Shown here: positions 1 through 64,000 of the stretch, piece by piece
Position numbering within the stretch: position 1 is the first letter of the stretch
Layout: the number at the start of each line of letters is the position of its first letter
Assembly (NCBI RefSeq): GCF_003627215.1
Contig: NZ_CP032677.1
Location: 4,035,501-4,099,500 of the forward strand
From: Pseudomonas sp. Leaf58
GTDB taxonomy: Bacteria > Pseudomonadota > Gammaproteobacteria > Pseudomonadales > Pseudomonadaceae
DNA: 64,000 bases
Direction of reading: 5' to 3'
The notes under the pieces: generated by a model
Told to the model about the DNA's origin: nothing
Databases searched by the model: none
What the model saw: only the letters and a program-made list of their open reading frames with translations
Made by a program: the position numbers and the translations under genes

Positions 1-227
1 ACGCTGCTGGCGAAGCTTGCCCGGTATATTTCGGCCCAGCACTGAAGTCGCATTGGGGGCTGGAGGATCCGTCCGATGTCGTGGGGGACGAGTCGTCGGT
101 CGACGCTGCGTTCCGCGCCACGCTAGCTCGCATCGAGTCTCGCTGCAAAGCCTTCTTCGCACTGCCCTTCAACAACCTCGACCGTGAGCAGCTCAAGCAT
201 GAGCTAGATCGTATCGGTACGATTTGA
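1..227 (+). CDS. arsC: Arsenate reductase ArsC, C-terminal part (cut by window edge)
   Basis: The first 227 bases hold the last 74 residues of a thioredoxin-type arsenate reductase, which reduces arsenate to arsenite in the cytoplasm for export. The reading frame starts at base 3 and ends with TGA. Visible family hallmarks are the ACPV segment, which carries the third catalytic cysteine, followed by KSHWGLEDPS and a conserved RIESRCKAFFALP helix. The N-terminus with the P-loop-like CX5R site lies outside the window. The gene is followed after 12 bases by arsH, so the two are one operon. Family assignment is from motif recognition and is strong despite truncation. Confidence 0.93.
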   Translation, partial: AAGEACPVYFGPALKSHWGLEDPSDVVGDESSVDAAFRATLARIESRCKAFFALPFNNLDREQLKHELDRIGTI

Positions 228-239
228 GCCGGAGGAAAC

Positions 240-941
240 ATGTCCGAACATCTGCCCAATCTCGACCTCGCGCTGTTCGATGTACCGCCACCGGCAGCCC
301 GCTCCAGCACGCACAAACCGCGCATCCTGCTGCTGTATGGATCGAATCGCGAACGCTCATTCAGTCGCTTGCTGGTGGAAGAAGGCGCCCGCCTGCTGGA
401 GCACTTTGGTGCCGAGACGCGGGTGTTCAATCCGTCAGGCCTGCCGCTGCCTGACGATGTACCTGTCGAGCACCCTAAGGTGCAGGAACTGCGTGATCTG
501 GTGCAGTGGTCAGAAGGCCAGGTCTGGTGCTCGCCAGAGCGCCACGGTGCGATGTCTGCAGTTTTCAAGGCTCAGATCGACTGGATCCCCCTGGCACTGG
601 GAGCGGTTCGCCCCACCCAAGGCAAGACCCTTGCGGTCATGCAGGTGTGCGGCGGTTCGCAGTCGTTCAACGTGGTCAACCAACTCCGCGTGCTCGGCCG
701 CTGGATGCGGATGTTCACCATCCCGAATCAATCTTCGGTGCCCAAGGCCTACCTAGAGTTCGACGACACTGGCCGGATGAAACTCTCGCCGTACTACGAT
801 CGTTTGGTGGATGTAATGGAGGAACTGGTGAAGTTCACCGTCCTGCTGCGCGACCGTCAGGAATTTCTGGTAGACCGCTATTCGGAGCGCAAGGAAAGCG
901 CTGAGCAGTTAACAAACCGTATGAACCAGCGCTCGATCTAA
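240..941 (+). CDS. arsH: ArsH, NADPH-dependent FMN reductase of arsenic operon
   Basis: A 233-residue flavodoxin-fold protein. ArsH proteins are NADPH:FMN oxidoreductases that oxidise trivalent organoarsenicals and raise arsenic resistance. The FMN phosphate loop [10 protein letters not shown] is at residues 34-43, and the segment around [18 protein letters not shown] is the family's substrate/flavin loop. Length matches ArsH. The start is fixed by a GGAGG Shine-Dalgarno ending four bases before the ATG. It closes the arsC-arsH operon; the following gene is on the opposite strand and belongs to the prophage. Confidence 0.95.
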
Positions 942-957
942 GCCAACGCAGGGGATA

Positions 958-979
958 TCCGCTTTGGGTCTGAAGCGGA
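958..979. repeat. Short inverted repeat after arsH
   Basis: TCCGCTT at 958-964 pairs with AAGCGGA at 973-979 around an 8-base loop. It lies just after the arsH stop and may help end ars transcription, but there is no T-tract on the plus side. Function is inferred only from position. Confidence 0.4.
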
Positions 980-1017
980 CATCTCCTCCAATCCCTACTG
1001 GTAGCAGACATAAAGAA

Positions 1018-1054
1018 GGCGCTCACCCATAAAAACATCGGGGATTTGAGCGCC
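1018..1054 (-). terminator. Hairpin at left end of prophage, probable terminator of the leftmost minus-strand gene
   Basis: GGCGCTCA (1018-1025) and TGAGCGCC (1047-1054) form an 8-bp stem with a 21-base loop. Read on the minus strand the stem is followed by TTCTTTATG, so it fits a terminator for the gene ending at 1086. The long loop makes it a weak prediction. Confidence 0.45.
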
Positions 1055-1085
1055 ACTCTACAGTACTAATGGATTGCGCATACCA

Positions 1086-1697
1086 CTACGCCTTGCGTGT
1101 CGAGAACATCGGAAATAGCTCTTCATACGCCGACTTGTAATCTAGCTCAAGCGTGACGTGACCAGCCAAAAAGGTGTCGAAATCTGAGATATCTTTATTG
1201 TATTTTACACAGCAAATCTCCACTGAGTCTCCGGCTGGGAGTACGTAGTCAAGGTAGAAGAACTCGTGCCCCAACAACTCACAATCTGGAATTCCTTGAA
1301 ACACCTTAATAATTAGAGGGGGTCCTTCCCCCTCTACAAAAATACCGCTGCGATATACCCTGGCCCCAGTAATTATCGCTGGACCAAGCCCAACGTTGCG
1401 CAACTCAAATTTGTAAATCCCTTCATCGGTGTATGAGCTATGACCCGCCAGATGTGGTCGCACACTCAGCTTATTGTGAACACGTGATAGGTGGGCCTGC
1501 CAGAAGGTAGCAGTTAGTGCAAAAAGAGATATAAGAATAGCGACCCATGGAGCTGTGTCCGCCTTTGGATCCCCAGGGAAACCTACATACTCCATCACTA
1601 TAGACAACGTCCAGCCAAGGACACCAATGGCCAAGAATCCCCACAGCGCCCACGCCGTTGCTACCCTCATACTGTCGGACATCTTCATTTTCCACAT
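1086..1697 (-). CDS. Uncharacterised two-helix membrane protein, possible moron
   Basis: A 203-residue protein I cannot name. Two hydrophobic segments (about residues 13-35 and 50-70) are followed by a soluble, beta-rich C-terminal half with RNVGLGPAII and VLPAGDSVEICCV. This suggests an inner-membrane anchor with a cytoplasmic or periplasmic domain. I chose the ATG at 1697 because the AGGTGA Shine-Dalgarno is correctly spaced for it and too close to the GTG at 1703. The gene is clearly more AT-rich than the tail genes and lies at the extreme edge of the prophage beyond the lysis block, a common moron position. A role in superinfection exclusion or defence is possible but not shown. Confidence 0.7.
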   Translation of the reverse strand: MWKMKMSDSMRVATAWALWGFLAIGVLGWTLSIVMEYVGFPGDPKADTAPWVAILISLFALTATFWQAHLSRVHNKLSVRPHLAGHSSYTDEGIYKFELRNVGLGPAIITGARVYRSGIFVEGEGPPLIIKVFQGIPDCELLGHEFFYLDYVLPAGDSVEICCVKYNKDISDFDTFLAGHVTLELDYKSAYEELFPMFSTRKA

Positions 1698-1875
1698 GCG
1701 CACTTCACCTGGAATTCGCAGTTTGCATTGAACTCACTAGTCGATTGAGCAATATTCGATCGCGCAACATTCCCCTAGCTGTTGGACTGAAAGATCACCG
1801 ATCTCAGTTCAGCGTCCGGGCTTACCTCCAACGGCTTAACTTTGATCTAAAGCGTCTGAAAAACTGAAAAACAGT

Positions 1876-2466
1876 TCAATTATCAAAAGTGCTTTTTAGC
1901 GAAAAATAGTACTCGTCGATTTTATCCAAATGATTCAGAGCATTTGCCTTCAGAACATTTAATGCAATATGTGAGATCCTCCGCCGCTGCTCATGATCAT
2001 CACCCACACTCTCAAGCGCCTTTAAAACCTCAGGCTGCATTAACGGGGGGCCAAGGAGTTTGTCAGTCGCATTCCCCATAAAAACAAGCTGATTGGCCAG
2101 CCCCAATATTGCCTCCACCTGCTTCCCCGAAGCGAGCTCATGCATGGGGACGCCTTGAAGGGCCCTGACTAGACCAGATGTGACGTCCCTGTGGTACACA
2201 CCATAGAGACTGACATTGCTTCCGGGGTCATCATCAATATCCTCGATAGCTGCGCGAATTTTGTTCGCGTACTCGCGTGCGGCCTCCGCAATAGAAAAAG
2301 TGGTCTTCTGCTTGAGCAATCCAGCATGCTCAACAGAAAGCCGCGACACTCGAAAGGCGACGACTAACGCTACGAGCGATCCTATCGCCTGCACCCACGC
2401 CGGCATTCCGTTACTGGAAATGACATCCCAAACCGAACACAAGAACTCCCGCCAATCAAAGTGCAT
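1876..2466 (-). CDS. Uncharacterised membrane-anchored protein, possible moron
   Basis: A 196-residue protein of unknown family. One transmembrane helix (about residues 22-42, WVQAIGSLVALVVAF) follows a short N-terminus, and the remaining 150 residues are predicted soluble and helical, with no motif I recognise. A GGAG Shine-Dalgarno lies eight bases before the ATG. It is co-oriented with the other AT-rich membrane gene to its left (178 bp gap with nothing visible) and with the D12 methyltransferase to its right. The pair could be a two-gene accessory module; this is inference from position and composition. Confidence 0.7.
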   Translation of the reverse strand: MHFDWREFLCSVWDVISSNGMPAWVQAIGSLVALVVAFRVSRLSVEHAGLLKQKTTFSIAEAAREYANKIRAAIEDIDDDPGSNVSLYGVYHRDVTSGLVRALQGVPMHELASGKQVEAILGLANQLVFMGNATDKLLGPPLMQPEVLKALESVGDDHEQRRRISHIALNVLKANALNHLDKIDEYYFSLKSTFDN

Positions 2467-2536
2467 TTATTTTCTCCACCCGCCCTTGGAAAAAAGCCTG
2501 CGATCGAAAATTGACTCGATCACAGGTCATAATAAT

Positions 2537-3331
2537 TCAGAATAAGCCGCCCAGCGATTCTGGTTCCCAATTCATTATCACAAGTTCGCCGGTCACATCC
2601 GCCTTACCTTGGCGCTGGTTCGTGTTGCTATAGCGGATATCCAGGCACTCAAAGTGGAAACCATCGAACGCTCGGCGAATGTCTGGGTGGTCGTTGATGC
2701 TGACCATCACCCTGCCCTTACAGCGCCGCATGAAATCAGCCATGCGCTCGTATTGCTGGAACGGGAAATCCACCCCATAACCGGCAGTCTGCCAGTATGG
2801 CGGGTCCATGTAGAAGAACGTATGCGCCCGATCGTAGCGCTCGGCACAGTCGAGCCATGACAGGTGCTCGACGTAGGTACCCGCGAGACGCTGCCACGCG
2901 GCGGACAGATTCTCTTCGATGCGCAACAGGTTGATGGCCGGCCCGGTGGTCGCGGTACCGAACGTCTGCCCAGTGACCTTGCCTCCGAAGGCATGCTGTT
3001 GCAGGTAGAAGAACCGGGCGGCGCGCTGGATGTCTGTGAGTGTCTCGGGGCGCGTCATCTTCTGCCACTCGAAAATCTGCCGGGAGCTCAGCGCCCATTT
3101 GAACTGGCGCACGAACTCCTCAAGGTGGTTCTGGACAACGCGGTAGAGGATGACCAGGTCACCGTTTAGATCGTTCAGCACCTCCACCGGGGCGGGCTGG
3201 GGACGCATGAAGAACAACGCGGCACCGCCAGCGAAGACTTCGACATAGCACTCATGAGGGGGAAAGAGAGGGATCAAGCGGTCGGCCAGGCGGCGTTTGC
3301 CACCCATCCAGGGAATAATTGGTGAGGTCAT
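2537..3331 (-). CDS. Phage D12-class adenine-N6 DNA methyltransferase (Dam-like)
   Basis: A 264-residue member of the D12 (alpha-type Dam) family, which methylates adenine N6, typically in GATC. The order of motifs is typical: GGKRRLADRL at about 10-19, the AdoMet loop FAGGAALFF at 33-41, VLNDLN at 51-56, and the catalytic DPPY at 176-179. Length is normal for the family. It follows the lysis genes, leaving a 150-bp gap that contains a LexA-type box immediately upstream of its start. No restriction partner is seen, so it is probably a solitary phage methylase that protects DNA or alters host methylation. The Shine-Dalgarno is weak. Confidence 0.9.
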   Translation of the reverse strand: MTSPIIPWMGGKRRLADRLIPLFPPHECYVEVFAGGAALFFMRPQPAPVEVLNDLNGDLVILYRVVQNHLEEFVRQFKWALSSRQIFEWQKMTRPETLTDIQRAARFFYLQQHAFGGKVTGQTFGTATTGPAINLLRIEENLSAAWQRLAGTYVEHLSWLDCAERYDRAHTFFYMDPPYWQTAGYGVDFPFQQYERMADFMRRCKGRVMVSINDHPDIRRAFDGFHFECLDIRYSNTNQRQGKADVTGELVIMNWEPESLGGLF

Positions 3332-3346
3332 AGGTATGCAAGTCTT

Positions 3347-3366
3347 TACTGTATGGATAAACAGGT
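3347..3366 (-). promoter_or_regulatory. LexA (SOS) box upstream of D12 methyltransferase
   Basis: TACTGTATGGATAAACAGGT contains CTG-N10-CAG with the extended CTGTAT...ACAG core of the gamma-proteobacterial LexA operator. It ends 16 bases before the ATG at 3331, where a repressor would block transcription of the methylase. No other gene starts here. LexA control is inferred from the match. Confidence 0.65.
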
Positions 3367-3482
3367 GTTAGGCTCGCCGCGCTTTGTGCACAAGGCAGAG
3401 GCTGCGGCTGGACTTGCAGGAAGGGTCTGCGGGTTCGGCGGGCCGGGCTGGATGTTGGCGCATCTACCCGGCTCGCCTCTTT

Positions 3483-4037
3483 TCATTTGGTGACTTCGCG
3501 GACGTAGGCCTGGCAGGCCTGCAGTGCGATCATCCCTCGATCACCGGTGTCGGTGATGCCGATAATTCTTTGAGCATGCGCTGGGTCAAGTCGGGCGCGA
3601 ACGGCTCCATGAACCACGCCTCCGGTGCCGGCGGCTTCTCGCACCCCACCGGCACAACCCGGGGCGGCAAAGGTTCCGGCGTCGACAAGGACTGACAGCC
3701 GCAAGTCAGCAGTAGCCAGCCTGTCACGCAGGCGATCTTGAGTCTGTTGTGCATCGTTCATTTCCTTCCAATGTGTTTTGCCCTGCTCCTCCAGGCGATC
3801 TTCCAGGGCTTGTCGCTGACTTTTCTGCTCTGCCAACTGCTTCAGGGCCGCAGCTGCAGCCTCCTCGCGTTCGCGACCATAGATCCGGTCCTTGTCTGCA
3901 AGCTGCTGGACATAACCTGTAGCCTGCTCAGCCAGCTGCTTTCCGTACTCGCTGGCCTGCCACACCCAGGCTCCACGCCCGCCGGCATAGAGCCCGACCG
4001 CCACGGCCAGAAGTGCGATACGCCAATTCATCGGCAT
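3483..4037 (-). CDS. Rz-like inner-membrane spanin
   Basis: A 184-residue i-spanin that would link the inner membrane to the outer-membrane partner Rz1 and fuse the envelope in the last step of lysis. An N-terminal signal-anchor (residues 4-20) is followed by a long charged coiled coil (about 30-110: QLAEQATGYVQQLADKDR and following). The start ATG overlaps the endolysin stop (TAATG), so translation is coupled. The Rz1 gene is nested in another frame within its 3' half, as in lambda. Confidence 0.85.
   Translation of the reverse strand: MPMNWRIALLAVAVGLYAGGRGAWVWQASEYGKQLAEQATGYVQQLADKDRIYGREREEAAAAALKQLAEQKSQRQALEDRLEEQGKTHWKEMNDAQQTQDRLRDRLATADLRLSVLVDAGTFAAPGCAGGVREAAGTGGVVHGAVRARLDPAHAQRIIGITDTGDRGMIALQACQAYVREVTK
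3530..3754 (-). CDS. Rz1-like outer-membrane spanin lipoprotein, nested in Rz
   Basis: A 74-residue lipoprotein encoded wholly inside the Rz gene in a different frame. The signal peptide ends with the lipobox LLTCGC, giving acylation at Cys19 or so, and the mature part is proline-rich (PEPLPPRVVP, EKPPAPEAW), as in all Rz1 proteins. It would be the o-spanin partner of Rz. Nested architecture, lipobox and proline content together make the call strong despite the short length. Confidence 0.85.
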   Translation of the reverse strand: MHNRLKIACVTGWLLLTCGCQSLSTPEPLPPRVVPVGCEKPPAPEAWFMEPFAPDLTQRMLKELSASPTPVIEG

Positions 4038-4606
4038 TACTCCAGCACCTCGAGCGCACGCTTGTAGAGCGCCTGGCGATCCTTCAAACCATTCAGGCCA
4101 CCATTGATACGGCGGGTGATCAGCTCAAACACCGAGTCATCGGCCTGCAGCACCTTGTCCGCGAGGCTATTGAGCCCCGCCCGCTGCCAGTACCAGCCGG
4201 CCGACAGCGAGGCGTAGACCGGCTGCTCGAGAAGGTCGGGGGTGTTGAGCAAGCGACTGTCACCGAACAGCGCCTCGCTGCAGGCCTCATAGTTGTCGCG
4301 GCCGGTGATCTGAATGAGCCCACGGCCACGGTACCGCTGACCATCCCCGTCAGCCGCCGGAGTGTTGCCGAGGCGCTCCGCCAGTCGCCCGGTGTCGTAC
4401 TTGGCCAGGTAGGCATCGTTACCGAGCTCGCGCACATACAGCAGCTGCCCAGACTCATGGCCAACTTGTGCAAGGAACGCAGCCATACGCCGAGGAGTGA
4501 TGATCGAGAACTTGCCCATTGTTGCGTTGAGGCCGGGAACAAAAACGCCGGCTTTGCGGCCGGCGTTGGGGAGGATCTGTTGCAGCTGTTGAACTGAGAT
4601 AGCCAT
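4037..4606 (-). CDS. Phage endolysin, glycoside hydrolase family 19
   Basis: A 189-residue GH19 (chitinase-like) muramidase that cleaves peptidoglycan during lysis. The catalytic acids are the Glu in GHESGQ (residue 51) and the nearby Glu60 (YVREL), and the family signature RYRGRGLIQITGRDNY is at about 90-105. An N-terminal helical segment (ISVQQLQQILP) is typical of Pseudomonas phage lysozymes. I take the ATG at 4606; the frame stays open upstream, but that part is antisense to the tail gene and has no phage character. No signal peptide is present, so export needs a holin, which is not recognised nearby. Confidence 0.92.
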   Translation of the reverse strand: MAISVQQLQQILPNAGRKAGVFVPGLNATMGKFSIITPRRMAAFLAQVGHESGQLLYVRELGNDAYLAKYDTGRLAERLGNTPAADGDGQRYRGRGLIQITGRDNYEACSEALFGDSRLLNTPDLLEQPVYASLSAGWYWQRAGLNSLADKVLQADDSVFELITRRINGGLNGLKDRQALYKRALEVLE

Positions 4607-4643
4607 TGGTCTCTCCAGTGACGGCCATATATGGCCATTGGGG

Positions 4644-5687
4644 TTAGAGCTGCTCAACCTTAAGCGGCTTGTCGTCTTTCTTTTTCTTGCCAGAGGCCTT
4701 GGCCTTACCCTTCTTGCCGCCGTTGCACTCCACGGTCGTGGTCCAGCCGCTGGCCGTGAACACTTGCTCCACGCTTTCCACCAGGTACTCGCCATCGAGC
4801 CCGACCTTGAAGCCCTGGGCATTCACCGAGCACTCGGCGAACAGGTCGTGCCGGCCCGCCATCTCTAGGCGCACGCCGGCGGTGCTGCGGTTAAAAGCAG
4901 CCAGCCGCGCCTTGGCGGCCTGTCTGGCTGCAGTCTCGTTGGGGTAGATATGGCGGTCGGTGTGAACTGGGGGCAGGCCGTCTGGCGATTCTTCGTTGTC
5001 GAGATGGACCACCTTCAAAGCGCCGGTCTTCTGATCCTGGTGCTGCGTTTTCACTGCCTTCTGCGTGCTGCGGTCGCTCAGCCGGAACTGATAGCGGGAC
5101 ACGTCCGTCTTGTTGACAGTGATGACCTGCAGTGACTTGCCCGAAGTGCTCTTCCCACCCTGCCGGGGCATCACCAGCAGCTTGCCCTGGGCAACCTTGG
5201 CCGTGCTGTCGTACTGCCGCGCCAGGCGCGTGACGAAGTTGAAGTCCGACTCGTTGCGCTGATCGATCCGCTCGACCTTCGTCGTGACCGGGCAAACCAC
5301 CTCCCAGCCGTTGCGCTTGGCAATTTCAGTGACGATCTCGGCCAGCGGCACACCCTCCCAACTGCCGCTTCGGATGGTCTTACCGCTGCCGCGCATGTCG
5401 CTGGCCTTGCCGCGAATGGTCAGCTCATCAGGCGGACCGGATAACTGCACCTCGTCCACGGTGTAGGCGCCCATGCGTTTAAGTGGCTGGCCATCGTAAC
5501 CCAGCAGGACCTCCACCACCCCTCCCCGCGCTGGCAGCGCCACTACCTGGTCGCGGTCGTCAATGCGCAGCTCAAATTCGTCCGACTCCATGGCAGGCTT
5601 GTCCGAGATCCGCAGCAGCAGAAGGCGGTCATTGATCAGCGCGGTAATGTCCTTGCGGTCCGCGATGATTCGATACGTTGGTTTCAT
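4644..5687 (-). CDS. Tail protein gpD (P2 late control protein D family)
   Basis: A 347-residue homologue of P2 gpD, the baseplate hub protein equivalent to T4 gp27. It begins with PTYRIIADRKDIT and contains the family's strands LLLLRISDKPAMESDEFELRIDD and the central DFNFVTRLARQYDS segment, and ends in a lysine-rich tail. GGAG precedes the ATG. It lies between gpX and the endolysin, the usual place at the end of a P2-type tail cluster. Confidence 0.92.
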   Translation of the reverse strand: MKPTYRIIADRKDITALINDRLLLLRISDKPAMESDEFELRIDDRDQVVALPARGGVVEVLLGYDGQPLKRMGAYTVDEVQLSGPPDELTIRGKASDMRGSGKTIRSGSWEGVPLAEIVTEIAKRNGWEVVCPVTTKVERIDQRNESDFNFVTRLARQYDSTAKVAQGKLLVMPRQGGKSTSGKSLQVITVNKTDVSRYQFRLSDRSTQKAVKTQHQDQKTGALKVVHLDNEESPDGLPPVHTDRHIYPNETAARQAAKARLAAFNRSTAGVRLEMAGRHDLFAECSVNAQGFKVGLDGEYLVESVEQVFTASGWTTTVECNGGKKGKAKASGKKKKDDKPLKVEQL

Positions 5688-5705
5688 GCAGACTCCAGAT
5701 ACAAG

Positions 5706-5728
5706 AAACCCCGCACTGGGCGGGGCTT
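5706..5728 (-). terminator. Intercistronic hairpin after gpX
   Basis: CCCCGC (5709-5714) and GCGGGG (5720-5725) pair; on the minus strand the stem is followed by TTTCTTG. It could reduce read-through from gpX into gpD and the lysis genes. Similar hairpins end other blocks of this late operon. Confidence 0.55.
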
Positions 5729-5746
5729 CGTTTGAGTAACACCGGG

Positions 5747-5953
5747 TCAGTCGAACAGCTGCAGCAGCTCGACCGCCGGCGCCGACAGGTCGGGCAGCAA
5801 TATCAGCAGGCCGGCGCGGTACGGCTGTGCCTCCCTGGCTAGATCCGGGTTGGCATCGAGTACTGCCTCGACCGTGCCATTGAGATTTCCGTAATGGTGC
5901 TGACAGATCACATCGAGCAGATCCCCGTCAGACGTTCTGCAGGTCGTTGCCAT
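5747..5953 (-). CDS. Tail protein gpX (LysM-like)
   Basis: A 68-residue P2 gpX-type protein with a LysM-like fold, typically a small baseplate hub component. The pattern GDLLDVICQHHYGNLNGTVEAVLDANPDLA followed by LLILLPDL is characteristic. It overlaps the end of gpU by 26 bases, indicating translational coupling. Confidence 0.9.
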   Translation of the reverse strand: MATTCRTSDGDLLDVICQHHYGNLNGTVEAVLDANPDLAREAQPYRAGLLILLPDLSAPAVELLQLFD

Positions 5954-6773
5954 AGCTCACAAACTCCAGGTTGAAGCCCTGTTTACGGGGGATGCCACCT
6001 GCCAGCAGGTGGCTTTGCTCCTCTTCGATACTGACCAGGCACCAATCGCCCAGCACCTCGCCGTAACCCGTAACAAGCTTCAATGCCTGCAGGTTGCGAC
6101 CGATGCTACGCAGCACGCTCAGTTGCTTGATGCCGCCCTTGTGGGGCGGGAAGATCGCACCCTTGAGCGTGATCTTTTCCTCACCCAACCCCACTGCCTG
6201 CTGGGCCACGCTTCGACGCAGACGCTCTTGACCAGCCCAACGGAACGACGTCTGACGACGCAGCTCGTCAAAGGCGGCCGTGCCCAGGTTGAAGTAATAC
6301 GGCTGCTTTTTCGGATCGTGTGGCTGGATGATCAGCAGGTGCGGGTAAGGCGCGACCGCCTCAGGTAGCGGAGTGGCCGACCCCAACAGGCCGCCGGTAG
6401 GCAGCACGTTGGACAGCGACGGGCTAACCAACCCCGCCACCCGGCCGGCCTGAGCAGTGACCTTCGCTGCCATCTGCTTGAACGTGCCGAGCCGCTCCTG
6501 CACCTGAGTGGCGCCGGTCACTGCTCGGCTATACATCGACGCCACCTGCCCCACCTGAGACTGAGCCACGTTGATACTGCGCACGATCCGGCCAAGCTTC
6601 GCGCCGGCCTCAGGCCCCACGAACGGAATGCTTTCCAGCTCCGCCGCAGCCCCCGTGATGCTGCCGACCGCGCTATTGAGTGGGGACAGCATGCCGTCCA
6701 CTCCCTTGCGCCCGGCCTCCCCCGCAGAAACTAGCCCGGACAGGGAAGACTCCAGTTGCTCCATGTAGGCCAT
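5928..6773 (-). CDS. Tail protein gpU with N-terminal extension
   Basis: A 281-residue protein whose C-terminal half (about 140-281) matches P2 gpU, a tail-tip protein: GGIKQLSVLRSIGRNLQALK, then GDWCLVSIEEEQS and the end FNLEFVSYGNDLQ. P2 gpU is about 159 residues, so roughly 130 extra residues sit in front: a helical, Ala/Gly/Val-rich region (VGSITGAAAEL, GAKLGRIVRS). This extension is the odd part and may contact the long tape measure next door. The gene starts 9 bases after the tape-measure stop. Confidence 0.88.
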   Translation of the reverse strand: MAYMEQLESSLSGLVSAGEAGRKGVDGMLSPLNSAVGSITGAAAELESIPFVGPEAGAKLGRIVRSINVAQSQVGQVASMYSRAVTGATQVQERLGTFKQMAAKVTAQAGRVAGLVSPSLSNVLPTGGLLGSATPLPEAVAPYPHLLIIQPHDPKKQPYYFNLGTAAFDELRRQTSFRWAGQERLRRSVAQQAVGLGEEKITLKGAIFPPHKGGIKQLSVLRSIGRNLQALKLVTGYGEVLGDWCLVSIEEEQSHLLAGGIPRKQGFNLEFVSYGNDLQNV

Positions 6774-6782
6774 AGGCCCTCC

Positions 6783-9700
6783 TTAAACATGCGGTTGGTC
6801 GAACAGTTGAGCCGAAGCCATACGCGCCGATGCTTCGCGCTGCCATGCCTCAAACAGCCGACGCAGCGGTGACTCGATTTCACGGACGACCTGCGACGGG
6901 TCTTTCACATCGCCGTGCACATCGATCCTGATGTTGGGTGAGAACGAAAACGCCTGATCCACCTTCGGCGCCGATACCCTCACAGGCGCAGCCGCTTTAG
7001 CTGGCTGAGCCAGTTCGGGCATCCGAGGTGGCACCGGTGCCAACTGGGCCACCATGTCACGCACCACTTCACCGAAACCGGCCGGCAAGGCTGCCAACTG
7101 GGGGACAGCTGGCGGTGAAACACCTTCTGCGACAGGCCTACGCTCGCGGCTGTCGATCACCACAGGCACCGGCGCCAGGCCTGCACCCGGGAATCGCACC
7201 TTGTTGGCTGTCAAAGCCGGCAACAGGTACGGGTCCTTGGACTCCGGATCGCGCGGGTCATACGACACCGCAGGCTCGGTCGGCGCCGGTGTAGCCACGG
7301 CTCGCACTGCACTCCCCAGCTTCGGTGCTTCCTGCAGCACAGGTTCAGGCACAGGGTCAGGTGGCGCCGCCGGCAGCACCAGCGGCGCACCAGGGAAGCG
7401 CACCTTGTTGGCCGTCAACGCCGGCAACAGGTACGGATCCTTGGACTCGGGGTCGCGCGGGTCATACGACACCGCAGGCTCGGTCGGCGCCGGTGTAGCC
7501 ACGGCTCGCACTGCGCTCCCCAACTTCGGTGCTTCCTGCAGCACAGGTTCAGGCACAGGGTCAGGTTGCGCCGGCGGCCGCACCAGCGGCGCACCTGGGA
7601 AGCGCACCTTGTTTGCCGTCAATGCCGGTACCAGGTACGGGTCCTTGGACGCCGGGTCGAGCGGGTCATACGACACTTCAGGCTCAGCCGGGGTCGGAGT
7701 GGCCACGGTTTTTACCGTGTCGCCCAACCTCGGCAGTTCCTGCTGCGCCGGTGCCGGTTCAGGTTCGACTGCTGGCTCAGGCTGCACCGGAGCCGAAACG
7801 GCCACGGCTCGCACCGTCTTACCCAGTTTCGCTGGCGGCTCCTGCACGATCGGTACGGCTTCGGTTTGAGGCGCCGGTTGCGTCGGCGGCCGTACAAGCG
7901 GCGCACCAGGGAAACGCACCTTGCTGGCCGTCAGCGCGGGCACCAGGTACGGATCTTTGGACGCTGGGTCGAGCGGGTCATACGACACTTCAGGCTCAGC
8001 CGGGGTCGGGGTGGCTACGGCTCGCACCGTGTCGCCAAACCTCGGCAGCTCCTGCAGCGCCGGCGTCGGTTCGAGCTCGGTAACTGGCGCAGGTTGTGCT
8101 GGAGCCGAAACGGTCACGGCCCGCAACGTATTACCCAACTTCGCCGGCGGTTCCTGCTCGATCGGCTCGGCCTCAGGTTGAGGTTCGGGCTGCACCGGTG
8201 GCCGCACCAGCGGCGCACCTGGGAAACGGACCTTGTTGGCCGTCAGCGCGGGCACCAGGTACGGATCTGTAGACGCCGGGTCGAGCGGGTCATAGGACAC
8301 CTCAGGCTCGGCTGGCACCGAGGCTGGCACATTGCGCACCGTGTTACCTAGTGCCGGTACCGGCGCCGCCGGCACTGACTGGGTGGCAGGCTCACGGTTG
8401 TCGATCACTATCGGCGCTACGACAGCAGCCTTTGCCGCTGCTGGTAACGGGGCCGAGGTATCAACTTTGGGAGTTGGCTTGTCCTTCTGTGCCGGCGTCA
8501 GGGTTACACGTACCGCCTCCCCCGGCGCTGGCGGACTTTCCGACTTCGCCATGGCCTCGGGCTCGGGTTGTTCATCACCAAACCAGCGCTTGCCCAGCCA
8601 CCCGCCGAGCGACTCGCCACCCATGCCACCCAGTACAGCACCGACGGCGCCGCCTACTGCAGTACCTATGACCGGTACCACCGATCCAATGGCCGCTCCA
8701 GCAGCCGCGCCTGCGAGTGTTCCCGCAAGGCTGCCAGCTGCACCTCCGTACCCCTCTGCCTTCTCATCTTGAGAACTGGCATTCATCGCGACATCGATCG
8801 CAGCGGCACCGGCGTCCACCACATTCCCACCAGGCAGTCGCTTGGCAAGACGCGTAACGCCACGCACTGAGCGAGCCACCCTGCCCAACTCTTCAACCCC
8901 GGTCACCATCTTCGGCGCAGCAGCAGGAACAGCTGGCTTCACCGGTGGCGGCTTGGGTGCCTCAACTTTCACCCCGGGCCGGGCTGGGGGCGCTTGCCTT
9001 GCCTCTCGTCTGCGAGCCCGACGCCGGCTTCTACGACTCCCCCGGGCAGGTGCTGCGGGCGCGCTGTTTGTGACGCTACTGCCGATCCCGCTGAATGCAT
9101 CGGTATTGACCACGAACACTCGCTGCGTGTCATCCCTGCCTGCTAGCGGGTCGTTCGCAGGCGCCGCATCCGCCGGCGTTGCACCAAACACCTTACCCAG
9201 CAGGTCAAGGCCGGTATCGACCACTTTGCTGCCCGTCTTAGGCAGCTCAATGGGCGTACGATCGCCACGCCCCGCCCGGCCCGCCATGCTCTCCAGGCCT
9301 CGACCTCGCGCGAGGTTCACCACACCACGCCCGATCTTGAACGCGCTGGACGCAGTCTTGAGTGCAAGGATGGCCGCCACGGTGCCAGTAATGCCCGCGA
9401 CGACAGCCGGGAAGCTGTCAGACAGCGAGGTAATGCCACGGGCGACCGCTGTCAGGCCTTTCGCCGCCATATCAGTTGCCGGACGGATAGCGTCGCCAAT
9501 GCTGCGCATTGCGTCGTCAGCCGCCTGGACCGTCTCGGCCCACTGCTGCGCCGAGGTTTCACGGCGCTCGGCCAGGTTTTTGTCGAGGATGCCCGAAGCC
9601 TTCTGCGAGTCGGCCTTGAGTTCCTCATACAAGCCCCTGTTCTGCCCATAGGCAGTGAGCGCCGCCTTGACCTGCATGTCGGCGAAGATATCGCCGGTGC

Positions 9701-10895
9701 GCAGTGTCTTCTCCAGGGCCTCCAGCGCCGCCCTGGCCTTCTCCGGGTCGGCCTCCTTGTCGATATTGGCCTTGGCCGCCTCGATCTGCTTGGCCTTCGC
9801 CGGATCGGTCGCCTCGACGTACTTCATGGCCAGGGCCATGGACGCCTCAATGACGTTCATGCCCTTCTGCAGGCCGGTGTTGAGCGAGCCCTGATAATCA
9901 ATGCCAGCGTCCTTGTAGGCCTTGACCACGTCGCTGGAACCGATCTTCTCCATCCAGTTCTTGAAGTTGTTCGCCGCTTCGTCCGAACTGCCGGCAGTCT
10001 TCATCTGCACTTGCAACATGGAGCCCAACGAGGTCACCGCGTCGAGCCCGGTGATCCCGTTTTTCTCCATGCCGGCCAGCAGCTGCGGGAACCACTTGGC
10101 CATGTCACTGGCCTCGAAGCTACCCGCCTGGCCCTGGTAGGCGATCGCCTCCAGAGCCTGCTGCATGACCTTCGGGTCGCTGATCTTGGCGTTTTGCTGC
10201 AGCGCCTGGATCATCGACGCCGTGTCGACGCCCGAGGCGCCTTGACCAATGGCGAACTTGGCCGCGACCGGCGCATACGACAGCGCCTTGTCCAGCTCCA
10301 TGCCGGCGCCGACCAGCTGGTTGACCAGGTCGGCCACGTCATTGCGCGCCATCCCGGTGTCGGCGGCCGTGTCGATCACCGTCCGGGTCAGCTGCTGCTC
10401 TTGCGGCTTGTTGACGATATCGGCCTTGATCGCAATGTCACGGATGATCGCCTGATAGTTCGCGCTGATCATCGTCGGCACGGCGGCGGCGCCTGTAGCG
10501 ACCACAGCCTGGCCAATGTTCGACTTCAGCGAAGACTTGCCCGCCTGCAGCTGTTGGTGACCCTTTAGCTGCAGGTCGGCGGCTTTGGCCTCACGCCCCA
10601 GGCGCTGATACTCACGACTGAGGCGGCCAACCTCGACACCTTGCTTGCGCAATGTATCCAGATTGCTGTCCAGCTTACGTTGGAGTTTGTCGGCACCGGC
10701 AGCACCGCTGTCATGTGCACGCTTCCACTCATCGCGTAGCTTGATGGTTTCGCCAATGGTGCTTTTCAGCACCTTGGCCTTGTTGCCTTTGGCTTCCAGC
10801 TTCTGGATGCCGTTCTCGACCGTCTTGAATGCAGCGCCTACCGATGAGGCGACGGCACCCCCGATCACCAGCGATAACGCTAGCCTGCTTGCCAT
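6783..10895 (-). CDS. Tail tape measure protein (P2 gpT type) with proline-rich repeats
   Basis: A 1370-residue tape measure that sets tail length and is ejected with DNA. Residues 1-460 are the classic TP901/P2-type core (coiled coil, then ISANYQAIIRDIAIKADIVNKP and the conserved MARNDVADLV region). A hydrophobic stretch follows (SFPAVVAGITGTVAAILAL, about 475-495), and a glycine/alanine-rich membrane-like segment near 720-760 (AGSLAGTLAGAAAGAAIGSVVP). Residues about 855-1240 are a proline-rich tract with five near-identical units, and the last 60 residues return to a normal gpT C-terminus. It sits after the gpE/E' chaperone and before gpU, the standard order. Confidence 0.93.
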   Translation of the reverse strand: MASRLALSLVIGGAVASSVGAAFKTVENGIQKLEAKGNKAKVLKSTIGETIKLRDEWKRAHDSGAAGADKLQRKLDSNLDTLRKQGVEVGRLSREYQRLGREAKAADLQLKGHQQLQAGKSSLKSNIGQAVVATGAAAVPTMISANYQAIIRDIAIKADIVNKPQEQQLTRTVIDTAADTGMARNDVADLVNQLVGAGMELDKALSYAPVAAKFAIGQGASGVDTASMIQALQQNAKISDPKVMQQALEAIAYQGQAGSFEASDMAKWFPQLLAGMEKNGITGLDAVTSLGSMLQVQMKTAGSSDEAANNFKNWMEKIGSSDVVKAYKDAGIDYQGSLNTGLQKGMNVIEASMALAMKYVEATDPAKAKQIEAAKANIDKEADPEKARAALEALEKTLRTGDIFADMQVKAALTAYGQNRGLYEELKADSQKASGILDKNLAERRETSAQQWAETVQAADDAMRSIGDAIRPATDMAAKGLTAVARGITSLSDSFPAVVAGITGTVAAILALKTASSAFKIGRGVVNLARGRGLESMAGRAGRGDRTPIELPKTGSKVVDTGLDLLGKVFGATPADAAPANDPLAGRDDTQRVFVVNTDAFSGIGSSVTNSAPAAPARGSRRSRRRARRREARQAPPARPGVKVEAPKPPPVKPAVPAAAPKMVTGVEELGRVARSVRGVTRLAKRLPGGNVVDAGAAAIDVAMNASSQDEKAEGYGGAAGSLAGTLAGAAAGAAIGSVVPVIGTAVGGAVGAVLGGMGGESLGGWLGKRWFGDEQPEPEAMAKSESPPAPGEAVRVTLTPAQKDKPTPKVDTSAPLPAAAKAAVVAPIVIDNREPATQSVPAAPVPALGNTVRNVPASVPAEPEVSYDPLDPASTDPYLVPALTANKVRFPGAPLVRPPVQPEPQPEAEPIEQEPPAKLGNTLRAVTVSAPAQPAPVTELEPTPALQELPRFGDTVRAVATPTPAEPEVSYDPLDPASKDPYLVPALTASKVRFPGAPLVRPPTQPAPQTEAVPIVQEPPAKLGKTVRAVAVSAPVQPEPAVEPEPAPAQQELPRLGDTVKTVATPTPAEPEVSYDPLDPASKDPYLVPALTANKVRFPGAPLVRPPAQPDPVPEPVLQEAPKLGSAVRAVATPAPTEPAVSYDPRDPESKDPYLLPALTANKVRFPGAPLVLPAAPPDPVPEPVLQEAPKLGSAVRAVATPAPTEPAVSYDPRDPESKDPYLLPALTANKVRFPGAGLAPVPVVIDSRERRPVAEGVSPPAVPQLAALPAGFGEVVRDMVAQLAPVPPRMPELAQPAKAAAPVRVSAPKVDQAFSFSPNIRIDVHGDVKDPSQVVREIESPLRRLFEAWQREASARMASAQLFDQPHV
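7180..8320 (-). repeat. Five tandem in-frame repeats inside the tape measure gene
   Basis: The unit codes for VSYDPxDPxSKDPYLVPALTANKVRFPGAPLV followed by a variable proline-rich linker and LGxxVRAVA. Copies of the KVRFPGA core lie near 8225, 7910, 7600, 7395 and 7190. Spacing is about 310 bp between the first three copies and about 205 bp between the last three. The two at the left differ by only a few bases, indicating recent duplication. Confidence 0.9.
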
Positions 10896-10914
10896 CGGTG
10901 CCCCCTATGCAAGC

Positions 10915-11031
10915 TCAATCCGTAAGCCACCAAACCATGTCCGCGTAGGACATGGTCAGGATCTCTGCGGCGGAGAAATTCAACTCGGCCGCAAGTCGCT
11001 TGGCAGCCTGCTTCTGCGTGGCCGGATTAAA
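10915..11031 (-). CDS. gpE' extension, reached by frameshift from gpE
   Basis: An open stretch of 37 codons (NPATQKQAAKRLAAELN...WWLTD) directly overlaps the end of gpE in another frame. It has the P2 gpE' pattern: a short helix, then MSYADMVWWL, like the LAELMRW motif of that family. It has no start codon or Shine-Dalgarno of its own. Relative to gpE it is in the +1 (equivalently -2) frame. The junction reads GAG CTT TAA TCC, so a peptidyl-tRNA on CTT could slip to TTT past the stop codon, giving a fusion of about 135 residues, close to the size of P2 E+E'. Confidence 0.75.
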   Translation of the reverse strand, partial: FNPATQKQAAKRLAAELNFSAAEILTMSYADMVWWLTD

Positions 11032-11323
11032 GCTCGTCGTCTCGCACCAAAAAGTTGTACCCAGTGGCCAGGCGGTTGTAATCCTTGTACTTGAGACCCT
11101 CGAGGTCTTTGACGTGAACCTCGGCCAGGGAGGCGAACAGGTTCAGCTCGCGCTGTTCGTCGTCGCCGTCGGAGGTCTTGGTGGAGTTGCGGATATCGCG
11201 CACTGTCGGCGCGCGCAGGGTGATGGTGTCCTGCTGGACCCCGTTGAGCTCGGCCGGGCTGGTCAGCGTTACGGTGACGCGGTCAGCATCGAGCTTGATG
11301 AACTTCGGCAGTGGCTTGGCCAT
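11027..11323 (-). CDS. Tail assembly chaperone gpE
   Basis: A 98-residue P2 gpE-type tail assembly chaperone, which with its frameshifted form coats the tape measure during tube assembly. Hallmarks are the start PLPKFIKLDADRVTVTLTSPAEL, the central TLRAPTVRDIR and the end KDYNRLATGYNFLV. It lies between the tube protein and the tape measure as in P2. Its stop codon TAA is preceded by CTT, a shift-prone arrangement described under the E' extension. Confidence 0.9.
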   Translation of the reverse strand: MAKPLPKFIKLDADRVTVTLTSPAELNGVQQDTITLRAPTVRDIRNSTKTSDGDDEQRELNLFASLAEVHVKDLEGLKYKDYNRLATGYNFLVRDDEL

Positions 11324-11371
11324 GGTCGGGTTTCCTTGAATCGAAAAGGGAGATGAAAGGATTGGAAGGGG

Positions 11372-11881
11372 TTACAGGCCGAGGTCGCGGCGCTGACTGG
11401 CCAATTGGTCGACGCCATTGATGACGCGCTTCATGCCGATCGGATCAATCTCGTAGATGGTTTCGCCGCCGACTTCCAGCTTGTAGTAAGTCGTGGCAAC
11501 GCTGTGCTTAAGCTCAGCCTTGTCGCCGGCCTTCCAGTCGCCCATGTCGATCTCTTTCAGGGTGCCGCGCAGGGTGACGATCACCGCCTTGGTTTCGCCC
11601 TTCTGGCCCTTGTAGGAGCCCCGGAACGTGCCGTTAAAGGCGTTACCGTCGGCCAGGCCGAAGAACTTCAGCGACTCTTTGCGCACGCCGGTGGTGGTGA
11701 AGTTGGACTCCATCTTCTCCATACCCATGTCCAGCTCGATTGCCATGTCCATGCCGCCGGCGCGGTGTTCCTCGGTTTTGAGGGTGAGCTTGGGCAGGGT
11801 CAGGCTGGGTACATCGCCCTGGAAGCTGACGCCGTCCACGAACAGGTTCAGGTTGGCCAGGGTTTCGGGAATCATTGCCAT
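11372..11881 (-). CDS. Major tail tube protein FII
   Basis: A 169-residue P2 FII-type tube protein (MIPETLANLNLFVDGVSFQGDVPSLTLPKL), the inner cylinder of a contractile tail. The length equals the family norm and the C-terminal DPIGMKRVINGVDQLA motif is conserved. It follows the sheath gene by 12 bases and has GGAG before its ATG. Confidence 0.95.
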   Translation of the reverse strand: MAMIPETLANLNLFVDGVSFQGDVPSLTLPKLTLKTEEHRAGGMDMAIELDMGMEKMESNFTTTGVRKESLKFFGLADGNAFNGTFRGSYKGQKGETKAVIVTLRGTLKEIDMGDWKAGDKAELKHSVATTYYKLEVGGETIYEIDPIGMKRVINGVDQLASQRRDLGL

Positions 11882-11893
11882 GTGATGCGCTCC

Positions 11894-13060
11894 TTACGCG
11901 ACTTGATCGAGGACTTCGGTCAGCCACTGATTGGTGACTTCGATGCGGAAATTCGGGTTTTCTGCCGGCGGAACGTCGGTGAAGCGGATGTTCCAATACA
12001 CCTTGCCCTGCTCCAGCTGGCTGGCCGTGTTCAGCACCGGGTCGGCGTAGACCTCGAAGTTGATAATTGCGCCCTGGGCTTTCAGGTCGCGCATGAAGGC
12101 CTGCAGGCCCTCGGTTACGTCGCGGATGTAGGTCGAGGTAATGCCACGGTCGACCGCCCACTTGTGGCCGTACAGGATCGCGTCCATGACCATGTCCATG
12201 GTCCGCACGCGGGTGACAAAGGCCCATTTCGGATCGCTCGACAGCGTGCGGTTGCCCCACAAGCGGAAACCGTCGTCGCGGATGATGGTCGCGATATTGG
12301 CGTTGTTGAGCAGGTTGGCCCGGCACGTTTCGTCGCCATCCAGGTACTCGATAGCGCGGGTGGTGCCGGTGATGCCGACAAACTCCTTGTTCGATGGCGA
12401 CGACCAGAAGCCGTATTCGCTGTCGGTGTAGGCAAACACGCCTGCAGCCCAGGCCGAGGCCGGCGCGTCGACGGTCCCGTTGCTGGTGGTGTCCCACAGC
12501 TGTACGCCGGGGTCGACCATGTACAGGCGCTTGGAGCCGAACGACTTGGCGTAGGTGGTGGCCGCCTCGTCAGTGGTGCCGGGGCCGTCGATGATGGCGA
12601 CCGCGCGCAGTTTTTCCGCAATCGACTGCATGGCGGTGGCTACCGCCTGGGTCGCACTGTGCTTCGGCGCGACGATCAAGCGCGGCTGCGCGTTGAAACG
12701 GCTCTTACCGTCCAGCAGCGCCTGCAGGCCGGTACGCTTGCCGCTGGCCAGCACACCGCCAATGATCCCGGAAGTCTGCGCCGCCGGGTCAACGACCTTG
12801 GCAACGCCGGTGGCGACGATCACCGCCTTGGAGCGTGCAAAGATGGCCTGGGAAGCCTTGGTGATGGCGGCAGTGGCACCGAATGCCGCGACGGCCTCTC
12901 GCTCGTTGGTGAGCAGCACCAGGTCGCCAGCTTTGGCCGTGGCGCCAGCGCCCTCGGTGAAGGTGTCGACCAGGCCGATAATCGAGGAGGACGGCAGCGA
13001 GACATTGCGCGCGCCGGTGTCGACGTTCGTTACGGTAACGCCGTGGAAGAATCCAGCCAT
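11894..13060 (-). CDS. Tail sheath protein FI
   Basis: A 388-residue contractile tail sheath protein of the P2 FI family. It begins FFHGVTVTNVDTGARN, and the C-terminal half holds the conserved RTLSSDPKWAFVTRVRTMDM and TPAENPNFRIEVTNQW-like segments that form the sheath core. Length is standard (P2 FI 396). Together with FII and gpJ/W it shows a myovirus-type tail. Confidence 0.96.
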   Translation of the reverse strand: MAGFFHGVTVTNVDTGARNVSLPSSSIIGLVDTFTEGAGATAKAGDLVLLTNEREAVAAFGATAAITKASQAIFARSKAVIVATGVAKVVDPAAQTSGIIGGVLASGKRTGLQALLDGKSRFNAQPRLIVAPKHSATQAVATAMQSIAEKLRAVAIIDGPGTTDEAATTYAKSFGSKRLYMVDPGVQLWDTTSNGTVDAPASAWAAGVFAYTDSEYGFWSSPSNKEFVGITGTTRAIEYLDGDETCRANLLNNANIATIIRDDGFRLWGNRTLSSDPKWAFVTRVRTMDMVMDAILYGHKWAVDRGITSTYIRDVTEGLQAFMRDLKAQGAIINFEVYADPVLNTASQLEQGKVYWNIRFTDVPPAENPNFRIEVTNQWLTEVLDQVA

Positions 13061-13080
13061 TTGAGACTCCAGAAAGCACA

Positions 13081-13101
13081 GGGCCGCGTCATGCGCGGCC
13101 C
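13081..13101. terminator. Hairpin before sheath gene
   Basis: GGGCCGCG (13081-13088) and CGCGGCCC (13094-13101) form a perfect 8-bp stem around TCATG. It lies between the membrane protein gene and the sheath gene on the minus strand. There is no T-tract, so it may be an attenuator or RNA processing site rather than a full terminator. Confidence 0.45.
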
Positions 13102-13124
13102 GAGGGGTGGGAAAAGGAAAACGG

Positions 13125-13448
13125 TCAGGGCTGCAGGATCTGCAGCACTTGGACCAGCAGCGCCACGACCAGGCAGGCCACCAGCGGACAGAAGAAGTCG
13201 AGACGACCGTCTACGGTCCATCGCCAGATGCGCAGACCGTCGTACCAGCGCAGGTTGGCCAGGTGCACCGACTCGACGTGCGCCAGGTTGCGCTCGCCCT
13301 GCGTGTACTCGCGGCCGGCGAAAAAGAAGATGCCGGCAGCGGCGCCGGCCCAATGGCTAGCGGGTATGCCAAGCCAGGCCAGGACGCCCCACAGGGCGCC
13401 CATGATCAGCAGCGCCGCCAGCACGTGCTCGAGGTGGGTTCGATTCAT
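13125..13448 (-). CDS. Small phage membrane protein, possible holin
   Basis: A 107-residue protein with hydrophobic segments at about 8-25, 33-45 and 84-104 and a charged middle (REYTQGERNLAHVESVHLANLRWYDGLRIWRW). GGAGG lies before the ATG. It sits between the fibre genes and the sheath gene, separated from both by hairpins, so it may be expressed separately. A holin role would fit the size and the lack of any other holin candidate, but the location away from the endolysin and the absence of a family match leave this open. Confidence 0.6.
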   Translation of the reverse strand: MNRTHLEHVLAALLIMGALWGVLAWLGIPASHWAGAAAGIFFFAGREYTQGERNLAHVESVHLANLRWYDGLRIWRWTVDGRLDFFCPLVACLVVALLVQVLQILQP

Positions 13449-13465
13449 GCATGCCCTCCAGGCAC

Positions 13466-13487
13466 AAAAAAAGCCGCTTAGCGGCCC
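13466..13487 (-). terminator. Rho-independent terminator after tail fibre block
   Basis: On the minus strand GCCGC-TAA-GCGGC is followed by a run of seven T. It lies 28 bases after the stop of the fibre-associated gene ending at 13515, and would separate the baseplate/fibre block from the sheath block. Confidence 0.75.
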
Positions 13488-13514
13488 TTGGGGTTTACGG
13501 GGTGACAGATCGGG

Positions 13515-13979
13515 TTAGGCGGCGTTGCCGACGCCCTGAATACGCGCCTTGATGGCGGCAATCGCCACGTCTGCCAGGGCCTCGGCCTGCTCGTGACTGG
13601 TGGCCTTGAGCACGTCCTGCTTGCCTTTCAGGCGCGCCGCGCGGATGGCGTAAATCGCAGATTCCCAGGCGCGGGACTCATGCAGAATGCTCTCGGTCGC
13701 CGCCTGCGCGTCGAGGCCCGCCGCATCCATCCAGGCCTGTACAGTTCCCGGCACCTCGCCGGCATAGCCTGCCGCCGCGAAGCTCTCGGCCTCATCCGCC
13801 GTCATCCGATACTCCACAGCCCGCAGCGGATCACCCAGGACCGAGCTACGCGCCTGATCGGCCGCCTGATCGACCTGCAGGGCCGCCGCCAGCAGCGCGG
13901 CGTCCAGGGGCAGGCTGTCGAAGCTGAAACCGGCGTAAGTGCGACCGCCAAATTCGATGTTCAGGTTTTGAGTTTGCAT
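13515..13979 (-). CDS. Phage tail fibre-associated protein
   Basis: A 154-residue protein that follows the fibre gene, the usual place of a fibre assembly chaperone. The N-terminus is beta-type (QTQNLNIEFGGRTYAGFSFD), and the rest is an alanine-rich helical region ending in IKARIQGVGNAA. I recognise no catalytic motif. The chaperone or fibre-tip role is inferred from position only. Confidence 0.6.
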   Translation of the reverse strand: MQTQNLNIEFGGRTYAGFSFDSLPLDAALLAAALQVDQAADQARSSVLGDPLRAVEYRMTADEAESFAAAGYAGEVPGTVQAWMDAAGLDAQAATESILHESRAWESAIYAIRAARLKGKQDVLKATSHEQAEALADVAIAAIKARIQGVGNAA

Positions 13980-13988
13980 ATGCGCCCC

Positions 13989-14729
13989 TTAGAGAACGGT
14001 CTGGTTGGTCATGATGTTGGAGATATCTTTTGGCGAAGTGCCGGCGGGAATCCCGTTGATGTAACGTCCGCCGAACGACGCAGGGAACGAGGTCCCGAGC
14101 ACCTCGAAGACAACGGCGCTGTTCGGTGCGCCGACAATGAACGCCGTCCCATCTGGGGCAGACGTGAACTCACACGACGACACTTTCACCGCCAGGAGCA
14201 CCGAGCCCCCGTTAGAAGTACTCTTGAAGAAGGCATTCACGAAACCGGTCGGCGCCGGCACGAGGCCGGCCGGGCTCGGCAGATCGACCGTGACATCGCT
14301 GAGCAGCACCTGGGCGCCGTTCGCCAGAACGATGCCGGACAAGTAGTGCGCCGAGCCGTCAGTGATCATGTAATACGCCGGGGAAATCTTTCGCTTCACC
14401 CCCGTGGTGTCGCTGAAGATCGAAAGCACACGAGAGTCAACGGTGATGTTGACCCCCATCCGGTAATCGCCTTGCAGTCGAACGATGCAAAGGCCACCAA
14501 CCGGGGTGTTGGATAGCGCCTTGTCGATGGTCTTCAAAGGCCGCGCAGCCTGCCCGTCAGCGGTGTCATCGCCGGTCAGCTGGTTGACGTAAAAGATTTT
14601 CCGGCCTTCGGGAATGGCTGCAATCGCAGCCGCGACCGACGAATCAATGCCGGCCTTCTTACCGTTGAAATAGTCGATCAGCTTGGTGGTTTGCGTGACC
14701 AGGTTGGCTACATCAGATTCGAGACTCAT
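13989..14729 (-). CDS. Putative tail fibre/tip protein
   Basis: A 246-residue protein. A helical N-terminus (LVTQTTKLIDYFNGKKAGID), typical of phage fibre subunits, leads into a beta-strand-rich body (FYVNQLTGDDTADGQAARPLKTIDKALS and following) resembling parallel beta-helix receptor-binding domains that begin with the VN..GDD..G motif. It is only 5 bases from the preceding fibre gene, so the two may form one fibre. Function as receptor-binding tip is inferred. Confidence 0.65.
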   Translation of the reverse strand: MSLESDVANLVTQTTKLIDYFNGKKAGIDSSVAAAIAAIPEGRKIFYVNQLTGDDTADGQAARPLKTIDKALSNTPVGGLCIVRLQGDYRMGVNITVDSRVLSIFSDTTGVKRKISPAYYMITDGSAHYLSGIVLANGAQVLLSDVTVDLPSPAGLVPAPTGFVNAFFKSTSNGGSVLLAVKVSSCEFTSAPDGTAFIVGAPNSAVVFEVLGTSFPASFGGRYINGIPAGTSPKDISNIMTNQTVL

Positions 14730-14734
14730 ACGTC

Positions 14735-15601
14735 TTATGCTCCAAAGGTGTTTTGAATTACTAGGGTTTGCAGGGCGATGATCGCCGCCGCATTACAGAC
14801 TGCAGCAACCAGCAGGTCCTCGCGGTCAGCGACTTGGCGCCGCTCGGCAGCCAGCAGGCGCTGCGAATGGTTGTCGAGCACCGCGCCGGCTCTGCGTGAA
14901 CTGCCCGCCAGTTCGTCGAGTTGATCCTGCCGCTGCAGGCCGCACAGCTGCTCGGCAATGATTGCCGAGGCATTACCGACAGCCGCACTGGCGAGGCCAT
15001 TGCGGTCAGCTTCCTGGCGCGCCTCGACCTCCGACATGCGCAGCAGCAAGCGGGCAATCTGCTCCCCTGCCACGCGCTGCCACTGGTCTTGTTGGTCCAG
15101 CTGATCCTGCTGCAGCAGGCCGCGCATCTGCTCGGCAATCAATGCTTGTGCCTGCGCAGCCAGCGGACCGGCCAAGCTCAGACTCAGCCCGGCCTCGTTG
15201 CTGATGATCGTCACGCTGTCCGCCGGCAGGGCTGCCAGCGACAGGTCGTAGGCCAGCAGCAAGTCGGTGTCCGCCGACTTGTAGGCCAGCGGCGTGGATG
15301 AATCGGACCACACCGCCAACAGGGTGCCGTCGCTCAGCAGAAAGCCGATTTCCCGCACCCAAAAAGCGCGGTCGCCATCGGCCAGGGCGGTCAGGTGTAG
15401 CAAGGTGCTGCTCAGGCGCTCGCCGCCGGCAATCGGGTACTTGGCCGTTTGCGCAACCAGGCTTTTCTGGTCGGCGGACGGCGTGTAGCCCGAGGTGCCC
15501 AGGGCGATGTGGGTGATCTGTGCCGCGATGCCGGTGTTATCGGCCCGCAGGATCGCCGCCAGCCCCGCCTTGGTGATCACGGGTTGTAACGGGGTACTCA
15601 T
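14735..15601 (-). CDS. Tail fibre protein, N-terminal collar type
   Basis: A 288-residue fibre protein. Residues 1-150 are the phage tail-collar fibre domain that attaches to the baseplate (PVITKAGLAAIL, then ITHIALGTSGYTP and VREIGFLLSDGTLLAVWS). The rest holds two coiled-coil repeats of about 75 residues with the pattern AxIAEQxxGLxxQDQLD and a third, short copy at the end (AAAIIALQTL). The protein ends there without a receptor domain, which may be supplied by the next gene. It overlaps gpI by 4 bases. Confidence 0.85.
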   Translation of the reverse strand: MSTPLQPVITKAGLAAILRADNTGIAAQITHIALGTSGYTPSADQKSLVAQTAKYPIAGGERLSSTLLHLTALADGDRAFWVREIGFLLSDGTLLAVWSDSSTPLAYKSADTDLLLAYDLSLAALPADSVTIISNEAGLSLSLAGPLAAQAQALIAEQMRGLLQQDQLDQQDQWQRVAGEQIARLLLRMSEVEARQEADRNGLASAAVGNASAIIAEQLCGLQRQDQLDELAGSSRRAGAVLDNHSQRLLAAERRQVADREDLLVAAVCNAAAIIALQTLVIQNTFGA

Positions 15602-16320
15602 AGAACAGCCTCCATCGTGCAGCGCACGACGACTAGGGCACGGGTCGCACTGGCGACCACAAAGCCCGATTCAGCGTTGATCGGAACGCCCAAGGCCTCG
15701 ACAGTCAGCCGAGACACGCCGAGCGACCGGGTGGCATTGGCGAACTGCAGCCCCTGCACCGCCACGTCGATCTGCACCGCCTGGGCATTCATGCTCAGGC
15801 GCTGCAGGCCGCGCCCTCGGGCAGCGTTGGCAAACAACAGACCACCGTCAAAGCGCGCTCCCAGGCGAAATTCGTAGTGGCTGCGCTCGTTCTTTGCCGC
15901 GTCGACCAAGGCGCGCAAACGCGCGCCCAGCTGCGGCGAGATAATCGAGCCCTCCCCCTCGCGGTTCTCGTTCGCCCAGGCCGTGACCTGGAACGTGTAC
16001 GGGGCCGCGTTGGGGATCTGGTGCCATTCCTTGAAGTCCGCATTGACCCGCACCGCCTTGAGTACCCGCCGGATCGCGCCGACGGTGCCCTTGGTCTTGT
16101 GAACAGGAATCGCCTCGCGGACCAGCTCACGGCGCTGGGCGTTGGTGTTGGCCGCCTCCCAGCCCTCAACCTTCCAGGCCCAACCGAGCCACGGCAGGAA
16201 GTCGGGCGGGCAGCGCGTCGAGTCGGCAATACCCCGGATGATTTCCGGGTCAATGCCCTGCTCGCTGGCCGCCTCCAGCGAGCGCTCCAGGAGGGTGGCG
16301 TTATGCGGCAACAGGCTCAC
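15598..16320 (-). CDS. Baseplate/tail protein gpI
   Basis: A 240-residue member of the P2 gpI family, which joins baseplate wedge and fibre. Typical are LLPHNATLLERSLEAA at the start and LPWLGWAWKVEGW, REAIPVHKTKGTVGAIRRVL and TFQVTAW in the middle. Overlaps both neighbours by 4 bases (gpJ upstream, fibre downstream), so it is co-translated. P2 gpI is shorter; the extra C-terminal repeats (RGLQRLSMNAQ, LGVSRLTVEAL) are alternative fibre-docking strands by inference. Confidence 0.9.
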   Translation of the reverse strand: MSLLPHNATLLERSLEAASEQGIDPEIIRGIADSTRCPPDFLPWLGWAWKVEGWEAANTNAQRRELVREAIPVHKTKGTVGAIRRVLKAVRVNADFKEWHQIPNAAPYTFQVTAWANENREGEGSIISPQLGARLRALVDAAKNERSHYEFRLGARFDGGLLFANAARGRGLQRLSMNAQAVQIDVAVQGLQFANATRSLGVSRLTVEALGVPINAESGFVVASATRALVVVRCTMEAVL

Positions 16321-17297
16321 GTCGCCACCTTCGTGGTCAGCGCGATTGACGTGCAGTTGGGGTAATGCCGCTTGTCACACACGATGCCTGCAGCCGGGTG
16401 CACCAAGTCGACCTGGCTAATGCCCGTTACGTGTAACGCCGCGTAGATCGCTGACAGCGGCAGCTGCCCCTCCAGGCGCCGCGCCTCGGCAATGGCCGCA
16501 TCCAGGCCTTTCCGGGCTGTCGTCTTGACGACCGCCGGATCTGGCCCAGCCTCAACGTGCAGGACCGCCTGCACCTCGAAGTCGCTCGGGGTCCCCACCT
16601 GCACGCGCGGGCGGTCAGTGACCGGCCGCACGCTCTCGGCCGACAGTGCCGCCTGCACGGTGGAAACCAGCTGCGCCGGCAGGGTGCTGCTGGCCTGCCT
16701 CGGCAGGACAGCCAGCGACACGTCGCCGGGTAGCGGGTTGACCAGGCCGGCGTCATAGTCACAGATCACCACAATGGCCCCGGCCGGCAGCAGCGCTTTA
16801 ACCGCGGCGTCGAGCGCCACCCCGGAAAACCGGGGCGAATCGACCGACACGTTGACCAGTTCGGCCGACGCGCTTAGGGCGTGATACTCATACGCGCCAC
16901 GGCTGCCAGCGACGGACAGCGCCTCAAGCGAGAGCCGTGTGCGGTAGCGCAGCGCCTCGTCGTCTTCCATGATGGCATCCACTGGCGGCACCGCGTCAGG
17001 ATCGGCCGGCCTGATTACCAGCGGCTCAACGCCGTAGTCAGCCGCACGATTAACTAGATCCGCGCCAGTGGCATAAGCCAGCAAGCTGGCCTTGGCCGCC
17101 GCATTAACCCGTGCGCGCATCAGCAGCTCGCGGTAGGCCATGACCTCCATCAGCTTGACGACCGGGTCGGACTCCAACAGCGCCGTCCACTGGTCGCCCA
17201 TGTGGTTGCGAAAGATGCCTAGCACCTCCTGATACAGCGTTTCAAAGTCCAGGGTTTCCACTACATCGGGCGGGGGCAGCAAAGACAGGTCAATCAT
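16317..17297 (-). CDS. Baseplate assembly protein gpJ
   Basis: A 326-residue baseplate wedge protein of the P2 gpJ / T4 gp6 family. It starts with IDLSLLPPPDVVETLDFETLYQEVL and carries the conserved REL.MRARVNAAAKASLLAYATGADL and SRGAYEYHALSAS segments. Longer than P2 gpJ (302) by a few residues only. Overlaps gpW and gpI by 4 bases each. Confidence 0.94.
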   Translation of the reverse strand: MIDLSLLPPPDVVETLDFETLYQEVLGIFRNHMGDQWTALLESDPVVKLMEVMAYRELLMRARVNAAAKASLLAYATGADLVNRAADYGVEPLVIRPADPDAVPPVDAIMEDDEALRYRTRLSLEALSVAGSRGAYEYHALSASAELVNVSVDSPRFSGVALDAAVKALLPAGAIVVICDYDAGLVNPLPGDVSLAVLPRQASSTLPAQLVSTVQAALSAESVRPVTDRPRVQVGTPSDFEVQAVLHVEAGPDPAVVKTTARKGLDAAIAEARRLEGQLPLSAIYAALHVTGISQVDLVHPAAGIVCDKRHYPNCTSIALTTKVAT

Positions 17298-17620
17298 GCA
17301 CTCACCTCCACGACGGTCGAATTGCCCAGGTACCGGCCTGTCAGCTCCAGACCTATCTGACCATCGAGCACGGAAACCACCTTGACGCGCTCCAGCTGCA
17401 CGCGCGGCTCCCAGCGGCCCAAGGCGCGGGCCACCTCGGCCTGCACGGCGCTTTTCCAGCCTTCATTAACCGGCAGGTCGACAAAGCGGCGCAGGTTACT
17501 GCCGTAGTCCGGCCGCATGCGCCGGGAGCCCAATGGGGTGGTCAGAATGTCCTCAATCGACTGTTTCAGGTGATTGAGGCCGGTAAGCGGCTGGCCGGTT
17601 CGCCGGTCCAGGCCGATCAT
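17294..17620 (-). CDS. Baseplate assembly protein gpW (gp25-like)
   Basis: A 108-residue gp25-like baseplate protein: MIGLDRRTGQPLTGLNHLKQSI, then ILTTPLGSRRMRPDYGS, the signature shared by P2 gpW, T4 gp25 and type VI TssE. It lies directly in front of gpJ and overlaps it by 4 bases. Confidence 0.94.
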   Translation of the reverse strand: MIGLDRRTGQPLTGLNHLKQSIEDILTTPLGSRRMRPDYGSNLRRFVDLPVNEGWKSAVQAEVARALGRWEPRVQLERVKVVSVLDGQIGLELTGRYLGNSTVVEVSA

Positions 17621-17622
17621 GG

Positions 17623-17871
17623 TCAGCCGTCCAAGCGCTGCAGGTCGGCATGGCCGCCCAGGAACGCCAGCGCCTCGGCGTCGTCGGCCGGGACGGTCAC
17701 GCGGCCGGCCTGCACCTTGAACTCGCGCAGGTCGTCGCCTGCCTGCAAGAACAGCGAGCGTGAGGTGTAGGCGCCGTCGGCGAAGGCCACGCCGGCCGAC
17801 GCGACGGGTTCAACAGCGGAGGCGGCCGCGTCCGTAGCTGCGTCATCCGCAGCTGTTCTCTTGACTGCCAT
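17623..17871 (-). CDS. Small phage protein in baseplate operon, unknown function
   Basis: An 82-residue protein (MAVKRTAADDAATDAAASAV...) with an Ala/Asp-rich flexible N-terminus and a compact C-terminus (REFKVQAGRVTVPADDAEALAFLGGH). I take the ATG at 17871 with GGAG just upstream. It is 2 bases from gpW. No family recognised; such small proteins commonly fill the V-W interval in Pseudomonas phages. Confidence 0.65.
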   Translation of the reverse strand: MAVKRTAADDAATDAAASAVEPVASAGVAFADGAYTSRSLFLQAGDDLREFKVQAGRVTVPADDAEALAFLGGHADLQRLDG

Positions 17872-17887
17872 AAGGCTCTCCAGAAAA

Positions 17888-17912
17888 GACAAAACCCGCA
17901 AAAGCGGGCCTC
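17888..17912 (-). terminator. Rho-independent terminator in baseplate operon
   Basis: On the minus strand CCCGC-TTTT-GCGGG is followed by TTTTGTCTTTT. It falls between two small genes (stop at 17932, start at 17871) and would partly separate the spike block from the baseplate block. Confidence 0.65.
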
Positions 17913-17931
17913 TATGGATTGAGTTTCAGGA

Positions 17932-18252
17932 TCAGCGATGGCCGGCAAAGGCCTGCTCAACCGCCGATTTGATTGCACTTGCCAGCGCCTCCGGATCGAG
18001 GTTTCCCGACACGTTGATGGTGATGGCCGGGGCTCGGGTCGGGCGCGGCGTAGGGATGTAGCGCCCAGACATAAGCGCCATGGCCAGGCCTTGAGCGATT
18101 TCTTCCGGGTCGTTCTCACCCGCCAGCAGCCGACGCCAGTAGCTCAGCATGCGGAAGTGATCCGCAAAGCCGGTGATGCCGTAGCCAACCATTTTTTCGA
18201 CCATGTGACGGTCGGTCCCATTAATCGGGGCCTGCGGGTCCTGTTCAGCCAT
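17932..18252 (-). CDS. Small phage protein downstream of gpV, unknown function
   Basis: A 106-residue protein. Start taken at ATG 18252 (MAEQDPQAPINGTD) behind GAGG; the frame is open further up but that part overlaps gpV. The middle (MVEKMVGYGITGFADHFRMLSYWRRLLAGENDPEEIAQGLAMALMSGR, residues about 17-65) is helical, followed by a proline-rich linker and a C-terminal helix. Not recognised; position suggests a tail-related role. Confidence 0.6.
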   Translation of the reverse strand: MAEQDPQAPINGTDRHMVEKMVGYGITGFADHFRMLSYWRRLLAGENDPEEIAQGLAMALMSGRYIPTPRPTRAPAITINVSGNLDPEALASAIKSAVEQAFAGHR

Positions 18253-18259
18253 ATCAACC

Positions 18260-18862
18260 TCAGTGCTTGTGGTTCGGCGTGTTGCCGGTGGTGTCGATGA
18301 TTTTCCCGAGGCCGAGAATGTCGCCCGATACGCGTAACGGCCCATCGATCTGCACGGTGCCCTGCAGGGTGATCAAGGTCGCCTTGGCCGTGATGCTCTC
18401 GGCTTCGGCACTGATCGCGGTGGACTTAGCGTTGATCGCGTCGTCGGTCAATACCGCCTTGCTACTGCCGACCTCGATATTGATCGTGCCGGTAGGCAGC
18501 TTGATGGTGTAGCTATTGTCCGCCCAGTCGTAGATCAGGGAGCCGCCATCATCGAAACGCCACACCTCGACATGGTCGCGGTTGTCCGGGCGCTCGCCGG
18601 CGTTGCCGTAAAGGCCGGGAATGAAAGTGCCCTGAGCGGGGTCGCCGCTAGGACTGATCAGCGCGCCCTGCTCCCCCAGGCTTGGTGCTCGCCAGTGTCG
18701 CGCCTTACCGGCAGCCAGCGAATGCCAACGCACCCAGGCGCTGCTCCAGCCGGTACCGTCCGACATACGCAGCTTGCCAGCATCCAAGTCGACCGCCACG
18801 ACATAACCCTTGATCACGACACCGGCCAGCATCCGGTCGTGCTCGGCGCTCACGTAACTCAC
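18260..18862 (-). CDS. Baseplate spike protein gpV
   Basis: A 200-residue P2 gpV-type spike that pierces the host outer membrane. An N-terminal OB-like domain (VVIKGYVVAVDLDAGKLRM, VRWHSLAAGKARHWRAPSLGEQ) leads to a beta-helix (YTIKLPTGTINIEVGSSKAVLT...). The C-terminus ends in NHKH, the HxH motif that binds the tip iron ion. Overlaps the upstream gene by 4 bases. Confidence 0.93.
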   Translation of the reverse strand: MSYVSAEHDRMLAGVVIKGYVVAVDLDAGKLRMSDGTGWSSAWVRWHSLAAGKARHWRAPSLGEQGALISPSGDPAQGTFIPGLYGNAGERPDNRDHVEVWRFDDGGSLIYDWADNSYTIKLPTGTINIEVGSSKAVLTDDAINAKSTAISAEAESITAKATLITLQGTVQIDGPLRVSGDILGLGKIIDTTGNTPNHKH

Positions 18863-19389
18863 CCCAGGGCCTCCGGTGATTGGTAGTGATGCTCGTTGCC
18901 TGGGCCACTGTCAGGATCGAAGGCGACCACTAGCGGCCCGGGCTCACGGGGCCACGGCCACTCTTCCTCTCCCAGATAGATCACCTGGGTCCACTCAACC
19001 ACCCAGACAGCGTAACTATCCAGCTCGGGCCGGCTCCAGTCCCGCTCTGCCCTTACGAACTGGGCAAACTCAACGGCTAAGCCCCAGGACTGTATCCGTA
19101 GCAGTACCGCCAGCTGTGCCGCAGCGAAAGCGGCCACATGCAGGCAGTTGGGCACCTCTACGCCAACAATCACACGCGCCTCGAAGCGAGCATCGACGGC
19201 AGTTTCACCTGTACCAGGATCCTTGTCCGCACTCTCAAGGCCAGCCAACTCCAGCACTACCGCTGGCATCGGCACGACCTTGATCCCGTCCGGCATGGTG
19301 CCGACATAGGCGAGCCCGGGGATGGCAGCACTGATGTGTTGTTCAATCGCCGCGTAGATCCCAGCGAGAGGTATTGGGTCATCAACCAT
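18859..19389 (-). CDS. Phage tail completion/terminator-like protein
   Basis: A 176-residue protein, start taken at ATG 19389 (MVDDPIPLAGIYAAIEQHI), which overlaps the gpZ stop by 8 bases. The pattern (N-terminal helix, PMPAVVLELAG, EARVIVGV, then helix and ERDWSRPELDSYAVWVVEWTQ) resembles tail terminator proteins of the Mu gp37 / lambda U type, and position between gpZ and gpV supports this. Assignment is by fold-like pattern and synteny, not by a clear signature. Confidence 0.6.
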   Translation of the reverse strand: MVDDPIPLAGIYAAIEQHISAAIPGLAYVGTMPDGIKVVPMPAVVLELAGLESADKDPGTGETAVDARFEARVIVGVEVPNCLHVAAFAAAQLAVLLRIQSWGLAVEFAQFVRAERDWSRPELDSYAVWVVEWTQVIYLGEEEWPWPREPGPLVVAFDPDSGPGNEHHYQSPEALG

Positions 19390-20044
19390 TACCTGTTCTC
19401 CGCAAATACTTCTGCAGTTCAAAGTTCAGCTCTTGCTCCAGGACCACCTTCAACCGATCGTGAGCCCGTTTAGTCCAGGCTTCGAAGTGAGGTCGAACGT
19501 CATCGAGCGAGATTTTTGCCTTCGCCAGTGGGAAGCGACTGTCGTTCTCTGAAACCCAGCCGGACCGGCGACCACCACCGCCAGAGACTTCACTATCCGG
19601 GTAGTCGGCAGCATCGAATTGCTTGCTAGCAGTGCGAATCCAGATATCCGGCTTGCCGCCGTATACCTGCCGATAGAACGCCCCCTGGTACCGGCGCCCA
19701 GCCACCGAAACACCGGTTCGGGTTTGCCGAGGACGACCAGCGCGACTGGCTTCGATTGGACGGATACCGAACCACAGCTTGCCTTGCCCGTTGCTGCCCA
19801 TCGGGAAGGCCTTGAGCCGCTGCCTCACCGCAGCGATGGCGATTTGCTCTTGCCGCCCCACCTCACGCGCAACCTGCCCGCGAAGCCAACGAAGTGTCTT
19901 GTTAATCGCTCGCCGCTGAGCTGCAGCCATGGCCTTGGGTACCAGCTTGGCAAAGTCCTCGAAGCCTTTGACGTCTTGCGGGCTCATCTGCAGGGTTAAC
20001 AACCCCGCACTGGCTGACACCTTGTGATAGCTGCCGACACTCAT
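19382..20044 (-). CDS. Minor tail protein Z (head-tail connector)
   Basis: A 220-residue protein of the prophage gpZ family. Seen are the conserved RRAINKTLRWLRGQVAREVG helix, then KLWFGIRPIEASRAG and GAFYRQVYGGKPDIWIRT, the usual core, and a C-terminal helix (HFEAWTKRAHDRLKVVLEQEL). gpZ-type proteins complete the tail end that meets the head. Overlaps the joining protein by 4 bases. Confidence 0.85.
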   Translation of the reverse strand: MSVGSYHKVSASAGLLTLQMSPQDVKGFEDFAKLVPKAMAAAQRRAINKTLRWLRGQVAREVGRQEQIAIAAVRQRLKAFPMGSNGQGKLWFGIRPIEASRAGRPRQTRTGVSVAGRRYQGAFYRQVYGGKPDIWIRTASKQFDAADYPDSEVSGGGGRRSGWVSENDSRFPLAKAKISLDDVRPHFEAWTKRAHDRLKVVLEQELNFELQKYLRRTGNG

Positions 20045-20355
20045 GGTGTTCTCCTCAGAACGAGCGTTACCAGGCCATCGCCGCCTGGCTCTACGCGCGT
20101 GATGATGTAATTGCCACCACCATCCTCTGGCGGCAGATCGACCACCACACTCTGCCGCGTATCGACCCCTGCGTTGTCACCAACGCGGATGACCAGGTGC
20201 GGCTCACGCAGGCCGGTATTGATCTGGCCGAGCTTGGGCTGCAGCCACGGCGCCGAGAACATCCCGAGAACCTCGCGACCTTTGATATGCGCAAGATCGC
20301 CGAGGACATCGAACACCACCTCGTCCAGATCATCGATCAGGTCGCGGAAGGCCAT
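20041..20355 (-). CDS. Head-tail joining protein (gpFII-like)
   Basis: A 104-residue protein beginning MAFRDLIDDLDEVVFDVLGD, with a beta-rich body (GREVLGMFSAPW, LVIRVGDNAG, IITRVEPGGDGLVTLVLRR). This is the pattern of lambda FII/Gifsy-2 type head-tail joining proteins. It follows the capsid gene by two bases and overlaps gpZ by 4. Confidence 0.8.
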   Translation of the reverse strand: MAFRDLIDDLDEVVFDVLGDLAHIKGREVLGMFSAPWLQPKLGQINTGLREPHLVIRVGDNAGVDTRQSVVVDLPPEDGGGNYIITRVEPGGDGLVTLVLRRTP

Positions 20356-20357
20356 GA

Positions 20358-21353
20358 TCAGGCGGTCAGGCGGATGACTGCACGGGGACGCGTGCAGATG
20401 TGCAACGGGTTGGACTGAGCTTCACCCGCAACACCCTTACCGAAGGGCATTTCCTCCAGCTTGCTGTAATACGGCAGACCTTCGGTGTTGACGGTTTCCA
20501 TGTAGTCTGCCGGCGCGTAAACCGACAGGAACAGTTCAGAAACCCCCTCAGGCACCAAGCGCGCTTCATCGTCAGGGACGAATGGAACACCCGCGACCTT
20601 GCCCCGGTAACGCTCCCAGCTAATACCACCAAACTCGAACGTTTCACGCCCGTCGCCACGAAGCGCTGCGGCCTGCTGGCTACCCTTGTAGGTATCGACA
20701 ACCGATGAGTGGGCGATGAGTTTCTTCCAGAAGGTCTTGCCGCAGAAAGCGCGGGCGCCGGTGGTGGTCACGTTGCCGAGAGCATCTTCTTGCATGTCCA
20801 AGGCGTCCATGCACTGCACCTGAATGTTGGCGTTCGGGTCATTCAGTCCCATCGACTGCTTCTGCTGCGACACCCCGAAAACCTTGTAGATGTCCAGCAG
20901 CACTGAAGAGCCGTCTGCGTCGAGCACCTTGCCGTTGATGGCCCCCATCCGATGAAACTCGTGAGTGGCATCCAGTTGGCGTTTCGCCTTGGCCAGACGC
21001 TTGTTGACCACATCCTGTACGGCCTGCAGCTCCGTCAGCGTGCCGAACGCGCGAATACCCTGGATCTCGTCCGCCTTGATCGCAAAGCGCTGCGGCAGGT
21101 GAACGGTATTGAACGGGATCAGCGTGCGCTTGCTACCACCCACCACCAGGCCAGAGGTGCCGCGCTCCCCCGCCGGCACCAGAGCGAGCGTGTCACCGTC
21201 TTTCTCGATCTGCACGGTAAGGGTGGCGACACCCTCCTCCTGGAACAGGCCAAGAGCCGCAAGGCGCCCTGGTACGTACTCCTGCTCGTTGATAGCAGCG
21301 GTCAAGGCTGCAACGCCGAAAGCGTCGTCTTGGAAAATGGCAATCTCAGCCAT
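20358..21353 (-). CDS. Major capsid protein (lambda gpE family)
   Basis: A 331-residue major head protein of the lambda gpE type. Diagnostic segments: EQEYVPGRLAALGLFQEEGVATLTVQIEKDG at the start, the central GAINGKVLDADGSSVLLDIYKVFG, and the C-terminal YMETVNTEGLPYYSKLEEMPFGKGVAGEAQSNPL. Length close to lambda gpE (341). It is preceded by decoration protein D as in lambda. No catalytic function. Confidence 0.95.
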   Translation of the reverse strand: MAEIAIFQDDAFGVAALTAAINEQEYVPGRLAALGLFQEEGVATLTVQIEKDGDTLALVPAGERGTSGLVVGGSKRTLIPFNTVHLPQRFAIKADEIQGIRAFGTLTELQAVQDVVNKRLAKAKRQLDATHEFHRMGAINGKVLDADGSSVLLDIYKVFGVSQQKQSMGLNDPNANIQVQCMDALDMQEDALGNVTTTGARAFCGKTFWKKLIAHSSVVDTYKGSQQAAALRGDGRETFEFGGISWERYRGKVAGVPFVPDDEARLVPEGVSELFLSVYAPADYMETVNTEGLPYYSKLEEMPFGKGVAGEAQSNPLHICTRPRAVIRLTA

Positions 21354-21373
21354 GAGGTACTCCAGAAAGTAAG

Positions 21374-21394
21374 AACCCCGCTCAGGGCGGGGTT
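21374..21394 (-). terminator. Hairpin between decoration and capsid genes
   Basis: AACCCCGC (21374-21381) and GCGGGGTT (21387-21394) pair perfectly. On the minus strand the stem is followed by CTTACTTTC. Likely an attenuator that adjusts the decoration:capsid ratio or an RNA processing site. Confidence 0.5.
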
Positions 21395-21413
21395 GGGGTG
21401 AAAGAGAGTCGGG

Positions 21414-21761
21414 TCAGCGCAGGATGATGAAATGCGCTGCTAATGCCTGTTCCGCATCAGCGTCGATGCCGGTCAGCAGGGCCTCACTGACCTCGGCCAG
21501 CCGCACCACCGCGCGGCCACGCCGAACGGTTTCGGACTCGCCGAGGGAGGCATAGAGAATGCACACGGCTTTTTCGCTGCCGTCTTCTGCAGCGGGGTCG
21601 TAGGCAGTGAATTCGCCACTGGCCGTTACCAGACCAAGCACTTGGCCAGCGACCAGACCAGGACCAGCAGCGACGTTGATGGCTTCGCGGGAGATCTTTC
21701 CTGCTCCCTCGGAAAGCAGGAACTCACCGGCGTGCACCGGCTCCTGGCGGATGTTACTCAT
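21414..21761 (-). CDS. Head decoration protein (lambda gpD family)
   Basis: A 115-residue trimeric cement-protein homologue of lambda gpD (110). Recognisable is the order HAGEFLLSEGAGKISREAINVAAG, then AGQVLGLVTASGEFTAYDPAAEDGSE and CILYASL, with the repeated glycine turns of the family. Overlaps the protease gene by 4 bases. Confidence 0.92.
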   Translation of the reverse strand: MSNIRQEPVHAGEFLLSEGAGKISREAINVAAGPGLVAGQVLGLVTASGEFTAYDPAAEDGSEKAVCILYASLGESETVRRGRAVVRLAEVSEALLTGIDADAEQALAAHFIILR

Positions 21762-22915
21762 GGTCGTGCTCCTTTATTGGCGGCCTGCCGGCGGGCAGCC
21801 CAGATGCTGGATGGATTGGGTAACTGCGCCTTGACCTTCTCTGGCTCGTCATCGGCCGGCGGCAGGCTGTTGTCGATCTCAAAACCCTTGCCGGAGCTGA
21901 CCAGCTTCTCGAACAGCCGCGCCCGCACCGCATCAGGCTCCAGGCCGGCCTGCACAAATTCAACGGTTAGCTCTGGCAGCCGAGCGGCTACGCAGAGATC
22001 ACGGACACCCTTCGCACGCGTCAAGGCAGCCTGCACAGTGGCCTTGTCGGCCAGTTTGGTGGAGGCAATCAACGGCTCGACCAGATTACTGATTCCCGCC
22101 TTGGCGCAGTCCTGGGCGATCATCAAAGCCAGCGCAGTAGAGTCGCCTGGGTCAGCGGCTGGCAGCTCCGGCGGTGTTGCCGGCTGACCACCCGTTGCCT
22201 CCGGCTGGTCGGCCAACTGATCCAGCAGCGCCTTGGGTGTCTGACGGTAGCGCTGCATCGCCGCGCCCTGGCCAAGGCACGCCTTGACCTCGACGCCGTT
22301 ACCCACGTCGTCAGCCAGGCCCAGCGCGAGGGCTTCCTGGGCAGTCAACCAGGTTTCATCATTGACCATACGGCGCAGCTCGGCATCGTCGATGTCCGGT
22401 GCCTTGGCTTTGTAAGCCGCGATGATTGCCTCGAAGGTCTGGTCAAGGACGTCAGCCACCCGGCGCAGGTCCTCGGCATCACCGCTGGTCCAGGTCCACG
22501 GGTTGTGCACCATCAGCATCGCATTGGAAGCCATCACCAGGCGGTGGGCGCCGCACGCTGCGACGCTCCCTGCGCTGGCCGCCAGAGCATCAACACGGGC
22601 GGTACAGCGCTCACCCAGCCGATTCAGCGCGTTGTGAATGGCCAGGCCGTCGAACAGATCGCCGCCGATGGTGTTGAACGCCACCACCACCGGGGAAACA
22701 CCGTCATCGATCGCTTTCAGGTCCTGAATGAACTCGTTCGCGGTGATGCCCCAGCCCCCGATCTCACCGTAGATGTAGATCTCGATGGGAGCGGCATCGA
22801 CCTTGGCATCGCCCTGCCCCTCACTTGCCGCGCTGATCTTGTACCAGTGCTGGTCTTCAACCTGCTGCACCGAGGGCGCCTTGTTAAAGATGCGAAACGG
22901 CATCAGCTTTTTCAT
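21758..22915 (-). CDS. Head maturation protease/scaffold (ClpP-like, lambda gpC/Nu3)
   Basis: A 385-residue fusion of a ClpP-type serine protease (about 40-215) with a scaffolding tail. Substrate-groove strands PVVVAFNTIGGDLFDGLAIHNAL, the catalytic Ser in ALAASAGSVAA (near residue 115) and His in MVHNPW (near residue 137) are visible. The region after residue 240 is acidic and helical, ending SIWAARRQAANKGARP, as in scaffold domains. The ATG overlaps the portal stop (ATGA). It would cleave scaffold, portal and itself in prohead maturation, now without function since the portal is broken. Confidence 0.93.
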   Translation of the reverse strand: MKKLMPFRIFNKAPSVQQVEDQHWYKISAASEGQGDAKVDAAPIEIYIYGEIGGWGITANEFIQDLKAIDDGVSPVVVAFNTIGGDLFDGLAIHNALNRLGERCTARVDALAASAGSVAACGAHRLVMASNAMLMVHNPWTWTSGDAEDLRRVADVLDQTFEAIIAAYKAKAPDIDDAELRRMVNDETWLTAQEALALGLADDVGNGVEVKACLGQGAAMQRYRQTPKALLDQLADQPEATGGQPATPPELPAADPGDSTALALMIAQDCAKAGISNLVEPLIASTKLADKATVQAALTRAKGVRDLCVAARLPELTVEFVQAGLEPDAVRARLFEKLVSSGKGFEIDNSLPPADDEPEKVKAQLPNPSSIWAARRQAANKGARP

Positions 22916-23158
22916 TTCTTCCCCTTGTCGCCGGACTCATCAGGGTCGTCCTCGATGGCCGGCAAGCTGCTGTAGTTGAGGCCCAGAGCCTTTGCCCGGG
23001 CGATATCGGCGGCGTTCTCTTCGTCGACCACCTCCGCGTCCGTACCGTTTCGCAGGCACACCTCGCTTCGCGAGGCGAAGCCCGCGGCGATCTCCATGCT
23101 GCGCGACTGGACATCCTGCACCGGGTGGATGTAGGCCCAGCCCTGAGGTACCCAACGG
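22912..23158 (-). pseudogene. Portal protein, C-terminal remnant (lambda gpB family)
   Basis: Only about the last 80 residues of a lambda-type portal remain: RWVPQGWAYIHPVQDVQSRS, MEIAAGFASRSEVCLRNGTD and the acidic tail ending DESGDKGKK. A full portal is about 480-530 residues. Upstream the same frame runs into the first codons of an early gene on the opposite strand and meets TAG within 60 bases, with no portal-like sequence. The 5' part is therefore deleted. The stop overlaps the protease start by 4 bases, as in intact relatives. Confidence 0.88.
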
Positions 23159-23637
23159 GTACGCTGGTTGGCATTATCTGGCTGATCACCCTGGCCATCC
23201 TGCCTTTCCTATTTGCGAAAGCCCGCCAGCGCGCCTTCAGCAAAGGCTTGGACGCAGGCAAACAGAGCCTGAAGGCTGATCTGAAACTGCGGATCAAAGG
23301 CCTTCAGGACGACTTAAATGAAGCCCGTGTTCAAGCCGAAGCAGACCAGCGTAAGCACCACACGGCTATCGCACACCTCAAAGACAGCATCCGCGAGCTG
23401 GAGGCCCGGATCATGTCCTACACCGGGTTAGCGGTTACCAGGGCAGATTACGAGTTGCTGATCAACGCCATCGAAACCCTGAGCCTGACCGAGCGGACGC
23501 TTGCCGCAATGAAGGCGACGCAGCAGGCATCACGCGCAGCGCGGAATGCCGCGGGACTGGGAGATCTGGCTAAACGCATTCACACCCAACTGCGCGAAAC
23601 CCCAGCCAGTGCAGCAAGCGCGGAGGTGGCGGCATGA
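23125..23637 (+). CDS. Early phage coiled-coil membrane protein, 5' end altered by deletion
   Basis: A 170-residue protein: one transmembrane helix (TLVGIIWLITLAILPFLF, about residues 13-30) followed by a long coiled coil (about 38-95, LKADLKLRIKGLQDDLNEARVQAEADQRKH) and a helical end. No family name recognised; similar proteins occur in early regions of Pseudomonas phages. The first dozen codons (MDVGPALRYPTG) are antisense to the portal remnant, so the native start was probably lost at the junction and replaced by a chance ATG. The stop overlaps the next start (ATGA). Confidence 0.72.
   Translation: MDVGPALRYPTGTLVGIIWLITLAILPFLFAKARQRAFSKGLDAGKQSLKADLKLRIKGLQDDLNEARVQAEADQRKHHTAIAHLKDSIRELEARIMSYTGLAVTRADYELLINAIETLSLTERTLAAMKATQQASRAARNAAGLGDLAKRIHTQLRETPASAASAEVAA
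23148..23162. other. Palindrome at the prophage deletion junction
   Basis: GTACCC-AAC-GGGTAC lies at the point where portal homology (minus) ends and the early operon (plus) begins. It may be the scar of the deletion or its cause. Which bases belong to which parent cannot be told without an intact relative. Confidence 0.5.
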
Positions 23638-23888
23638 CGAACCAATGCCCACGCAGCTGCCTTGTTCACGGCCCATCTGGTTGCGGAAAAACAACTTACG
23701 CCAAGGCCATCGCCAAAGCACTCGGCCTGCGCGATGTACTTGATAACTGGACACCAGGTAAGCCCGCCCCGCTGCTCAATACATTGGTCCTGAGCAGTGA
23801 GTGCGACCCGACCTGGCACTTCAAAGGCCGAGCAATGACCTTCAACCAGGCGATGCAGCTGGTTGGACGACAGGAGGCCGGACTGTGA
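23634..23888 (+). CDS. Mini P-loop protein in early operon
   Basis: An 84-residue protein with a perfect Walker A motif (HGPSGCGKTT, residues 12-21) followed by an AAA/kinase-like helix (YAKAIAKALG) but no clear Walker B (LLNTLVLSSECD is a weak candidate). Too short for a full NTPase. It overlaps its neighbours by 4 bases on both sides (ATGA, GTGA), so it is co-expressed with the C5 methyltransferase. Function unknown; intact rather than truncated, judging from the coupled stop. Confidence 0.7.
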   Translation: MTNQCPRSCLVHGPSGCGKTTYAKAIAKALGLRDVLDNWTPGKPAPLLNTLVLSSECDPTWHFKGRAMTFNQAMQLVGRQEAGL

Positions 23889-25564
23889 GCCTACGTAAAC
23901 ACGTACTTAAGCACTTCCACATGTGCTGCGGCCTGGGCGGCGGCGCGAAGGGCTTCAATCGCTCCAAGCCTATCGTGGGCAACCTCCAGGCAGACTGGCA
24001 GTGCATTGGCGGGGTCGACGTCGATCCCGCCGGACTGGCCGACTTCGAGCGCCTCTCAGGCGTCAAAGGCACGCTGATTGATCTGTTCACCCGTGACCAG
24101 TACATCCGCTTTCACGGCAAAGAGCCGCCGCCTGGGTGGCGCGAGGCCACGCCGGAGGACATTCGCAAGGCGGCTGGCGGCCAGCGACCGGACGCCGTGT
24201 TCATCAGCTCTCCGTGCAAAGGTGCGAGCGGGCTGCTGTCGGAAACAATGAGCCAAACCCCGCGCTACCAGGCTCTCAACGAGCTGACCCTACGCTGCAT
24301 CTGGCTGTTCTGTGAGGCATGGGCTGACGACCCGGTTCCGCTGCTGGTGTTCGAGAACGTTCCTCGCCTCGCCAGCCGTGGGCGACACTTGCTTGACCAG
24401 ATCAACAGCCTGCTCTCCAGCTTTGGCTACGCCGTTGCCGAAACCACCCACGACTGCGGGCGCATCGGCAATCTTGCGCAGAGCCGAAAACGCTTCCTGC
24501 TGGTTGGGCGGCATGTCGAAAAAGTACCGCCGTTCCTGTACGAGCCTGAGCAGAAGTCACTTCGCGCGGTTGGCGACATTCTCGGCCGCATGCCACTGGC
24601 CGGCGACATCGAAGCAGCTGGCCCGATGCACCGGGTTCCATCGCTGCAGTGGAAAACGTGGGTACGCCTTGCCCTTGTCGAGGCCGGTAAGGACTGGCGC
24701 AGCCTGAACGATTTGGCGATCGAGGAAGGCTATCTGCGCGACCTAATCATCGTTCCGCAGTTCCGCGACGGGTTCCTGGGCGTGCATGACTGGCAAGAAG
24801 CAGCTGGCACAGTCGCTGCGCGCAGCGGCCCCACCAATGGCAAGTTCTCGGTAGCAGATCCGCGCGCCAAGGCCGGGGCTCTGCAGTATCAGCAGTACGG
24901 CGTACGCCGCTGGGGAGATTCCAGTGGAGCCGTCATCGGCGTTAAGAGCCCCGGGCAGGGAACGTTCAGCGTTGCCGATCCACGTCGAGCGGGCGCCGGA
25001 TTCGGCAAGTACCAGGTTACGCCGTACAACAGCCCAGCTGGAACCGTCATCGCCGGCAGCACTACCGGCCAGGGCGCCTTTGCGGTGCAAGACCCACGCC
25101 CCGGCATGCGCCGCACCAAAGGTGACGCTTACCTCACCGGCGGGCACTACGGCGTTGTGCCGTGGGACGGGCCGGCCGGCGCAGTGTCCGCCAGTGCCAT
25201 GCACGACAACGGCCGCTGGAGCGTGGCCGACCCGCGCCTGCCCGACGCCAATGACCGCCTGGCATGCGTGATCGAATCGTTGGACGGAACATGGCATCGC
25301 CCCTTCACCACCTTCGAGCTGGCGGCCATACAGAGCCTGGTCGAACCGGAGGAGCAGCTTGAGTTGGACGGCCTGAGCGACCAAGCGTGGCGCGAGCGCA
25401 TCGGTAACGCCGTCCCACCAGCTGCGGCAGAGGCAGTTGCCGACGTCATGGGCACGACCCTTCTGCTGGTTGCCCAGGGCGAAACCTTTGTGCTGAGCAG
25501 CATGCCAATTTGGGTACGCCCGGTTGCCGTCGGCCTGAGCGTGGCTCAACGGGAGGCCGCATGA
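23885..25564 (+). CDS. Phage C5-cytosine DNA methyltransferase with repeated recognition region
   Basis: A 559-residue C5 methyltransferase. Motif I is HMCCGLGGGAKGF (12-24), the catalytic Cys is in SSPC (residue 111, motif IV), ENV at 157-159 (motif VI), QSRKRFLLVG (199-208, motif VIII) and the C-terminal RIGNAVPP (motif X). Between VIII and X lie about 180 residues with four units of the type YGVxxWxxPAGxV...GxFSVADPR in place of an ordinary target-recognition domain. The start is GTG at 23885 in a GTGA overlap; the frame is open further up but that part overlaps the P-loop gene. No restriction gene is present. Confidence 0.93.
   Translation: MSLRKHVLKHFHMCCGLGGGAKGFNRSKPIVGNLQADWQCIGGVDVDPAGLADFERLSGVKGTLIDLFTRDQYIRFHGKEPPPGWREATPEDIRKAAGGQRPDAVFISSPCKGASGLLSETMSQTPRYQALNELTLRCIWLFCEAWADDPVPLLVFENVPRLASRGRHLLDQINSLLSSFGYAVAETTHDCGRIGNLAQSRKRFLLVGRHVEKVPPFLYEPEQKSLRAVGDILGRMPLAGDIEAAGPMHRVPSLQWKTWVRLALVEAGKDWRSLNDLAIEEGYLRDLIIVPQFRDGFLGVHDWQEAAGTVAARSGPTNGKFSVADPRAKAGALQYQQYGVRRWGDSSGAVIGVKSPGQGTFSVADPRRAGAGFGKYQVTPYNSPAGTVIAGSTTGQGAFAVQDPRPGMRRTKGDAYLTGGHYGVVPWDGPAGAVSASAMHDNGRWSVADPRLPDANDRLACVIESLDGTWHRPFTTFELAAIQSLVEPEEQLELDGLSDQAWRERIGNAVPPAAAEAVADVMGTTLLLVAQGETFVLSSMPIWVRPVAVGLSVAQREAA
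24780..25240 (+). repeat. Four-unit in-frame repeat within the C5 methyltransferase
   Basis: The DPR-ending cores (FSVADPR, FSVADPR, FAVQDPR, WSVADPR) begin near 24847, 24964, 25078 and 25213, and each is preceded by a Y/F-x-V-x-x-W/Y ... AG-x-V segment. The units are diverged at DNA level and conserved in protein, so they are an old protein repeat rather than a recent DNA duplication. Confidence 0.75.
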
Positions 25565-25761
25565 GCGCACACGACCGAAACAAATCTGACGTTGAGCAGC
25601 ACGCCGCCGCTTGGCTCGGCCAGGCCGGGCTGTACCGCACTCGGTTTGACGCAGTGCGCAACTGCGAGCAGTCCGTCACACCGGTTTCCGCCGCCGAACT
25701 GTTCGAGCTGGCCAGCAAACAGGTTCTCAGCCAGCTCAACGAGGGATGCCAACGTGGGTAA
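25561..25761 (+). CDS. Small early phage protein, unknown
   Basis: A 66-residue acidic protein (MSAHDRNKSDVEQHAAAWLGQAGLYRTRFD...). The ATG overlaps the methyltransferase stop (ATGA). The central NCEQSVTPVSAAELFELASKQVL looks helical. No family recognised. Coding status rests on tight coupling on both sides and putida-like codon use. Confidence 0.6.
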   Translation: MSAHDRNKSDVEQHAAAWLGQAGLYRTRFDAVRNCEQSVTPVSAAELFELASKQVLSQLNEGCQRG

Positions 25762-25957
25762 ATCAACACGCACCTGGCAACTGATCAGCCTCGCGCTCGC
25801 CGTGGCGCTAATCGCCGCACTGGCGGAACGGGATCGCCGCAGCACTGCCATCCACCCCGCGAAAGGCACGCTAACAACTGCGAACAGCGCCACAAACCCT
25901 GAGCAGCTGACTTTTAGCCCGAACGCTCGCCGACCACATGAGAGGTATTCGCTGTGA
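25754..25957 (+). CDS. Small single-helix membrane protein, early operon
   Basis: A 67-residue protein starting at GTG 25754, overlapping the previous gene by 8 bases and the next by 4. Residues 9-25 (LISLALAVALIAALAER) form a transmembrane helix; the rest is polar (AIHPAKGTLTTANSATNPEQL). Function unknown. It starts inside the previous gene, so the upstream extension of this frame is not counted. Confidence 0.55.
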   Translation: MGKSTRTWQLISLALAVALIAALAERDRRSTAIHPAKGTLTTANSATNPEQLTFSPNARRPHERYSL

Positions 25958-26139
25958 TCGACACATCGACCTACACCCCGACCACTCGCGCCCGCAAGGG
26001 CATGCAACCGATGTTTCGCCCAGCCATGTCGTTCATCTGCGATATATGCGGCAAAGCTCGCGTAAAGGGCGATCACGACCAGTGCTCCAAGATCCGTCAG
26101 GCAGCGGGATTCACCATCATGCGAGGTCGCAAATCATGA
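25954..26139 (+). CDS. Mini zinc-finger protein A (CX2C-X8-HX2C)
   Basis: A 61-residue protein starting GTG 25954 (GTGA overlap) and ending in an ATGA overlap. Residues about 29-44 are CDICGKARVKGDHDQC, a CX2C-X8-HX2C zinc site, followed by SKIRQ. The remainder is basic (RGRKS at the end). It may bind nucleic acid or a host protein. A paralogue with the same spacing lies at 26694. Confidence 0.65.
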   Translation: MIDTSTYTPTTRARKGMQPMFRPAMSFICDICGKARVKGDHDQCSKIRQAAGFTIMRGRKS

Positions 26140-26645
26140 GTATCGATCCACGAGACCTATTCGTCAGCCTCAATCCACTCGGTCTGGACGAGCGCGACCT
26201 AGAGAAGGACAGCACCGGCTTCGCCGACATGCGCACGCATGGCGATTACCTGGTGTTCCTGGCCGGCTACAAAGCAGGCTCGGTGGACGGCGAAGAACGC
26301 GAGAGCCAGCGCCACCGCCCGATAAACGCCGAGGGCTGCAAGCCCGAGAGCAGCACCCATCCCTCCGACACGCACTGCGCCGGAGCAATGCCCTGCCGCA
26401 GCCTCGACAAAGCGGAGGGCTGCAGGCCCGACCTCATCAACTCTCCCCACCAAGGCGTTGCTGCCTTGCGTGAAGACATTCAGCGAGGCAACCGCATCCA
26501 GATCGCAATGGCCCTCGACCTATCTGCCATCGCAGAAGCCCTGGGGATCACACCTGGTGAGCAACAAGGCGGGGCTGTCGAATCGATCGCAGCGATTAAG
26601 AAACTGCAGGTGAGGTTGGCCGAGCTGGAGCAGCGCCATGACTGA
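26136..26645 (+). CDS. Early phage protein of unknown function
   Basis: A 169-residue protein starting at ATG 26136 (ATGA overlap). The N-terminus (SIDPRDLFVSLNPLGLDERDLEKD, GFADMRTHGDYLVFLAGYKAG) resembles small phage proteins with an HGDYL motif found before excisionases. The middle has two similar stretches (INAEGCKPESSTHPSD and DKAEGCRPDLINSP), suggesting an internal duplication, and the end is a coiled coil (AAIKKLQVRLAELEQRHD). Longer open sequence upstream overlaps other genes and is not counted. Confidence 0.62.
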   Translation: MSIDPRDLFVSLNPLGLDERDLEKDSTGFADMRTHGDYLVFLAGYKAGSVDGEERESQRHRPINAEGCKPESSTHPSDTHCAGAMPCRSLDKAEGCRPDLINSPHQGVAALREDIQRGNRIQIAMALDLSAIAEALGITPGEQQGGAVESIAAIKKLQVRLAELEQRHD

Positions 26646-26693
26646 TGCGAGAACGCGGCCGCGATTGCCTCCCATAGCCTCGACCTTCCGGCG

Positions 26694-26849
26694 ATGTGCG
26701 ACATCTGCGGCAAAGCACGCTCAACCCGAAACCATGCCCGCTGCAGCCAAATCCGGCAACAGCAGAAAAGCGTGGAGTGGGAATCGTATATGGCCAATGT
26801 GGCCGCAAAAAAACTCCAGCAGGTCAAGCGCCTGCGCCCTATTCGGTAA
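26694..26849 (+). CDS. Mini zinc-finger protein B (51 aa), paralogue of protein A
   Basis: A 51-residue reading frame: CDICGKARSTRNHARC at residues 2-17, then SQIRQQQK and a basic helical end (VAAKKLQQVKRLRPIR). The zinc-ligand spacing CX2C-X8-HX2C, the GKAR and the S-x-IRQ that follows equal protein A encoded at 25954. This resemblance, and not length, shows the frame is real. It lies 48 bases after the previous gene and 16 before the excisionase. The start ATG has no strong Shine-Dalgarno. Confidence 0.65.
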   Translation: MCDICGKARSTRNHARCSQIRQQQKSVEWESYMANVAAKKLQQVKRLRPIR

Positions 26850-26865
26850 GTTGGAGAATACATTT

Positions 26866-27117
26866 ATGGCCAAGCCGCAGATTAAACCGATCCATGAAGC
26901 TGCTAACAAAAGCGAAGCGGTACAACTTCTGATAACACCGTCCACTTGGATACGAAAAGAACTTCTCTTCCCCATTTTCGGACTGAGCACCGAAGCCGTT
27001 CGCAAGTATCGTGATCGTGGGATCTGGCTGGAGGAGAAACAATGGCGGACTGATCCAGCCAACGTCATTGTTTACAACCGCGTTGAAATCGAAAACTGGA
27101 TGGCCGGCCGTCCATGA
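26866..27117 (+). CDS. xis: Excisionase
   Basis: An 83-residue DUF1233-type excisionase with a winged-helix, MerR-like DNA-binding domain: STWIRKELLFPIFGLSTEAVRKYRDRGIWLEEKQW, then VIVYNRVEIENWM. It directs the integrase toward excision. Start at ATG 26866 with GGAG 11 bases before; upstream sequence in this frame is not phage-like. The stop overlaps the integrase start (ATGA). Confidence 0.85.
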   Translation: MAKPQIKPIHEAANKSEAVQLLITPSTWIRKELLFPIFGLSTEAVRKYRDRGIWLEEKQWRTDPANVIVYNRVEIENWMAGRP

Positions 27118-28358
27118 GTGCGAAGCTTCCACTAGGTGTCGATGCCTTGCCGAAAGGTGTCGACATCAATGGCAACCTTCTGCGGATCGCCTTCATGTTT
27201 GAAGGCGAACGCCGCCGGGAGCCACTGCGAAACGTCGCCAAGATCAATAAAGCCGCCATCGCCTATGCGGACAACAAACGCAGGACGATACTTGCCGAAA
27301 TTAAGGAAAATCGCTTCGACTATGCGGCGCATTTTCCTGAGTCGGCCTGGTTACGAGCACGACAGCAAAAGCAGAACGAGCCCAACCAACGTACAGTGAA
27401 TGAAGGAATCGTGCGCTGGCTGGAAGTTATGAAAGTAAAAAAAGCACTTAGCACCTTCATCAATTACAAAAGCAAGTCTGCACATGTCAAGAGAAAATTT
27501 GGTGACAGAATTATCGCCACCATTCCAAAAAGTGAGCTTGAACTATTCCAAGCTGAGTTGCTTAGATCTGGGCTAAAACCCAAAACAGTAAATGACATTT
27601 TCACTGTCGTCCGTGGTGTTTGGGGTGATGCGTTCAGCGACGAAATAATCAAGACAAACCCATTGGAGCGCATTGAAAATATTCAAAGCGATTCAAATAG
27701 CGAGTTTGCCGACCCCTTTACTCGGAGCGAAATCGATCGCATCGCTAAAGCCGATGCCGACCGCGAAGCTGACACCCGGATGATCGTATTCAACTGCTGG
27801 ACTGGGCTTTCACTCTCAGAGTTAATCGCTGTAGCACGAGAAGATGTGGACCTAGTCGCCGGCACTGTCACAGTGCGACGAGCACTGGTTTCAGGCGAGT
27901 TCAAGGTTCCAAAGGAACGGTCACGTATCCGCACCGTTGAGCTGATTACCCCGGCCTTAGCATTAATGAATCAAATCATGGCAGACACCTCAGATGCAGA
28001 GCCGATGCAAATCACTGTCGTGCAACGCGACAACATCACTAAGAAACACGAGCGAGTTCGCTTCCTATTTCGCAGCTCAACCAGCGGTCTTCTGTGGAGC
28101 GGCAAAACCCTGAGCAACTGGTTTACCAGTCACTTAGAACGAGCAGGTATCCGCCACCGAGGCGCCAACCAGGCGCGCCATACCTTCGCGAGCCAGGCAC
28201 TTTCGAGCTATGTCCCGATAGAGTGGGTTGCTCGCCAACTCGGCCACAGTGACACGACCATGGTACGTAAACACTACGGTCGCTGGATAGCGACTGACGC
28301 CAAAAGCATGGCTGAGATGGTTTCCACAATGATGGGTTTCGACTGCCTACCCTCTTGA
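27114..28358 (+). CDS. int: Tyrosine recombinase integrase
   Basis: A 414-residue phage integrase. The N-terminal arm-binding part (residues 1-80), a SAM-like core-binding domain (about 95-190) and the C-terminal catalytic domain are in order. Catalytic elements seen: QARHTF (second Arg, with Asn in place of the usual first His), LGHSDTTM and the nucleophile Tyr in VRKHYGRW. The first catalytic Arg, normally in TGxR, is Ser here (WTGLSLSEL). This may be a trait of its subfamily. It reads toward tRNA-Ser, its presumed attachment site. Confidence 0.93.
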   Translation: MSAKLPLGVDALPKGVDINGNLLRIAFMFEGERRREPLRNVAKINKAAIAYADNKRRTILAEIKENRFDYAAHFPESAWLRARQQKQNEPNQRTVNEGIVRWLEVMKVKKALSTFINYKSKSAHVKRKFGDRIIATIPKSELELFQAELLRSGLKPKTVNDIFTVVRGVWGDAFSDEIIKTNPLERIENIQSDSNSEFADPFTRSEIDRIAKADADREADTRMIVFNCWTGLSLSELIAVAREDVDLVAGTVTVRRALVSGEFKVPKERSRIRTVELITPALALMNQIMADTSDAEPMQITVVQRDNITKKHERVRFLFRSSTSGLLWSGKTLSNWFTSHLERAGIRHRGANQARHTFASQALSSYVPIEWVARQLGHSDTTMVRKHYGRWIATDAKSMAEMVSTMMGFDCLPS

Positions 28359-28426
28359 ACGGAACAAGTCTGTTATCTAAGCTGGAACCGCCAACACGAT
28401 CAGCACATCATTTGAGGGAACAGTGG

Positions 28427-29842
28427 TTGAAAACACCAAAAATATTCATTTCGTATAGCTGGTCCAGCCCCACACACGAACGGTGGGTGCTTGATTTAGG
28501 CGAAAGCCTAATGGAATCGGGAATAGAAGTCATACTGGACAAGTGGGACCTAAGGCCGGGACAGGACGCTGTTGCCTTTATGGAATCCATGGTAACCGAC
28601 TCAACTATCGATAAAGTTCTACTGATCTGCGACAAGGTATATTCAGAAAAAGCTGATGGTCGCCAAGGTGGAGTGGGCACAGAAACACAAATTATCTCAA
28701 AGAAAGTTTACGAACAGGTCAACCAAGAAAGATTTATCGCTGTAATTGCAGAAAAAGATGATGAAGGGCGCGCTTACACTCCGACATTTTACCACTCACG
28801 CCTATATATCGACCTCAGCGATCCGGAAGCATATAGCAACGGATTCGACGAACTAATTCGATGCATCTACAACCAGCCACAACACACCAAGCCGAAGCTA
28901 GGCAAGAAACCGGAATTCCTGACGAACGAAGTTATTATAAGTCTCGGAACGTCAAGTTTAGCAAAGAGAGCAACAACCTCAATTCGTGAAGGAAAGGGCA
29001 ATGCGACTGCTACTTTTAACGAATACTTATCACTATACAGTGAAAATTTAGAGAGAATCAGAATAGAGCGAAAGCCGGACATACCGTTCGACGAGCAGGT
29101 AGTAAATAACATAAAAGAGTTTGCGACCTCACGCAATGAACTCTTACAAGTCATAACGCATGCCATCCGCTATTTCGACGAGGAGCAGTGCGCCGACCAA
29201 CTGCATCAATTTCTTGAGTCCTTGCTCAAGTATCACGAACCACCAGAAGACGGAAGAAACAGGCAGCAGTCAGATTCTGACAACTATAGATTCATCATCC
29301 AAGAGATATTTATATACACGATTGGATTATGCATAAAAAACAATAAATATCTAGCTGCATCGATCTTACTGGACAAGCACTACTACATACAGTCGAGATC
29401 ATCATACTTAGCAGGTTACGACTGTTTTTATGACAACTCTGGAATTATCGAGAATCTAAATAAACGAAAAGAGATGAGGAGATCGTCACTTAGTGCAGAT
29501 ATCACTAAGGAGATGAATAACACTAGTGGCTTAGACTTCTCTAGCTTGATGCAGACAGATTTTCTTCTATTTCTCAGAAGCCAGATACATGCAGGATTCT
29601 GGTGGCCCAAAACGCTCGTTTATTTGGGGCATTACCCAGGGCCATTTGAAATGTTTGCCCGCTCTGCCTCTTCAGCATATTTTGTGAGGTTAAAAGCAAT
29701 TCTCAATATCAAAGGAAAAGCTGAGCTAGAGGCGTTCGCCGCAACGGCCAATCAAAATGGAAATCGGTATTACGGTTTTAGCGGGTTTGGCATGGACTGG
29801 AAACGCTTGATGAACCTAGACGAACTGGAAACCCTTCCGTAG
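28427..29842 (+). CDS. SEFIR/TIR-like domain protein, probable anti-phage defence gene
   Basis: A protein of about 471 residues. Residues 3-130 are a SEFIR domain (TIR relative): KIFISYSWSSPTHERWVLDL, LDKWDLRPGQD, ICDKVYSEKADGRQGGVGTE. The rest (130-471) is helical without known motif and could sense phage. Single-gene SEFIR systems have been reported to abort infection by NAD depletion; a similar role is inferred here. I prefer TTG 28427, seven bases after GAGGGA; a TTG at 28355, overlapping the integrase stop, would add 24 residues. The gene is markedly AT-rich compared with all neighbours, showing separate origin. Confidence 0.85.
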   Translation: MKTPKIFISYSWSSPTHERWVLDLGESLMESGIEVILDKWDLRPGQDAVAFMESMVTDSTIDKVLLICDKVYSEKADGRQGGVGTETQIISKKVYEQVNQERFIAVIAEKDDEGRAYTPTFYHSRLYIDLSDPEAYSNGFDELIRCIYNQPQHTKPKLGKKPEFLTNEVIISLGTSSLAKRATTSIREGKGNATATFNEYLSLYSENLERIRIERKPDIPFDEQVVNNIKEFATSRNELLQVITHAIRYFDEEQCADQLHQFLESLLKYHEPPEDGRNRQQSDSDNYRFIIQEIFIYTIGLCIKNNKYLAASILLDKHYYIQSRSSYLAGYDCFYDNSGIIENLNKRKEMRRSSLSADITKEMNNTSGLDFSSLMQTDFLLFLRSQIHAGFWWPKTLVYLGHYPGPFEMFARSASSAYFVRLKAILNIKGKAELEAFAATANQNGNRYYGFSGFGMDWKRLMNLDELETLP

Positions 29843-29857
29843 GGCATCTGCCGAGAA

Positions 29858-29884
29858 TATGCCTCTCCTCAAGCGGGAGGCATA
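29858..29884. terminator. Inverted repeat after the SEFIR gene
   Basis: TATGCCTC (29858-29865) pairs with GAGGCATA (29877-29884), 15 bases after the stop codon. It could end transcription of the early operon, but there is no T-tract. The next 100 bases to the tRNA terminator show nothing else. Confidence 0.4.
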
Positions 29885-29986
29885 GGAGCCGAGCAAGCTA
29901 TCACTGATGGACTCGTGCGGCCTAGAGCGGGCTGCTGACTGGAAATTCTGCCCTAAAAATTCCCTAACTCATACCACTTAAACGAC

Positions 29987-30022
29987 GAAGCCCCCGAAAA
30001 CATCAACGTTTTCGGGGGCTTC
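29987..30022 (-). terminator. Terminator of tRNA-Ser
   Basis: A perfect 15-bp stem (29987-30001 with 30008-30022) around a 6-base loop, 15 bases beyond the tRNA 3' end on the minus strand. The stem has AAAAC/GTTTT next to the loop and a CCCCC/GGGGG base. It could act in both directions and also stop early-operon read-through. Confidence 0.8.
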
Positions 30023-30036
30023 GGCTACTTCGCGTA

Positions 30037-30126
30037 TGGCGGAGAGATAGGGATTTGAACCCTAGGTACTGTTGCCAGTACAACGGATTTCGAATCCGTC
30101 CCGTTCGACCACTCCGGCATCTCTCC
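30037..30126 (-). tRNA. tRNA-Ser (anticodon CGA)
   Basis: A 90-nt class II tRNA on the minus strand with encoded CCA (30037-30039). The acceptor GGAGAGA pairs with TCTCTCC, the anticodon loop TTCGAAA gives CGA, a long variable arm (TGTACTGGCAACAGTACC) is typical of serine tRNAs, and GGTTCAAATCC is the T arm. Its 3' end faces the integrase side, so it is the likely attachment site of the prophage. Confidence 0.97.
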
Positions 30127-30217
30127 AATGCCGCGCATCATACCAGCGTTCTTTTAAAACGCAAATCTTTTTTTCAAAAAAATCGCGTGGTATCAGGCGC
30201 TTGCGTGAACGCGCCGC

Positions 30218-30928
30218 TTACAGCGGCACGCCCAGGCGCTTGGCAACTTCTTCGTAGGCTTCGATCACGTCGCCCAGGCCCTGGCGGAAGCGGTCCTTGT
30301 CCATCTTCTTGCGGGTTTCTTTGTCCCACAGGCGGCAGCCGTCCGGGCTGAACTCGTCGCCCAGCACGATCTGGCCGTGGAATACACCGAACTCCAGTTT
30401 GAAGTCGACCAACAGCAGGCCGGCGTCATCGAACAGCTTGCTCAGCACTTCGTTGACTTTCAGCGACAGCTTTTTCATTTCCACCAGTTGCTCGGCGGTG
30501 CCCCAGCCGAACGCAACAACGTGGGATTCGTTGATGAAGGGGTCGCCCTTTTCGTCGTTCTTCAGGAACAGCTCGAAGGTGGATGGCTCCAGCTTGATGC
30601 CTTCCTCCACGCCCAGGCGTTTGACCAGGCTGCCGGCGGCGTAGTTACGGACCACGCACTCGACCGGGATCATGTCCAGCTTCTTCACCAGGCACTCGTT
30701 GTCGCCCAGCAGCTTGTCGAACTGGGTCGGCACGCCGGCTTCTTCCAGTTTCTGCATGATGAAGGCGTTGAACTTGTTGTTCACCATGCCTTTACGGTCG
30801 AGCTGTTCGATGCGCTTGCCGTCGAACGCCGAAGTGTCGTTACGGAACAGCAGGATCAAGCGGTCAGCGTCATCGGTCTTGTAAACCGATTTGGCCTTGC
30901 CGCGGTAGAGTTCGTCGCGTTTTTCCAT
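30218..30928 (-). CDS. purC: Phosphoribosylaminoimidazole-succinocarboxamide synthase PurC
   Basis: SAICAR synthetase, which joins CAIR and aspartate with ATP in purine synthesis. 236 residues, exactly the usual bacterial length, from ATG 30928 ([16 protein letters not shown]). RGKAKSVY (7-14), [12 protein letters not shown] and the FKLEFG-type segment are family signatures. The frame is open further upstream, but that part overlaps the next gene and is not conserved. It is 30 bases downstream of the metallo-beta-lactamase gene. Confidence 0.97.
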
Positions 30929-30957
30929 GATTGGGCTCCGCTTGCTGAGGTGTTGGG

Positions 30958-31716
30958 CTAGGCGATTTCGCGCCAGTCGAGCCCGTGTTCTTGATTCGCC
31001 ACCTGGAGCCAGTCCGGGTCGCACCCAAGGGTGTCGACGAAGCACTGGCGGGCCAAGTGTGGCAGGTTGTTCTTGCTACTGAGGTGGGCCAGCACCAGGT
31101 GTTGCAGGTTGCTCCAGCCCAACTCGTGCACCAGGCGCGCGGCCTGGTGATTGTTCAAATGCCCCTGCATGCCACCTACCCGCCGCTTCAAAAAAGCCGG
31201 GTAGTGACCGCGTGCCAGCAGGTCGCGGCAGTGGTTGGCCTCGATCAGCAATGCATCCAGGCCCTGGTAACGTTGCAGCAGCAGCGTGTCGTACGAGCCT
31301 AGGTCGGTGAGCATGCCGAAGCGCCGCTGGCCGTCGCTGACCACGTATTGCAGCGGTTCGTAGGCGTCGTGCTCGACCCGCGCCGCGGTCACTTGCAGGT
31401 TGCCGATAGCCAGGCTTTCGCCACAGGCAAGAAAACCGGCCACCTCCACCGGCTTGCGCATGCCGCGCAAGGTCCCTTGGCTGAGGTAGACCGGTACATT
31501 GTAGCGCCGTGACAGCAAGCCCACCCCATGCACGTGGTCGGCATGTTCGTGGGTGACCAATACCGCACTGAGCTGGGCCGCCGACACACCGAGCAGCGCC
31601 AGGCGCCGCTCGGTCTCGCGCAGGGAAAACCCGCAATCGACCAGGATGAACGTGTCACCACTGGCGATTAGCGTGCCGTTTCCCTGGCTGCCGCTTCCAA
31701 GTACCGCGAAGCGCAC
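30958..31716 (-). CDS. Metallo-beta-lactamase fold hydrolase (YycJ/WalJ type)
   Basis: A 252-residue MBL-fold protein. The metal motif [10 protein letters not shown] (HxHxDH) lies at about 54-63, and the N-terminal [11 protein letters not shown], the EANHC and the LAHLSSKNN segments are those of YycJ/WalJ, a subgroup with reported 5' exonuclease activity on DNA ends. It starts directly after bamC (1 base) in the dapA-bamC-MBL-purC cluster typical of Pseudomonas. Confidence 0.88.
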
Positions 31717-32838
31717 TTAGCCCAGGTGGTCCTGAATGGCGCTCAGCACGCGGCGGGCGACATCGGCCGGGGCCACGGTGTTGATGTTTTTCTCGACCGT
31801 GACCTGCACGCTCTCACCCACCTTGCTCAGGCGTACCTGATAACGCTCGGCACGGGCTTCACGTTCTTCCTTGGTCGGCTCGCTACCGAACATACGGCCA
31901 AAGAAGCCAGGCTCGTTCTGCTTGTCTTCAGGCTTTTCCGACAGGTTGATGTAGTACAGGCCCAGGCTGCGGTTGATGTCCTCGACGCGCCACTCGCCAC
32001 CCTGTTCCAGGGCGCGGCCTACGCTAGACCAGGCACGGTCCAGGTCGGCACCCAGGTACAGCACCGGGTTACCGCTGCCGTCTTCGCTCAGGCTGACGCG
32101 GCTTGGTGCGTCGAAATCGCGCGCGGCCAGCAGCGACACCGAACCGCCCTTCTCGGCGCTGCGGTTCATGCTGGCCAGCATTTCGTCGACCAGCAGCGCA
32201 TCGGCGCCGGTGTTGCTGGAGGTGGACGGGAAATCGGGCTCGGCGGTGCTGCCGGCCGGGCGCTCGACGCTGACCACGTACACCTCGGAGGTGTTGCGCT
32301 GCACGCCAGGCTCCATGCGCACCCGCACCCGCACTTCGCTGTCCGCGCTGCTGGCGGTGCTGGCCAGGCGCTGGCCAAGGGACGCCGACAGCTCGTCGAA
32401 ACGCTGCCAGGTGGTGTTGAACTCACCGGTCTGCGGGCGCTCTTCGGCGATACGGAAGCCGTTGTCCTCGAAGAACTGGCGAGCCACCGGCCACACTTCG
32501 GCAGGCGAGTGCTGGGCCAGTACCCAGCGGCTGCTGCCGCTGCGCTGCAGGCTGTAGTCGGTAACCTGCGCGGCGCCACCGGTCAACGGTTGCGGCCGCG
32601 GCACCTCGAACTCGCCAGTGGCGTTGTCGTCGGCGACGTTACGCGGGATCGGCAATAGCGGGTCCAGGCGCTTGACATTGCTGGCGTCCGTCGGCAGCTG
32701 CATTGGCGCGGTCGGGTGCGCCTGCAGGTAGTCGCTGCCGCGGTCGCGGAAATAGCCATCCTCGCCCCACAGCCAGCCACACCCACTGGTGCTGGAGATG
32801 ATCAGGGCAAGGGCGGAAAGACCAGCCAGTCGCTTCAT
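31717..32838 (-). CDS. bamC: Outer membrane assembly lipoprotein BamC
   Basis: A 373-residue lipoprotein of the BAM complex, which inserts beta-barrels into the outer membrane. The signal peptide ends with the lipobox TSGC (Cys20). The long N-terminal strand (DYLQAHPTAPMQLP, then LDPLLPIPRNV) binds BamD in known structures, followed by two helix-grip domains (SSRWVLAQHSPAEVWPVARQFF and GNPVLYLGADLDRAWSSV). Formerly nlpB; directly downstream of dapA as in E. coli. Confidence 0.93.
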   Translation of the reverse strand: MKRLAGLSALALIISSTSGCGWLWGEDGYFRDRGSDYLQAHPTAPMQLPTDASNVKRLDPLLPIPRNVADDNATGEFEVPRPQPLTGGAAQVTDYSLQRSGSSRWVLAQHSPAEVWPVARQFFEDNGFRIAEERPQTGEFNTTWQRFDELSASLGQRLASTASSADSEVRVRVRMEPGVQRNTSEVYVVSVERPAGSTAEPDFPSTSSNTGADALLVDEMLASMNRSAEKGGSVSLLAARDFDAPSRVSLSEDGSGNPVLYLGADLDRAWSSVGRALEQGGEWRVEDINRSLGLYYINLSEKPEDKQNEPGFFGRMFGSEPTKEEREARAERYQVRLSKVGESVQVTVEKNINTVAPADVARRVLSAIQDHLG

Positions 32839-32853
32839 GCGGTGTACTTCCTC

Positions 32854-33741
32854 TTAAACCAGTACGCCGGACTGGCGCAAGGCAGTACGGACTTTTTCGT
32901 GGCAGCCTTCGCTAAGCCAGGTCAGCGGCAGGCGAATGCCTTTGTGCATCAGGCCCATTTCGACGAGTGCCCATTTCACCGGGATCGGGTTGGACTCGCA
33001 GAACAGGTCTTTGTGCAGCGGCATGAGTTTTTCGTTGATTGCGCGGGCCTTCTCGGCGTTGCCCTCGAGGGCAGCCTCGCAAAGGTCGGCCATTTCGCGC
33101 GGGGCGACGTTGGCGGTGACGGAAATATTGCCCTTGCCACCCATCAGAATCAGCTCGACGGCAGTCGGGTCGTCGCCGGACAGGACGATGAAGTCGCTGT
33201 CGACGCCATCGATGATGGCCTTGGCGCGTACCAGATCGCCGGTGGCTTCCTTGATACCGATGATGTTCTTGACCTTCGACAGGCGGATCACGGTATCGGC
33301 CTGCATATCGCAGGAGGTGCGGCCCGGTACGTTGTAGAGGATCTGCGGGATATCGACGGCTTCGGCAATGTGCTTGAAGTGCTGGTACAGGCCTTCTTGC
33401 GTCGGCTTGTTGTAGTACGGCACCACCAGCAAGCAGGCGTCGGCACCAGCGCTCTTGGCGTTCTGCGTCAGGTGCACCGCTTCGGCAGTGGAGTTGGCAC
33501 CGGTGCCGGCGATGACCGGGACGTGGCGGTTGCTGCGCTTGACGCGCTCGACCACGTGCTTGATGACCAGGATATGTTCTTCGACATCCAACGTCGCCGA
33601 CTCACCAGTGGTGCCGACAGCGACGATCGCATGGGTGCCGTTTTCCAGGTGGAAGTCTACAAGTTTGTCGAGGCTGTCCCAGTCCAGACGCCCTTGTGCA
33701 TCCATGGGAGTGACCAATGCCACCATACTGCCCGCAATCAT
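32854..33741 (-). CDS. dapA: 4-hydroxy-tetrahydrodipicolinate synthase DapA
   Basis: Condenses pyruvate and aspartate semialdehyde in lysine/diaminopimelate synthesis. 295 residues from ATG 33741 ([17 protein letters not shown]). [10 protein letters not shown] is the substrate loop, the Schiff-base lysine is in [10 protein letters not shown] (near residue 161), and the catalytic Tyr in ILYNVPGRT. The upstream extension of the frame is the promoter region shared with the divergent gcvR-like gene. Confidence 0.97.
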
Positions 33742-34000
33742 GTAACTGCTCCTGCCGGAAAAAGAGAGCGGTAATGGTACTGGGGGCATCGGCCTTGCAC
33801 AAGCGAAGCAGGCGGGCGGAGCATTCCCCTTCGCGCCCAATTTCGCTACCCTTGATGCTTTGATCGGTGCAGCGCGGCCCGCCGGGCCGTCGACCTTGCT
33901 CCCCGCCAGCGTCCACGACCTCGCATGCGAGCCCCGGGCCCTGCCGACTGGAGGCTTTCGCCCGTCCTGTACCGACCGCTCATCGCTTTAGGAATGCTGC
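33742..34000. promoter_or_regulatory. Divergent promoter region of dapA and the gcvR-like gene
   Basis: 259 bases without a gene between divergently read dapA and the ACT-domain gene. It must hold both promoters; I see no clear operator or hairpin. No strong Shine-Dalgarno stands out before the ATG at 34001 beyond TAGGAA. Confidence 0.5.
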
Positions 34001-34561
34001 ATGTCCACCCCCACAGTCCGCGAACAATTCCTTGTCATCAGTGCCTTGGGCCCTAACCCCATGGAGCTGGCCAACGTACTCAGCCGCGCCGCCTTCGAAA
34101 ACCGCTGCGCGGTGGTCACCTCGCGCCTGAGCCGTCACGGCGAGACCAGCGCCCTGGTATTGCAGGTGGGCGGCAGCTGGGATGCCCTGGCACGCCTCGA
34201 AGCCATGCTGCCGGGCCTGGGCAAGAAGCACGGCCTGACCCTGGACGTGGTGCGCAGCGCCGATCAGGAAGTGCGCCCGCAGGCCCTGCCCTACGTGGCC
34301 TACGTCAGCGCCGCCTACCGCCCGGATATCATCAACGAACTGTGCCAGTTCTTCCTCGACCACCGCGTCGAGCTCGAAGCCATGACCTGCGACACCTACC
34401 TGGCGCCGCAAACCGGCAGCAGCATGCTCAATGCGCAGTTCACCGTGATCCTGCCGGCCGGCACCCAGATCAGCTGGCTACGTGACCAGTTCCTGGACTT
34501 TGCCGATGCCCTCAACCTTGACGCGCTGATCGAGCCATGGCGCCCACAGAACCCAGTGTAA
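34001..34561 (+). CDS. ACT-domain protein, GcvR-like glycine cleavage regulator
   Basis: A 186-residue protein with two tandem ACT domains (about 8-85 and 95-180): REQFLVISALGPNPMELANVLSRAA and YVAYVSAAYRPDIINELCQFF. This matches the glycine cleavage system repressor GcvR family, which acts by contacting GcvA. It is 11 bases from the peroxiredoxin gene and probably co-transcribed. The exact regulon cannot be read from sequence. Confidence 0.82.
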   Translation: MSTPTVREQFLVISALGPNPMELANVLSRAAFENRCAVVTSRLSRHGETSALVLQVGGSWDALARLEAMLPGLGKKHGLTLDVVRSADQEVRPQALPYVAYVSAAYRPDIINELCQFFLDHRVELEAMTCDTYLAPQTGSSMLNAQFTVILPAGTQISWLRDQFLDFADALNLDALIEPWRPQNPV

Positions 34562-34572
34562 GGATACCAACC

Positions 34573-35046
34573 ATGGCTGTAGCACTCGACCAACCGGTTG
34601 CCGACTTCCAGGCCCAGGCCACCAGCGGGCAAACCGTCAGCCTGGCCGGCCTCAAGGGCCAGCAAGTGGTGGTGTACTTCTACCCGAAGGACAGCACCCC
34701 GGGCTGCACCACCGAAGGCCAGGGTTTCCGTGACCAGCACGATGCCTTTGCCGCAGCCAATACCGTGGTGTTCGGTGTGTCGCGCGATGGCATCAAGTCG
34801 CACGAGAACTTCAAGGCCAAGCAAGGTTTTCCGTTCGAGCTGATCAGCGACAAGGACGAGGCGTTGTGCCAGCTGTTCGACGTGATCAAGCTGAAGAAGC
34901 TGTATGGCAAGGAATACCTGGGCGTCGACCGCAGCACCTTCCTGATCGACAGGGACGGTGTGCTGCGCCAGGAATGGCGCGGGGTGAAGGTGCCGGGGCA
35001 TGTGGATGCCGTATTGGCGGCCGCTCAGGCCCTGAACAAGGCTTGA
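34573..35046 (+). CDS. bcp: Thioredoxin-dependent peroxiredoxin, BCP/PrxQ type
   Basis: A 157-residue peroxiredoxin that reduces hydrogen and organic peroxides in the cytoplasm. The peroxidatic Cys is in YPKDSTPGCTTEGQGFRD. The resolving Cys found five residues later in E. coli Bcp is absent (Glu-Gly here), so it either works as a 1-Cys enzyme or uses another cysteine (EALCQLF). Start ATG 34573 follows AAGGATACC. Confidence 0.92.
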   Translation: MAVALDQPVADFQAQATSGQTVSLAGLKGQQVVVYFYPKDSTPGCTTEGQGFRDQHDAFAAANTVVFGVSRDGIKSHENFKAKQGFPFELISDKDEALCQLFDVIKLKKLYGKEYLGVDRSTFLIDRDGVLRQEWRGVKVPGHVDAVLAAAQALNKA

Positions 35047-35051
35047 GATCG

Positions 35052-35074
35052 CTGGGGCTGCTTTGCAGCCCCAG
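35052..35074. terminator. Bidirectional hairpin between bcp and the permease gene
   Basis: CTGGGGCTGC (35052-35061) and GCAGCCCCAG (35065-35074), a perfect 10-bp stem, lie between convergent genes. T-tract is poor on either side. Confidence 0.65.
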
Positions 35075-35079
35075 TTACT

Positions 35080-36150
35080 TCAAAGCAGTGGCGAAACGCT
35101 AGGCTCCTGCCTGGGCCAGGCATCCAGCACAGCCTTGATCAAGGTCGCCAGCGGGATGGCGAAGAAGATCCCCCAGAACCCCCACAGCCCGCCAAACAGC
35201 AATACCGCGCAGATGATCGCCACCGGGTGCAGGCTCACCGCCTCGGAGAACAACAGCGGCACCAGCACGTTGCCGTCCAGCGCCTGGATGATCGCGTACA
35301 CCGTCATCAGGTAGATGAACTGGTCACCCCAGCCCCACTGGAACAATGCGATCAACGTCACCGGCACGGTCACCACCACCGCCCCCACGTACGGCACCAC
35401 CACCGACAGCCCCACCAGCAGCGCCAGCAACGCGGCGTAGTTGAGCCCCAGGCTGATGAACGCGATGTAGGTGGCAATGCCGCAGATCAGAATCTCGATA
35501 CCCTTGCCACGAATGTAGTTGGCGATCTGCCGGTTCATCTCGCTGCCCACCCGGTTCAGCAGGGTGCGCTGGCGCGGTAGGTAGCCGCTGACCCAACGGC
35601 CGATCAGTTCGCGGTCCTTGAGGAAGAAGAACACCAGGATCGGCACCAGCACCAGGTAGATCATGGCGTTGACCAGCAGCGGCAGGCTCGATAGCGAGAA
35701 GGTCAGTGCCCACTGGCCGAACTTGCCGATTTCGCCACGTACCGATTCGATGGCGTGCAGCACTTGCTCATCCGACACCAGGTGCGGGTAGCGCTCGGGC
35801 AACAGCAACAACAGCGATTGCCACTTGCCGAGCATCCCCGGCAGCTCATTGAACAGGGTGATCAACTGATGCCACAGCAGCGGTACCAACACCAGCATGA
35901 ACACCGCCAGCGCGCCGATGAACAAGGCGAACACCAGCATTACCGCCAACCGGGTTGGTACCCGCACGCGCTCCAGGGCGTTGACCAGCCCCTGCATCAA
36001 AAACGCCAGCACCATGCCCGCCAGCACCGGCGCGAGCATGCCACCCAGGGTGAGCACCGCAGTAAAAGCCAGGAACAACAGGACCGCCAGCACCACCGCT
36101 TCCTCATCCGAGAAGTAGCGCTGCATCCAGTCGCGAAGCACTTTGAACAT
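35080..36150 (-). CDS. AI-2E/PerM family permease
   Basis: A 356-residue inner-membrane protein with about eight helices in the PerM/AI-2E exporter pattern: paired N-terminal helices (VVLAVLLFLAFTAVLTLGGMLAPVLAGMVLAF), then a helical insert and the C-terminal AALLALLVGLSVVVPYVGAVVVTVPVTLIAL and GNVLVPLLFSEAVSLHP motif. The transported substrate is unknown for most members. Convergent with bcp; tusA follows upstream by 20 bases. Confidence 0.88.
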   Translation of the reverse strand: MFKVLRDWMQRYFSDEEAVVLAVLLFLAFTAVLTLGGMLAPVLAGMVLAFLMQGLVNALERVRVPTRLAVMLVFALFIGALAVFMLVLVPLLWHQLITLFNELPGMLGKWQSLLLLLPERYPHLVSDEQVLHAIESVRGEIGKFGQWALTFSLSSLPLLVNAMIYLVLVPILVFFFLKDRELIGRWVSGYLPRQRTLLNRVGSEMNRQIANYIRGKGIEILICGIATYIAFISLGLNYAALLALLVGLSVVVPYVGAVVVTVPVTLIALFQWGWGDQFIYLMTVYAIIQALDGNVLVPLLFSEAVSLHPVAIICAVLLFGGLWGFWGIFFAIPLATLIKAVLDAWPRQEPSVSPLL

Positions 36151-36170
36151 TGACGATCCTTGGAAAATAC

Positions 36171-36410
36171 TCAGGCCTTGCGCAGCCAGTAAGTGTAGGT
36201 GCCGGCCTCAGCCGTTTCTTGCAGCAGGGTATGACCGGATAACTGGGCGAAAGTGCGGAAATCGCGCTGCGAACCTGCATCAGTGGCAATTACCTTGAGC
36301 ACTGCGCCGCTGGCCAGGCGGTTGAGTTCCATCTTCGCCTTGAGCAGCGGCAAAGGGCAATTCAGCCCGCTGGTGTCCAGTTCGGCGTCACAGGTCAGGG
36401 TGTCACTCAT
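36171..36410 (-). CDS. tusA: TusA/SirA family sulfur-carrier protein
   Basis: A 79-residue sulfur carrier. The CPxP motif (SGLNCPLPLLKAKMEL, Cys near residue 16) is the persulfide site. Members pass sulfur from IscS to tRNA 2-thiouridine synthesis or to other sulfur pathways. Start taken at ATG 36410; the frame continues upstream without conservation. In Pseudomonas a copy normally precedes the BepA-type protease gene on the other strand, as here. Confidence 0.85.
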   Translation of the reverse strand: MSDTLTCDAELDTSGLNCPLPLLKAKMELNRLASGAVLKVIATDAGSQRDFRTFAQLSGHTLLQETAEAGTYTYWLRKA

Positions 36411-36531
36411 TACGGGCTCTCCAAAGGCATTGCCGGGCTGCGTCTTGATGGGGTCGGCTAGGATAGCGCCACTGGTCGCCAACGTGTGAGCCCGCTACAG
36501 TAGGTATCTTTGACCGACGCGAGCTTCATGC

Positions 36532-37968
36532 ATGAATCTACTGCGCCCTACCCTGCTGACGCTGGCCTGCCTGTTGGCCCTTCCCGGCCATGCTGACGAC
36601 CTGCCCTCACTGGGTGACGCCAGTTCCGCGATCGTTTCGCCGCAACAGGAGCACCAGCTCGGGCGCGCCTGGCTGAGCCTGCTGCGCGGCCAGGTCAACC
36701 AGCTTAACGACCCGCAGCTGAAGGACTACGTCGAAACCAGCGTGTACCGCCTGGCTGAGACCAGCCAGCTGCAGGACCGTCGCCTGGAATTCATCCTGAT
36801 CGACAGCCGCGAGCTCAACGCCTTTGCCGCCCCAGGCGGCATCGTCGGGGTCAACGGCGGGCTGTTCCTCAACGCGCAGACCGAAGGCGAATACGCCTCG
36901 GTACTGGCCCACGAACTGGCGCACTTGTCGCAACGCCACTTCGCCCGTGGCGTCGAGGCTCAACAGCGCATGCAGTTGCCGATGATGGCGGCGCTGCTGG
37001 CCGGTATCGTGCTGGCAGCCGGGGGTGGCGGCGATGCGGGGATTGGCTTGATCGCCGGCACCCAGGCGGCGGCAATCCAGGAACAACGGCGCTTTTCGCG
37101 GCAGAACGAACAGGAAGCCGACCGCATCGGTATCCAGAACCTGGAAAAGGCCGGCTACGACCCGCGCAACATGCCGACCATGTTCGAGCGCTTGGCGCGG
37201 CAGTATCGTTATGACGCCAAGCCGCCGGAATTCCTGCTGACCCACCCGGTAACCGAATCACGTATCGCCGACACCCGCAACCGCGCTGACCAGGCGCCCA
37301 AGGGTGGCGTCGAAGACAGCATGCGCTACCAGCTGATCCGCGCCCGAGTGGCACTGACTTATGAAGGCACCCCAGGGCTGGCAGCCAAGCGCTTCCGCGC
37401 CCAGCTCGACGAAGACCCCAAGCTGGACGCCGCCCGCTACGGCCTGGCCCTGGCGCAAATCAAGGGTGGCCAGCTCAACGAGGCGCGCGAGTTGCTCAAG
37501 CCGCTGCTGGCCAAAGCACCCAACGACATCACCTACAACCTGGCGCAGATCGACCTGGACATCACCAACAACCGCCTGGCTGACGCGCAACAGCGGGCCG
37601 AGCGCATGCAGGGGCTGTACCCAGGTAATTACCCGCTGAAGCAGGTGCGTGCCGATTTGCTGGTGAAGCAGAACAAGCCCGCCGAGGCGGAGAAGGTGTT
37701 GAACGAGCTGGTGAAAAGCCGGCCGGATGACCCGGACGTGTGGTACGACATGGCCGAAGTCCGCGGTTTGTCGGGCAATACCATTGGCTTGCACCGGGCA
37801 CGAGCAGAATTCTTCACACTGGTGGGCGATTTTGACCAGGCGATCCAACAGCTGGATTACGCCAAGCGTCGGGCGGGTGGCAACTTCCCGCTGGCGGCGC
37901 AGATTGACCAGCGCCAACGAGAGATCATGGAGCAGCAGCGCATGGTTAGGGAAATGATGGGGCGTTGA
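36532..37968 (+). CDS. bepA: Periplasmic M48 metalloprotease BepA type
   Basis: A 478-residue periplasmic protease/chaperone for outer-membrane protein quality control. A signal peptide (residues 1-21, ending GHADD) precedes an M48 domain with the zinc motif HELAH (residues about 126-130) and the third ligand in NEQEADRIG. The region after residue 265 is TPR-like (repeats near 300-440, e.g. YGLALAQIKGGQLNEARELL). Divergent from tusA. Confidence 0.92.
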   Translation: MNLLRPTLLTLACLLALPGHADDLPSLGDASSAIVSPQQEHQLGRAWLSLLRGQVNQLNDPQLKDYVETSVYRLAETSQLQDRRLEFILIDSRELNAFAAPGGIVGVNGGLFLNAQTEGEYASVLAHELAHLSQRHFARGVEAQQRMQLPMMAALLAGIVLAAGGGGDAGIGLIAGTQAAAIQEQRRFSRQNEQEADRIGIQNLEKAGYDPRNMPTMFERLARQYRYDAKPPEFLLTHPVTESRIADTRNRADQAPKGGVEDSMRYQLIRARVALTYEGTPGLAAKRFRAQLDEDPKLDAARYGLALAQIKGGQLNEARELLKPLLAKAPNDITYNLAQIDLDITNNRLADAQQRAERMQGLYPGNYPLKQVRADLLVKQNKPAEAEKVLNELVKSRPDDPDVWYDMAEVRGLSGNTIGLHRARAEFFTLVGDFDQAIQQLDYAKRRAGGNFPLAAQIDQRQREIMEQQRMVREMMGR

Positions 37969-37974
37969 GGGCCA

Positions 37975-38056
37975 TTCGCGGGCACGCCCGCTGCCACAGG
38001 TTCCCCACCGCTGTTGCAAGCGGTGCGATACCTGTGGCAGCGGGCGTGCCCGCGAA
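37975..38056. repeat. Inverted pair of REP elements
   Basis: Two perfect 27-base inverted arms (37975-38001 and 38030-38056) with the P. putida REP core GCGGGCACGCCCGCTG, separated by 28 bases. They lie between the convergent bepA and nadA genes and probably act as a bidirectional transcription end. Confidence 0.9.
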
Positions 38057-38076
38057 GAACGCGACGCGGTATGGCG

Positions 38077-39135
38077 TCAGGCGTTACCGGACAGCTTCAG
38101 GCGCGCCGCCTGGGTAAAGTCCAACATTCGGTTCAACGGCTTGATTGCCTTGGGCACCAGCGCCGGGTCCACGAAGATTTCATCGCCGCCATTACGCAGG
38201 CAATGCAACACCCGCTCAAGGGTATTCATCGCCATCCACGGGCAGTGCGCGCAACTGCGGCACGCCGCGCCGTTACCGGCGGTGGGGGCTTCGACGAACA
38301 CCTTGTCCGGGCACAGCTGCTGCATCTTGTAGAAGATGCCGCGGTCAGTGGCGACGATGAAGGTCTTGTTCGGCAGGGTCTGCGCAGCCTTGATCAGCTG
38401 GCTGGTAGAGCCCACCGCGTCGGCCAGCTCGATCACCGCTTCCGGCGACTCGGGATGCACCAAAATCGCAGCATCCGGGTACAGCGCCTTCATGTCGGCC
38501 AACTGGCGCGACTTGAACTCTTCGTGAACGATGCAGGCACCGTCCCACAGCAGCATATCGGCACCGGTTTGCTTCTGGATGTAGCGGCCCAGGTGCTGGT
38601 CCGGGCCCCAGATGATGGTTTCGCCGTTATCCATCAGGCTTTCGACGATTTCCAGCGCGCAGCTGGAAGTCACCACCCAGTCGGCCCGGGCCTTAACGGC
38701 AGCGGAGGTGTTGGCATAAACCACCACGGTACGCTCGGGGTGCTGGTCGCAGAAGGCCGAGAACTCTTCAACCGGGCAGCCCAGGTCGAGCGAGCACGTG
38801 GCCTCCAGCGTCGGCATCAACACGCGCTTTTCTGGGGTGAGGATTTTTGCTGTCTCGCCCATGAAGCGCACACCGGCAACGATCACGGTTTCGGCTGGGT
38901 GGTTCTTGCCGAAGCGGGCCATTTCCAGCGAGTCGGACACGCACCCGCCGGTTTCTTCGGCGAGCGCCTGAATGACCGGGTCGCAGTAATAGTGGGCAAC
39001 CAGCACGGCGTTCTGGGCCTTGAGCTCGGCAGCAATGGCCGCACGGTATTCGGCCTCCTGCTCGGCTGTCAGCGGGTTGGGCTGCTTGGCGTCGAGGTGG
39101 GCCTGAACCAACAGGCGTTCGGAAATTTGGGTCAT
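38077..39135 (-). CDS. nadA: Quinolinate synthase NadA
   Basis: A 352-residue [4Fe-4S] enzyme that condenses iminoaspartate with dihydroxyacetone phosphate in NAD synthesis. Conserved pieces: [22 protein letters not shown], cluster cysteines in [12 protein letters not shown] and in [13 protein letters not shown], and the triplet repeats of the fold. Convergent with bepA. Confidence 0.96.
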
Positions 39136-39313
39136 GATCGCTGGACCTGCAGGCGCGTGGGCGCGTCAAATCGAGTGTATCACCCGGCCCTGACAGATCG
39201 GCTAAGGGTGCCGGACGGCTCGCAGACCGCCACAGCCCTCTGCGGGCGCGGATTATTATCGGAGGCCGAAGGCTACAGACAATCCAGCGATTACTAAAGT
39301 GGTTTTTGCGTTG

Positions 39314-39361
39314 CCTGTGCTGGCCTTTTCGCGGGCGCGCCCGCGAAAAGGCCAGCACAGG
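39314..39361. repeat. Perfect 48-base palindrome (REP-type)
   Basis: Two 24-base arms meet without a loop at 39337/39338, with the REP core GCGGGCGCGCCCGC at the centre. It lies between nadA and the DUF945 gene (both minus strand), 9 bases after the DUF945 stop, so it is likely that gene's terminator. Confidence 0.9.
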
Positions 39362-39369
39362 AGAAGCGA

Positions 39370-40878
39370 TCAACCCTGCGGCGACAGCGCCGCCAGGTGT
39401 GCGGCCATGAGCATGGCGAACTCTTCCACGGTCATCTTCCTGCCATTGAAGTCGACCATGCCGTCGGCATAGTGCAGGCTGCTCACCACATCGCTGCCCT
39501 GCACAGTGGCCATACCGCTTTGCAGCGCCATCATGCCCACCATTTCCCCTGCCTGGCTCGACTGCATGGCAATGGCCTGGGCGTCGGTCTGGCCATCCAG
39601 TAGCGCCTGCAAGGTTGCCAAGTCACCGATCATCGGCTTCGACAGTGACAGCTTGCTCTTCACCTCGGTGATCAGTTGCTTGCTCAGCTGGTCTGGCGGC
39701 AGGTCGAAGCTGGTCGGGGCGGCGAAGTGCATCGACAGGTCGAAGCGGCTTTCACCATTGGCGGTTTTGAACGACAGGTTTTCCACCGCCACCGTGGGCT
39801 TGGCCGCCAGCAGTTTTTGCAAGTCGCCCTGGAACCTGGCCTTCTGCGCATCGTCCATCTGGATTTCCGGCACCGGCTGGCCGGCGGCAGCTGCGGCCTC
39901 GAATTCCGGCAGGTGCGCCTGGTACCACGTCGACAGCGCCTGTAGCGCCGGCGCGTTGACCGAGGTGATGCTCACGGCCATCTGAGCCTTGCCCACCGCG
40001 CGACCATCCCAGCTGATATCGCCAACCTTGTACGCAACGCGGCCGCCAACGGTATCTGGGCCTTCGAGGGTTTGCATGGCGTTCTGCTCAAGGCCCTTGA
40101 CCAGCAGCACCTGCTGCTTGGGCCCCAAGGTAACCTTGGTTTCTGCCAGCGCCAGGTCGACTTTGCCCACATAGATGGCCTGGTGTGCGGTGGCCGCCAG
40201 CTGGCCGCCGACCTTCAGGCCTTTGAGCTCAAAGGTGGCAGGCGGTTGGTCGTCGCGCACCAGCCTCATCAGGAAACGCTCGGCCTGGCCTTCGAATTTC
40301 GACGCTTTGCCGTCCTGGTCAGCGCTGACGTGCAACTGCATGCCCGAGAAGTCGAGGCTGTTGCCATCCGCTTCGTCAAGCTTGACCGGTGCCAACTGGA
40401 TCTGGCTGAGCACGTTGCCGTCGTAACCCAGGCTGGTCTGGGCGCTGACCGGGGCCTGGTCGCCCGCAGCGGCGAACCACGCCGCCGTAAAGTCGTCCTT
40501 CTGCAAGGCGCTGTTGCTAACCGCCATCACTGGCATCAGCTTCAGAGCCTTTACCCGCGACCACGGGAACGGGCCATGCTCGATATGGTCGGTCACACCC
40601 ACGTCGAAATTCACCACCTCGCCTTCGCCCAGGTTGATGTCGCGGGCCTTGAGCCGGTACTGGGCAGTACTGCTGAAGAAATGCTGCTCCAGCGACACCC
40701 GCTCGATACTCATGCTGCCACCTGTGCTCAGCAAGGCCTTGTTGAGTTCGGCGTTGCTGCGGGCCAGGGCGTTGTCCAGCTGCGCCGGCAGCTGCTGGCC
40801 GGTGTACCAGGCACCAGCGGTGGTTGCGACGGCGATGGCGACAGCCAGGCCGGAAAGGATGCCAACTGATTTCTTCAT
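39370..40878 (-). CDS. DUF945 (YdgA-like) periplasmic protein
   Basis: A 502-residue YdgA-family protein of unknown function. An N-terminal signal-anchor (MKKSVGILSGLAVAIAVATTAGAWYTGQQL, residues 1-30) leads into a periplasmic beta-rich body (QHFFSSTAQYRLKAR, GPFPWSRVKALKLMPVMAVSNS are typical). Start at ATG 40878; the frame is open upstream but reads promoter sequence. Similar to E. coli YdgA/YihF. Confidence 0.85.
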   Translation of the reverse strand: MKKSVGILSGLAVAIAVATTAGAWYTGQQLPAQLDNALARSNAELNKALLSTGGSMSIERVSLEQHFFSSTAQYRLKARDINLGEGEVVNFDVGVTDHIEHGPFPWSRVKALKLMPVMAVSNSALQKDDFTAAWFAAAGDQAPVSAQTSLGYDGNVLSQIQLAPVKLDEADGNSLDFSGMQLHVSADQDGKASKFEGQAERFLMRLVRDDQPPATFELKGLKVGGQLAATAHQAIYVGKVDLALAETKVTLGPKQQVLLVKGLEQNAMQTLEGPDTVGGRVAYKVGDISWDGRAVGKAQMAVSITSVNAPALQALSTWYQAHLPEFEAAAAAGQPVPEIQMDDAQKARFQGDLQKLLAAKPTVAVENLSFKTANGESRFDLSMHFAAPTSFDLPPDQLSKQLITEVKSKLSLSKPMIGDLATLQALLDGQTDAQAIAMQSSQAGEMVGMMALQSGMATVQGSDVVSSLHYADGMVDFNGRKMTVEEFAMLMAAHLAALSPQG

Positions 40879-41321
40879 GAATAGAACCGATTGCTGTCCG
40901 TAAGGGCTTCGAAGGCGGCCAAAGGCCACGCAGAGCGCCAAGAGTACCACCGCCACCGAAGGCTGGTGCCGGCCCAGGTCGAGAAAACCGGTTTTTCGGA
41001 AGCGCCTGACAGCGCGTCACAAAACAACGGTTATTCGTTAATTTTTACGAACACTTAAATTGATCAAAACCGCAAAAAACCGAGCGCAAACCGAACAAAA
41101 CCCCACTTAAATCGATAAATATTTCAATTTAGTAACATCTTGTCATGTTTAACTTGACACCCACCTACCTATCGTTTTTTATTTTCATCACTTTGCGCGC
41201 CCTCGCGCCCCCGCCGCTCCAACATAAAAGGTGAATAACATGGAGCCTTCCCGCTCGCGCTTGCCGCATGCGCCATACACCGTGCCCGCCATTTACGCCC
41301 AACCGCAGGAGCCATGCCAGC
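40879..41321. promoter_or_regulatory. Long AT-rich divergent region upstream of puuP
   Basis: 443 bases without a gene between the divergent DUF945 and puuP genes. Bases about 41020-41160 are strikingly AT-rich for this genome and contain the operator-like palindrome at 41141. The rest (40880-41010) is GC-rich with nothing recognised. Short start-like ATGs at 41240 and 41313 do not lead to convincing frames. Confidence 0.6.
41141..41159. promoter_or_regulatory. Operator-like near-palindrome upstream of puuP
   Basis: TGTCATGTTTAACTTGACA is symmetric in 8 of 9 positions around the central T. It lies 163 bases before the puuP start, in the AT-rich stretch expected to hold the promoter. The binding protein is not identified. 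Confidence 0.45.
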
Positions 41322-42674
41322 ATGCAGCATGACCACAGCGTTTCTGGCAACGGCCAACTGCGCAAAACTCTGCGCCTCTGGCATGTGATCATCATCGGCT
41401 TGGCCTACCTGACGCCAATGACCGTGTTCGACACCTTCGGTATTGTGTCTGGGATTACCGCCGGCCACGTACCTAGCGCCTACCTCCTGGCGCTGACCGG
41501 CATCCTGTTCACCGCCGTGAGCTACGGCACGCTGGTCAAACGCTTCCCGCAGTCGGGCTCGGCCTACACCTACACCCAACGCGCGATCAACCCGCATGTG
41601 GGCTTTCTGGTCGGCTGGTCGTCACTGCTGGACTACCTGCTACTGCCAATGGTCAATGCGCTGCTAGCCAAGCTTTACCTGTCGGCGATGTTCCCGGAAG
41701 TTCCGGAGTGGATGTGGGTGGCTGGCTTCGTCACGTTGATCAGCCTGATCAACATGCGCAGCGTAAACCTGGTGGCGCACTTCAACTTGCTGTTCGTGGC
41801 CGTGCAGGTGGCGATCATCGCCGTGTTCATTTACCTGTGCGTGCGCGGCCTGGACCACGGTGAAGGGCTGGGCACCGCCTGGAGCCTGTTGCCGTTCGCC
41901 GACAGCCAGACCCAATTCAGCGCCCTGGCCGCCGGTGCGACCATCTTGTGCTTCTCATTCCTGGGCTTCGATGCGGTCACTTGCTTGTCCGAGGAAACCC
42001 GCGACCCGGCTAAAACCATCCCCCGGGCGATCTTCCTCACCGCACTGATCGGCGGCGTGGTGTTCATCACCGTGTCGTACTTCATCCAGGCGTACTTCCC
42101 GACCATGGCACGCTTCCACGACCAGGAAGCGGCCCTGCCGGAAATCGCCCTGTATGTCGGTGGCAAGCTGTTCCAGTCGATTTTCATCGCCTGCACAGTG
42201 ATCAACACCATCGCCTCGGGCCTGGCCTCGCAAACCAGCGTGTCGCGCCTGCTGTATGTGATGGGCCGCGACAACGTGATCCCGGCCAGCGTCTTCGCCC
42301 GCCTGCATTCGCGCTACAAGACACCCGTGCTGAACATTGCCGTGGTGGGCGTTATTTCACTGTCGGCGATCTTCTTCGACCTGGTTACCGCTACCTCAAT
42401 CATCAACTTCGGCGCGCTGGTCGCGTTCAGCTTCGTCAACCTGGCGGTGATCAACCACTGCTACCTGCGTGAAGGCAACCGCAAAGGCCTGGCTAACCAG
42501 CTGAAGTACCTGGTGCTGCCTACCATCGGTTTCTGCATCATCGTCTCACTGTGGCTGGACCTGAACGCACATTCGCTGATGTTTGGTGGCATCTGGGCTG
42601 CGCTCGGGCTGGTTTACCTGGGCTGGCTGACCAAAGCATTCCGGGCGGCACCGCCCAACTACGTTGCTGAATGA
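41322..42674 (+). CDS. puuP: Putrescine importer PuuP-like APC permease
   Basis: A 450-residue APC-superfamily transporter with 12 helices. It follows E. coli PuuP very closely from start to end: [94 protein letters not shown] and [18 protein letters not shown]. Role: proton-driven putrescine uptake, by homology. Start chosen at ATG 41322 with an AGGAG 10 bases before. Confidence 0.9.
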
Positions 42675-42686
42675 CCTACGCTGCCA

Positions 42687-42720
42687 ACAACGCCCGCGCC
42701 TGATCGCGGGCGTTGTATTT
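42687..42720 (+). terminator. Rho-independent terminator of puuP
   Basis: ACAACGCCCGCG (42687-42698) pairs with CGCGGGCGTTGT (42705-42716), 12 bp, followed by ATTT. It sits 12 bases after the puuP stop and 20 before the chemoreceptor gene. Confidence 0.8.
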
Positions 42721-42740
42721 GATCGAAAAGGAAAGCCCTC

Positions 42741-44804
42741 ATGCCGCTGCGTCGCCTCTCCATCCAGTGGAAGATCACCCTGCTCACCGGCTTGTGCCTG
42801 CTGGCCATCGTCGCCCTGTTGGTGGTTACCTCGCTGACCCAAGCGCAGCGCAGCGCTGCCCTGGTCAACCAAGCCAACACCGCCATGCTCGACAGCAGCG
42901 CCCGCCAGCGCCTGCAGGCCCACGCCGAAACCCAGGCCCTGCGCATCCAGCGTTACTTCATGGATGCCTACCAGTACGGCAACGGCTTTGCCCGCCTGGT
43001 ACAGGTGCTAAAGGCCCGTGGCGGCAGCGACCTGCGCGCCGAGCTGACCCGCCAGGCGCGTGCCAGCCTGGCCGGCAACCCGGATGTTATCGGCCTGTAC
43101 CTGGTGTTCCAGCCCAACGCCCTGGGCCAGGACAGCCAGTACCTCGGCCAGGATGCCGCGGGCAGCAATGAAAGCGGGCGTTTCTCGCTGTACTGGTCCC
43201 AACCCCGCCCCGGCACACTTGAGTTTGAAGCCATGCCGGAAGCAATGCTGAGCGATGCCAGCCCCGGCAGCAACGGCGCGGCCAAGAACCGCTGGCTGAC
43301 CTGCCCGCAGGACACCGGCAAAACCTGCATGCTCGAGCCCTACCTCGACGAGGTGAATGGCCGCCAAGTGCTGATGACCAGCATCGCCCTGCCGTTGCTA
43401 GAGCACGGCAAGGTGGTCGGCGTGGTCGGCCTGGACATCGGCCTGGCCAACCTGCAGCAACTGAGCCTGGACGGCCGCCGAGAGCTGTTCGAAGGCCAGG
43501 GCCAGGTGAGTATCGCCAGCGCCGCTGGCCTGCTGGCCGGCAACAGCCGCGACGCCAGCACGCTCGGCCAACCCATGGACAACGCGATAGCGGACGGCCT
43601 GCTGCGCGTGGCTCACCCTTTCACGCCAATCCCTGACGCCGCCCCATGGCAGGTGTTGCTGGAACTGCCGGAACGCGTGCTGCAAGCACCTGCCGTGGCC
43701 CTCAATCAGCGCCTGGACGCACACAACCAAAGCGCTAACCTCAGCAGCCTGCTGATCGGCCTGGGCGCTGCGGTGGTCGGCTTGCTGCTGGTATGGCTGA
43801 CCGCACGCGGCGTTACCCGGCCAATACTGGCCGTGGCCGCGCGCCTGGAAGACATTGCCAGCGGCGAAGGCGACCTGACCCGTCGCCTGGACTACGCCCG
43901 CCAGGACGAACTGGGCCAGCTCACCGGCTGGTTCAACCGCTTCCTCGACAAACTGCAGCCGGTCATCGCTCAGGTCAAAGGCTCGCTGCAAGAGGCCCGC
44001 GGCACCGCCGACCAGTCGGCTGCCATCGCCAGCCAGACCAGCAATGGCATGCAGCAGCAACACCGTGAAATCGAGCAGGTGGCCACGGCAGCCAACGAAA
44101 TGAGCGCCACGGCGCTGGATGTCGCCCACAACGCCTCACAGGCAGCGCAGGCCGCACGTGCTGCCGACCAGGCCAGCCGCGAAGGCCTACAGCTGATCGA
44201 CAGCACCCGCCAGGGCATCGACCGCCTGGCTGCCGGCATGAACACCGCCATGGACGAAGCGCGCGCACTGGAGGGCCGCAGCGGGCAGATCGGCTCGGTG
44301 CTGGAGGTGATCCGCACGATTGCCGAGCAAACCAACCTGCTGGCGCTGAATGCCGCCATCGAGGCCGCCCGCGCGGGCGAAGCTGGGCGTGGTTTTGCCG
44401 TGGTGGCCGATGAAGTGCGCGGCCTGGCCCAGCGCACCCAGCTATCAGTGGAGGAAATCCGCCAGGTCATCGAAGGCTTGCAGCAAGGCACCCAAGATGT
44501 AGTGGGCGCCATGCACGAAGGCCAGCGCCAGGCCGAGGACAGCGCCGCGCGCATGGAGCAGGCGCTACCGGCGCTGCAGCGCATCGGCGAGGCGGTGGCA
44601 GTGATTAGCGACATGAACCTGCAAATTGCCTCGGCAGCCGAAGAGCAGAGCGCTGTGGCCGAGGAAGTGAACCGCAACGTGGCAGGCATTCGCGACGTGA
44701 CCGAATCGCTGGCGGGCCAGGCAGATGAATCGGCGCGGATCAGCCAGGCCTTGAACCGGCTGGCCAACCAGCAGCAGGCGCTGATGGCGCAGTTTCGCGT
44801 CTAG
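42741..44804 (+). CDS. Methyl-accepting chemotaxis protein
   Basis: A 687-residue chemoreceptor. One helix at about 11-32, a large periplasmic sensor (33-330) with a double-Cache-type pattern ([36 protein letters not shown]), a second helix (about 332-355), HAMP (356-410) and the signalling hairpin with the invariant [37 protein letters not shown]. No CheR pentapeptide at the end. The ligand is unknown; the gene next door suggests testing polyamines or amino acids. Confidence 0.95.
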
Positions 44805-44861
44805 CCTGTGAAGGCCAATGCGCCTTCTTCGCGGGCAAACACGCGAAGAAGCCCTCACAGG
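44805..44861. repeat. Imperfect REP-type inverted repeat
   Basis: CCTGTGA...CTTCTTCGCG (44805-44833) pairs imperfectly with CGCGAAGAAG...TCACAGG (to 44861). Located between the chemoreceptor and cation-efflux genes on the same strand; probable terminator. Confidence 0.75.
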
Positions 44862-44893
44862 CACCGCATCATTGTTATTTCTGAGCACAATTT

Positions 44894-45853
44894 ATGCAAA
44901 ACCCAAACAGATCCACCTTCTTCGACATCACCAGCGAACAGGGCCTGCTACGCACCTCGATCGCCGTCACCCTGTTCATCGCCATCATCGGTATTGCCTT
45001 CGGCCTTGCCTCTGGCTCGTTCTCCATCGTGTTCGACGGTGTGTACTCGCTGGTCGATGCCAGCATGAGCGGGCTGTCGCTGGTGGTGGTCAAGCTAATC
45101 ACTTCGCACACCACCAGCGTGCAAATGTCGCGCAAGCTGCGCGAGCGCTTCACCATGGGCTTTTGGCACCTGGAACCGATGGTGCTGGCACTCAATGGCA
45201 TTCTGCTCAGCGGCGTGGCCATCTATGCGCTAATCAACGCTGTCAGCAGCCTGCTGCAAGGCGGCCGCCACCTGGAGTTCGGTATTGCCATGGTCTACGC
45301 GCTGGTGACGGTGATCGCCTGCGTGACCATCGCCATGGTCGAAGCCCGCGCCAACCACAAGCTGAAGTCGGACTTCGTGCGCATGGACGTCAAGGGCTGG
45401 GTAATGTCAGCCAGCATCACCGCTGCACTGCTGATCGCCTTCTGCTTTGGCTATGCCGTGCAGGGCACATCGCTGGAGTGGGTGTCGCCATACATTGACC
45501 CGGCGGTGCTGGCGCTGGTGTGCCTGGTGATCGTGCCGTTGCCGATGTCGGTGGTGCGTCAGGCGCTTTCGGAGATTTTCTTGGTAACGCCGGGCGACCT
45601 CAAGCTGCATGTGGATGAAGTGGCCAAGGCCTTCGTTGCACGCCATGGATTGCAGTCGTACCGCGCCTATGTGGCCAAGGTTGGGCGCTCGCGGGAGATC
45701 GAACTGTACTTCATCGTGCCGAAGGCAATGGCCGCGAAGACCATCGAGGAATGGGATGCGTGGCGCAACGAGATTGGTGATGCGGTGGGCGGTGAAGGGC
45801 CGGACCGTTGGCTGACGGTGGTGTTCACTGGCGACCCCGAATGGGCTGAGTAA
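44894..45853 (+). CDS. Cation diffusion facilitator family transporter
   Basis: A 319-residue CDF-type transporter with six helices. The metal-site helix contains VFDGVYSLVDASMSG (Asp pair spaced four apart), and the C-terminal domain (about 215-319) is cytoplasmic. Typical substrates are zinc, iron or manganese; the usual HxxxD pair in helix V is not clear here, so the ion is uncertain. Terminator follows. Confidence 0.85.
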   Translation: MQNPNRSTFFDITSEQGLLRTSIAVTLFIAIIGIAFGLASGSFSIVFDGVYSLVDASMSGLSLVVVKLITSHTTSVQMSRKLRERFTMGFWHLEPMVLALNGILLSGVAIYALINAVSSLLQGGRHLEFGIAMVYALVTVIACVTIAMVEARANHKLKSDFVRMDVKGWVMSASITAALLIAFCFGYAVQGTSLEWVSPYIDPAVLALVCLVIVPLPMSVVRQALSEIFLVTPGDLKLHVDEVAKAFVARHGLQSYRAYVAKVGRSREIELYFIVPKAMAAKTIEEWDAWRNEIGDAVGGEGPDRWLTVVFTGDPEWAE

Positions 45854-45873
45854 GCAAGAGACGCGAAAACGAA

Positions 45874-45905
45874 AAAGCCCGCGGCCATTTCTGGACGCGG
45901 GCTTT
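45874..45905 (+). terminator. Terminator between cation-efflux gene and tRNA-Lys
   Basis: AAAGCCCGCG (45874-45883) pairs with CGCGGGCTTT (45896-45905). It lies between two converging units (plus-strand transporter, minus-strand tRNA-Lys) and can serve both. Confidence 0.8.
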
Positions 45906-45918
45906 GACGTACTGCGTA

Positions 45919-45994
45919 TGGTGGGTCGTGTAGGATTCGAACCTACGACCAATTGGTTAAAAGCCAACTGCTCTACCAACTGAGCTAACGACCC
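45919..45994 (-). tRNA. tRNA-Lys (anticodon TTT)
   Basis: A 76-nt tRNA on the minus strand with encoded CCA. Acceptor GGGTCGT pairs with ACGACCC, the D arm has AGCTCAGTTGGTAGAGC, the anticodon loop CTTTTAA gives TTT, and the T arm is TAGGTTCGAATCCTA. Confidence 0.98.
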
Positions 45995-46053
45995 GATTGA
46001 TGGCGCGTATAATACTGATTTCTAACGGGAAATCAACACCCCATCAGTTTTTT

Positions 46054-46728
46054 TCAAGCGTATCGCGTCGGGTCTTCAACACCGGCGGCCTTGAAGCCGT
46101 CGGCGCGCAAGCGGCAGCTGTCGCATTTGCCACAAGCACGCCCCTCGTCATCGGCCTGATAGCAGGACACGGTCAGGCTGTAATCCACACCACGGGCCAT
46201 GCCGGCCTGCACGATCTGCGCTTTGCTCATGTTCTGCAGGGGTGCCTGGATGCGGAAGCCCTGCCCCTCTACACCGGCCTTGGTCGCTAGGTTGGCCATG
46301 CGCTCGAAGGCTTCGACAAACTCGGGGCGGCAATCCGGGTAGCCGGAATAATCCACGGCATTGACGCCGATGAAGATATCCCGCGCTTCCAGTACTTCTG
46401 CCCAACCCAGGGCCAGCGACAGGAACACGGTGTTGCGCGCGGGTACATAGGTGACCGGGATGCCTTCGCCCGGGGCTTCCGGCACGTCGATGCTGCTGTC
46501 GGTCAACGCCGACCCGCCAATGCCATCGAGGCTCAGGCCAATTACCTTGTGCTCTACGACGCCCAGGTCGCGGGCCACGCGAGCGGCGGCGTTCAGCTCG
46601 GCGCGGTGGCGCTGACCGTAGTCGAAGCTCATGGTGTAGCAGCTGTAGCCTTCGGCCTTGGCCATGGCAACCACGGTGGCCGAGTCCAGGCCGCCGGACA
46701 GCAGGATTACTGCGCGTTTTTCTGTCAT
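46054..46728 (-). CDS. queC: 7-cyano-7-deazaguanine synthase QueC
   Basis: ATP-dependent conversion of CDG to preQ0 in queuosine synthesis. 224 residues from ATG 46728. The PP-loop [13 protein letters not shown] is at 6-18, and zinc cysteines lie in [20 protein letters not shown] near the end. Start chosen by this conserved N-terminus; the frame continues 14 codons upstream. It follows queE by 17 bases. Confidence 0.97.
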
Positions 46729-46745
46729 GTGTGCTTGCTCCTCAA

Positions 46746-47393
46746 TCAACGCCCGGGTTCGTCGTTCCACAGCAGCTTGTGCAACTGCAGCTGGAAGCGC
46801 ACGGGCAGGTTGTCGGCAACGATCCAGTCGGCCAGGTCGCTGGCCTTCACCTGGTGGTGGCTGGGCGAGAACAACACCTCACCCGCACGCTCGGCCAGGT
46901 TGTACTGGATCAGCTTGGAAACCGCCCAGTCGTAGTCCTCACGGGAACAGATGACGAACTTGACCTGGTCGTTGCGGGTGAGCTGTTCGATATTCGAGTA
47001 GAGGTTACGGTGCGACTCTTCCGACCCCGGGGTCTTCAGGTCGACAACGCGGCTGACGCGGGTGTCGGTACCGGCAATATCCAGCGCGCCGCTGGTCTCC
47101 AGCGACACCTCGTAACCGGCGTCACACAAGCGCTGCAGCAACGGCAAGGCGTTGGGTTGGGCCAATGGCTCGCCACCGGTGACGCAAACGTAGCGCGGCT
47201 TGAAGCTGGCGACCTGCTCAAGGAGCGAATCGAGGGTGCGAAGGGTGCCGCCACTGAAGGCATAGGCACTGTCGCAGTACTGGCAGCGCAGCGGGCAACC
47301 GGTAAGGCGCACGAATACGGTGGGCAGCCCGGCCGTTCGCGTTTCACCCTGCAGAGAGTAAAAAACTTCGGTGATACGTAATGTGTCTTGCAT
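46746..47393 (-). CDS. queE: 7-carboxy-7-deazaguanine synthase QueE
   Basis: A 215-residue radical SAM enzyme that forms CDG in queuosine synthesis. The cluster motif [15 protein letters not shown] (CX3CX2C, near residues 31-45) and the [11 protein letters not shown] glycine loop are visible. [21 protein letters not shown] is the family N-terminus. Upstream neighbour in the queEC unit, which lies after the tol-pal cluster in Pseudomonas. Confidence 0.96.
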
Positions 47394-47510
47394 GCTCGCC
47401 ACGGGCGTGACAGCTAAACAGGCTGCCCGCCTCCGTCAGGCACTGTCGCGGACTCGACATAGCGTTATCCGCAGCAGCGTGTTTACGAAAAAAGGGCAGT
47501 GATTCTAACG

Positions 47511-47539
47511 AAAAAACCCGCGACTGGCGCGGGTTTCTT
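47511..47539 (-). terminator. Terminator of the tol-pal-cpoB operon
   Basis: On the minus strand AAACCCGCG-CCAGT-CGCGGGTTT is followed by more T. It starts 15 bases after the cpoB stop. Confidence 0.85.
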
Positions 47540-47553
47540 TTGAACGGTGATGC

Positions 47554-48357
47554 TTAGAGCTTTTGCAGATCACGCTGGGCCAGTTGCGCGGCAGAGGTGC
47601 CGGGGTACTGGGTGATGACCTGCTGCAGGATGCCCTTGACCTTGTCGGTATGGCCCATGCGACGTTCGACATCGGCCAGCTTGTACAGCGAATCTGGCAC
47701 CTTGCTGTGCTTCGGGTACTTCTGACCAACCTGGGCAAACGCTTGGCTGGCACCTGGCAGGTCACCCTTGGCCAGGTTCACTTCACCCAACCAGTACTGG
47801 GCGTTGCCCGCGTACTGGCTGTTCGGGTACTTGCGCAGGAAGGCGTTGAACGCCTGGCTGGCCTTGTCGAAGTCCTTCTGCTTGATCAGATCGAAAGCGG
47901 CGTCGTAGTAGAGCTTTTCTTTCGCTGGATCACCGGGCTCGCTACTGGCGGCCGGTTGTTGCGCAGCAGCACCTGCTGCTGCACCGGGGGCGGCATTGGA
48001 TGCACCACCGGAGGAATTATCAGGGGTCGCGGCAGGCGCGGAGCCACTATTGATGCGACGGTCCAGGTCCTGGTATCGCTCCAGGTTTTCCTGCTTCATG
48101 CGCGACACATCGTTCTGCAGCTCTTCGATGATGCCTTGCTGGCGGGAAAGCTGGTCCTGCATCTGTTGCAGCTGCATGAACAGCTGGCCCTGTGCTGAGG
48201 CAGGGGTCGAAGCCCCTGCCCCGGCATAGGCGCCGCTCGTGCCATAACCCGAAGGCGGATAACTGCCTGCGTTGTCATCTACTACAGGGACCTCAGCCCA
48301 GGCCGCGAGCGGCAGGCTGAGTGCGAGGACGGTTACTACACGGCGGCACATACGCAT
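47554..48357 (-). CDS. cpoB: Cell division coordinator CpoB (YbgF)
   Basis: A 267-residue periplasmic protein that coordinates peptidoglycan synthesis with Tol-driven constriction. Signal peptide 1-21 (ends AWAEV), then a trimeric coiled coil (about 55-95, QLQQMQDQLSRQQGIIEELQ), a Pro/Ala linker and TPR repeats (about 145-267: YDAAFDLIKQKDFDKASQAF). Last gene of the tol-pal operon, 6 bases after pal. Confidence 0.94.
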   Translation of the reverse strand: MRMCRRVVTVLALSLPLAAWAEVPVVDDNAGSYPPSGYGTSGAYAGAGASTPASAQGQLFMQLQQMQDQLSRQQGIIEELQNDVSRMKQENLERYQDLDRRINSGSAPAATPDNSSGGASNAAPGAAAGAAAQQPAASSEPGDPAKEKLYYDAAFDLIKQKDFDKASQAFNAFLRKYPNSQYAGNAQYWLGEVNLAKGDLPGASQAFAQVGQKYPKHSKVPDSLYKLADVERRMGHTDKVKGILQQVITQYPGTSAAQLAQRDLQKL

Positions 48358-48363
48358 AAGAAC

Positions 48364-48864
48364 TTACTTACGCAGTTCTACGCGACGGTTCTGAGCCCAG
48401 GATTGCTCGTCGTTGCCAGTGGCAACTGGACGCTCTTCACCGTAGGAGACCAGTTCCAGCTGAGCAGGGGAAACGCCCTGCAGAACCAGGTAACGCTGAA
48501 CGGCCTTGGCACGACGCTCACCCAGAGCCATGTTGTACTCGCGGGTGCCGCGCTCGTCGGTGTTGCCTTCCAGGACAACGCGGTTGCCGTTGGACTTCAG
48601 GTCCTTGGCGTGAACGTCCAGAGCGCGCATGGCTTCTGGCTTCAGGTCCGAGCTGTCGTATTCGAAGTAGAAGGTGGTGATTGCGCGCAGGGCAGCTTCT
48701 TCGCTCAGGGAACCGTCAACGGCGCCGGTGTTTGCACCGTAGCCAGCGTTCGGATCGACAGCAGCGCCTTCACCAGCGTTGTCGCCGCCCTTCGAGGAGC
48801 AACCTACAGCTACGGCCATGGCCAGAGCCAGCGCAGCAAATTTACCAAACTTCAGCATTTCCAT
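48364..48864 (-). CDS. pal: Peptidoglycan-associated lipoprotein Pal
   Basis: A 166-residue outer-membrane lipoprotein that binds peptidoglycan and TolB. Lipobox VAVGC (Cys22 or so), a Gly/Ala linker, then an OmpA-type domain: [43 protein letters not shown]. Preceded by GGAG. Typically one of the most abundant lipoproteins. Confidence 0.97.
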
Positions 48865-48916
48865 CGTGAAACTCCTAATGAAACCCCAGTGTGTTAAGCA
48901 AAGTATTACGCCGCAA

Positions 48917-50218
48917 TCAGTTCAGGTAGGGGGACCAGGACGGTTCTCTGACTTCGCCTTGAGCGGTAGGAAGTGGGAGCCTCACGCGGCCATTAAGCGA
49001 CACGAGCATCAAGACTCCCCGGCCCTGCTGGCGGGTGGCGTAGATTAGCATGGTGCCGTTTGGCGCGACAGTGGGAGACTCATCAAGACTTGTTTCCGAG
49101 AGAATCTTTACACTTCCGCGTTGCAAATCCTGGGCCGCAACTTTGAAGTTGGTAAAGCCCTGCTGGCGATGAATCATCACCAAGGTCTTTTCGTCAGCCG
49201 ACAGTTTCGGGTTGGCGTTGTAGTTACCCACGAACGTTACACGCTCGGCACCACCACCACTGACCGACTGCTTGTAGATCTGCGGCTTGCCGCCACGGTC
49301 AGAGGTGAAGTACAGGGTGTTGCCATCCTTGCCCCAGAACGGCTCGGTGTTGATGCCCGGGCCAGCGGTAACGCGGCTGATCTGGCGCGAAGCCACGTTC
49401 ATCACGTAGATGTCCGGGTTGCCGTCCTTCGACAGCACGAACGCCAGGCGCGAGCCGTCCGGCGACCAGGCTGGCGCGCCGTTCAGGCCTTCAAAGTTGG
49501 TGACCTGCTCGCGGCGACCGGTATCGATGTGCTGAACAAAGATGCGCGGGCGCTTCTGCTCGAACGAGACATAGGCAATACGCTTGCCATCCGGCGCAAA
49601 GCGTGGCGACAGGATCGGCTCACGCGATTGCAGCAGGGTAACCGCACGCGCACCGTCGTAGTCAGAACGCTGCAGGGTGTAGCGGGTGTTGTTGGTGGAG
49701 AAGCGCTCGGCCGTTACATACAGCATACGGGTAGAGAACGCACCCTTGATGCCGGTGAGCTTCTCGAACGACTGGTCGGCAATGTAGTGCGCCATGTCGC
49801 GCAGTTGGTCGACGCTGCCAGCCACGCTACCGGTCAGCACTTGCTGCTCGGTGGCGACGTTGAACAGCGCGTACTGCACCTGCAGGCGACCGCCCGACGG
49901 CACAATGCTGCCGACCATCACGTACTGTGCACCCAGCGCTTTCCAGTCACGGAAGATTACTTCGCTGGCCTGCGACGGCTGGCTGATCATGTTTTGCCGC
50001 GGAATCGGCGAGTAGTACCCGGAATTGCGCAGGTCATTGCCGATGATATCGGCCATGTCTTCCGGCAGCACGCTGCCGCCCTGCAAGCCGAACGGCACTA
50101 CCGCGATGGGCGTGGCCCGATCGCTACCGCTGGTGACCAGGATGTTCTTTTCATCTGCCACGACCATGCCTGCCACACAGCACAGCATGACCAGCAGTCC
50201 TCTAAGACGTTTAATCAC
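48917..50218 (-). CDS. tolB: Tol-Pal translocation protein TolB
   Basis: A 433-residue periplasmic protein: signal peptide (1-21, [14 protein letters not shown]), an N-terminal domain (about 25-160) and a six-bladed beta-propeller with repeats such as [28 protein letters not shown]. It binds Pal and is controlled by TolA. Overlaps tolA by 4 bases. Confidence 0.97.
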
Positions 50219-51324
50219 AACGCTAGATCCTCAGGTGTAAATGTCATCTTGAACGAACGATATTGGTTGAAATCGCTCGGCTTCATACCCTGCATCTCGG
50301 TCAAACGACCAATGTTCTTCACCGCAGCCACCGCCGAACTGTCATACGGGCCGTCACCACTGGAACGGGCCACGCTAACGCTGGTGATGGTGCCGTCCGG
50401 CAACATGTTGATCTGCAGGACCACCGTCATGCCCTTGCGCGCGGAAGGCGGACGCGCCCAGCCCTCGGCCGCGCGCATGCGGATCAGGTCGTCGAAGTCG
50501 CCGGCCACCTGGTCCCCCTGCTCGTCGGCCAGCGCCTGCTGCCGCTCGGTGGTGTCGGACAACAGCTCGGCCAGGGCCTGGGCTTTCTTGTCTTCTGCCG
50601 CCTTGCGGGCCGCTTCCTGTGCCTTTTTCTTCTGGGCGTCTGCAGCGGCCTTTTTCTTGGCCTCTTCAGCTGCCTTCTTTTTCGCTTCCTCGGCCACCGC
50701 TTTTTTCTTGGCGTCCTCGGCGGCTTTTTTCTTGGCCTCTTCGGCTGCCTTTTTCTTGGCGTCCTCGGCGGCTTGCTTCTTCGCCTCTTCAGCGGCCTCT
50801 TTCTTGGCCTCTTCTTCGGCTTTTTTCTTGGCTTCTTCCTCGGCCTTCTTCTTGGCGATGTCAGCCTGCTGTTTCTCGGCAGCTTTCTTCGCCTCTTCGG
50901 CCTTCTTGGCTTCGGTGGCTTTCTTGGCTTCGGCAGCCTTGGCGGCTTCGGCAGCGGCCTCGGCTTTTTTCGCTTCGGCGGCTTCGCGGGCCTCTTCGGC
51001 CTTTTGAGCGGCGTCGGCTTTCTTTTGTTCCGCAGCCTTCACGGCCTCTTGCTCGACCTTCTTCTGTTCCAGCTGCTCGACCTCGGTCTGGCGCGAAGCG
51101 GTTTTCTTCGCCTCCCCGGCAATCTTCTGATTGGTCTGGGTGGTTGCCTGGCTCTTGGACTTGAGCTGGTACAGGGTAGCCTGGACGATCGGCTTGGCAG
51201 GTGGCAGCTCGGGCGTCATGGCAAAACTGACGAACAGCAGGGCGAACACCAGCACATGCAGGCCGATGGCCCAGACGCTGGGCCAGAAGTAGCTTTCCGA
51301 GGCGGATGGCTCTCGCTGTTGCAT
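50215..51324 (-). CDS. tolA: Tol-Pal protein TolA
   Basis: A 369-residue inner-membrane protein. One helix (about 14-36), a long Lys/Ala/Glu-rich domain (about 60-250, repeats of [10 protein letters not shown]) spanning the periplasm, and a C-terminal domain ([41 protein letters not shown]) that contacts TolB. Repetitive codons produce long open frames on the other strand, which are not genes. Overlaps tolR by 1 base. Confidence 0.96.
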
Positions 51325-51776
51325 CAGGGCGCCTCGGTAATCAGGCCAACGTTACCGACACCGGCCTTCTGCAACCCGCCCATGGCACCCATGACCGCGC
51401 CATAGTCGACAGCCTTGTCGCCACGAATGAATACCTGGGTCTGTTTGCCCTGGTCACGGCCAGCGGCAATGATCTTGGTCACCGCGTCGGTCATGGCAGG
51501 CAAGGTCATGGCCTTGTCCATCTGCTTATCGGTATCGACTTCGCTGCCGAGGTTCCAATAGTAGGTCTTGTCGGCCTTGATGGAGATGGTGAGGATCTGG
51601 ACGTTGTTGTCCTGCGGCAAGGCTTCGCTGGAAACCTTGGGCAGGTCGACCTTCACGCCCTGGTTGAGCATGGGCGCCGTCACCATGAAGATGACCAGCA
51701 GCACCAGCATCACGTCGATGTAGGGCACCACGTTCATCTCGGCGACGGGCTTGCGTTTGTGGCGAACTCGGGCCAT
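51324..51776 (-). CDS. tolR: Tol-Pal protein TolR
   Basis: A 150-residue ExbD/TolR protein. Its single helix (about 17-37, MNVVPYIDVMLVLLVIFMVTAPM) carries the proton-relay Asp in YIDVMLVLLV. With TolQ it forms the motor energising TolA. It follows tolQ by 14 bases. Confidence 0.96.
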   Translation of the reverse strand: MARVRHKRKPVAEMNVVPYIDVMLVLLVIFMVTAPMLNQGVKVDLPKVSSEALPQDNNVQILTISIKADKTYYWNLGSEVDTDKQMDKAMTLPAMTDAVTKIIAAGRDQGKQTQVFIRGDKAVDYGAVMGAMGGLQKAGVGNVGLITEAP

Positions 51777-51790
51777 GGGCTTCTACCTGA

Positions 51791-52486
51791 TTACTCTTCG
51801 CTGGTGTGCACTTTGCGGTGCAGGATCGCCTGGAACTCGTCGGCGAAGGTGTAGTAACGGCCAATCAGCACTTCGCTGCGGGCCGCGAAGCGGTTGTAGG
51901 CGATAACCGCAGGGATTGCCGCGAACAGGCCGATGGCGGTGGCGATCAGCGCTTCGGCGATACCCGGGGCGACCGTGGCCAAGGTGGCCTGCTGGGCGCT
52001 GGCCAGGCCGCGGAAGGAGTTCATGATGCCCCATACGGTACCGAACAGGCCGATGTACGGGCTGGTCGAACCGACAGTGGCCAGGAACGGCAGGCTTTGC
52101 TCGAGTTTTTCTTCCTCGCGCGAGATCGCCACGCGCATGGCACGGCCAACGCCTTCCATGACCGCGTCCGGGTCAACACCCGGCTGCTGACGCAGGCGTG
52201 AAAACTCCTTGAAGCCGGCACGGAACACCTGCTCGACACCGGAATCCGGGTCTGGGTTGCTGCCTGCCTGGCGGTACAGCTTGGACAGGTCGATGCCCGA
52301 CCAGAAGCGCTCCTCAAAGGCATCCAGCGCACGACGACCGGCACGCAGCATGGTGCTGCGCTGGAAGATCATGATCCATGAGGTGACCGAGGCGGCCACC
52401 AAGGTCAGCATTACCAGCTGTACCACCACGCTGGCATTGCTGACCAGACTCCACATGGAGGTATGGTCGACGACGTTAGCTTCCAC
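51791..52486 (-). CDS. tolQ: Tol-Pal protein TolQ
   Basis: A 231-residue MotA/TolQ/ExbB proton channel subunit with three helices (about 15-38, 132-155, 168-190). GLFGTVWGIMNSF and APGIAEALIATAIGLFAAIPAVIAYN are the family signatures. Follows ybgC by 3 bases. Confidence 0.97.
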   Translation of the reverse strand: MEANVVDHTSMWSLVSNASVVVQLVMLTLVAASVTSWIMIFQRSTMLRAGRRALDAFEERFWSGIDLSKLYRQAGSNPDPDSGVEQVFRAGFKEFSRLRQQPGVDPDAVMEGVGRAMRVAISREEEKLEQSLPFLATVGSTSPYIGLFGTVWGIMNSFRGLASAQQATLATVAPGIAEALIATAIGLFAAIPAVIAYNRFAARSEVLIGRYYTFADEFQAILHRKVHTSEE

Positions 52487-52489
52487 GCT

Positions 52490-52942
52490 TTATTCTCCTG
52501 CGTTCGATTGATTACCCGAGCCGTCCGCCGCAAAGGCGTTGCGCAGCTCCGGGGGTATGGCTCGGGGTTTGAAAGTGTCGGCGCGCACGGCGGCCACCAG
52601 GAACTGCCCTTCGCAAAGCAGCGTTTCATCCTTCTCACGCCAAACCTGTTGCACGAAGCGCAGGCTGGCACGATTGAGTTCAAGTACTTGCGCGGTGACC
52701 CGCAGTTCGTCATCCAGCCGCGCCGGCGCGTGATAGCGCGCTTCGCTGGAGTGGACCACGAACAGCAGGTTGTCTTCGGCCAGCTGCGACTGGGAAAAGC
52801 CCAGGTGCCGTAGGCGTTCGGTGCGCGCGCGCTCCATGAATTTCAGGTAGTTGACGTAATACACCACGCCGCCCGCATCGGTGTCTTCGTAATAGACGCG
52901 ACAACGGTGTGCGAACGGTTCGAGCTGATTTTGCGCGCGCAT
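52490..52942 (-). CDS. ybgC: Tol-Pal-associated acyl-CoA thioesterase YbgC
   Basis: A 150-residue hot-dog fold thioesterase. The catalytic Asp is in [26 protein letters not shown] (near residue 21). It heads the tol-pal operon (ybgC-tolQRAB-pal-cpoB) as in most gamma-proteobacteria and is thought to act on acyl-CoA or acyl-ACP at the membrane. Promoter expected in the 125-base gap up to ruvB. Confidence 0.95.
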
Positions 52943-53067
52943 ACTCTAGTGCTTACTCCTCAGCTTGCCAATCCGCTATGGCAACTGTTTTTCGTTCATT
53001 AATGTCTTATTGCCAGCGCACCCTTGGCATGCCAGCGGTAGGACCACGGAAAGTCGCTTTCGATCTG

Positions 53068-54114
53068 TCATTCATCGCCTGGTTCGGAAAAATCACCGGC
53101 CGCCCCCAAGCGCCCGGGAATATTCAGGCCAAAGTGCAGGTAGGCGTGCCGGGTGACCACTCGGCCGCGCGGCGTACGCATGATGTAGCCTTGCTGGATG
53201 AGGTACGGCTCAAGCACGTCCTCGATGGTGTGGCGTTCTTCACTGATGGCCGCGGCCAGGTTGTCCACCCCCACCGGGCCGCCGTCGAACTTCTCGATCA
53301 TGGTCAGCAGCAGCCGGCGGTCGGAATGGTCGAAGCCGCGCTCGTCGACATCCAACAGGTTCAGCGCCATGTCGGCCACGGCCTTGGTAATCTGCCCCTT
53401 GCCGCGCACCTCGGCGTAGTCACGCACGCGGCGCAGCAGGCGGTTGGCGATACGCGGTGTGCCACGTGCACGGCGGGCGATCTCGTAGGCGCCCTGGTCT
53501 TCGATGACCAGGCCAAGGATGTTGGCCGAGCGGCTGACGATGGTGGCCAGGTCCTTGTCACTGTAGAACTCCAGGCGCTGGACGATACCAAAGCGGTCAC
53601 GCAGCGGGTTGGTGAGCATGCCGGCGCGGGTGGTGGCACCCACCAGGGTGAACGGTGGCAAGTCGAGCTTGATGGAACGGGCCGCCGGCCCTTCACCGAT
53701 CATGATATCGAGCTGGAAGTCCTCCATCGCCGGGTACAGCACCTCTTCGACGACCGGTGACAGCCGGTGAATCTCATCGATGAACAGCACGTCGTGGGGC
53801 TCGAGGTTGGTCAGCATGGCCGCCAGGTCGCCGGGGCGCTCGAGAATCGGCCCCGAGGTACTCTTTACCGACACGCCCATTTCGTGGGCAATGATGTTGG
53901 CCAACGTGGTCTTGCCCAGGCCCGGCGGGCCGAAGATCAAGGTGTGATCGAGCGATTCACTGCGGCCACGGGCGGCCTGGATGAACAGCGCCATCTGTTC
54001 GCGCACCACCGGCTGGCCGATGTACTCGTCCAGCCGCAGCGGGCGGATCGCACGGTCCTGGACTTCTTCACGGTCGCGGCCACTGGCGGCGATCAGACGG
54101 TCGGCTTCGATCAC
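53068..54114 (-). CDS. ruvB: Holliday junction helicase RuvB
   Basis: A 348-residue AAA+ motor driving branch migration with RuvA. Walker [12 protein letters not shown] (about 62-72), Walker [10 protein letters not shown], sensor 1 GATTRAGML and the arginine finger region are in order; the C-terminal winged helix ends [17 protein letters not shown]. Overlaps ruvA by 4 bases. Confidence 0.98.
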
Positions 54115-54728
54115 TTGGTAATCATCCCTTTCAAGCTGCGGCGGATCAGCTCTTCACTGCTCAGGCCTGCCTTGTCCTTGATCGCGGCGATTGCCTTGCT
54201 GGCTTCCTGCGGCTTGTAGCCCAGCGAGACCAGGGCGCTGACAGCGTCGGCTTCGGCTGTGGACTCGCTGGCCACCGGCAGCGGGCCATCGGAGACCAGG
54301 GTGAACATGGCCGGGGACGTTTCCCAGGCCTTGAAGCGGTCCTTGAGCTCGACCAGCAGGCGCTCGGCGGTTTTCTTGCCGACACCGGGCACGCGCACCA
54401 AGGCCGACGTATCCTGGGCCTGCACGCAGCGCACCAGCTCGTCCACTTCCAGCCCGGACATCAGCGCCAGGGCCAGCTTTGGCCCCACGCCATTGAGGCG
54501 AATCAACTCGCGGAACAGCTCGCGTTCGCGCTTTTCGGCAAAGCCATAGAGCAGGTGGGCGTCTTCGCGCACCACCAGGTGGGTGTGCACGGTGACGGTT
54601 TCGCCCAATTTGGGCAGACGGTACAGCGTGGTCATAGGAACTTCCAGTTCGTAGCCCACGCCGTTGACGTCGATAATCAGGTGCGGCGGCTGTTTTTCCG
54701 CCAGGGTGCCGCGCAAACGTCCAATCAC
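54111..54728 (-). CDS. ruvA: Holliday junction binding protein RuvA
   Basis: A 205-residue tetrameric junction-binding protein: OB domain (1-63, [28 protein letters not shown]), two HhH motifs ([19 protein letters not shown] and [22 protein letters not shown]), and the C-terminal domain III that controls RuvB ([18 protein letters not shown]). Typical length. Confidence 0.98.
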
Positions 54729-54837
54729 GTTCCAATCCTTCCTCTCGGGGAGCCGGTCAAAGACCGCTCAACCCTATCAGCAAATGCAACGGGTAACTGC
54801 TTCACCCGGACAAATTTTGTATCTGCGCATGAAGCGC

Positions 54838-55362
54838 TCAAAGACGCAAGCGCCCACCACGACGGCGTGCCGTGGCCAGGCCATGCGGTACCAGGCTAGA
54901 ACGGGTGTGGGCGTGGCACAGGGCGATCGCCAGGGCGTCCGAGGCGTCTATCTGCGGCTTTTGCGTCAGTTTCAGCAGGTGCATGACCATCATCATTACC
55001 TGCTCCTTGTTGGCTCCGCCGGTACCGGCTACAGCTTGCTTGACCTGGGTGGCGCTGTATTCGGCGATTTCCAGGCCGGCTTCGGCGGCGGCGACGATGG
55101 CCGCGCCACGGGCCTGGCCAAGCTTGAGCGCCGAGTCGGCATTGCGGGCCATGAATACCCGCTCGATGCCCATGGTCACCGGGCCGTGCTGGGCGATGAT
55201 TTCACTGACGCCACGGAAAACGATCTGCAGCCGCTCGTGCAGCTCGCCACTGCCGGTGCGGATACAGCCCGACGCCACGTACTCGCAACCACGGGCGGTC
55301 TGGCGCACCACGCCGTAACCGGTGATGCGTGAGCCGGGGTCGATACCAAGAATCAGAGTCAT
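54838..55362 (-). CDS. ruvC: Holliday junction resolvase RuvC
   Basis: A 174-residue endonuclease that cuts Holliday junctions. The catalytic Asp7 is in [14 protein letters not shown], further acids in [16 protein letters not shown] [11 protein letters not shown] and in [14 protein letters not shown] near the end. Gap of 109 bases to ruvA has no hairpin. Confidence 0.98.
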
Positions 55363-55391
55363 AACACCTGCAGAGCTTTACAATTTTCACT

Positions 55392-55467
55392 GGCCTATTC
55401 GCGGGCAAGCCCGCTCCTACAAAGACCTCGCGATCCCTGTAGGAGCGGGCTTGCCCGCGAATAGGCC
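55392..55467. repeat. Inverted pair of REP elements between yebC and ruvC
   Basis: Two perfect 30-base inverted arms (55392-55421 and 55438-55467) separated by 16 bases, with the core GCGGGCAAGCCCGCTCCTAC, the standard P. putida REP. Both genes run on the minus strand, so it may separate their transcripts. Confidence 0.92.
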
Positions 55468-55488
55468 TTCAAGGCCAACGCAACGACC

Positions 55489-56235
55489 TTAGCCGAGGTT
55501 TTCCATGATCTCGTCGGAAATCTGGGCGTTGGAGTAGACGTTCTGTACGTCATCCAGGTCTTCGAGCATGTCGATCAGTTTGAGTACCTTCTCGGCACCG
55601 TCTTGATCGAGCTCGGCACTGGTGGTCGGCTGCATGACGATTTCCGCGTCATCAGCCTTGAAGCCCGCCTCTTCCAAGGCGTTGCGCACAGCGTAGAAGC
55701 TGTTGAACGAGGTGAACACGTCGAACGAGCCGTCCTCGTTAGCCACCACGTCGTCGGCATCGGCTTCCATCGCCGCTTCCATCAACGCGTCTTCGTCCAC
55801 ACCCGGGGCAAAGCTGATCTGCCCCTTGCGCTCGAACAGGTAGGCCACCGAACCGTCGGTACCGAGGTTGCCGCCACACTTGGTGAAAGCATGACGCACG
55901 GCGGCGGCAGTGCGATTGCGGTTATCGGTCATGGCCTCGACCATGATCGCCACGCCACCCGGGCCGTAACCCTCGTAGCTGAGTTCTTCGACGTTGTCGC
56001 TTTCGTTGGTGCCAGCACCACGCGCCACCGCACGATCAATGATGTCGCGACTCATGTTGGCGCCCAAGGCCTTGTCCAGCGCCAGGCGCAGACGCGGGTT
56101 GGATGCCGGGTCAGGGCCGCCCTGCTTGGCAGCGACCGTCAGCTCGCGGATCCACTTGGTGAAGACCTTGCCTCTCTTGGCATCCTGGCGCTCTTTGCGG
56201 TGCTTGATGTTCGCCCACTTGGAATGACCAGCCAT
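55489..56235 (-). CDS. yebC: YebC/PmpR family regulator
   Basis: A 248-residue protein starting [23 protein letters not shown], the invariant YebC/TACO1 N-terminus, and with the DVYSNAQI-like [13 protein letters not shown] near the end. Members were described as transcriptional regulators (PmpR) and lately as translation factors that relieve ribosome stalling at polyproline. Upstream of ruvC as usual. Confidence 0.96.
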
Positions 56236-56317
56236 ATCGACTCCGAATCCTTTGAATCACAAACAGCCCCGCCCCTTGACGGGGCGGGACGGGAAAATGC
56301 CTGCGCCGAAACGCAAA

Positions 56318-56339
56318 GGCGCATCCATGTGGATGCGCC
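56318..56339 (-). terminator. Hairpin after aspS
   Basis: GGCGCATCCA (56318-56327) pairs with TGGATGCGCC (56330-56339) 10 bases after the aspS stop; on the minus strand it is followed by TTTGCGTTTC. A second stem, CCCGCCCC/GGGGCGGG, lies nearer yebC at about 56270-56290. Confidence 0.7.
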
Positions 56340-56349
56340 CGAGGACTGC

Positions 56350-58125
56350 TTACTCGACCTTGGTCTGTTCGCGCAGTCGGATGTGCAGCTCGCGCAGCGC
56401 CTTGGCGTCGACCAGGCCAGGGGCCTGGGTCATGACGCACGCAGCGCTCTGGGTTTTCGGGAAGGCGATCACTTCACGGATCGACTGGGCGCCGGTCATC
56501 AGCATGACCAGGCGGTCCAGGCCGAAGGCCAGGCCACCGTGAGGCGGTGCACCAAACTTCAGCGCGTCGAGCAGGAAGCCGAATTTCTCTTCCTGCTCTT
56601 CGGCCTGAATACCCAACAGGCGGAATACCGCCTGTTGCATTTCCTTACGGTGGATACGGATCGAACCGCCACCCAGCTCAGTGCCGTTCAGAACCATGTC
56701 GTAGGCACGCGACAGCGCGGTGGCCGGGTTGGCCTCGAGCTCTTCCGGGGTGCACTTCGGCGCAGTGAACGGGTGGTGCAGTGCGGTGAAGCTGCCGTCT
56801 TCGTTTTCTTCGAACATCGGGAAGTCGACGACCCACATCGGTGCCCACTCGCAAGTCAGCAGCTCGAAGTCGTGGCCCAGGCGGATACGCAGCGCGCCCA
56901 GCGCCTCGCTGACTACCTTGAACTTGTCAGCACCGAAGAACACGATGTCGCCATCTACGGCGCCAACGCGGTCGAGGATGTTGTTGAGGTTGGCCTCAGG
57001 GATGTTCTTGACGATCGGCGACTGCAGGCCTTCGACGCCTTTGGCGCGCTCGTTGACCTTGATGTAGGCCAGGCCCTTGGCACCGTAGATGCCGACGAAC
57101 TTGGTGTACTCATCGATCTTGCTGCGCGGCATGCTGGCACCGCCTGGCAGGCGCAGGGCGGTAACCCGGCACTTAGGATCGTTGGCCGGGCCGGCGAATA
57201 CCTTGAAGTCCACATCCTTCAGCTGGTCGGCAACGTCGACCAGCTCCAGCGGAATACGCAGGTCCGGCTTGTCGGAACCGTAGCGACGCATGGCCTCTTC
57301 GAAGGTCATGTGTGGGAAATCACCGAACTCCAGGTCCAGCACTTCCTTGAACAGCTTGCGGATCATGCTTTCGGTCAGGCCCATGATCTCGCTTTCATCG
57401 AGGAAGCTGGTCTCGATGTCGATCTGGGTGAATTCCGGCTGGCGGTCGGCCCGCAGGTCTTCGTCACGGAAGCACTTGGCGATCTGGTAGTAACGGTCGA
57501 AGCCGGCGACCATCAGCAGCTGCTTGAACAGCTGAGGCGACTGCGGCAGGGCGAAGAAGCTACCGGCGTGGGTACGGCTAGGTACCAGGTAGTCACGCGC
57601 GCCTTCCGGGGTGGCACGGGTGAGGATCGGCGTTTCGACGTCGAGGAAGCCGTTTTCGTCGAGGAAGCGGCGGATGCTGCTGGTGATGCGCGAACGCAAG
57701 CGCAGCTTGTCGGCCATTTCTGGGCGACGCAGGTCGATGAAGCGGTAACGCAGGCGGGTTTCCTCGCCGACGTCGGAGTATTCATTCAACGGGAACGGCG
57801 GGGTTTCCGCTTCGTTGAGTACGTTCAGCTGGTAGCCGAGGATCTCGATGGCACCGGAAGCCATGTTGGCATTCACTGCACCTTCAGGGCGCTTGCGGAC
57901 CTTGCCGGTGATCTGCACGACGTACTCGCTGCGCACGCGGTCGGCGGCAGCGAAGGTTTCGGCGCGATCCGGGTCGAACACGACCTGGGCCATGCCTTCG
58001 CGGTCACGGATGTCGAGGAAGATCACCCCGCCGTGGTCGCGGCGACGATGGACCCAGCCGCAAAGGGTGACTTCCTGGCCGTCCAGGCTCTCGTTCAGTT
58101 GGCCGCAATAATGGCTGCGCATCAT
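56350..58125 (-). CDS. aspS: Aspartyl-tRNA synthetase AspS
   Basis: A 591-residue class II synthetase. N-terminal OB anticodon domain ([44 protein letters not shown]), motif 2 ([18 protein letters not shown]) and motif 3 ([15 protein letters not shown]), plus the bacterial GAD insertion. In Pseudomonas this enzyme is known to be non-discriminating and to work with GatCAB; that is not proven by this sequence. Confidence 0.97.
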
Positions 58126-58218
58126 GATGGTGGTTTCGCTTCTCGTGATTCGTGTATTCGGTGGAGGCCTTGGCCGCCCAGAGGGCTAATACTGCAAGAC
58201 CCAGTCACAGCATTCAAC

Positions 58219-58440
58219 TCAGTCGGCCTTGTCGCCGCCTGCCAGATTCTTTTTCGCCCCGGTCTTGAAGTCGGTTTCGTACCAACCGTTACCGCTCAGG
58301 CGAAAGCCTGGCACCGACAGCAACTTTTTCAGTGCCGGCGCCTGACAGGCCGGGCAATCGGTCAGCGGCGCGGCGCTGATCTTCTGCAGCACTTCCATGC
58401 GGTGCTCGCAGGATGCACATTGATAGTCATAAAGGGGCAT
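58219..58440 (-). CDS. FmdB-type zinc ribbon protein
   Basis: A 73-residue protein with a zinc ribbon: MPLYDYQCASCEHRMEVLQKISAAPLTDCPACQAPALKKLLS (CX2C...CX2C). This is the FmdB regulatory-protein domain, always just upstream of aspS in Pseudomonas. The C-terminal part (RLSGNGWYETDFKTGAKKN) is also conserved. Function unknown. Confidence 0.92.
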   Translation of the reverse strand: MPLYDYQCASCEHRMEVLQKISAAPLTDCPACQAPALKKLLSVPGFRLSGNGWYETDFKTGAKKNLAGGDKAD

Positions 58441-58532
58441 GGGTGTCTCTCGTCAACCACAACGCTGGCTGCCAGGGCAGCAAAAAGCGGGATTATATAT
58501 GGTTAACAAGCACTGCGCAGCCCGCCAGGCGA

Positions 58533-58862
58533 TCAGCGCACACTTGGTGGGTCTTGCAGCCAGGCGACGCAGATTACCCGAACCAGCCCGCTGAAGTTGC
58601 GTACCCCGCCCTGGCGTAGGTGTACTTCGCGGTCCACGTAGGACAATACTGCGCTGACCGAACAGCGGTTAGCCGCGGCGATGCGCTCGAGAATGCCCCA
58701 GTAGACGGCCTCCAGGCGCAGGCAGGTGGAAAAGCCGTTGAGCCGCACCGAGCGCGACACCGGTTGAGCCTGCAGCATGTCGAAATCCGCCTTGAACGGA
58801 TCGATGCAGTGTTTTCCCGGCCAACGCCCCAGGCCAACCACACGCTTGCTTGCTTGCATCAT
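58533..58862 (-). CDS. Ribbon-helix-helix domain protein
   Basis: A 109-residue protein; residues 38-105 (SRSVRLNGFSTCLRLEAVYWGILERIAAANRCSVSAVLSYVD) look like an RHH_4-type DNA-binding domain, with the strand SVRLNG and two helices. GAGGA lies about 10 bases before the ATG at 58862; the neighbouring ATG at 58859 is an equal choice. It is the first gene of the run down to aspS. The regulated genes are unknown. Confidence 0.75.
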   Translation of the reverse strand: MMQASKRVVGLGRWPGKHCIDPFKADFDMLQAQPVSRSVRLNGFSTCLRLEAVYWGILERIAAANRCSVSAVLSYVDREVHLRQGGVRNFSGLVRVICVAWLQDPPSVR

Positions 58863-59222
58863 CACCCACTTCCTCGTCCCAGGTAACAGGTGGCCTATGA
58901 AGCGCTGACGAGCGAGCTTAAAGCAGCGGCAAAATCTTCCTGCACAAAATTTAAAAAGCATGCACCCCCATATCGATTGCCATAAAGCGCCCTCCCCATA
59001 AGGTTTGAGAAGCGGGTGCGCAACACTGGGGCAACACCGCGCCCTGCGGCCTGCGGTTTGAGTAGCCTGCGGCTTTACTGTTAAATAGGCACCGTGCCAC
59101 CCGTGCAGACTGTTATTGCCGGGTGCATAGGCTGGCCCGTCACGTGTTCGCGCTTTACACCTCATGCGCACCGTGCTGCCAGCTCTTCCTGTGATCGGCC
59201 TTATTAACTGTGAGCCAACCCC
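58863..59222. promoter_or_regulatory. Divergent intergenic region, no gene seen
   Basis: 360 bases between the RHH gene (minus) and the cold-shock membrane gene (plus). It should contain both promoters. A short direct repeat CCTGCGGC/CCTGCGGTT/CCTGCGGCT is seen at about 59043-59077. I find no convincing small ORF, tRNA or terminator. Confidence 0.5.
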
Positions 59223-59816
59223 ATGTTCAAGATCGTCCACCTGGTGACGGGCGTGGCAGCCTTGCTGCTATCGCTCATACCCAGCCTGAAAGCTGATGCG
59301 ACACCCTTCCTGCAACAACCCGACGCGGTCTACCTGGCCCTGCTCGGCCTGCTCAACCTGACCCTGGCCCCGGTGGTGCCACTGTACTACCGCGGCGCGC
59401 GACAACAGCTGCAGCACCTGGCCTGCGCCCTGCTGGTGGTGGCGGTGGTGCTGCAGACCCTGACGCTGCTGGCCCGCCCAGAAATGGGTAACCTGGCAGC
59501 ACTGGTCTGCGCAGCGCTAGCGGTGGCTGTGCACCTGGCCGCGGGCTTTGCCCGCAGCCCGCGCAAGGCCCGCGCCAGCCAGCACACGGTACAGGATGCC
59601 GGCAACCGTGATACCGGTACCGTGAAATGGTTCAACACGTCCAAAGGCTTTGGCTTCATCTCCCGCGATTCGGGTGACGATATCTTCGTGCACTTTCGCG
59701 CCATTCGCGGCGAAGGCCACCGCATTCTGGTCGAAGGCCAGCGCGTGGAGTTTTCGGTAATGCACCGTGACAAGGGCCTGCAGGCCGAAGATGTGGTAGC
59801 AGTAACCCGCCGCTGA
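59223..59816 (+). CDS. Membrane-anchored cold-shock domain protein
   Basis: A 197-residue fusion. Residues 1-115 hold three or four hydrophobic helices (about 5-22, 40-57, 67-85, 92-108); after a basic linker ([13 protein letters not shown]) comes a full cold-shock domain (about 130-197: [30 protein letters not shown]) with both RNP motifs, KGFGFI and DIFVHF. This would place an RNA-binding module at the cytoplasmic face of the membrane. Membrane topology is inferred from hydrophobicity. Confidence 0.85.
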
Positions 59817-59833
59817 TTTTGCAGGCAATCGAC

Positions 59834-59866
59834 CACCTCTGTGGGGCAGCATGCCCCACAGAGGTG
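59834..59866. terminator. Bidirectional terminator-like hairpin
   Basis: A perfect 15-bp stem (59834-59848 with 59852-59866) around GCA, between the convergent cold-shock membrane gene and slyX. Confidence 0.75.
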
Positions 59867-59902
59867 TGTTCAATCAGCCTACAGCTATAACGACGCCTGG
59901 GA

Positions 59903-60109
59903 TCAATAATGAGGCGGTGGCGCCTCCTCCCCTTCGCTGCCGTACTGGCCGACCATTTCTTCGTAACGCTTGATCAGCTCGGCCACCTGCAATTGCAGGC
60001 GCTCGATCACTCGCCCCTGCTCGACCACCACATCATTCAGCGCCTGGAGGGTGTCATCCTGGAACGCCTGACGGGTTTCCAGCTCGACCATACGCATTTC
60101 CAACGCCAT
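59903..60109 (-). CDS. slyX: SlyX family protein
   Basis: A 68-residue coiled-coil protein: [43 protein letters not shown], ending in the conserved PPPHY. Function unknown. One base from the HIT gene, so co-transcribed. Confidence 0.95.
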
Positions 60110-60110
60110 G

Positions 60111-60530
60111 TCAGGCCTCTGTGTAGCCAGTGAGTTTCAGTTCACGCAGGCGCTGGCGAATGGCTTCGACCTGCTCGTCGGTGTAGGCCAATGCCGGGCA
60201 CTTGCCCCAGACCGGTGCGGGCCAGGCGGCGTCGTCACGCTGGCGCACGATCACATGCATGTGCAGCTGGCTGACCACATTACCCAAGGTAGCCACGTTC
60301 ATCTTGTCCGCGCCGTAGCTGGCCTTCAACGCTTCGGCCAACAGGGTGGTTTCTTGCCACAACTGCTGTTGCTGCGTGGCATTGAGGTCGAACACCTCAC
60401 TGACCCCGGCGCACTTGGGCACCAGGATGAACCATGGGTAGTTGGCATCCTTGCTCAGCAGCAACTGACACAGCGCAAACTCCCCCAGCACCAGGGAATC
60501 CTGCTGCAAACGCGAATCCAGGACGAACAC
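60111..60530 (-). CDS. HIT family protein
   Basis: A 139-residue histidine-triad hydrolase, probably acting on dinucleoside polyphosphates or AMP-lysine-type substrates. The triad is [10 protein letters not shown] (near residues 88-96): the first His of HxHxHxx is Gln, the second is the likely nucleophile. [19 protein letters not shown] is the family's N-terminal strand. The frame extends a few codons upstream; I keep the ATG at 60530. Confidence 0.88.
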
Positions 60531-61221
60531 GGCAAATCTCCTTCAGGCAGAACCAACCCGCTGACGCGGAACACTGGCTGGTAAGGATACCTTGCACGCT
60601 CCCGGTAACACAGCGCTACTTTTCGCACCAAAATGAGGCCGTGCGCCTCGCAACGACACCCCGACCACCCCACAGGTGACGCCGCATTAACAAGTTGCGG
60701 TAACACATTGACTTTCATGACAGCTTTCTAAACTTTAATGATTCTCGACTCCATCACCCACCCAACAAGGTTTGGCCCCGTGTTTACGGCACATTCCGAC
60801 CTCCGGTAGCAGGTTTTGTGAAAATTTCATGAAGTGTTGCGAATTTTGAGCACGCTTGTTGCATTCCTTTCACGCCAAGTCGGCACGGCATCTGCAATGG
60901 CGGATGTACGCGACAAATAACAACAGCGGAATTGGTTACCAGGGAGTTTCCCCTTACCGGAATCGATAGTTACAGGTTCGTGACGGTGGCAGGAACAACG
61001 CTGGGGTTGTACGGCCCTTAAACCGGGGCGTGATTTGCGACACGGAAATACTTAAAAGCGACATGGCGAAAAAGTTCCGCAAAGAGTGCTTATAGCCATA
61101 TCGCCAACAACAGTCAGCGTGCTATACATTTTCGCCGACATAACAAGAAAGAGCTGCCCCATATAACTAAAACACTTGGACGCAGCGGTACTCTTCCTAA
61201 AAACCAAAGGAGCAAATCACG
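60531..61221. promoter_or_regulatory. Long leader/intergenic region upstream of the oprD-type gene
   Basis: 691 bases without a protein gene. It contains a sigma-54-like element at 60881, several A-rich CA motifs (near 60917, 61106 and 61143) and AT-rich stretches. It may hold a long 5' leader or a small RNA; no tRNA or conserved riboswitch is recognised. A strong Shine-Dalgarno AAGGAG lies just before 61222. Confidence 0.5.
60881..60896 (+). promoter_or_regulatory. Sigma-54-like -24/-12 promoter
   Basis: CGGCACGGCATCTGCA has GG (60882-60883) and GC (60894-60895) with exactly 10 bases between, and GGCACG agrees with the -24 consensus. The -12 part is CTGCA rather than TTGCA. Transcription would start near 60907, giving a leader of about 315 bases to the porin start. 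Confidence 0.4.
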
Positions 61222-62505
61222 ATGCGCGTGATGAAGTGGAGCATGATCGCCCTGGCCGTTGCGGCAGGGACCTCGCAGTTGGCAATGGCCTCGGCACAAG
61301 ACGAGTCCAAAGGTTTCGTTGAAGACAGCAAGCTGAACGTCAAAACCCGCATGCTGTACTTCAGCCGTGACTTCCGCAACAACCCGTCCGGCACCCAGAG
61401 CCGCGTTGAAGAAACCGGCCTTGGCTTCCTCGGCACCTTCGAGTCGGGCTTCACCCAAGGCGCTGTAGGCTTCGGCGTCGATGCCATCGGCATGCTCGGC
61501 CTGAAACTGGACAGCGGCAAAGGCCGCGCTGGCACCGGCCTGTTCCCGGAAGGCTCCGACGGTCGTTCGCAGGATGACTACTCCGAAGCTGGCGGCGCAG
61601 TGAAAATGCGCGTCTCCAACACCGTGCTGAAGTGGGGTGACCAGTTCACCGCCCTGCCAGTACTCGCGACCGACGACAGCCGACTGCTGCCGGAAGTTGC
61701 CGAAGGCGGCTTGATCACCAGCAACGAAATCGACGGCCTGACTCTGCATGCCGGTCATTTCACTGCACTGAACGCGCAAGCCCAGACTTACCACGACAGC
61801 CTGAACCTGACCAAGGCCGACGTTTTCGGTGGCACCTACGCCCTTACCGATAACCTTAGCACCAGCGTCTACTACTCGCACGTCGAAGACCACTTCCGCA
61901 AATGGTACGGCAACATCAACTGGGCGCTGCCGATCAGCGACAAACAAGGCCTGGTGTTCGACTTCAACATCTATGACACCAAGTCCATCGGCGACAACCT
62001 GACCGGTGCATTCGTCAGCAAGGCTGACGGCAGCAACGAACTCGACAACATCGCCGCCAGCCTGTCGGGCGCCTACAACATTGGCGCCCACACCTTCACC
62101 CTGGCTTACCAGCAGGTTACCGGCGACGGTGACTACGCCTACGGCGTCGACGGTGGCGGCTCGGTGTTCCTGGCTAACTCGGTGGCTCGTTCCGACTTCA
62201 ACGCCGAAGACGAGAAGTCCTGGCAGGCGCGTTACGACCTGAACTTCGCCGAATACGGCGTACCAGGCCTGACCTTCATGACCCGTTACGTTCGCGGCTC
62301 CGGCGCGTCTACCCGCACCACCGACGACGGCAAGGAATGGGAACGCGACATCGACGTCAAGTACGTGCTGCAGCAAGGCCCAGCCAAGGACCTCAGCTTC
62401 CGCGTACGCCAGGCCACCTACCGTTCGGGCGATGGCGTCTACTACGGTTCCCCATCGATCGACGAACTGCGTCTGATCGTGGAGTACCCGCTGAGCATCC
62501 TGTAA
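61222..62505 (+). CDS. OprD-family outer membrane porin
   Basis: A 427-residue 18-strand porin. Signal peptide 1-24 (ends AMASA), then the family's plug and strands: [73 protein letters not shown]-like [12 protein letters not shown], and the C-terminal [14 protein letters not shown]. OprD members take up amino acids or small acids; OprQ/OprE-like subtypes are the closest in my judgement. A terminator follows. Confidence 0.93.
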
Positions 62506-62530
62506 GCCTGGCTTGCAGTGCCCCGCACCT

Positions 62531-62562
62531 GAAAAAGCCCGGCGATCACGCCGGGCTTTTTC
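62531..62562 (+). terminator. Rho-independent terminator of the porin gene
   Basis: GAAAAAGCCCGGCG (62531-62544) pairs with CGCCGGGCTTTTTC (62549-62562), 14 bp with ATCA loop and a T-run, 26 bases after the porin stop. Confidence 0.92.
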
Positions 62563-62665
62563 TTGGCTGACAAGCGTCACGCCCTGGGGCATTCTGTACG
62601 CTTTCGTTTCGCCCCCGTACAATGCGGGGTCATTTCAATGTCTTAGGCAATCGACACGGCCCACC

Positions 62666-64000
62666 ATGCGCACCAGTCAATATTTGCTCGCCACCCAGAA
62701 AGAAACCCCTGCCGACGCAGTGGTCATCAGCCATCAGCTCATGTTGCGCGCCGGCATGATCCGCAAACTGGCCTCCGGCCTGTACACCTGGCTGCCGATG
62801 GGCTTGCGAGTGATGCGCAAGGTCGAAGCCGTGGTGCGCGAGGAAATGAACGCCGCCGGCGCCCTCGAAGTCCTGATGCCCAGCATCCAGCCCGCCGAAC
62901 TGTGGCAGGAGTCCGGCCGCTGGGAGCAATACGGCCCCGAGCTGCTGCGCCTGAAAGACCGCCACCAACGTGACTTCTGCGTGGGCCCGACCCACGAAGA
63001 GGTGATTACCGACCTGGCCCGCAACGAGCTGTCCAGCTATAAACAGCTGCCACTCAACATGTACCAGATCCAGACCAAATTCCGTGATGAGATCCGCCCG
63101 CGCTTCGGCCTGATGCGTGGCCGCGAGTTCATCATGAAAGATGCCTACTCGTTCCATGCCGACCAGGCTTCCCTGCAGGAAACCTACGACCGCATGCACC
63201 AGGCGTACAGCAACGTATTCACCCGCCTGGGCCTGGACTTCCGCCCTGTGCAGGCAGACACCGGCTCCATCGGTGGCAGCTACTCGCACGAGTTCCACGT
63301 ACTGGCCGAGTCCGGCGAGGACGACGTGATCTTCAGCGACAGCTCCGATTACGCCGCCAACATCGAGAAGGCCGAGGCCATCCCACGTGAAACCGTGCGC
63401 CCCGCCCCTACCGAGGAGCTGCGCCTGGTCGACACGCCAAACGCCAAGACCATCGCCCAACTGGTGGAAAACTTCGGCCTGCCGATTGAAAAAACCGTCA
63501 AGACCCTGATCGTGCGCGGCGCCGAAGAAGGCAAGCTGGTCGCCCTGATCGTCCGTGGCGACCACGAACTGAACGAAATCAAAGCCACCAAGCTGGAACA
63601 GGTAGCCGACCCGCTGGTGATGGCCACCGAAGCCGAGCTGCGCGACGCTATCGGCGCCGGTGCTGGCTCGCTCGGCCCGCTGAACCTGCCGCTGGAATGC
63701 ATCATCGACCGCTCGGTTGCCCTGATGAGCGACTTCGGCATTGGCGCCAACATCGACGACAAGCACTACTTCGGCGTTAACTGGGAACGCGACCTGCCAG
63801 TTCCCCAGGTCGCCGACCTGCGCAACGTGGTGGAAGGCGACCCGAGCCCAGACGGCCAGGGCACCCTGGTGATCAAGCGCGGCATCGAAGTGGGCCATAT
63901 CTTCCAGCTCGGCACCAAGTACAGCGAGGCACTCAAGTGCCAGGTACTGGGCGAGAACGGTAAGCCAGTCGTGTTGTCGATGGGCTGCTACGGCATTGGT
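62666..64000 (+). CDS. proS: Prolyl-tRNA synthetase ProS (cut by window edge)
   Basis: The first 445 residues of a bacterial-type class II prolyl-tRNA synthetase (about 570 expected). [46 protein letters not shown] is the invariant N-terminus, motif 2 is [26 protein letters not shown], and residues about 225-400 are the INS editing domain that removes mischarged alanine (e.g. [23 protein letters not shown]). The frame remains open at base 64000 in GCYGIG. Confidence 0.97.

Follow-up and report, generated by a model that had tools for sequence, protein, structure and literature searches.

The stretch of DNA analysed here, a window of 64,000 nucleotides from Pseudomonas sp. Leaf58, contains one end of a prophage in which the genes of an excisionase-like protein of 83 residues (26866..27117, + strand; phrog_539, E 4e-7) and of a tyrosine integrase of 414 residues (27114..28358, + strand; assigned by Pfam and PHROG) are followed on the same strand by an intact, AT-rich open reading frame, which a first-pass annotation had correctly located between the integrase and the attachment site attR at tRNA-Ser(CGA) (30037..30126, – strand). 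The GC content of this frame is 43.3%, compared with 51.0% for the integrase gene and 61.1% for the window. In its longest version it spans positions 28355-29842 (+ strand) and encodes 495 residues, which is the extent that the annotation had assigned to it and which equals the frame opening at TTG 28427 with 24 additional N-terminal residues. While the frame itself is real, its sequence features better support the start at TTG 28427. This codon is directly preceded by the ribosome-binding-like stretch GAGGGA, most of the first 30 aligned homologues begin at the equivalent residue with MK.PKVFISYSWS or variants of it, and the 24-residue extension is by eye unlike that of a relative from Pseudomonas sp. 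LB-090624 (L001). The gene, which on the basis of its reading frame, of Pfam, PADLOC and PHROG matches and of the alignment of homologues we refer to as bSEFIR, is thus placed at 28427..29842 (+ strand), where it encodes 471 residues and begins 68 nucleotides past the integrase stop.

Family and domain organization of the protein

Two profiles describe the protein over nearly its full length. The PADLOC profile bSEFIR (PDLC03957) covers residues 1-469 (E 4.4e-111, model positions 35-384 of 412) and PHROG 11745, a group of phage proteins of unknown function, covers residues 2-467 (E 3e-136). Since both include the C-terminal half, the idea of a new kind of protein, distinguished by its sensor half, is not supported. 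The proposed N-terminal SEFIR (TIR-like) domain is borne out by matches to the Pfam entries SEFIR (residues 4-110, E 9e-17, 62.1 bits versus a cut-off of 23) and TIR_2 (residues 6-144, E 5e-17), and sequence and structure model agree on its SEFIR fold. Within this domain (residues 1-150; 28427..28876, + strand), the motif GGVGTET harbours at position 86 a glutamate in 113 of 114 aligned sequences and an aspartate in one. No loss of SEFIR residues is therefore seen at this candidate catalytic site, and Glu86 may well serve in catalysis. In the close homologue P0021, an aspartate in place of the glutamate at position 86 constitutes a natural variant. The C-terminal domain (residues 170-471; 28934..29839, + strand), the presumed sensor, is modelled with confidence as a single all-helical unit (pLDDT 94.8). 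Its helical character had been anticipated, whereas its size amounts to about 300 instead of the suggested 340 residues, and the confident prediction of its fold was accompanied by no convincing structural match in the PDB.

Of 8,000 candidates scored in a homologue search, 2,617 reached E <= 0.001. All of the 120 homologues listed contain SEFIR and TIR_2 Pfam entries, and most have a length of 443-500 residues. On sequence grounds, the gene belongs over its full length to the known antiphage family bSEFIR and shows no new SEFIR architecture. A tested bSEFIR system is reportedly that of Millman et al. 2022. The window gene resembles bSEFIR (PDLC03957) in encoding a single protein with an N-terminal SEFIR domain and a C-terminal domain covered by the same profile, whereas host and carrier differ; the name 'bSEFIR' was not found in the open-access literature searched. 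The crystal structures of bacterial SEFIR proteins (5y8e, 5y8f) are, in contrast to the protein of the window, of the isolated domain, with the C-terminal part not solved. Phage-borne SEFIR genes are already contained in databases and literature. A member of PHROG 11745 from the Klebsiella phage ST15-OXA48phi14.1, like our carrier a temperate phage, shares 32% identity over the whole query, but this phage is P2-like and its gene is flanked by the replication endonuclease region and the portal gene instead of by integrase and attachment site. A match in Escherichia phage 500465-1 extends over 35% of the query, and passages of one report mention a prophage gene of S. agalactiae with homology to the SEFIR/TIR domain (PMC11357604). 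The gene described here is thus a further member of a known defence family, borne by a prophage of Pseudomonas.

The carrier prophage

The location of the gene in a slot between integrase and attachment site is confirmed by an exact 29-bp repeat and by paired arm-type repeats at both ends of the element. The attR core (30034..30062) falls into the 3' end of tRNA-Ser(CGA). The search for a partner within the window alone found none; an exact attL copy sits upstream, at position 13394 of the 16 kb preceding the window (L084), equivalent to window coordinate -2606. The repeat therefore delimits an element of about 32.6 kb, which starts 2.6 kb left of the window. At its right end, the repeats TGCCCTA and TTCCCTA, separated by 4 nucleotides and thus 11 bp apart (29949..29966, + strand), are placed at -88 and -77 from the tRNA, and the pair recurs inside attL (L084:13516 and 13527). 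In the free phage KT1, whose slot is empty, it is found on the far side of the core. We infer from their position that these 7-bp repeats look like arm sites of the integrase. A hairpin adjoining attR (29986..30023, detected as inverted match) is a probable terminator of the tRNA transcript. The integrase of phage phiCTX, which uses a tRNA-Ser site, is 36% identical to that of the window.

The prophage retains head, decoration, protease, sheath, tape-measure and tail genes, including that of the major head protein (20358..21353, – strand; phrog_29, E 2e-70). Its portal gene is reduced to a C-terminal remnant of about 80 codons (22915..23154, – strand), which matches the end of a Pseudomonas phage portal protein (68.5% identity over 73 residues) and whose frame closes just upstream, where the break adjoins rightward genes, with a phage DNA methyltransferase encoded to its right (23801..25564, + strand). 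At the prophage, no match was obtained with the portal model PF05136 or with PF05876, the model of the GpA-type terminase and the sole terminase family searched; in the genome, each of the two has its only match at 1.79 Mb (G000:C1). The earlier description of the gene as prophage cargo consequently stands with one amendment. There is a prophage with exact att repeats but, with some 80 codons of its portal gene left, it is defective. At its other end, an arsenic-resistance operon (L084:14446-15729 and window positions 1-941) constitutes a second cargo inside the att repeats, with ArsB identified by Pfam (E 6e-161) and an ArsH-resembling FMN reductase and an ArsC-like protein recognized by eye.

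Exchange of cargo between integrase and tRNA

Integrase relatives at E <= 1e-100 were detected in 29 of 398 Pseudomonas genomes, that of the window included, and stretches from all 28 other genomes were surveyed. A downstream tRNA-Ser is contained in 25 of them (24 CGA, one GGA); two stretches contain no tRNA-Ser (L072, L074) and one is located at a contig end (L083). Eleven of the 25 slots are empty, with 123-145 nucleotides from the end of the integrase match to the tRNA, and 14 are filled. TGCCCTA appears twice at 11 bp in 18 of the 25 relatives, a diverged pair at the same distance in three (L071, L073, L076) and a looser set in another three (L070, L080, L082), whereas the pair is absent from L077, which contains a second integrase in the interval; since the list of motifs was made after viewing the sequences, the evidence lies in their fixed place and spacing and not in these counts.

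The content of the slot is exchanged among related integrases. This is illustrated by four relatives (L056, L057, L058, L059), whose integrases share 92.7-95.4% identity among themselves and 83-84% with that of the window, but whose cargos show no mutual similarity (blastp, E 1e-3). Altogether, the 14 filled slots contain 11 kinds of cargo (blastp of 20 of 21 slot ORFs and bSEFIR), none of which is bSEFIR; only the pairs L056/L078, L057/L066 and L060/L061 have cargo in common. In 12 of these 14 slots, the cargo gene that comes first is oriented towards the integrase. PADLOC was run on 19 and Pfam on 17 of the 21 slot ORFs tabulated, which for L077 include only two from an interval of 9.2 kb. 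A recognized defence match, defined as E <= 1e-6 over more than half of the protein, was obtained for five of the 14 filled relatives, a number that refers to the ORFs of this slot alone. These matches are to PDC-M68 in L060 and L061, the former also containing an HNH and an ABC three-component C-terminal domain, to PDC-S60 in L062, although over just 166 of 906 model positions, to NsnA and PD-T4-2-like in L068 (GmrSD_N plus HEPN), and to a ShosT-like protein in L075.

Cargo of the other nine was not recognized as defence by PADLOC or Pfam. It encompasses YfbU proteins (L057, L066), a DUF4325 protein with a match to DrmA at E 6e-5 (L058), an HNH-DUF3298 protein with short HNH matches (L059), a protein of 778 residues on the integrase strand with SEC-C matches only at its C-terminal end (L063:2325-4661), a pair of genes without family assignment (L065), a ClpP-like protease (L077), a protein with a DUF3800-like match below cut-off (L056:2245-3393) and its 76% identical counterpart (L078:1866-3092), whose sole PADLOC match is to Csn2 (E 0.005). 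The latter two proteins, each found in this slot of a different genome, represent a candidate for an undescribed defence gene.

Relatives of the bSEFIR gene and its expression

With the bSEFIR profile at E <= 1e-20, matches were obtained in 16 of the 398 Pseudomonas genomes. In eight of them, including that of the window, the match extends over 340 or more of the 412 model positions, and in the rest over about the N-terminal half only. Two of the 16 (the window and L086) contain tRNA-Ser(CGA) and an integrase relative within 1.5-kb flanks. As L086 and L001 are identical across 4,434 bases, they were counted as one genome, so that, within these flanks, a homologue at an integrase-tRNA junction of this kind was found in one further genome, with tRNA-Ser(CGA) and an integrase remnant. 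Another tRNA gene lies in the flank of four of the 16 loci (L085, L093, L096, L098). In L103 (G214), bSEFIR is found between tRNA-Cys (3631-3704) and, about 2 kb further, an integrase-like gene (7824-8891, by eye), an arrangement that resembles that of the window at a different tRNA. In L107 (4106-5560), a relative is split into two ORFs of 209 and 250 residues, and broken copies of the family thus exist. In a tree of 74 rows, the window gene pairs with P0002 (support 100/100) and L001 belongs to another group of six rows (99/96). Vertical inheritance of bSEFIR in the slot was rejected, as the two genes are not sisters; their placement would instead be explained by two separate entries, or by exchange.

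The remnant in L001 bears on the expression and the maintenance of the gene. Both exact att repeats are kept at a distance of 6.5 kb and enclose tail-gene scraps, about the last 31 codons of the integrase, a CHAT-domain gene and a complete bSEFIR ORF, whose product is 68% identical to that of the window. In this genome, bSEFIR has thus outlived its phage and the neighbouring integrase. The adjacent CHAT-domain protein consists of 725 residues (L001:5852-8029).

In the first-pass annotation, expression had been linked to read-through from the integrase or, alternatively, to an internal promoter near 28360-28420. If tied to the integrase transcript, the gene would be of use to the phage during integration or excision and not to the lysogen. 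Such a relationship could be suspected from the common strand, the distance of 68 nucleotides and the fact that a consensus scan of positions 27000-30200 recognized no promoter-like site on the + strand, and thus also none in the region suggested for an internal one. However, the bSEFIR ORF of L001 is open while its integrase is down to about 31 codons, the integrase promoter is therefore unlikely to be required, and it is unlikely that the gene in L001, if expressed, is transcribed from it. The orientation of the first cargo gene towards the integrase in 12 of 14 filled relatives is in line with expression independent of this promoter. We thus regard a role tied to the integrase transcript as unlikely, and expression from a promoter of its own as the probable case.

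The truncated portal and the lack of matches to PF05136 and to GpA-type PF05876, the one terminase family searched, at the locus could also suggest that bSEFIR is carried along without function by a dead prophage. Against this speak the full-length ORF with its conserved SEFIR residues, its persistence in L001 despite near-total loss of the phage, and the comparison of the two genes, where a dN of 0.24 at a dS too high to be computed, for which reason no ratio is given, suggests strong coding constraint. An inert gene consequently appears quite improbable.

Proposed function of the protein and of the slot

Taken together, the gene probably functions by itself as a bSEFIR antiphage system, with a helical sensor and a Glu86-dependent NADase that would act abortively, and it is the exchangeable cargo of a prophage at tRNA-Ser(CGA) that has since become defective. 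A single-gene abortive defence had been named as its likely role before, and this is supported by the family match and by published accounts of SEFIR systems. Passages of four reports describe such systems as NAD+-depleting or abortive (PMC12322248, PMC12774641, PMC12926258, PMC11084316), and two others state, with reference to earlier work, that a phage major capsid protein is recognized by SEFIR (PMC10884400, PMC11364771). In S. thermophilus, a SEFIR system is described as active only against specific phages within one genus (PMC12322248). In light of these accounts, we take the window gene for a sensor-effector, whose helical domain would sense a phage protein and free the SEFIR NADase. In the resting state, the C-terminal domain would keep the N-terminal domain inactive. 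Binding of a component of an invading phage, most likely its capsid protein, would cause SEFIR domains to assemble, the assembled domain would cleave NAD+ through Glu86, and the infected cell would stop before phage release.

Domains with TIR fold have several roles, and among the fold neighbours of our model are adaptors of the TIR and SEFIR type, for example MyD88 and the IL-17RA/ACT1 assembly. The SEFIR domain might thus make a signal molecule or act as scaffold instead of depleting NAD+, with protection conferred by an effector encoded elsewhere. The homologues listed are, however, single proteins that are comparable in length and carry identical Pfam entries, no constant partner gene was seen by eye among the neighbours in nine further stretches from Pseudomonas, which represent eight distinct loci (L015 and L108 are the same), and SEFIR is described as NAD+-depleting in the passages cited above. 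A signalling or scaffolding role therefore seems improbable, compared with that of a self-contained sensor-effector. If the sensor for a capsid protein is indeed encoded by a phage, this raises the question of self-recognition.

As the bSEFIR gene itself is ordinary, the exchangeable slot is of larger interest. Tentatively, and with more doubt than confidence, the interval from the integrase stop to the attP arms of Pseudomonas tRNA-Ser(CGA) phages could be viewed as a mobile plug-in site for defence genes, where complete systems are exchanged between near-identical integrases. Several of the occupants without assignment would then be undescribed antiphage systems, and bSEFIR at this place would be a capsid sensor that has to spare the capsid of its own phage. 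A description of this slot was not found among best-ranked titles, abstract openings and passages of the open-access literature. It resembles the P. aeruginosa defence hotspots cDHS1 and cDHS2, which combine fixed flanks with exchangeable immune genes (PMC10250203), but differs in being flanked by the 3' end of the integrase and the arm sites of the phage itself and would therefore travel with the phage. Its borders, the integrase end and the paired arm-type repeats, are sharp and, with 11 of 25 slots empty, its occupants can be listed and tested singly. One of the empty slots (L076) belongs to a 53% identical integrase and is located beside tRNA-Ser(GGA) instead of CGA.
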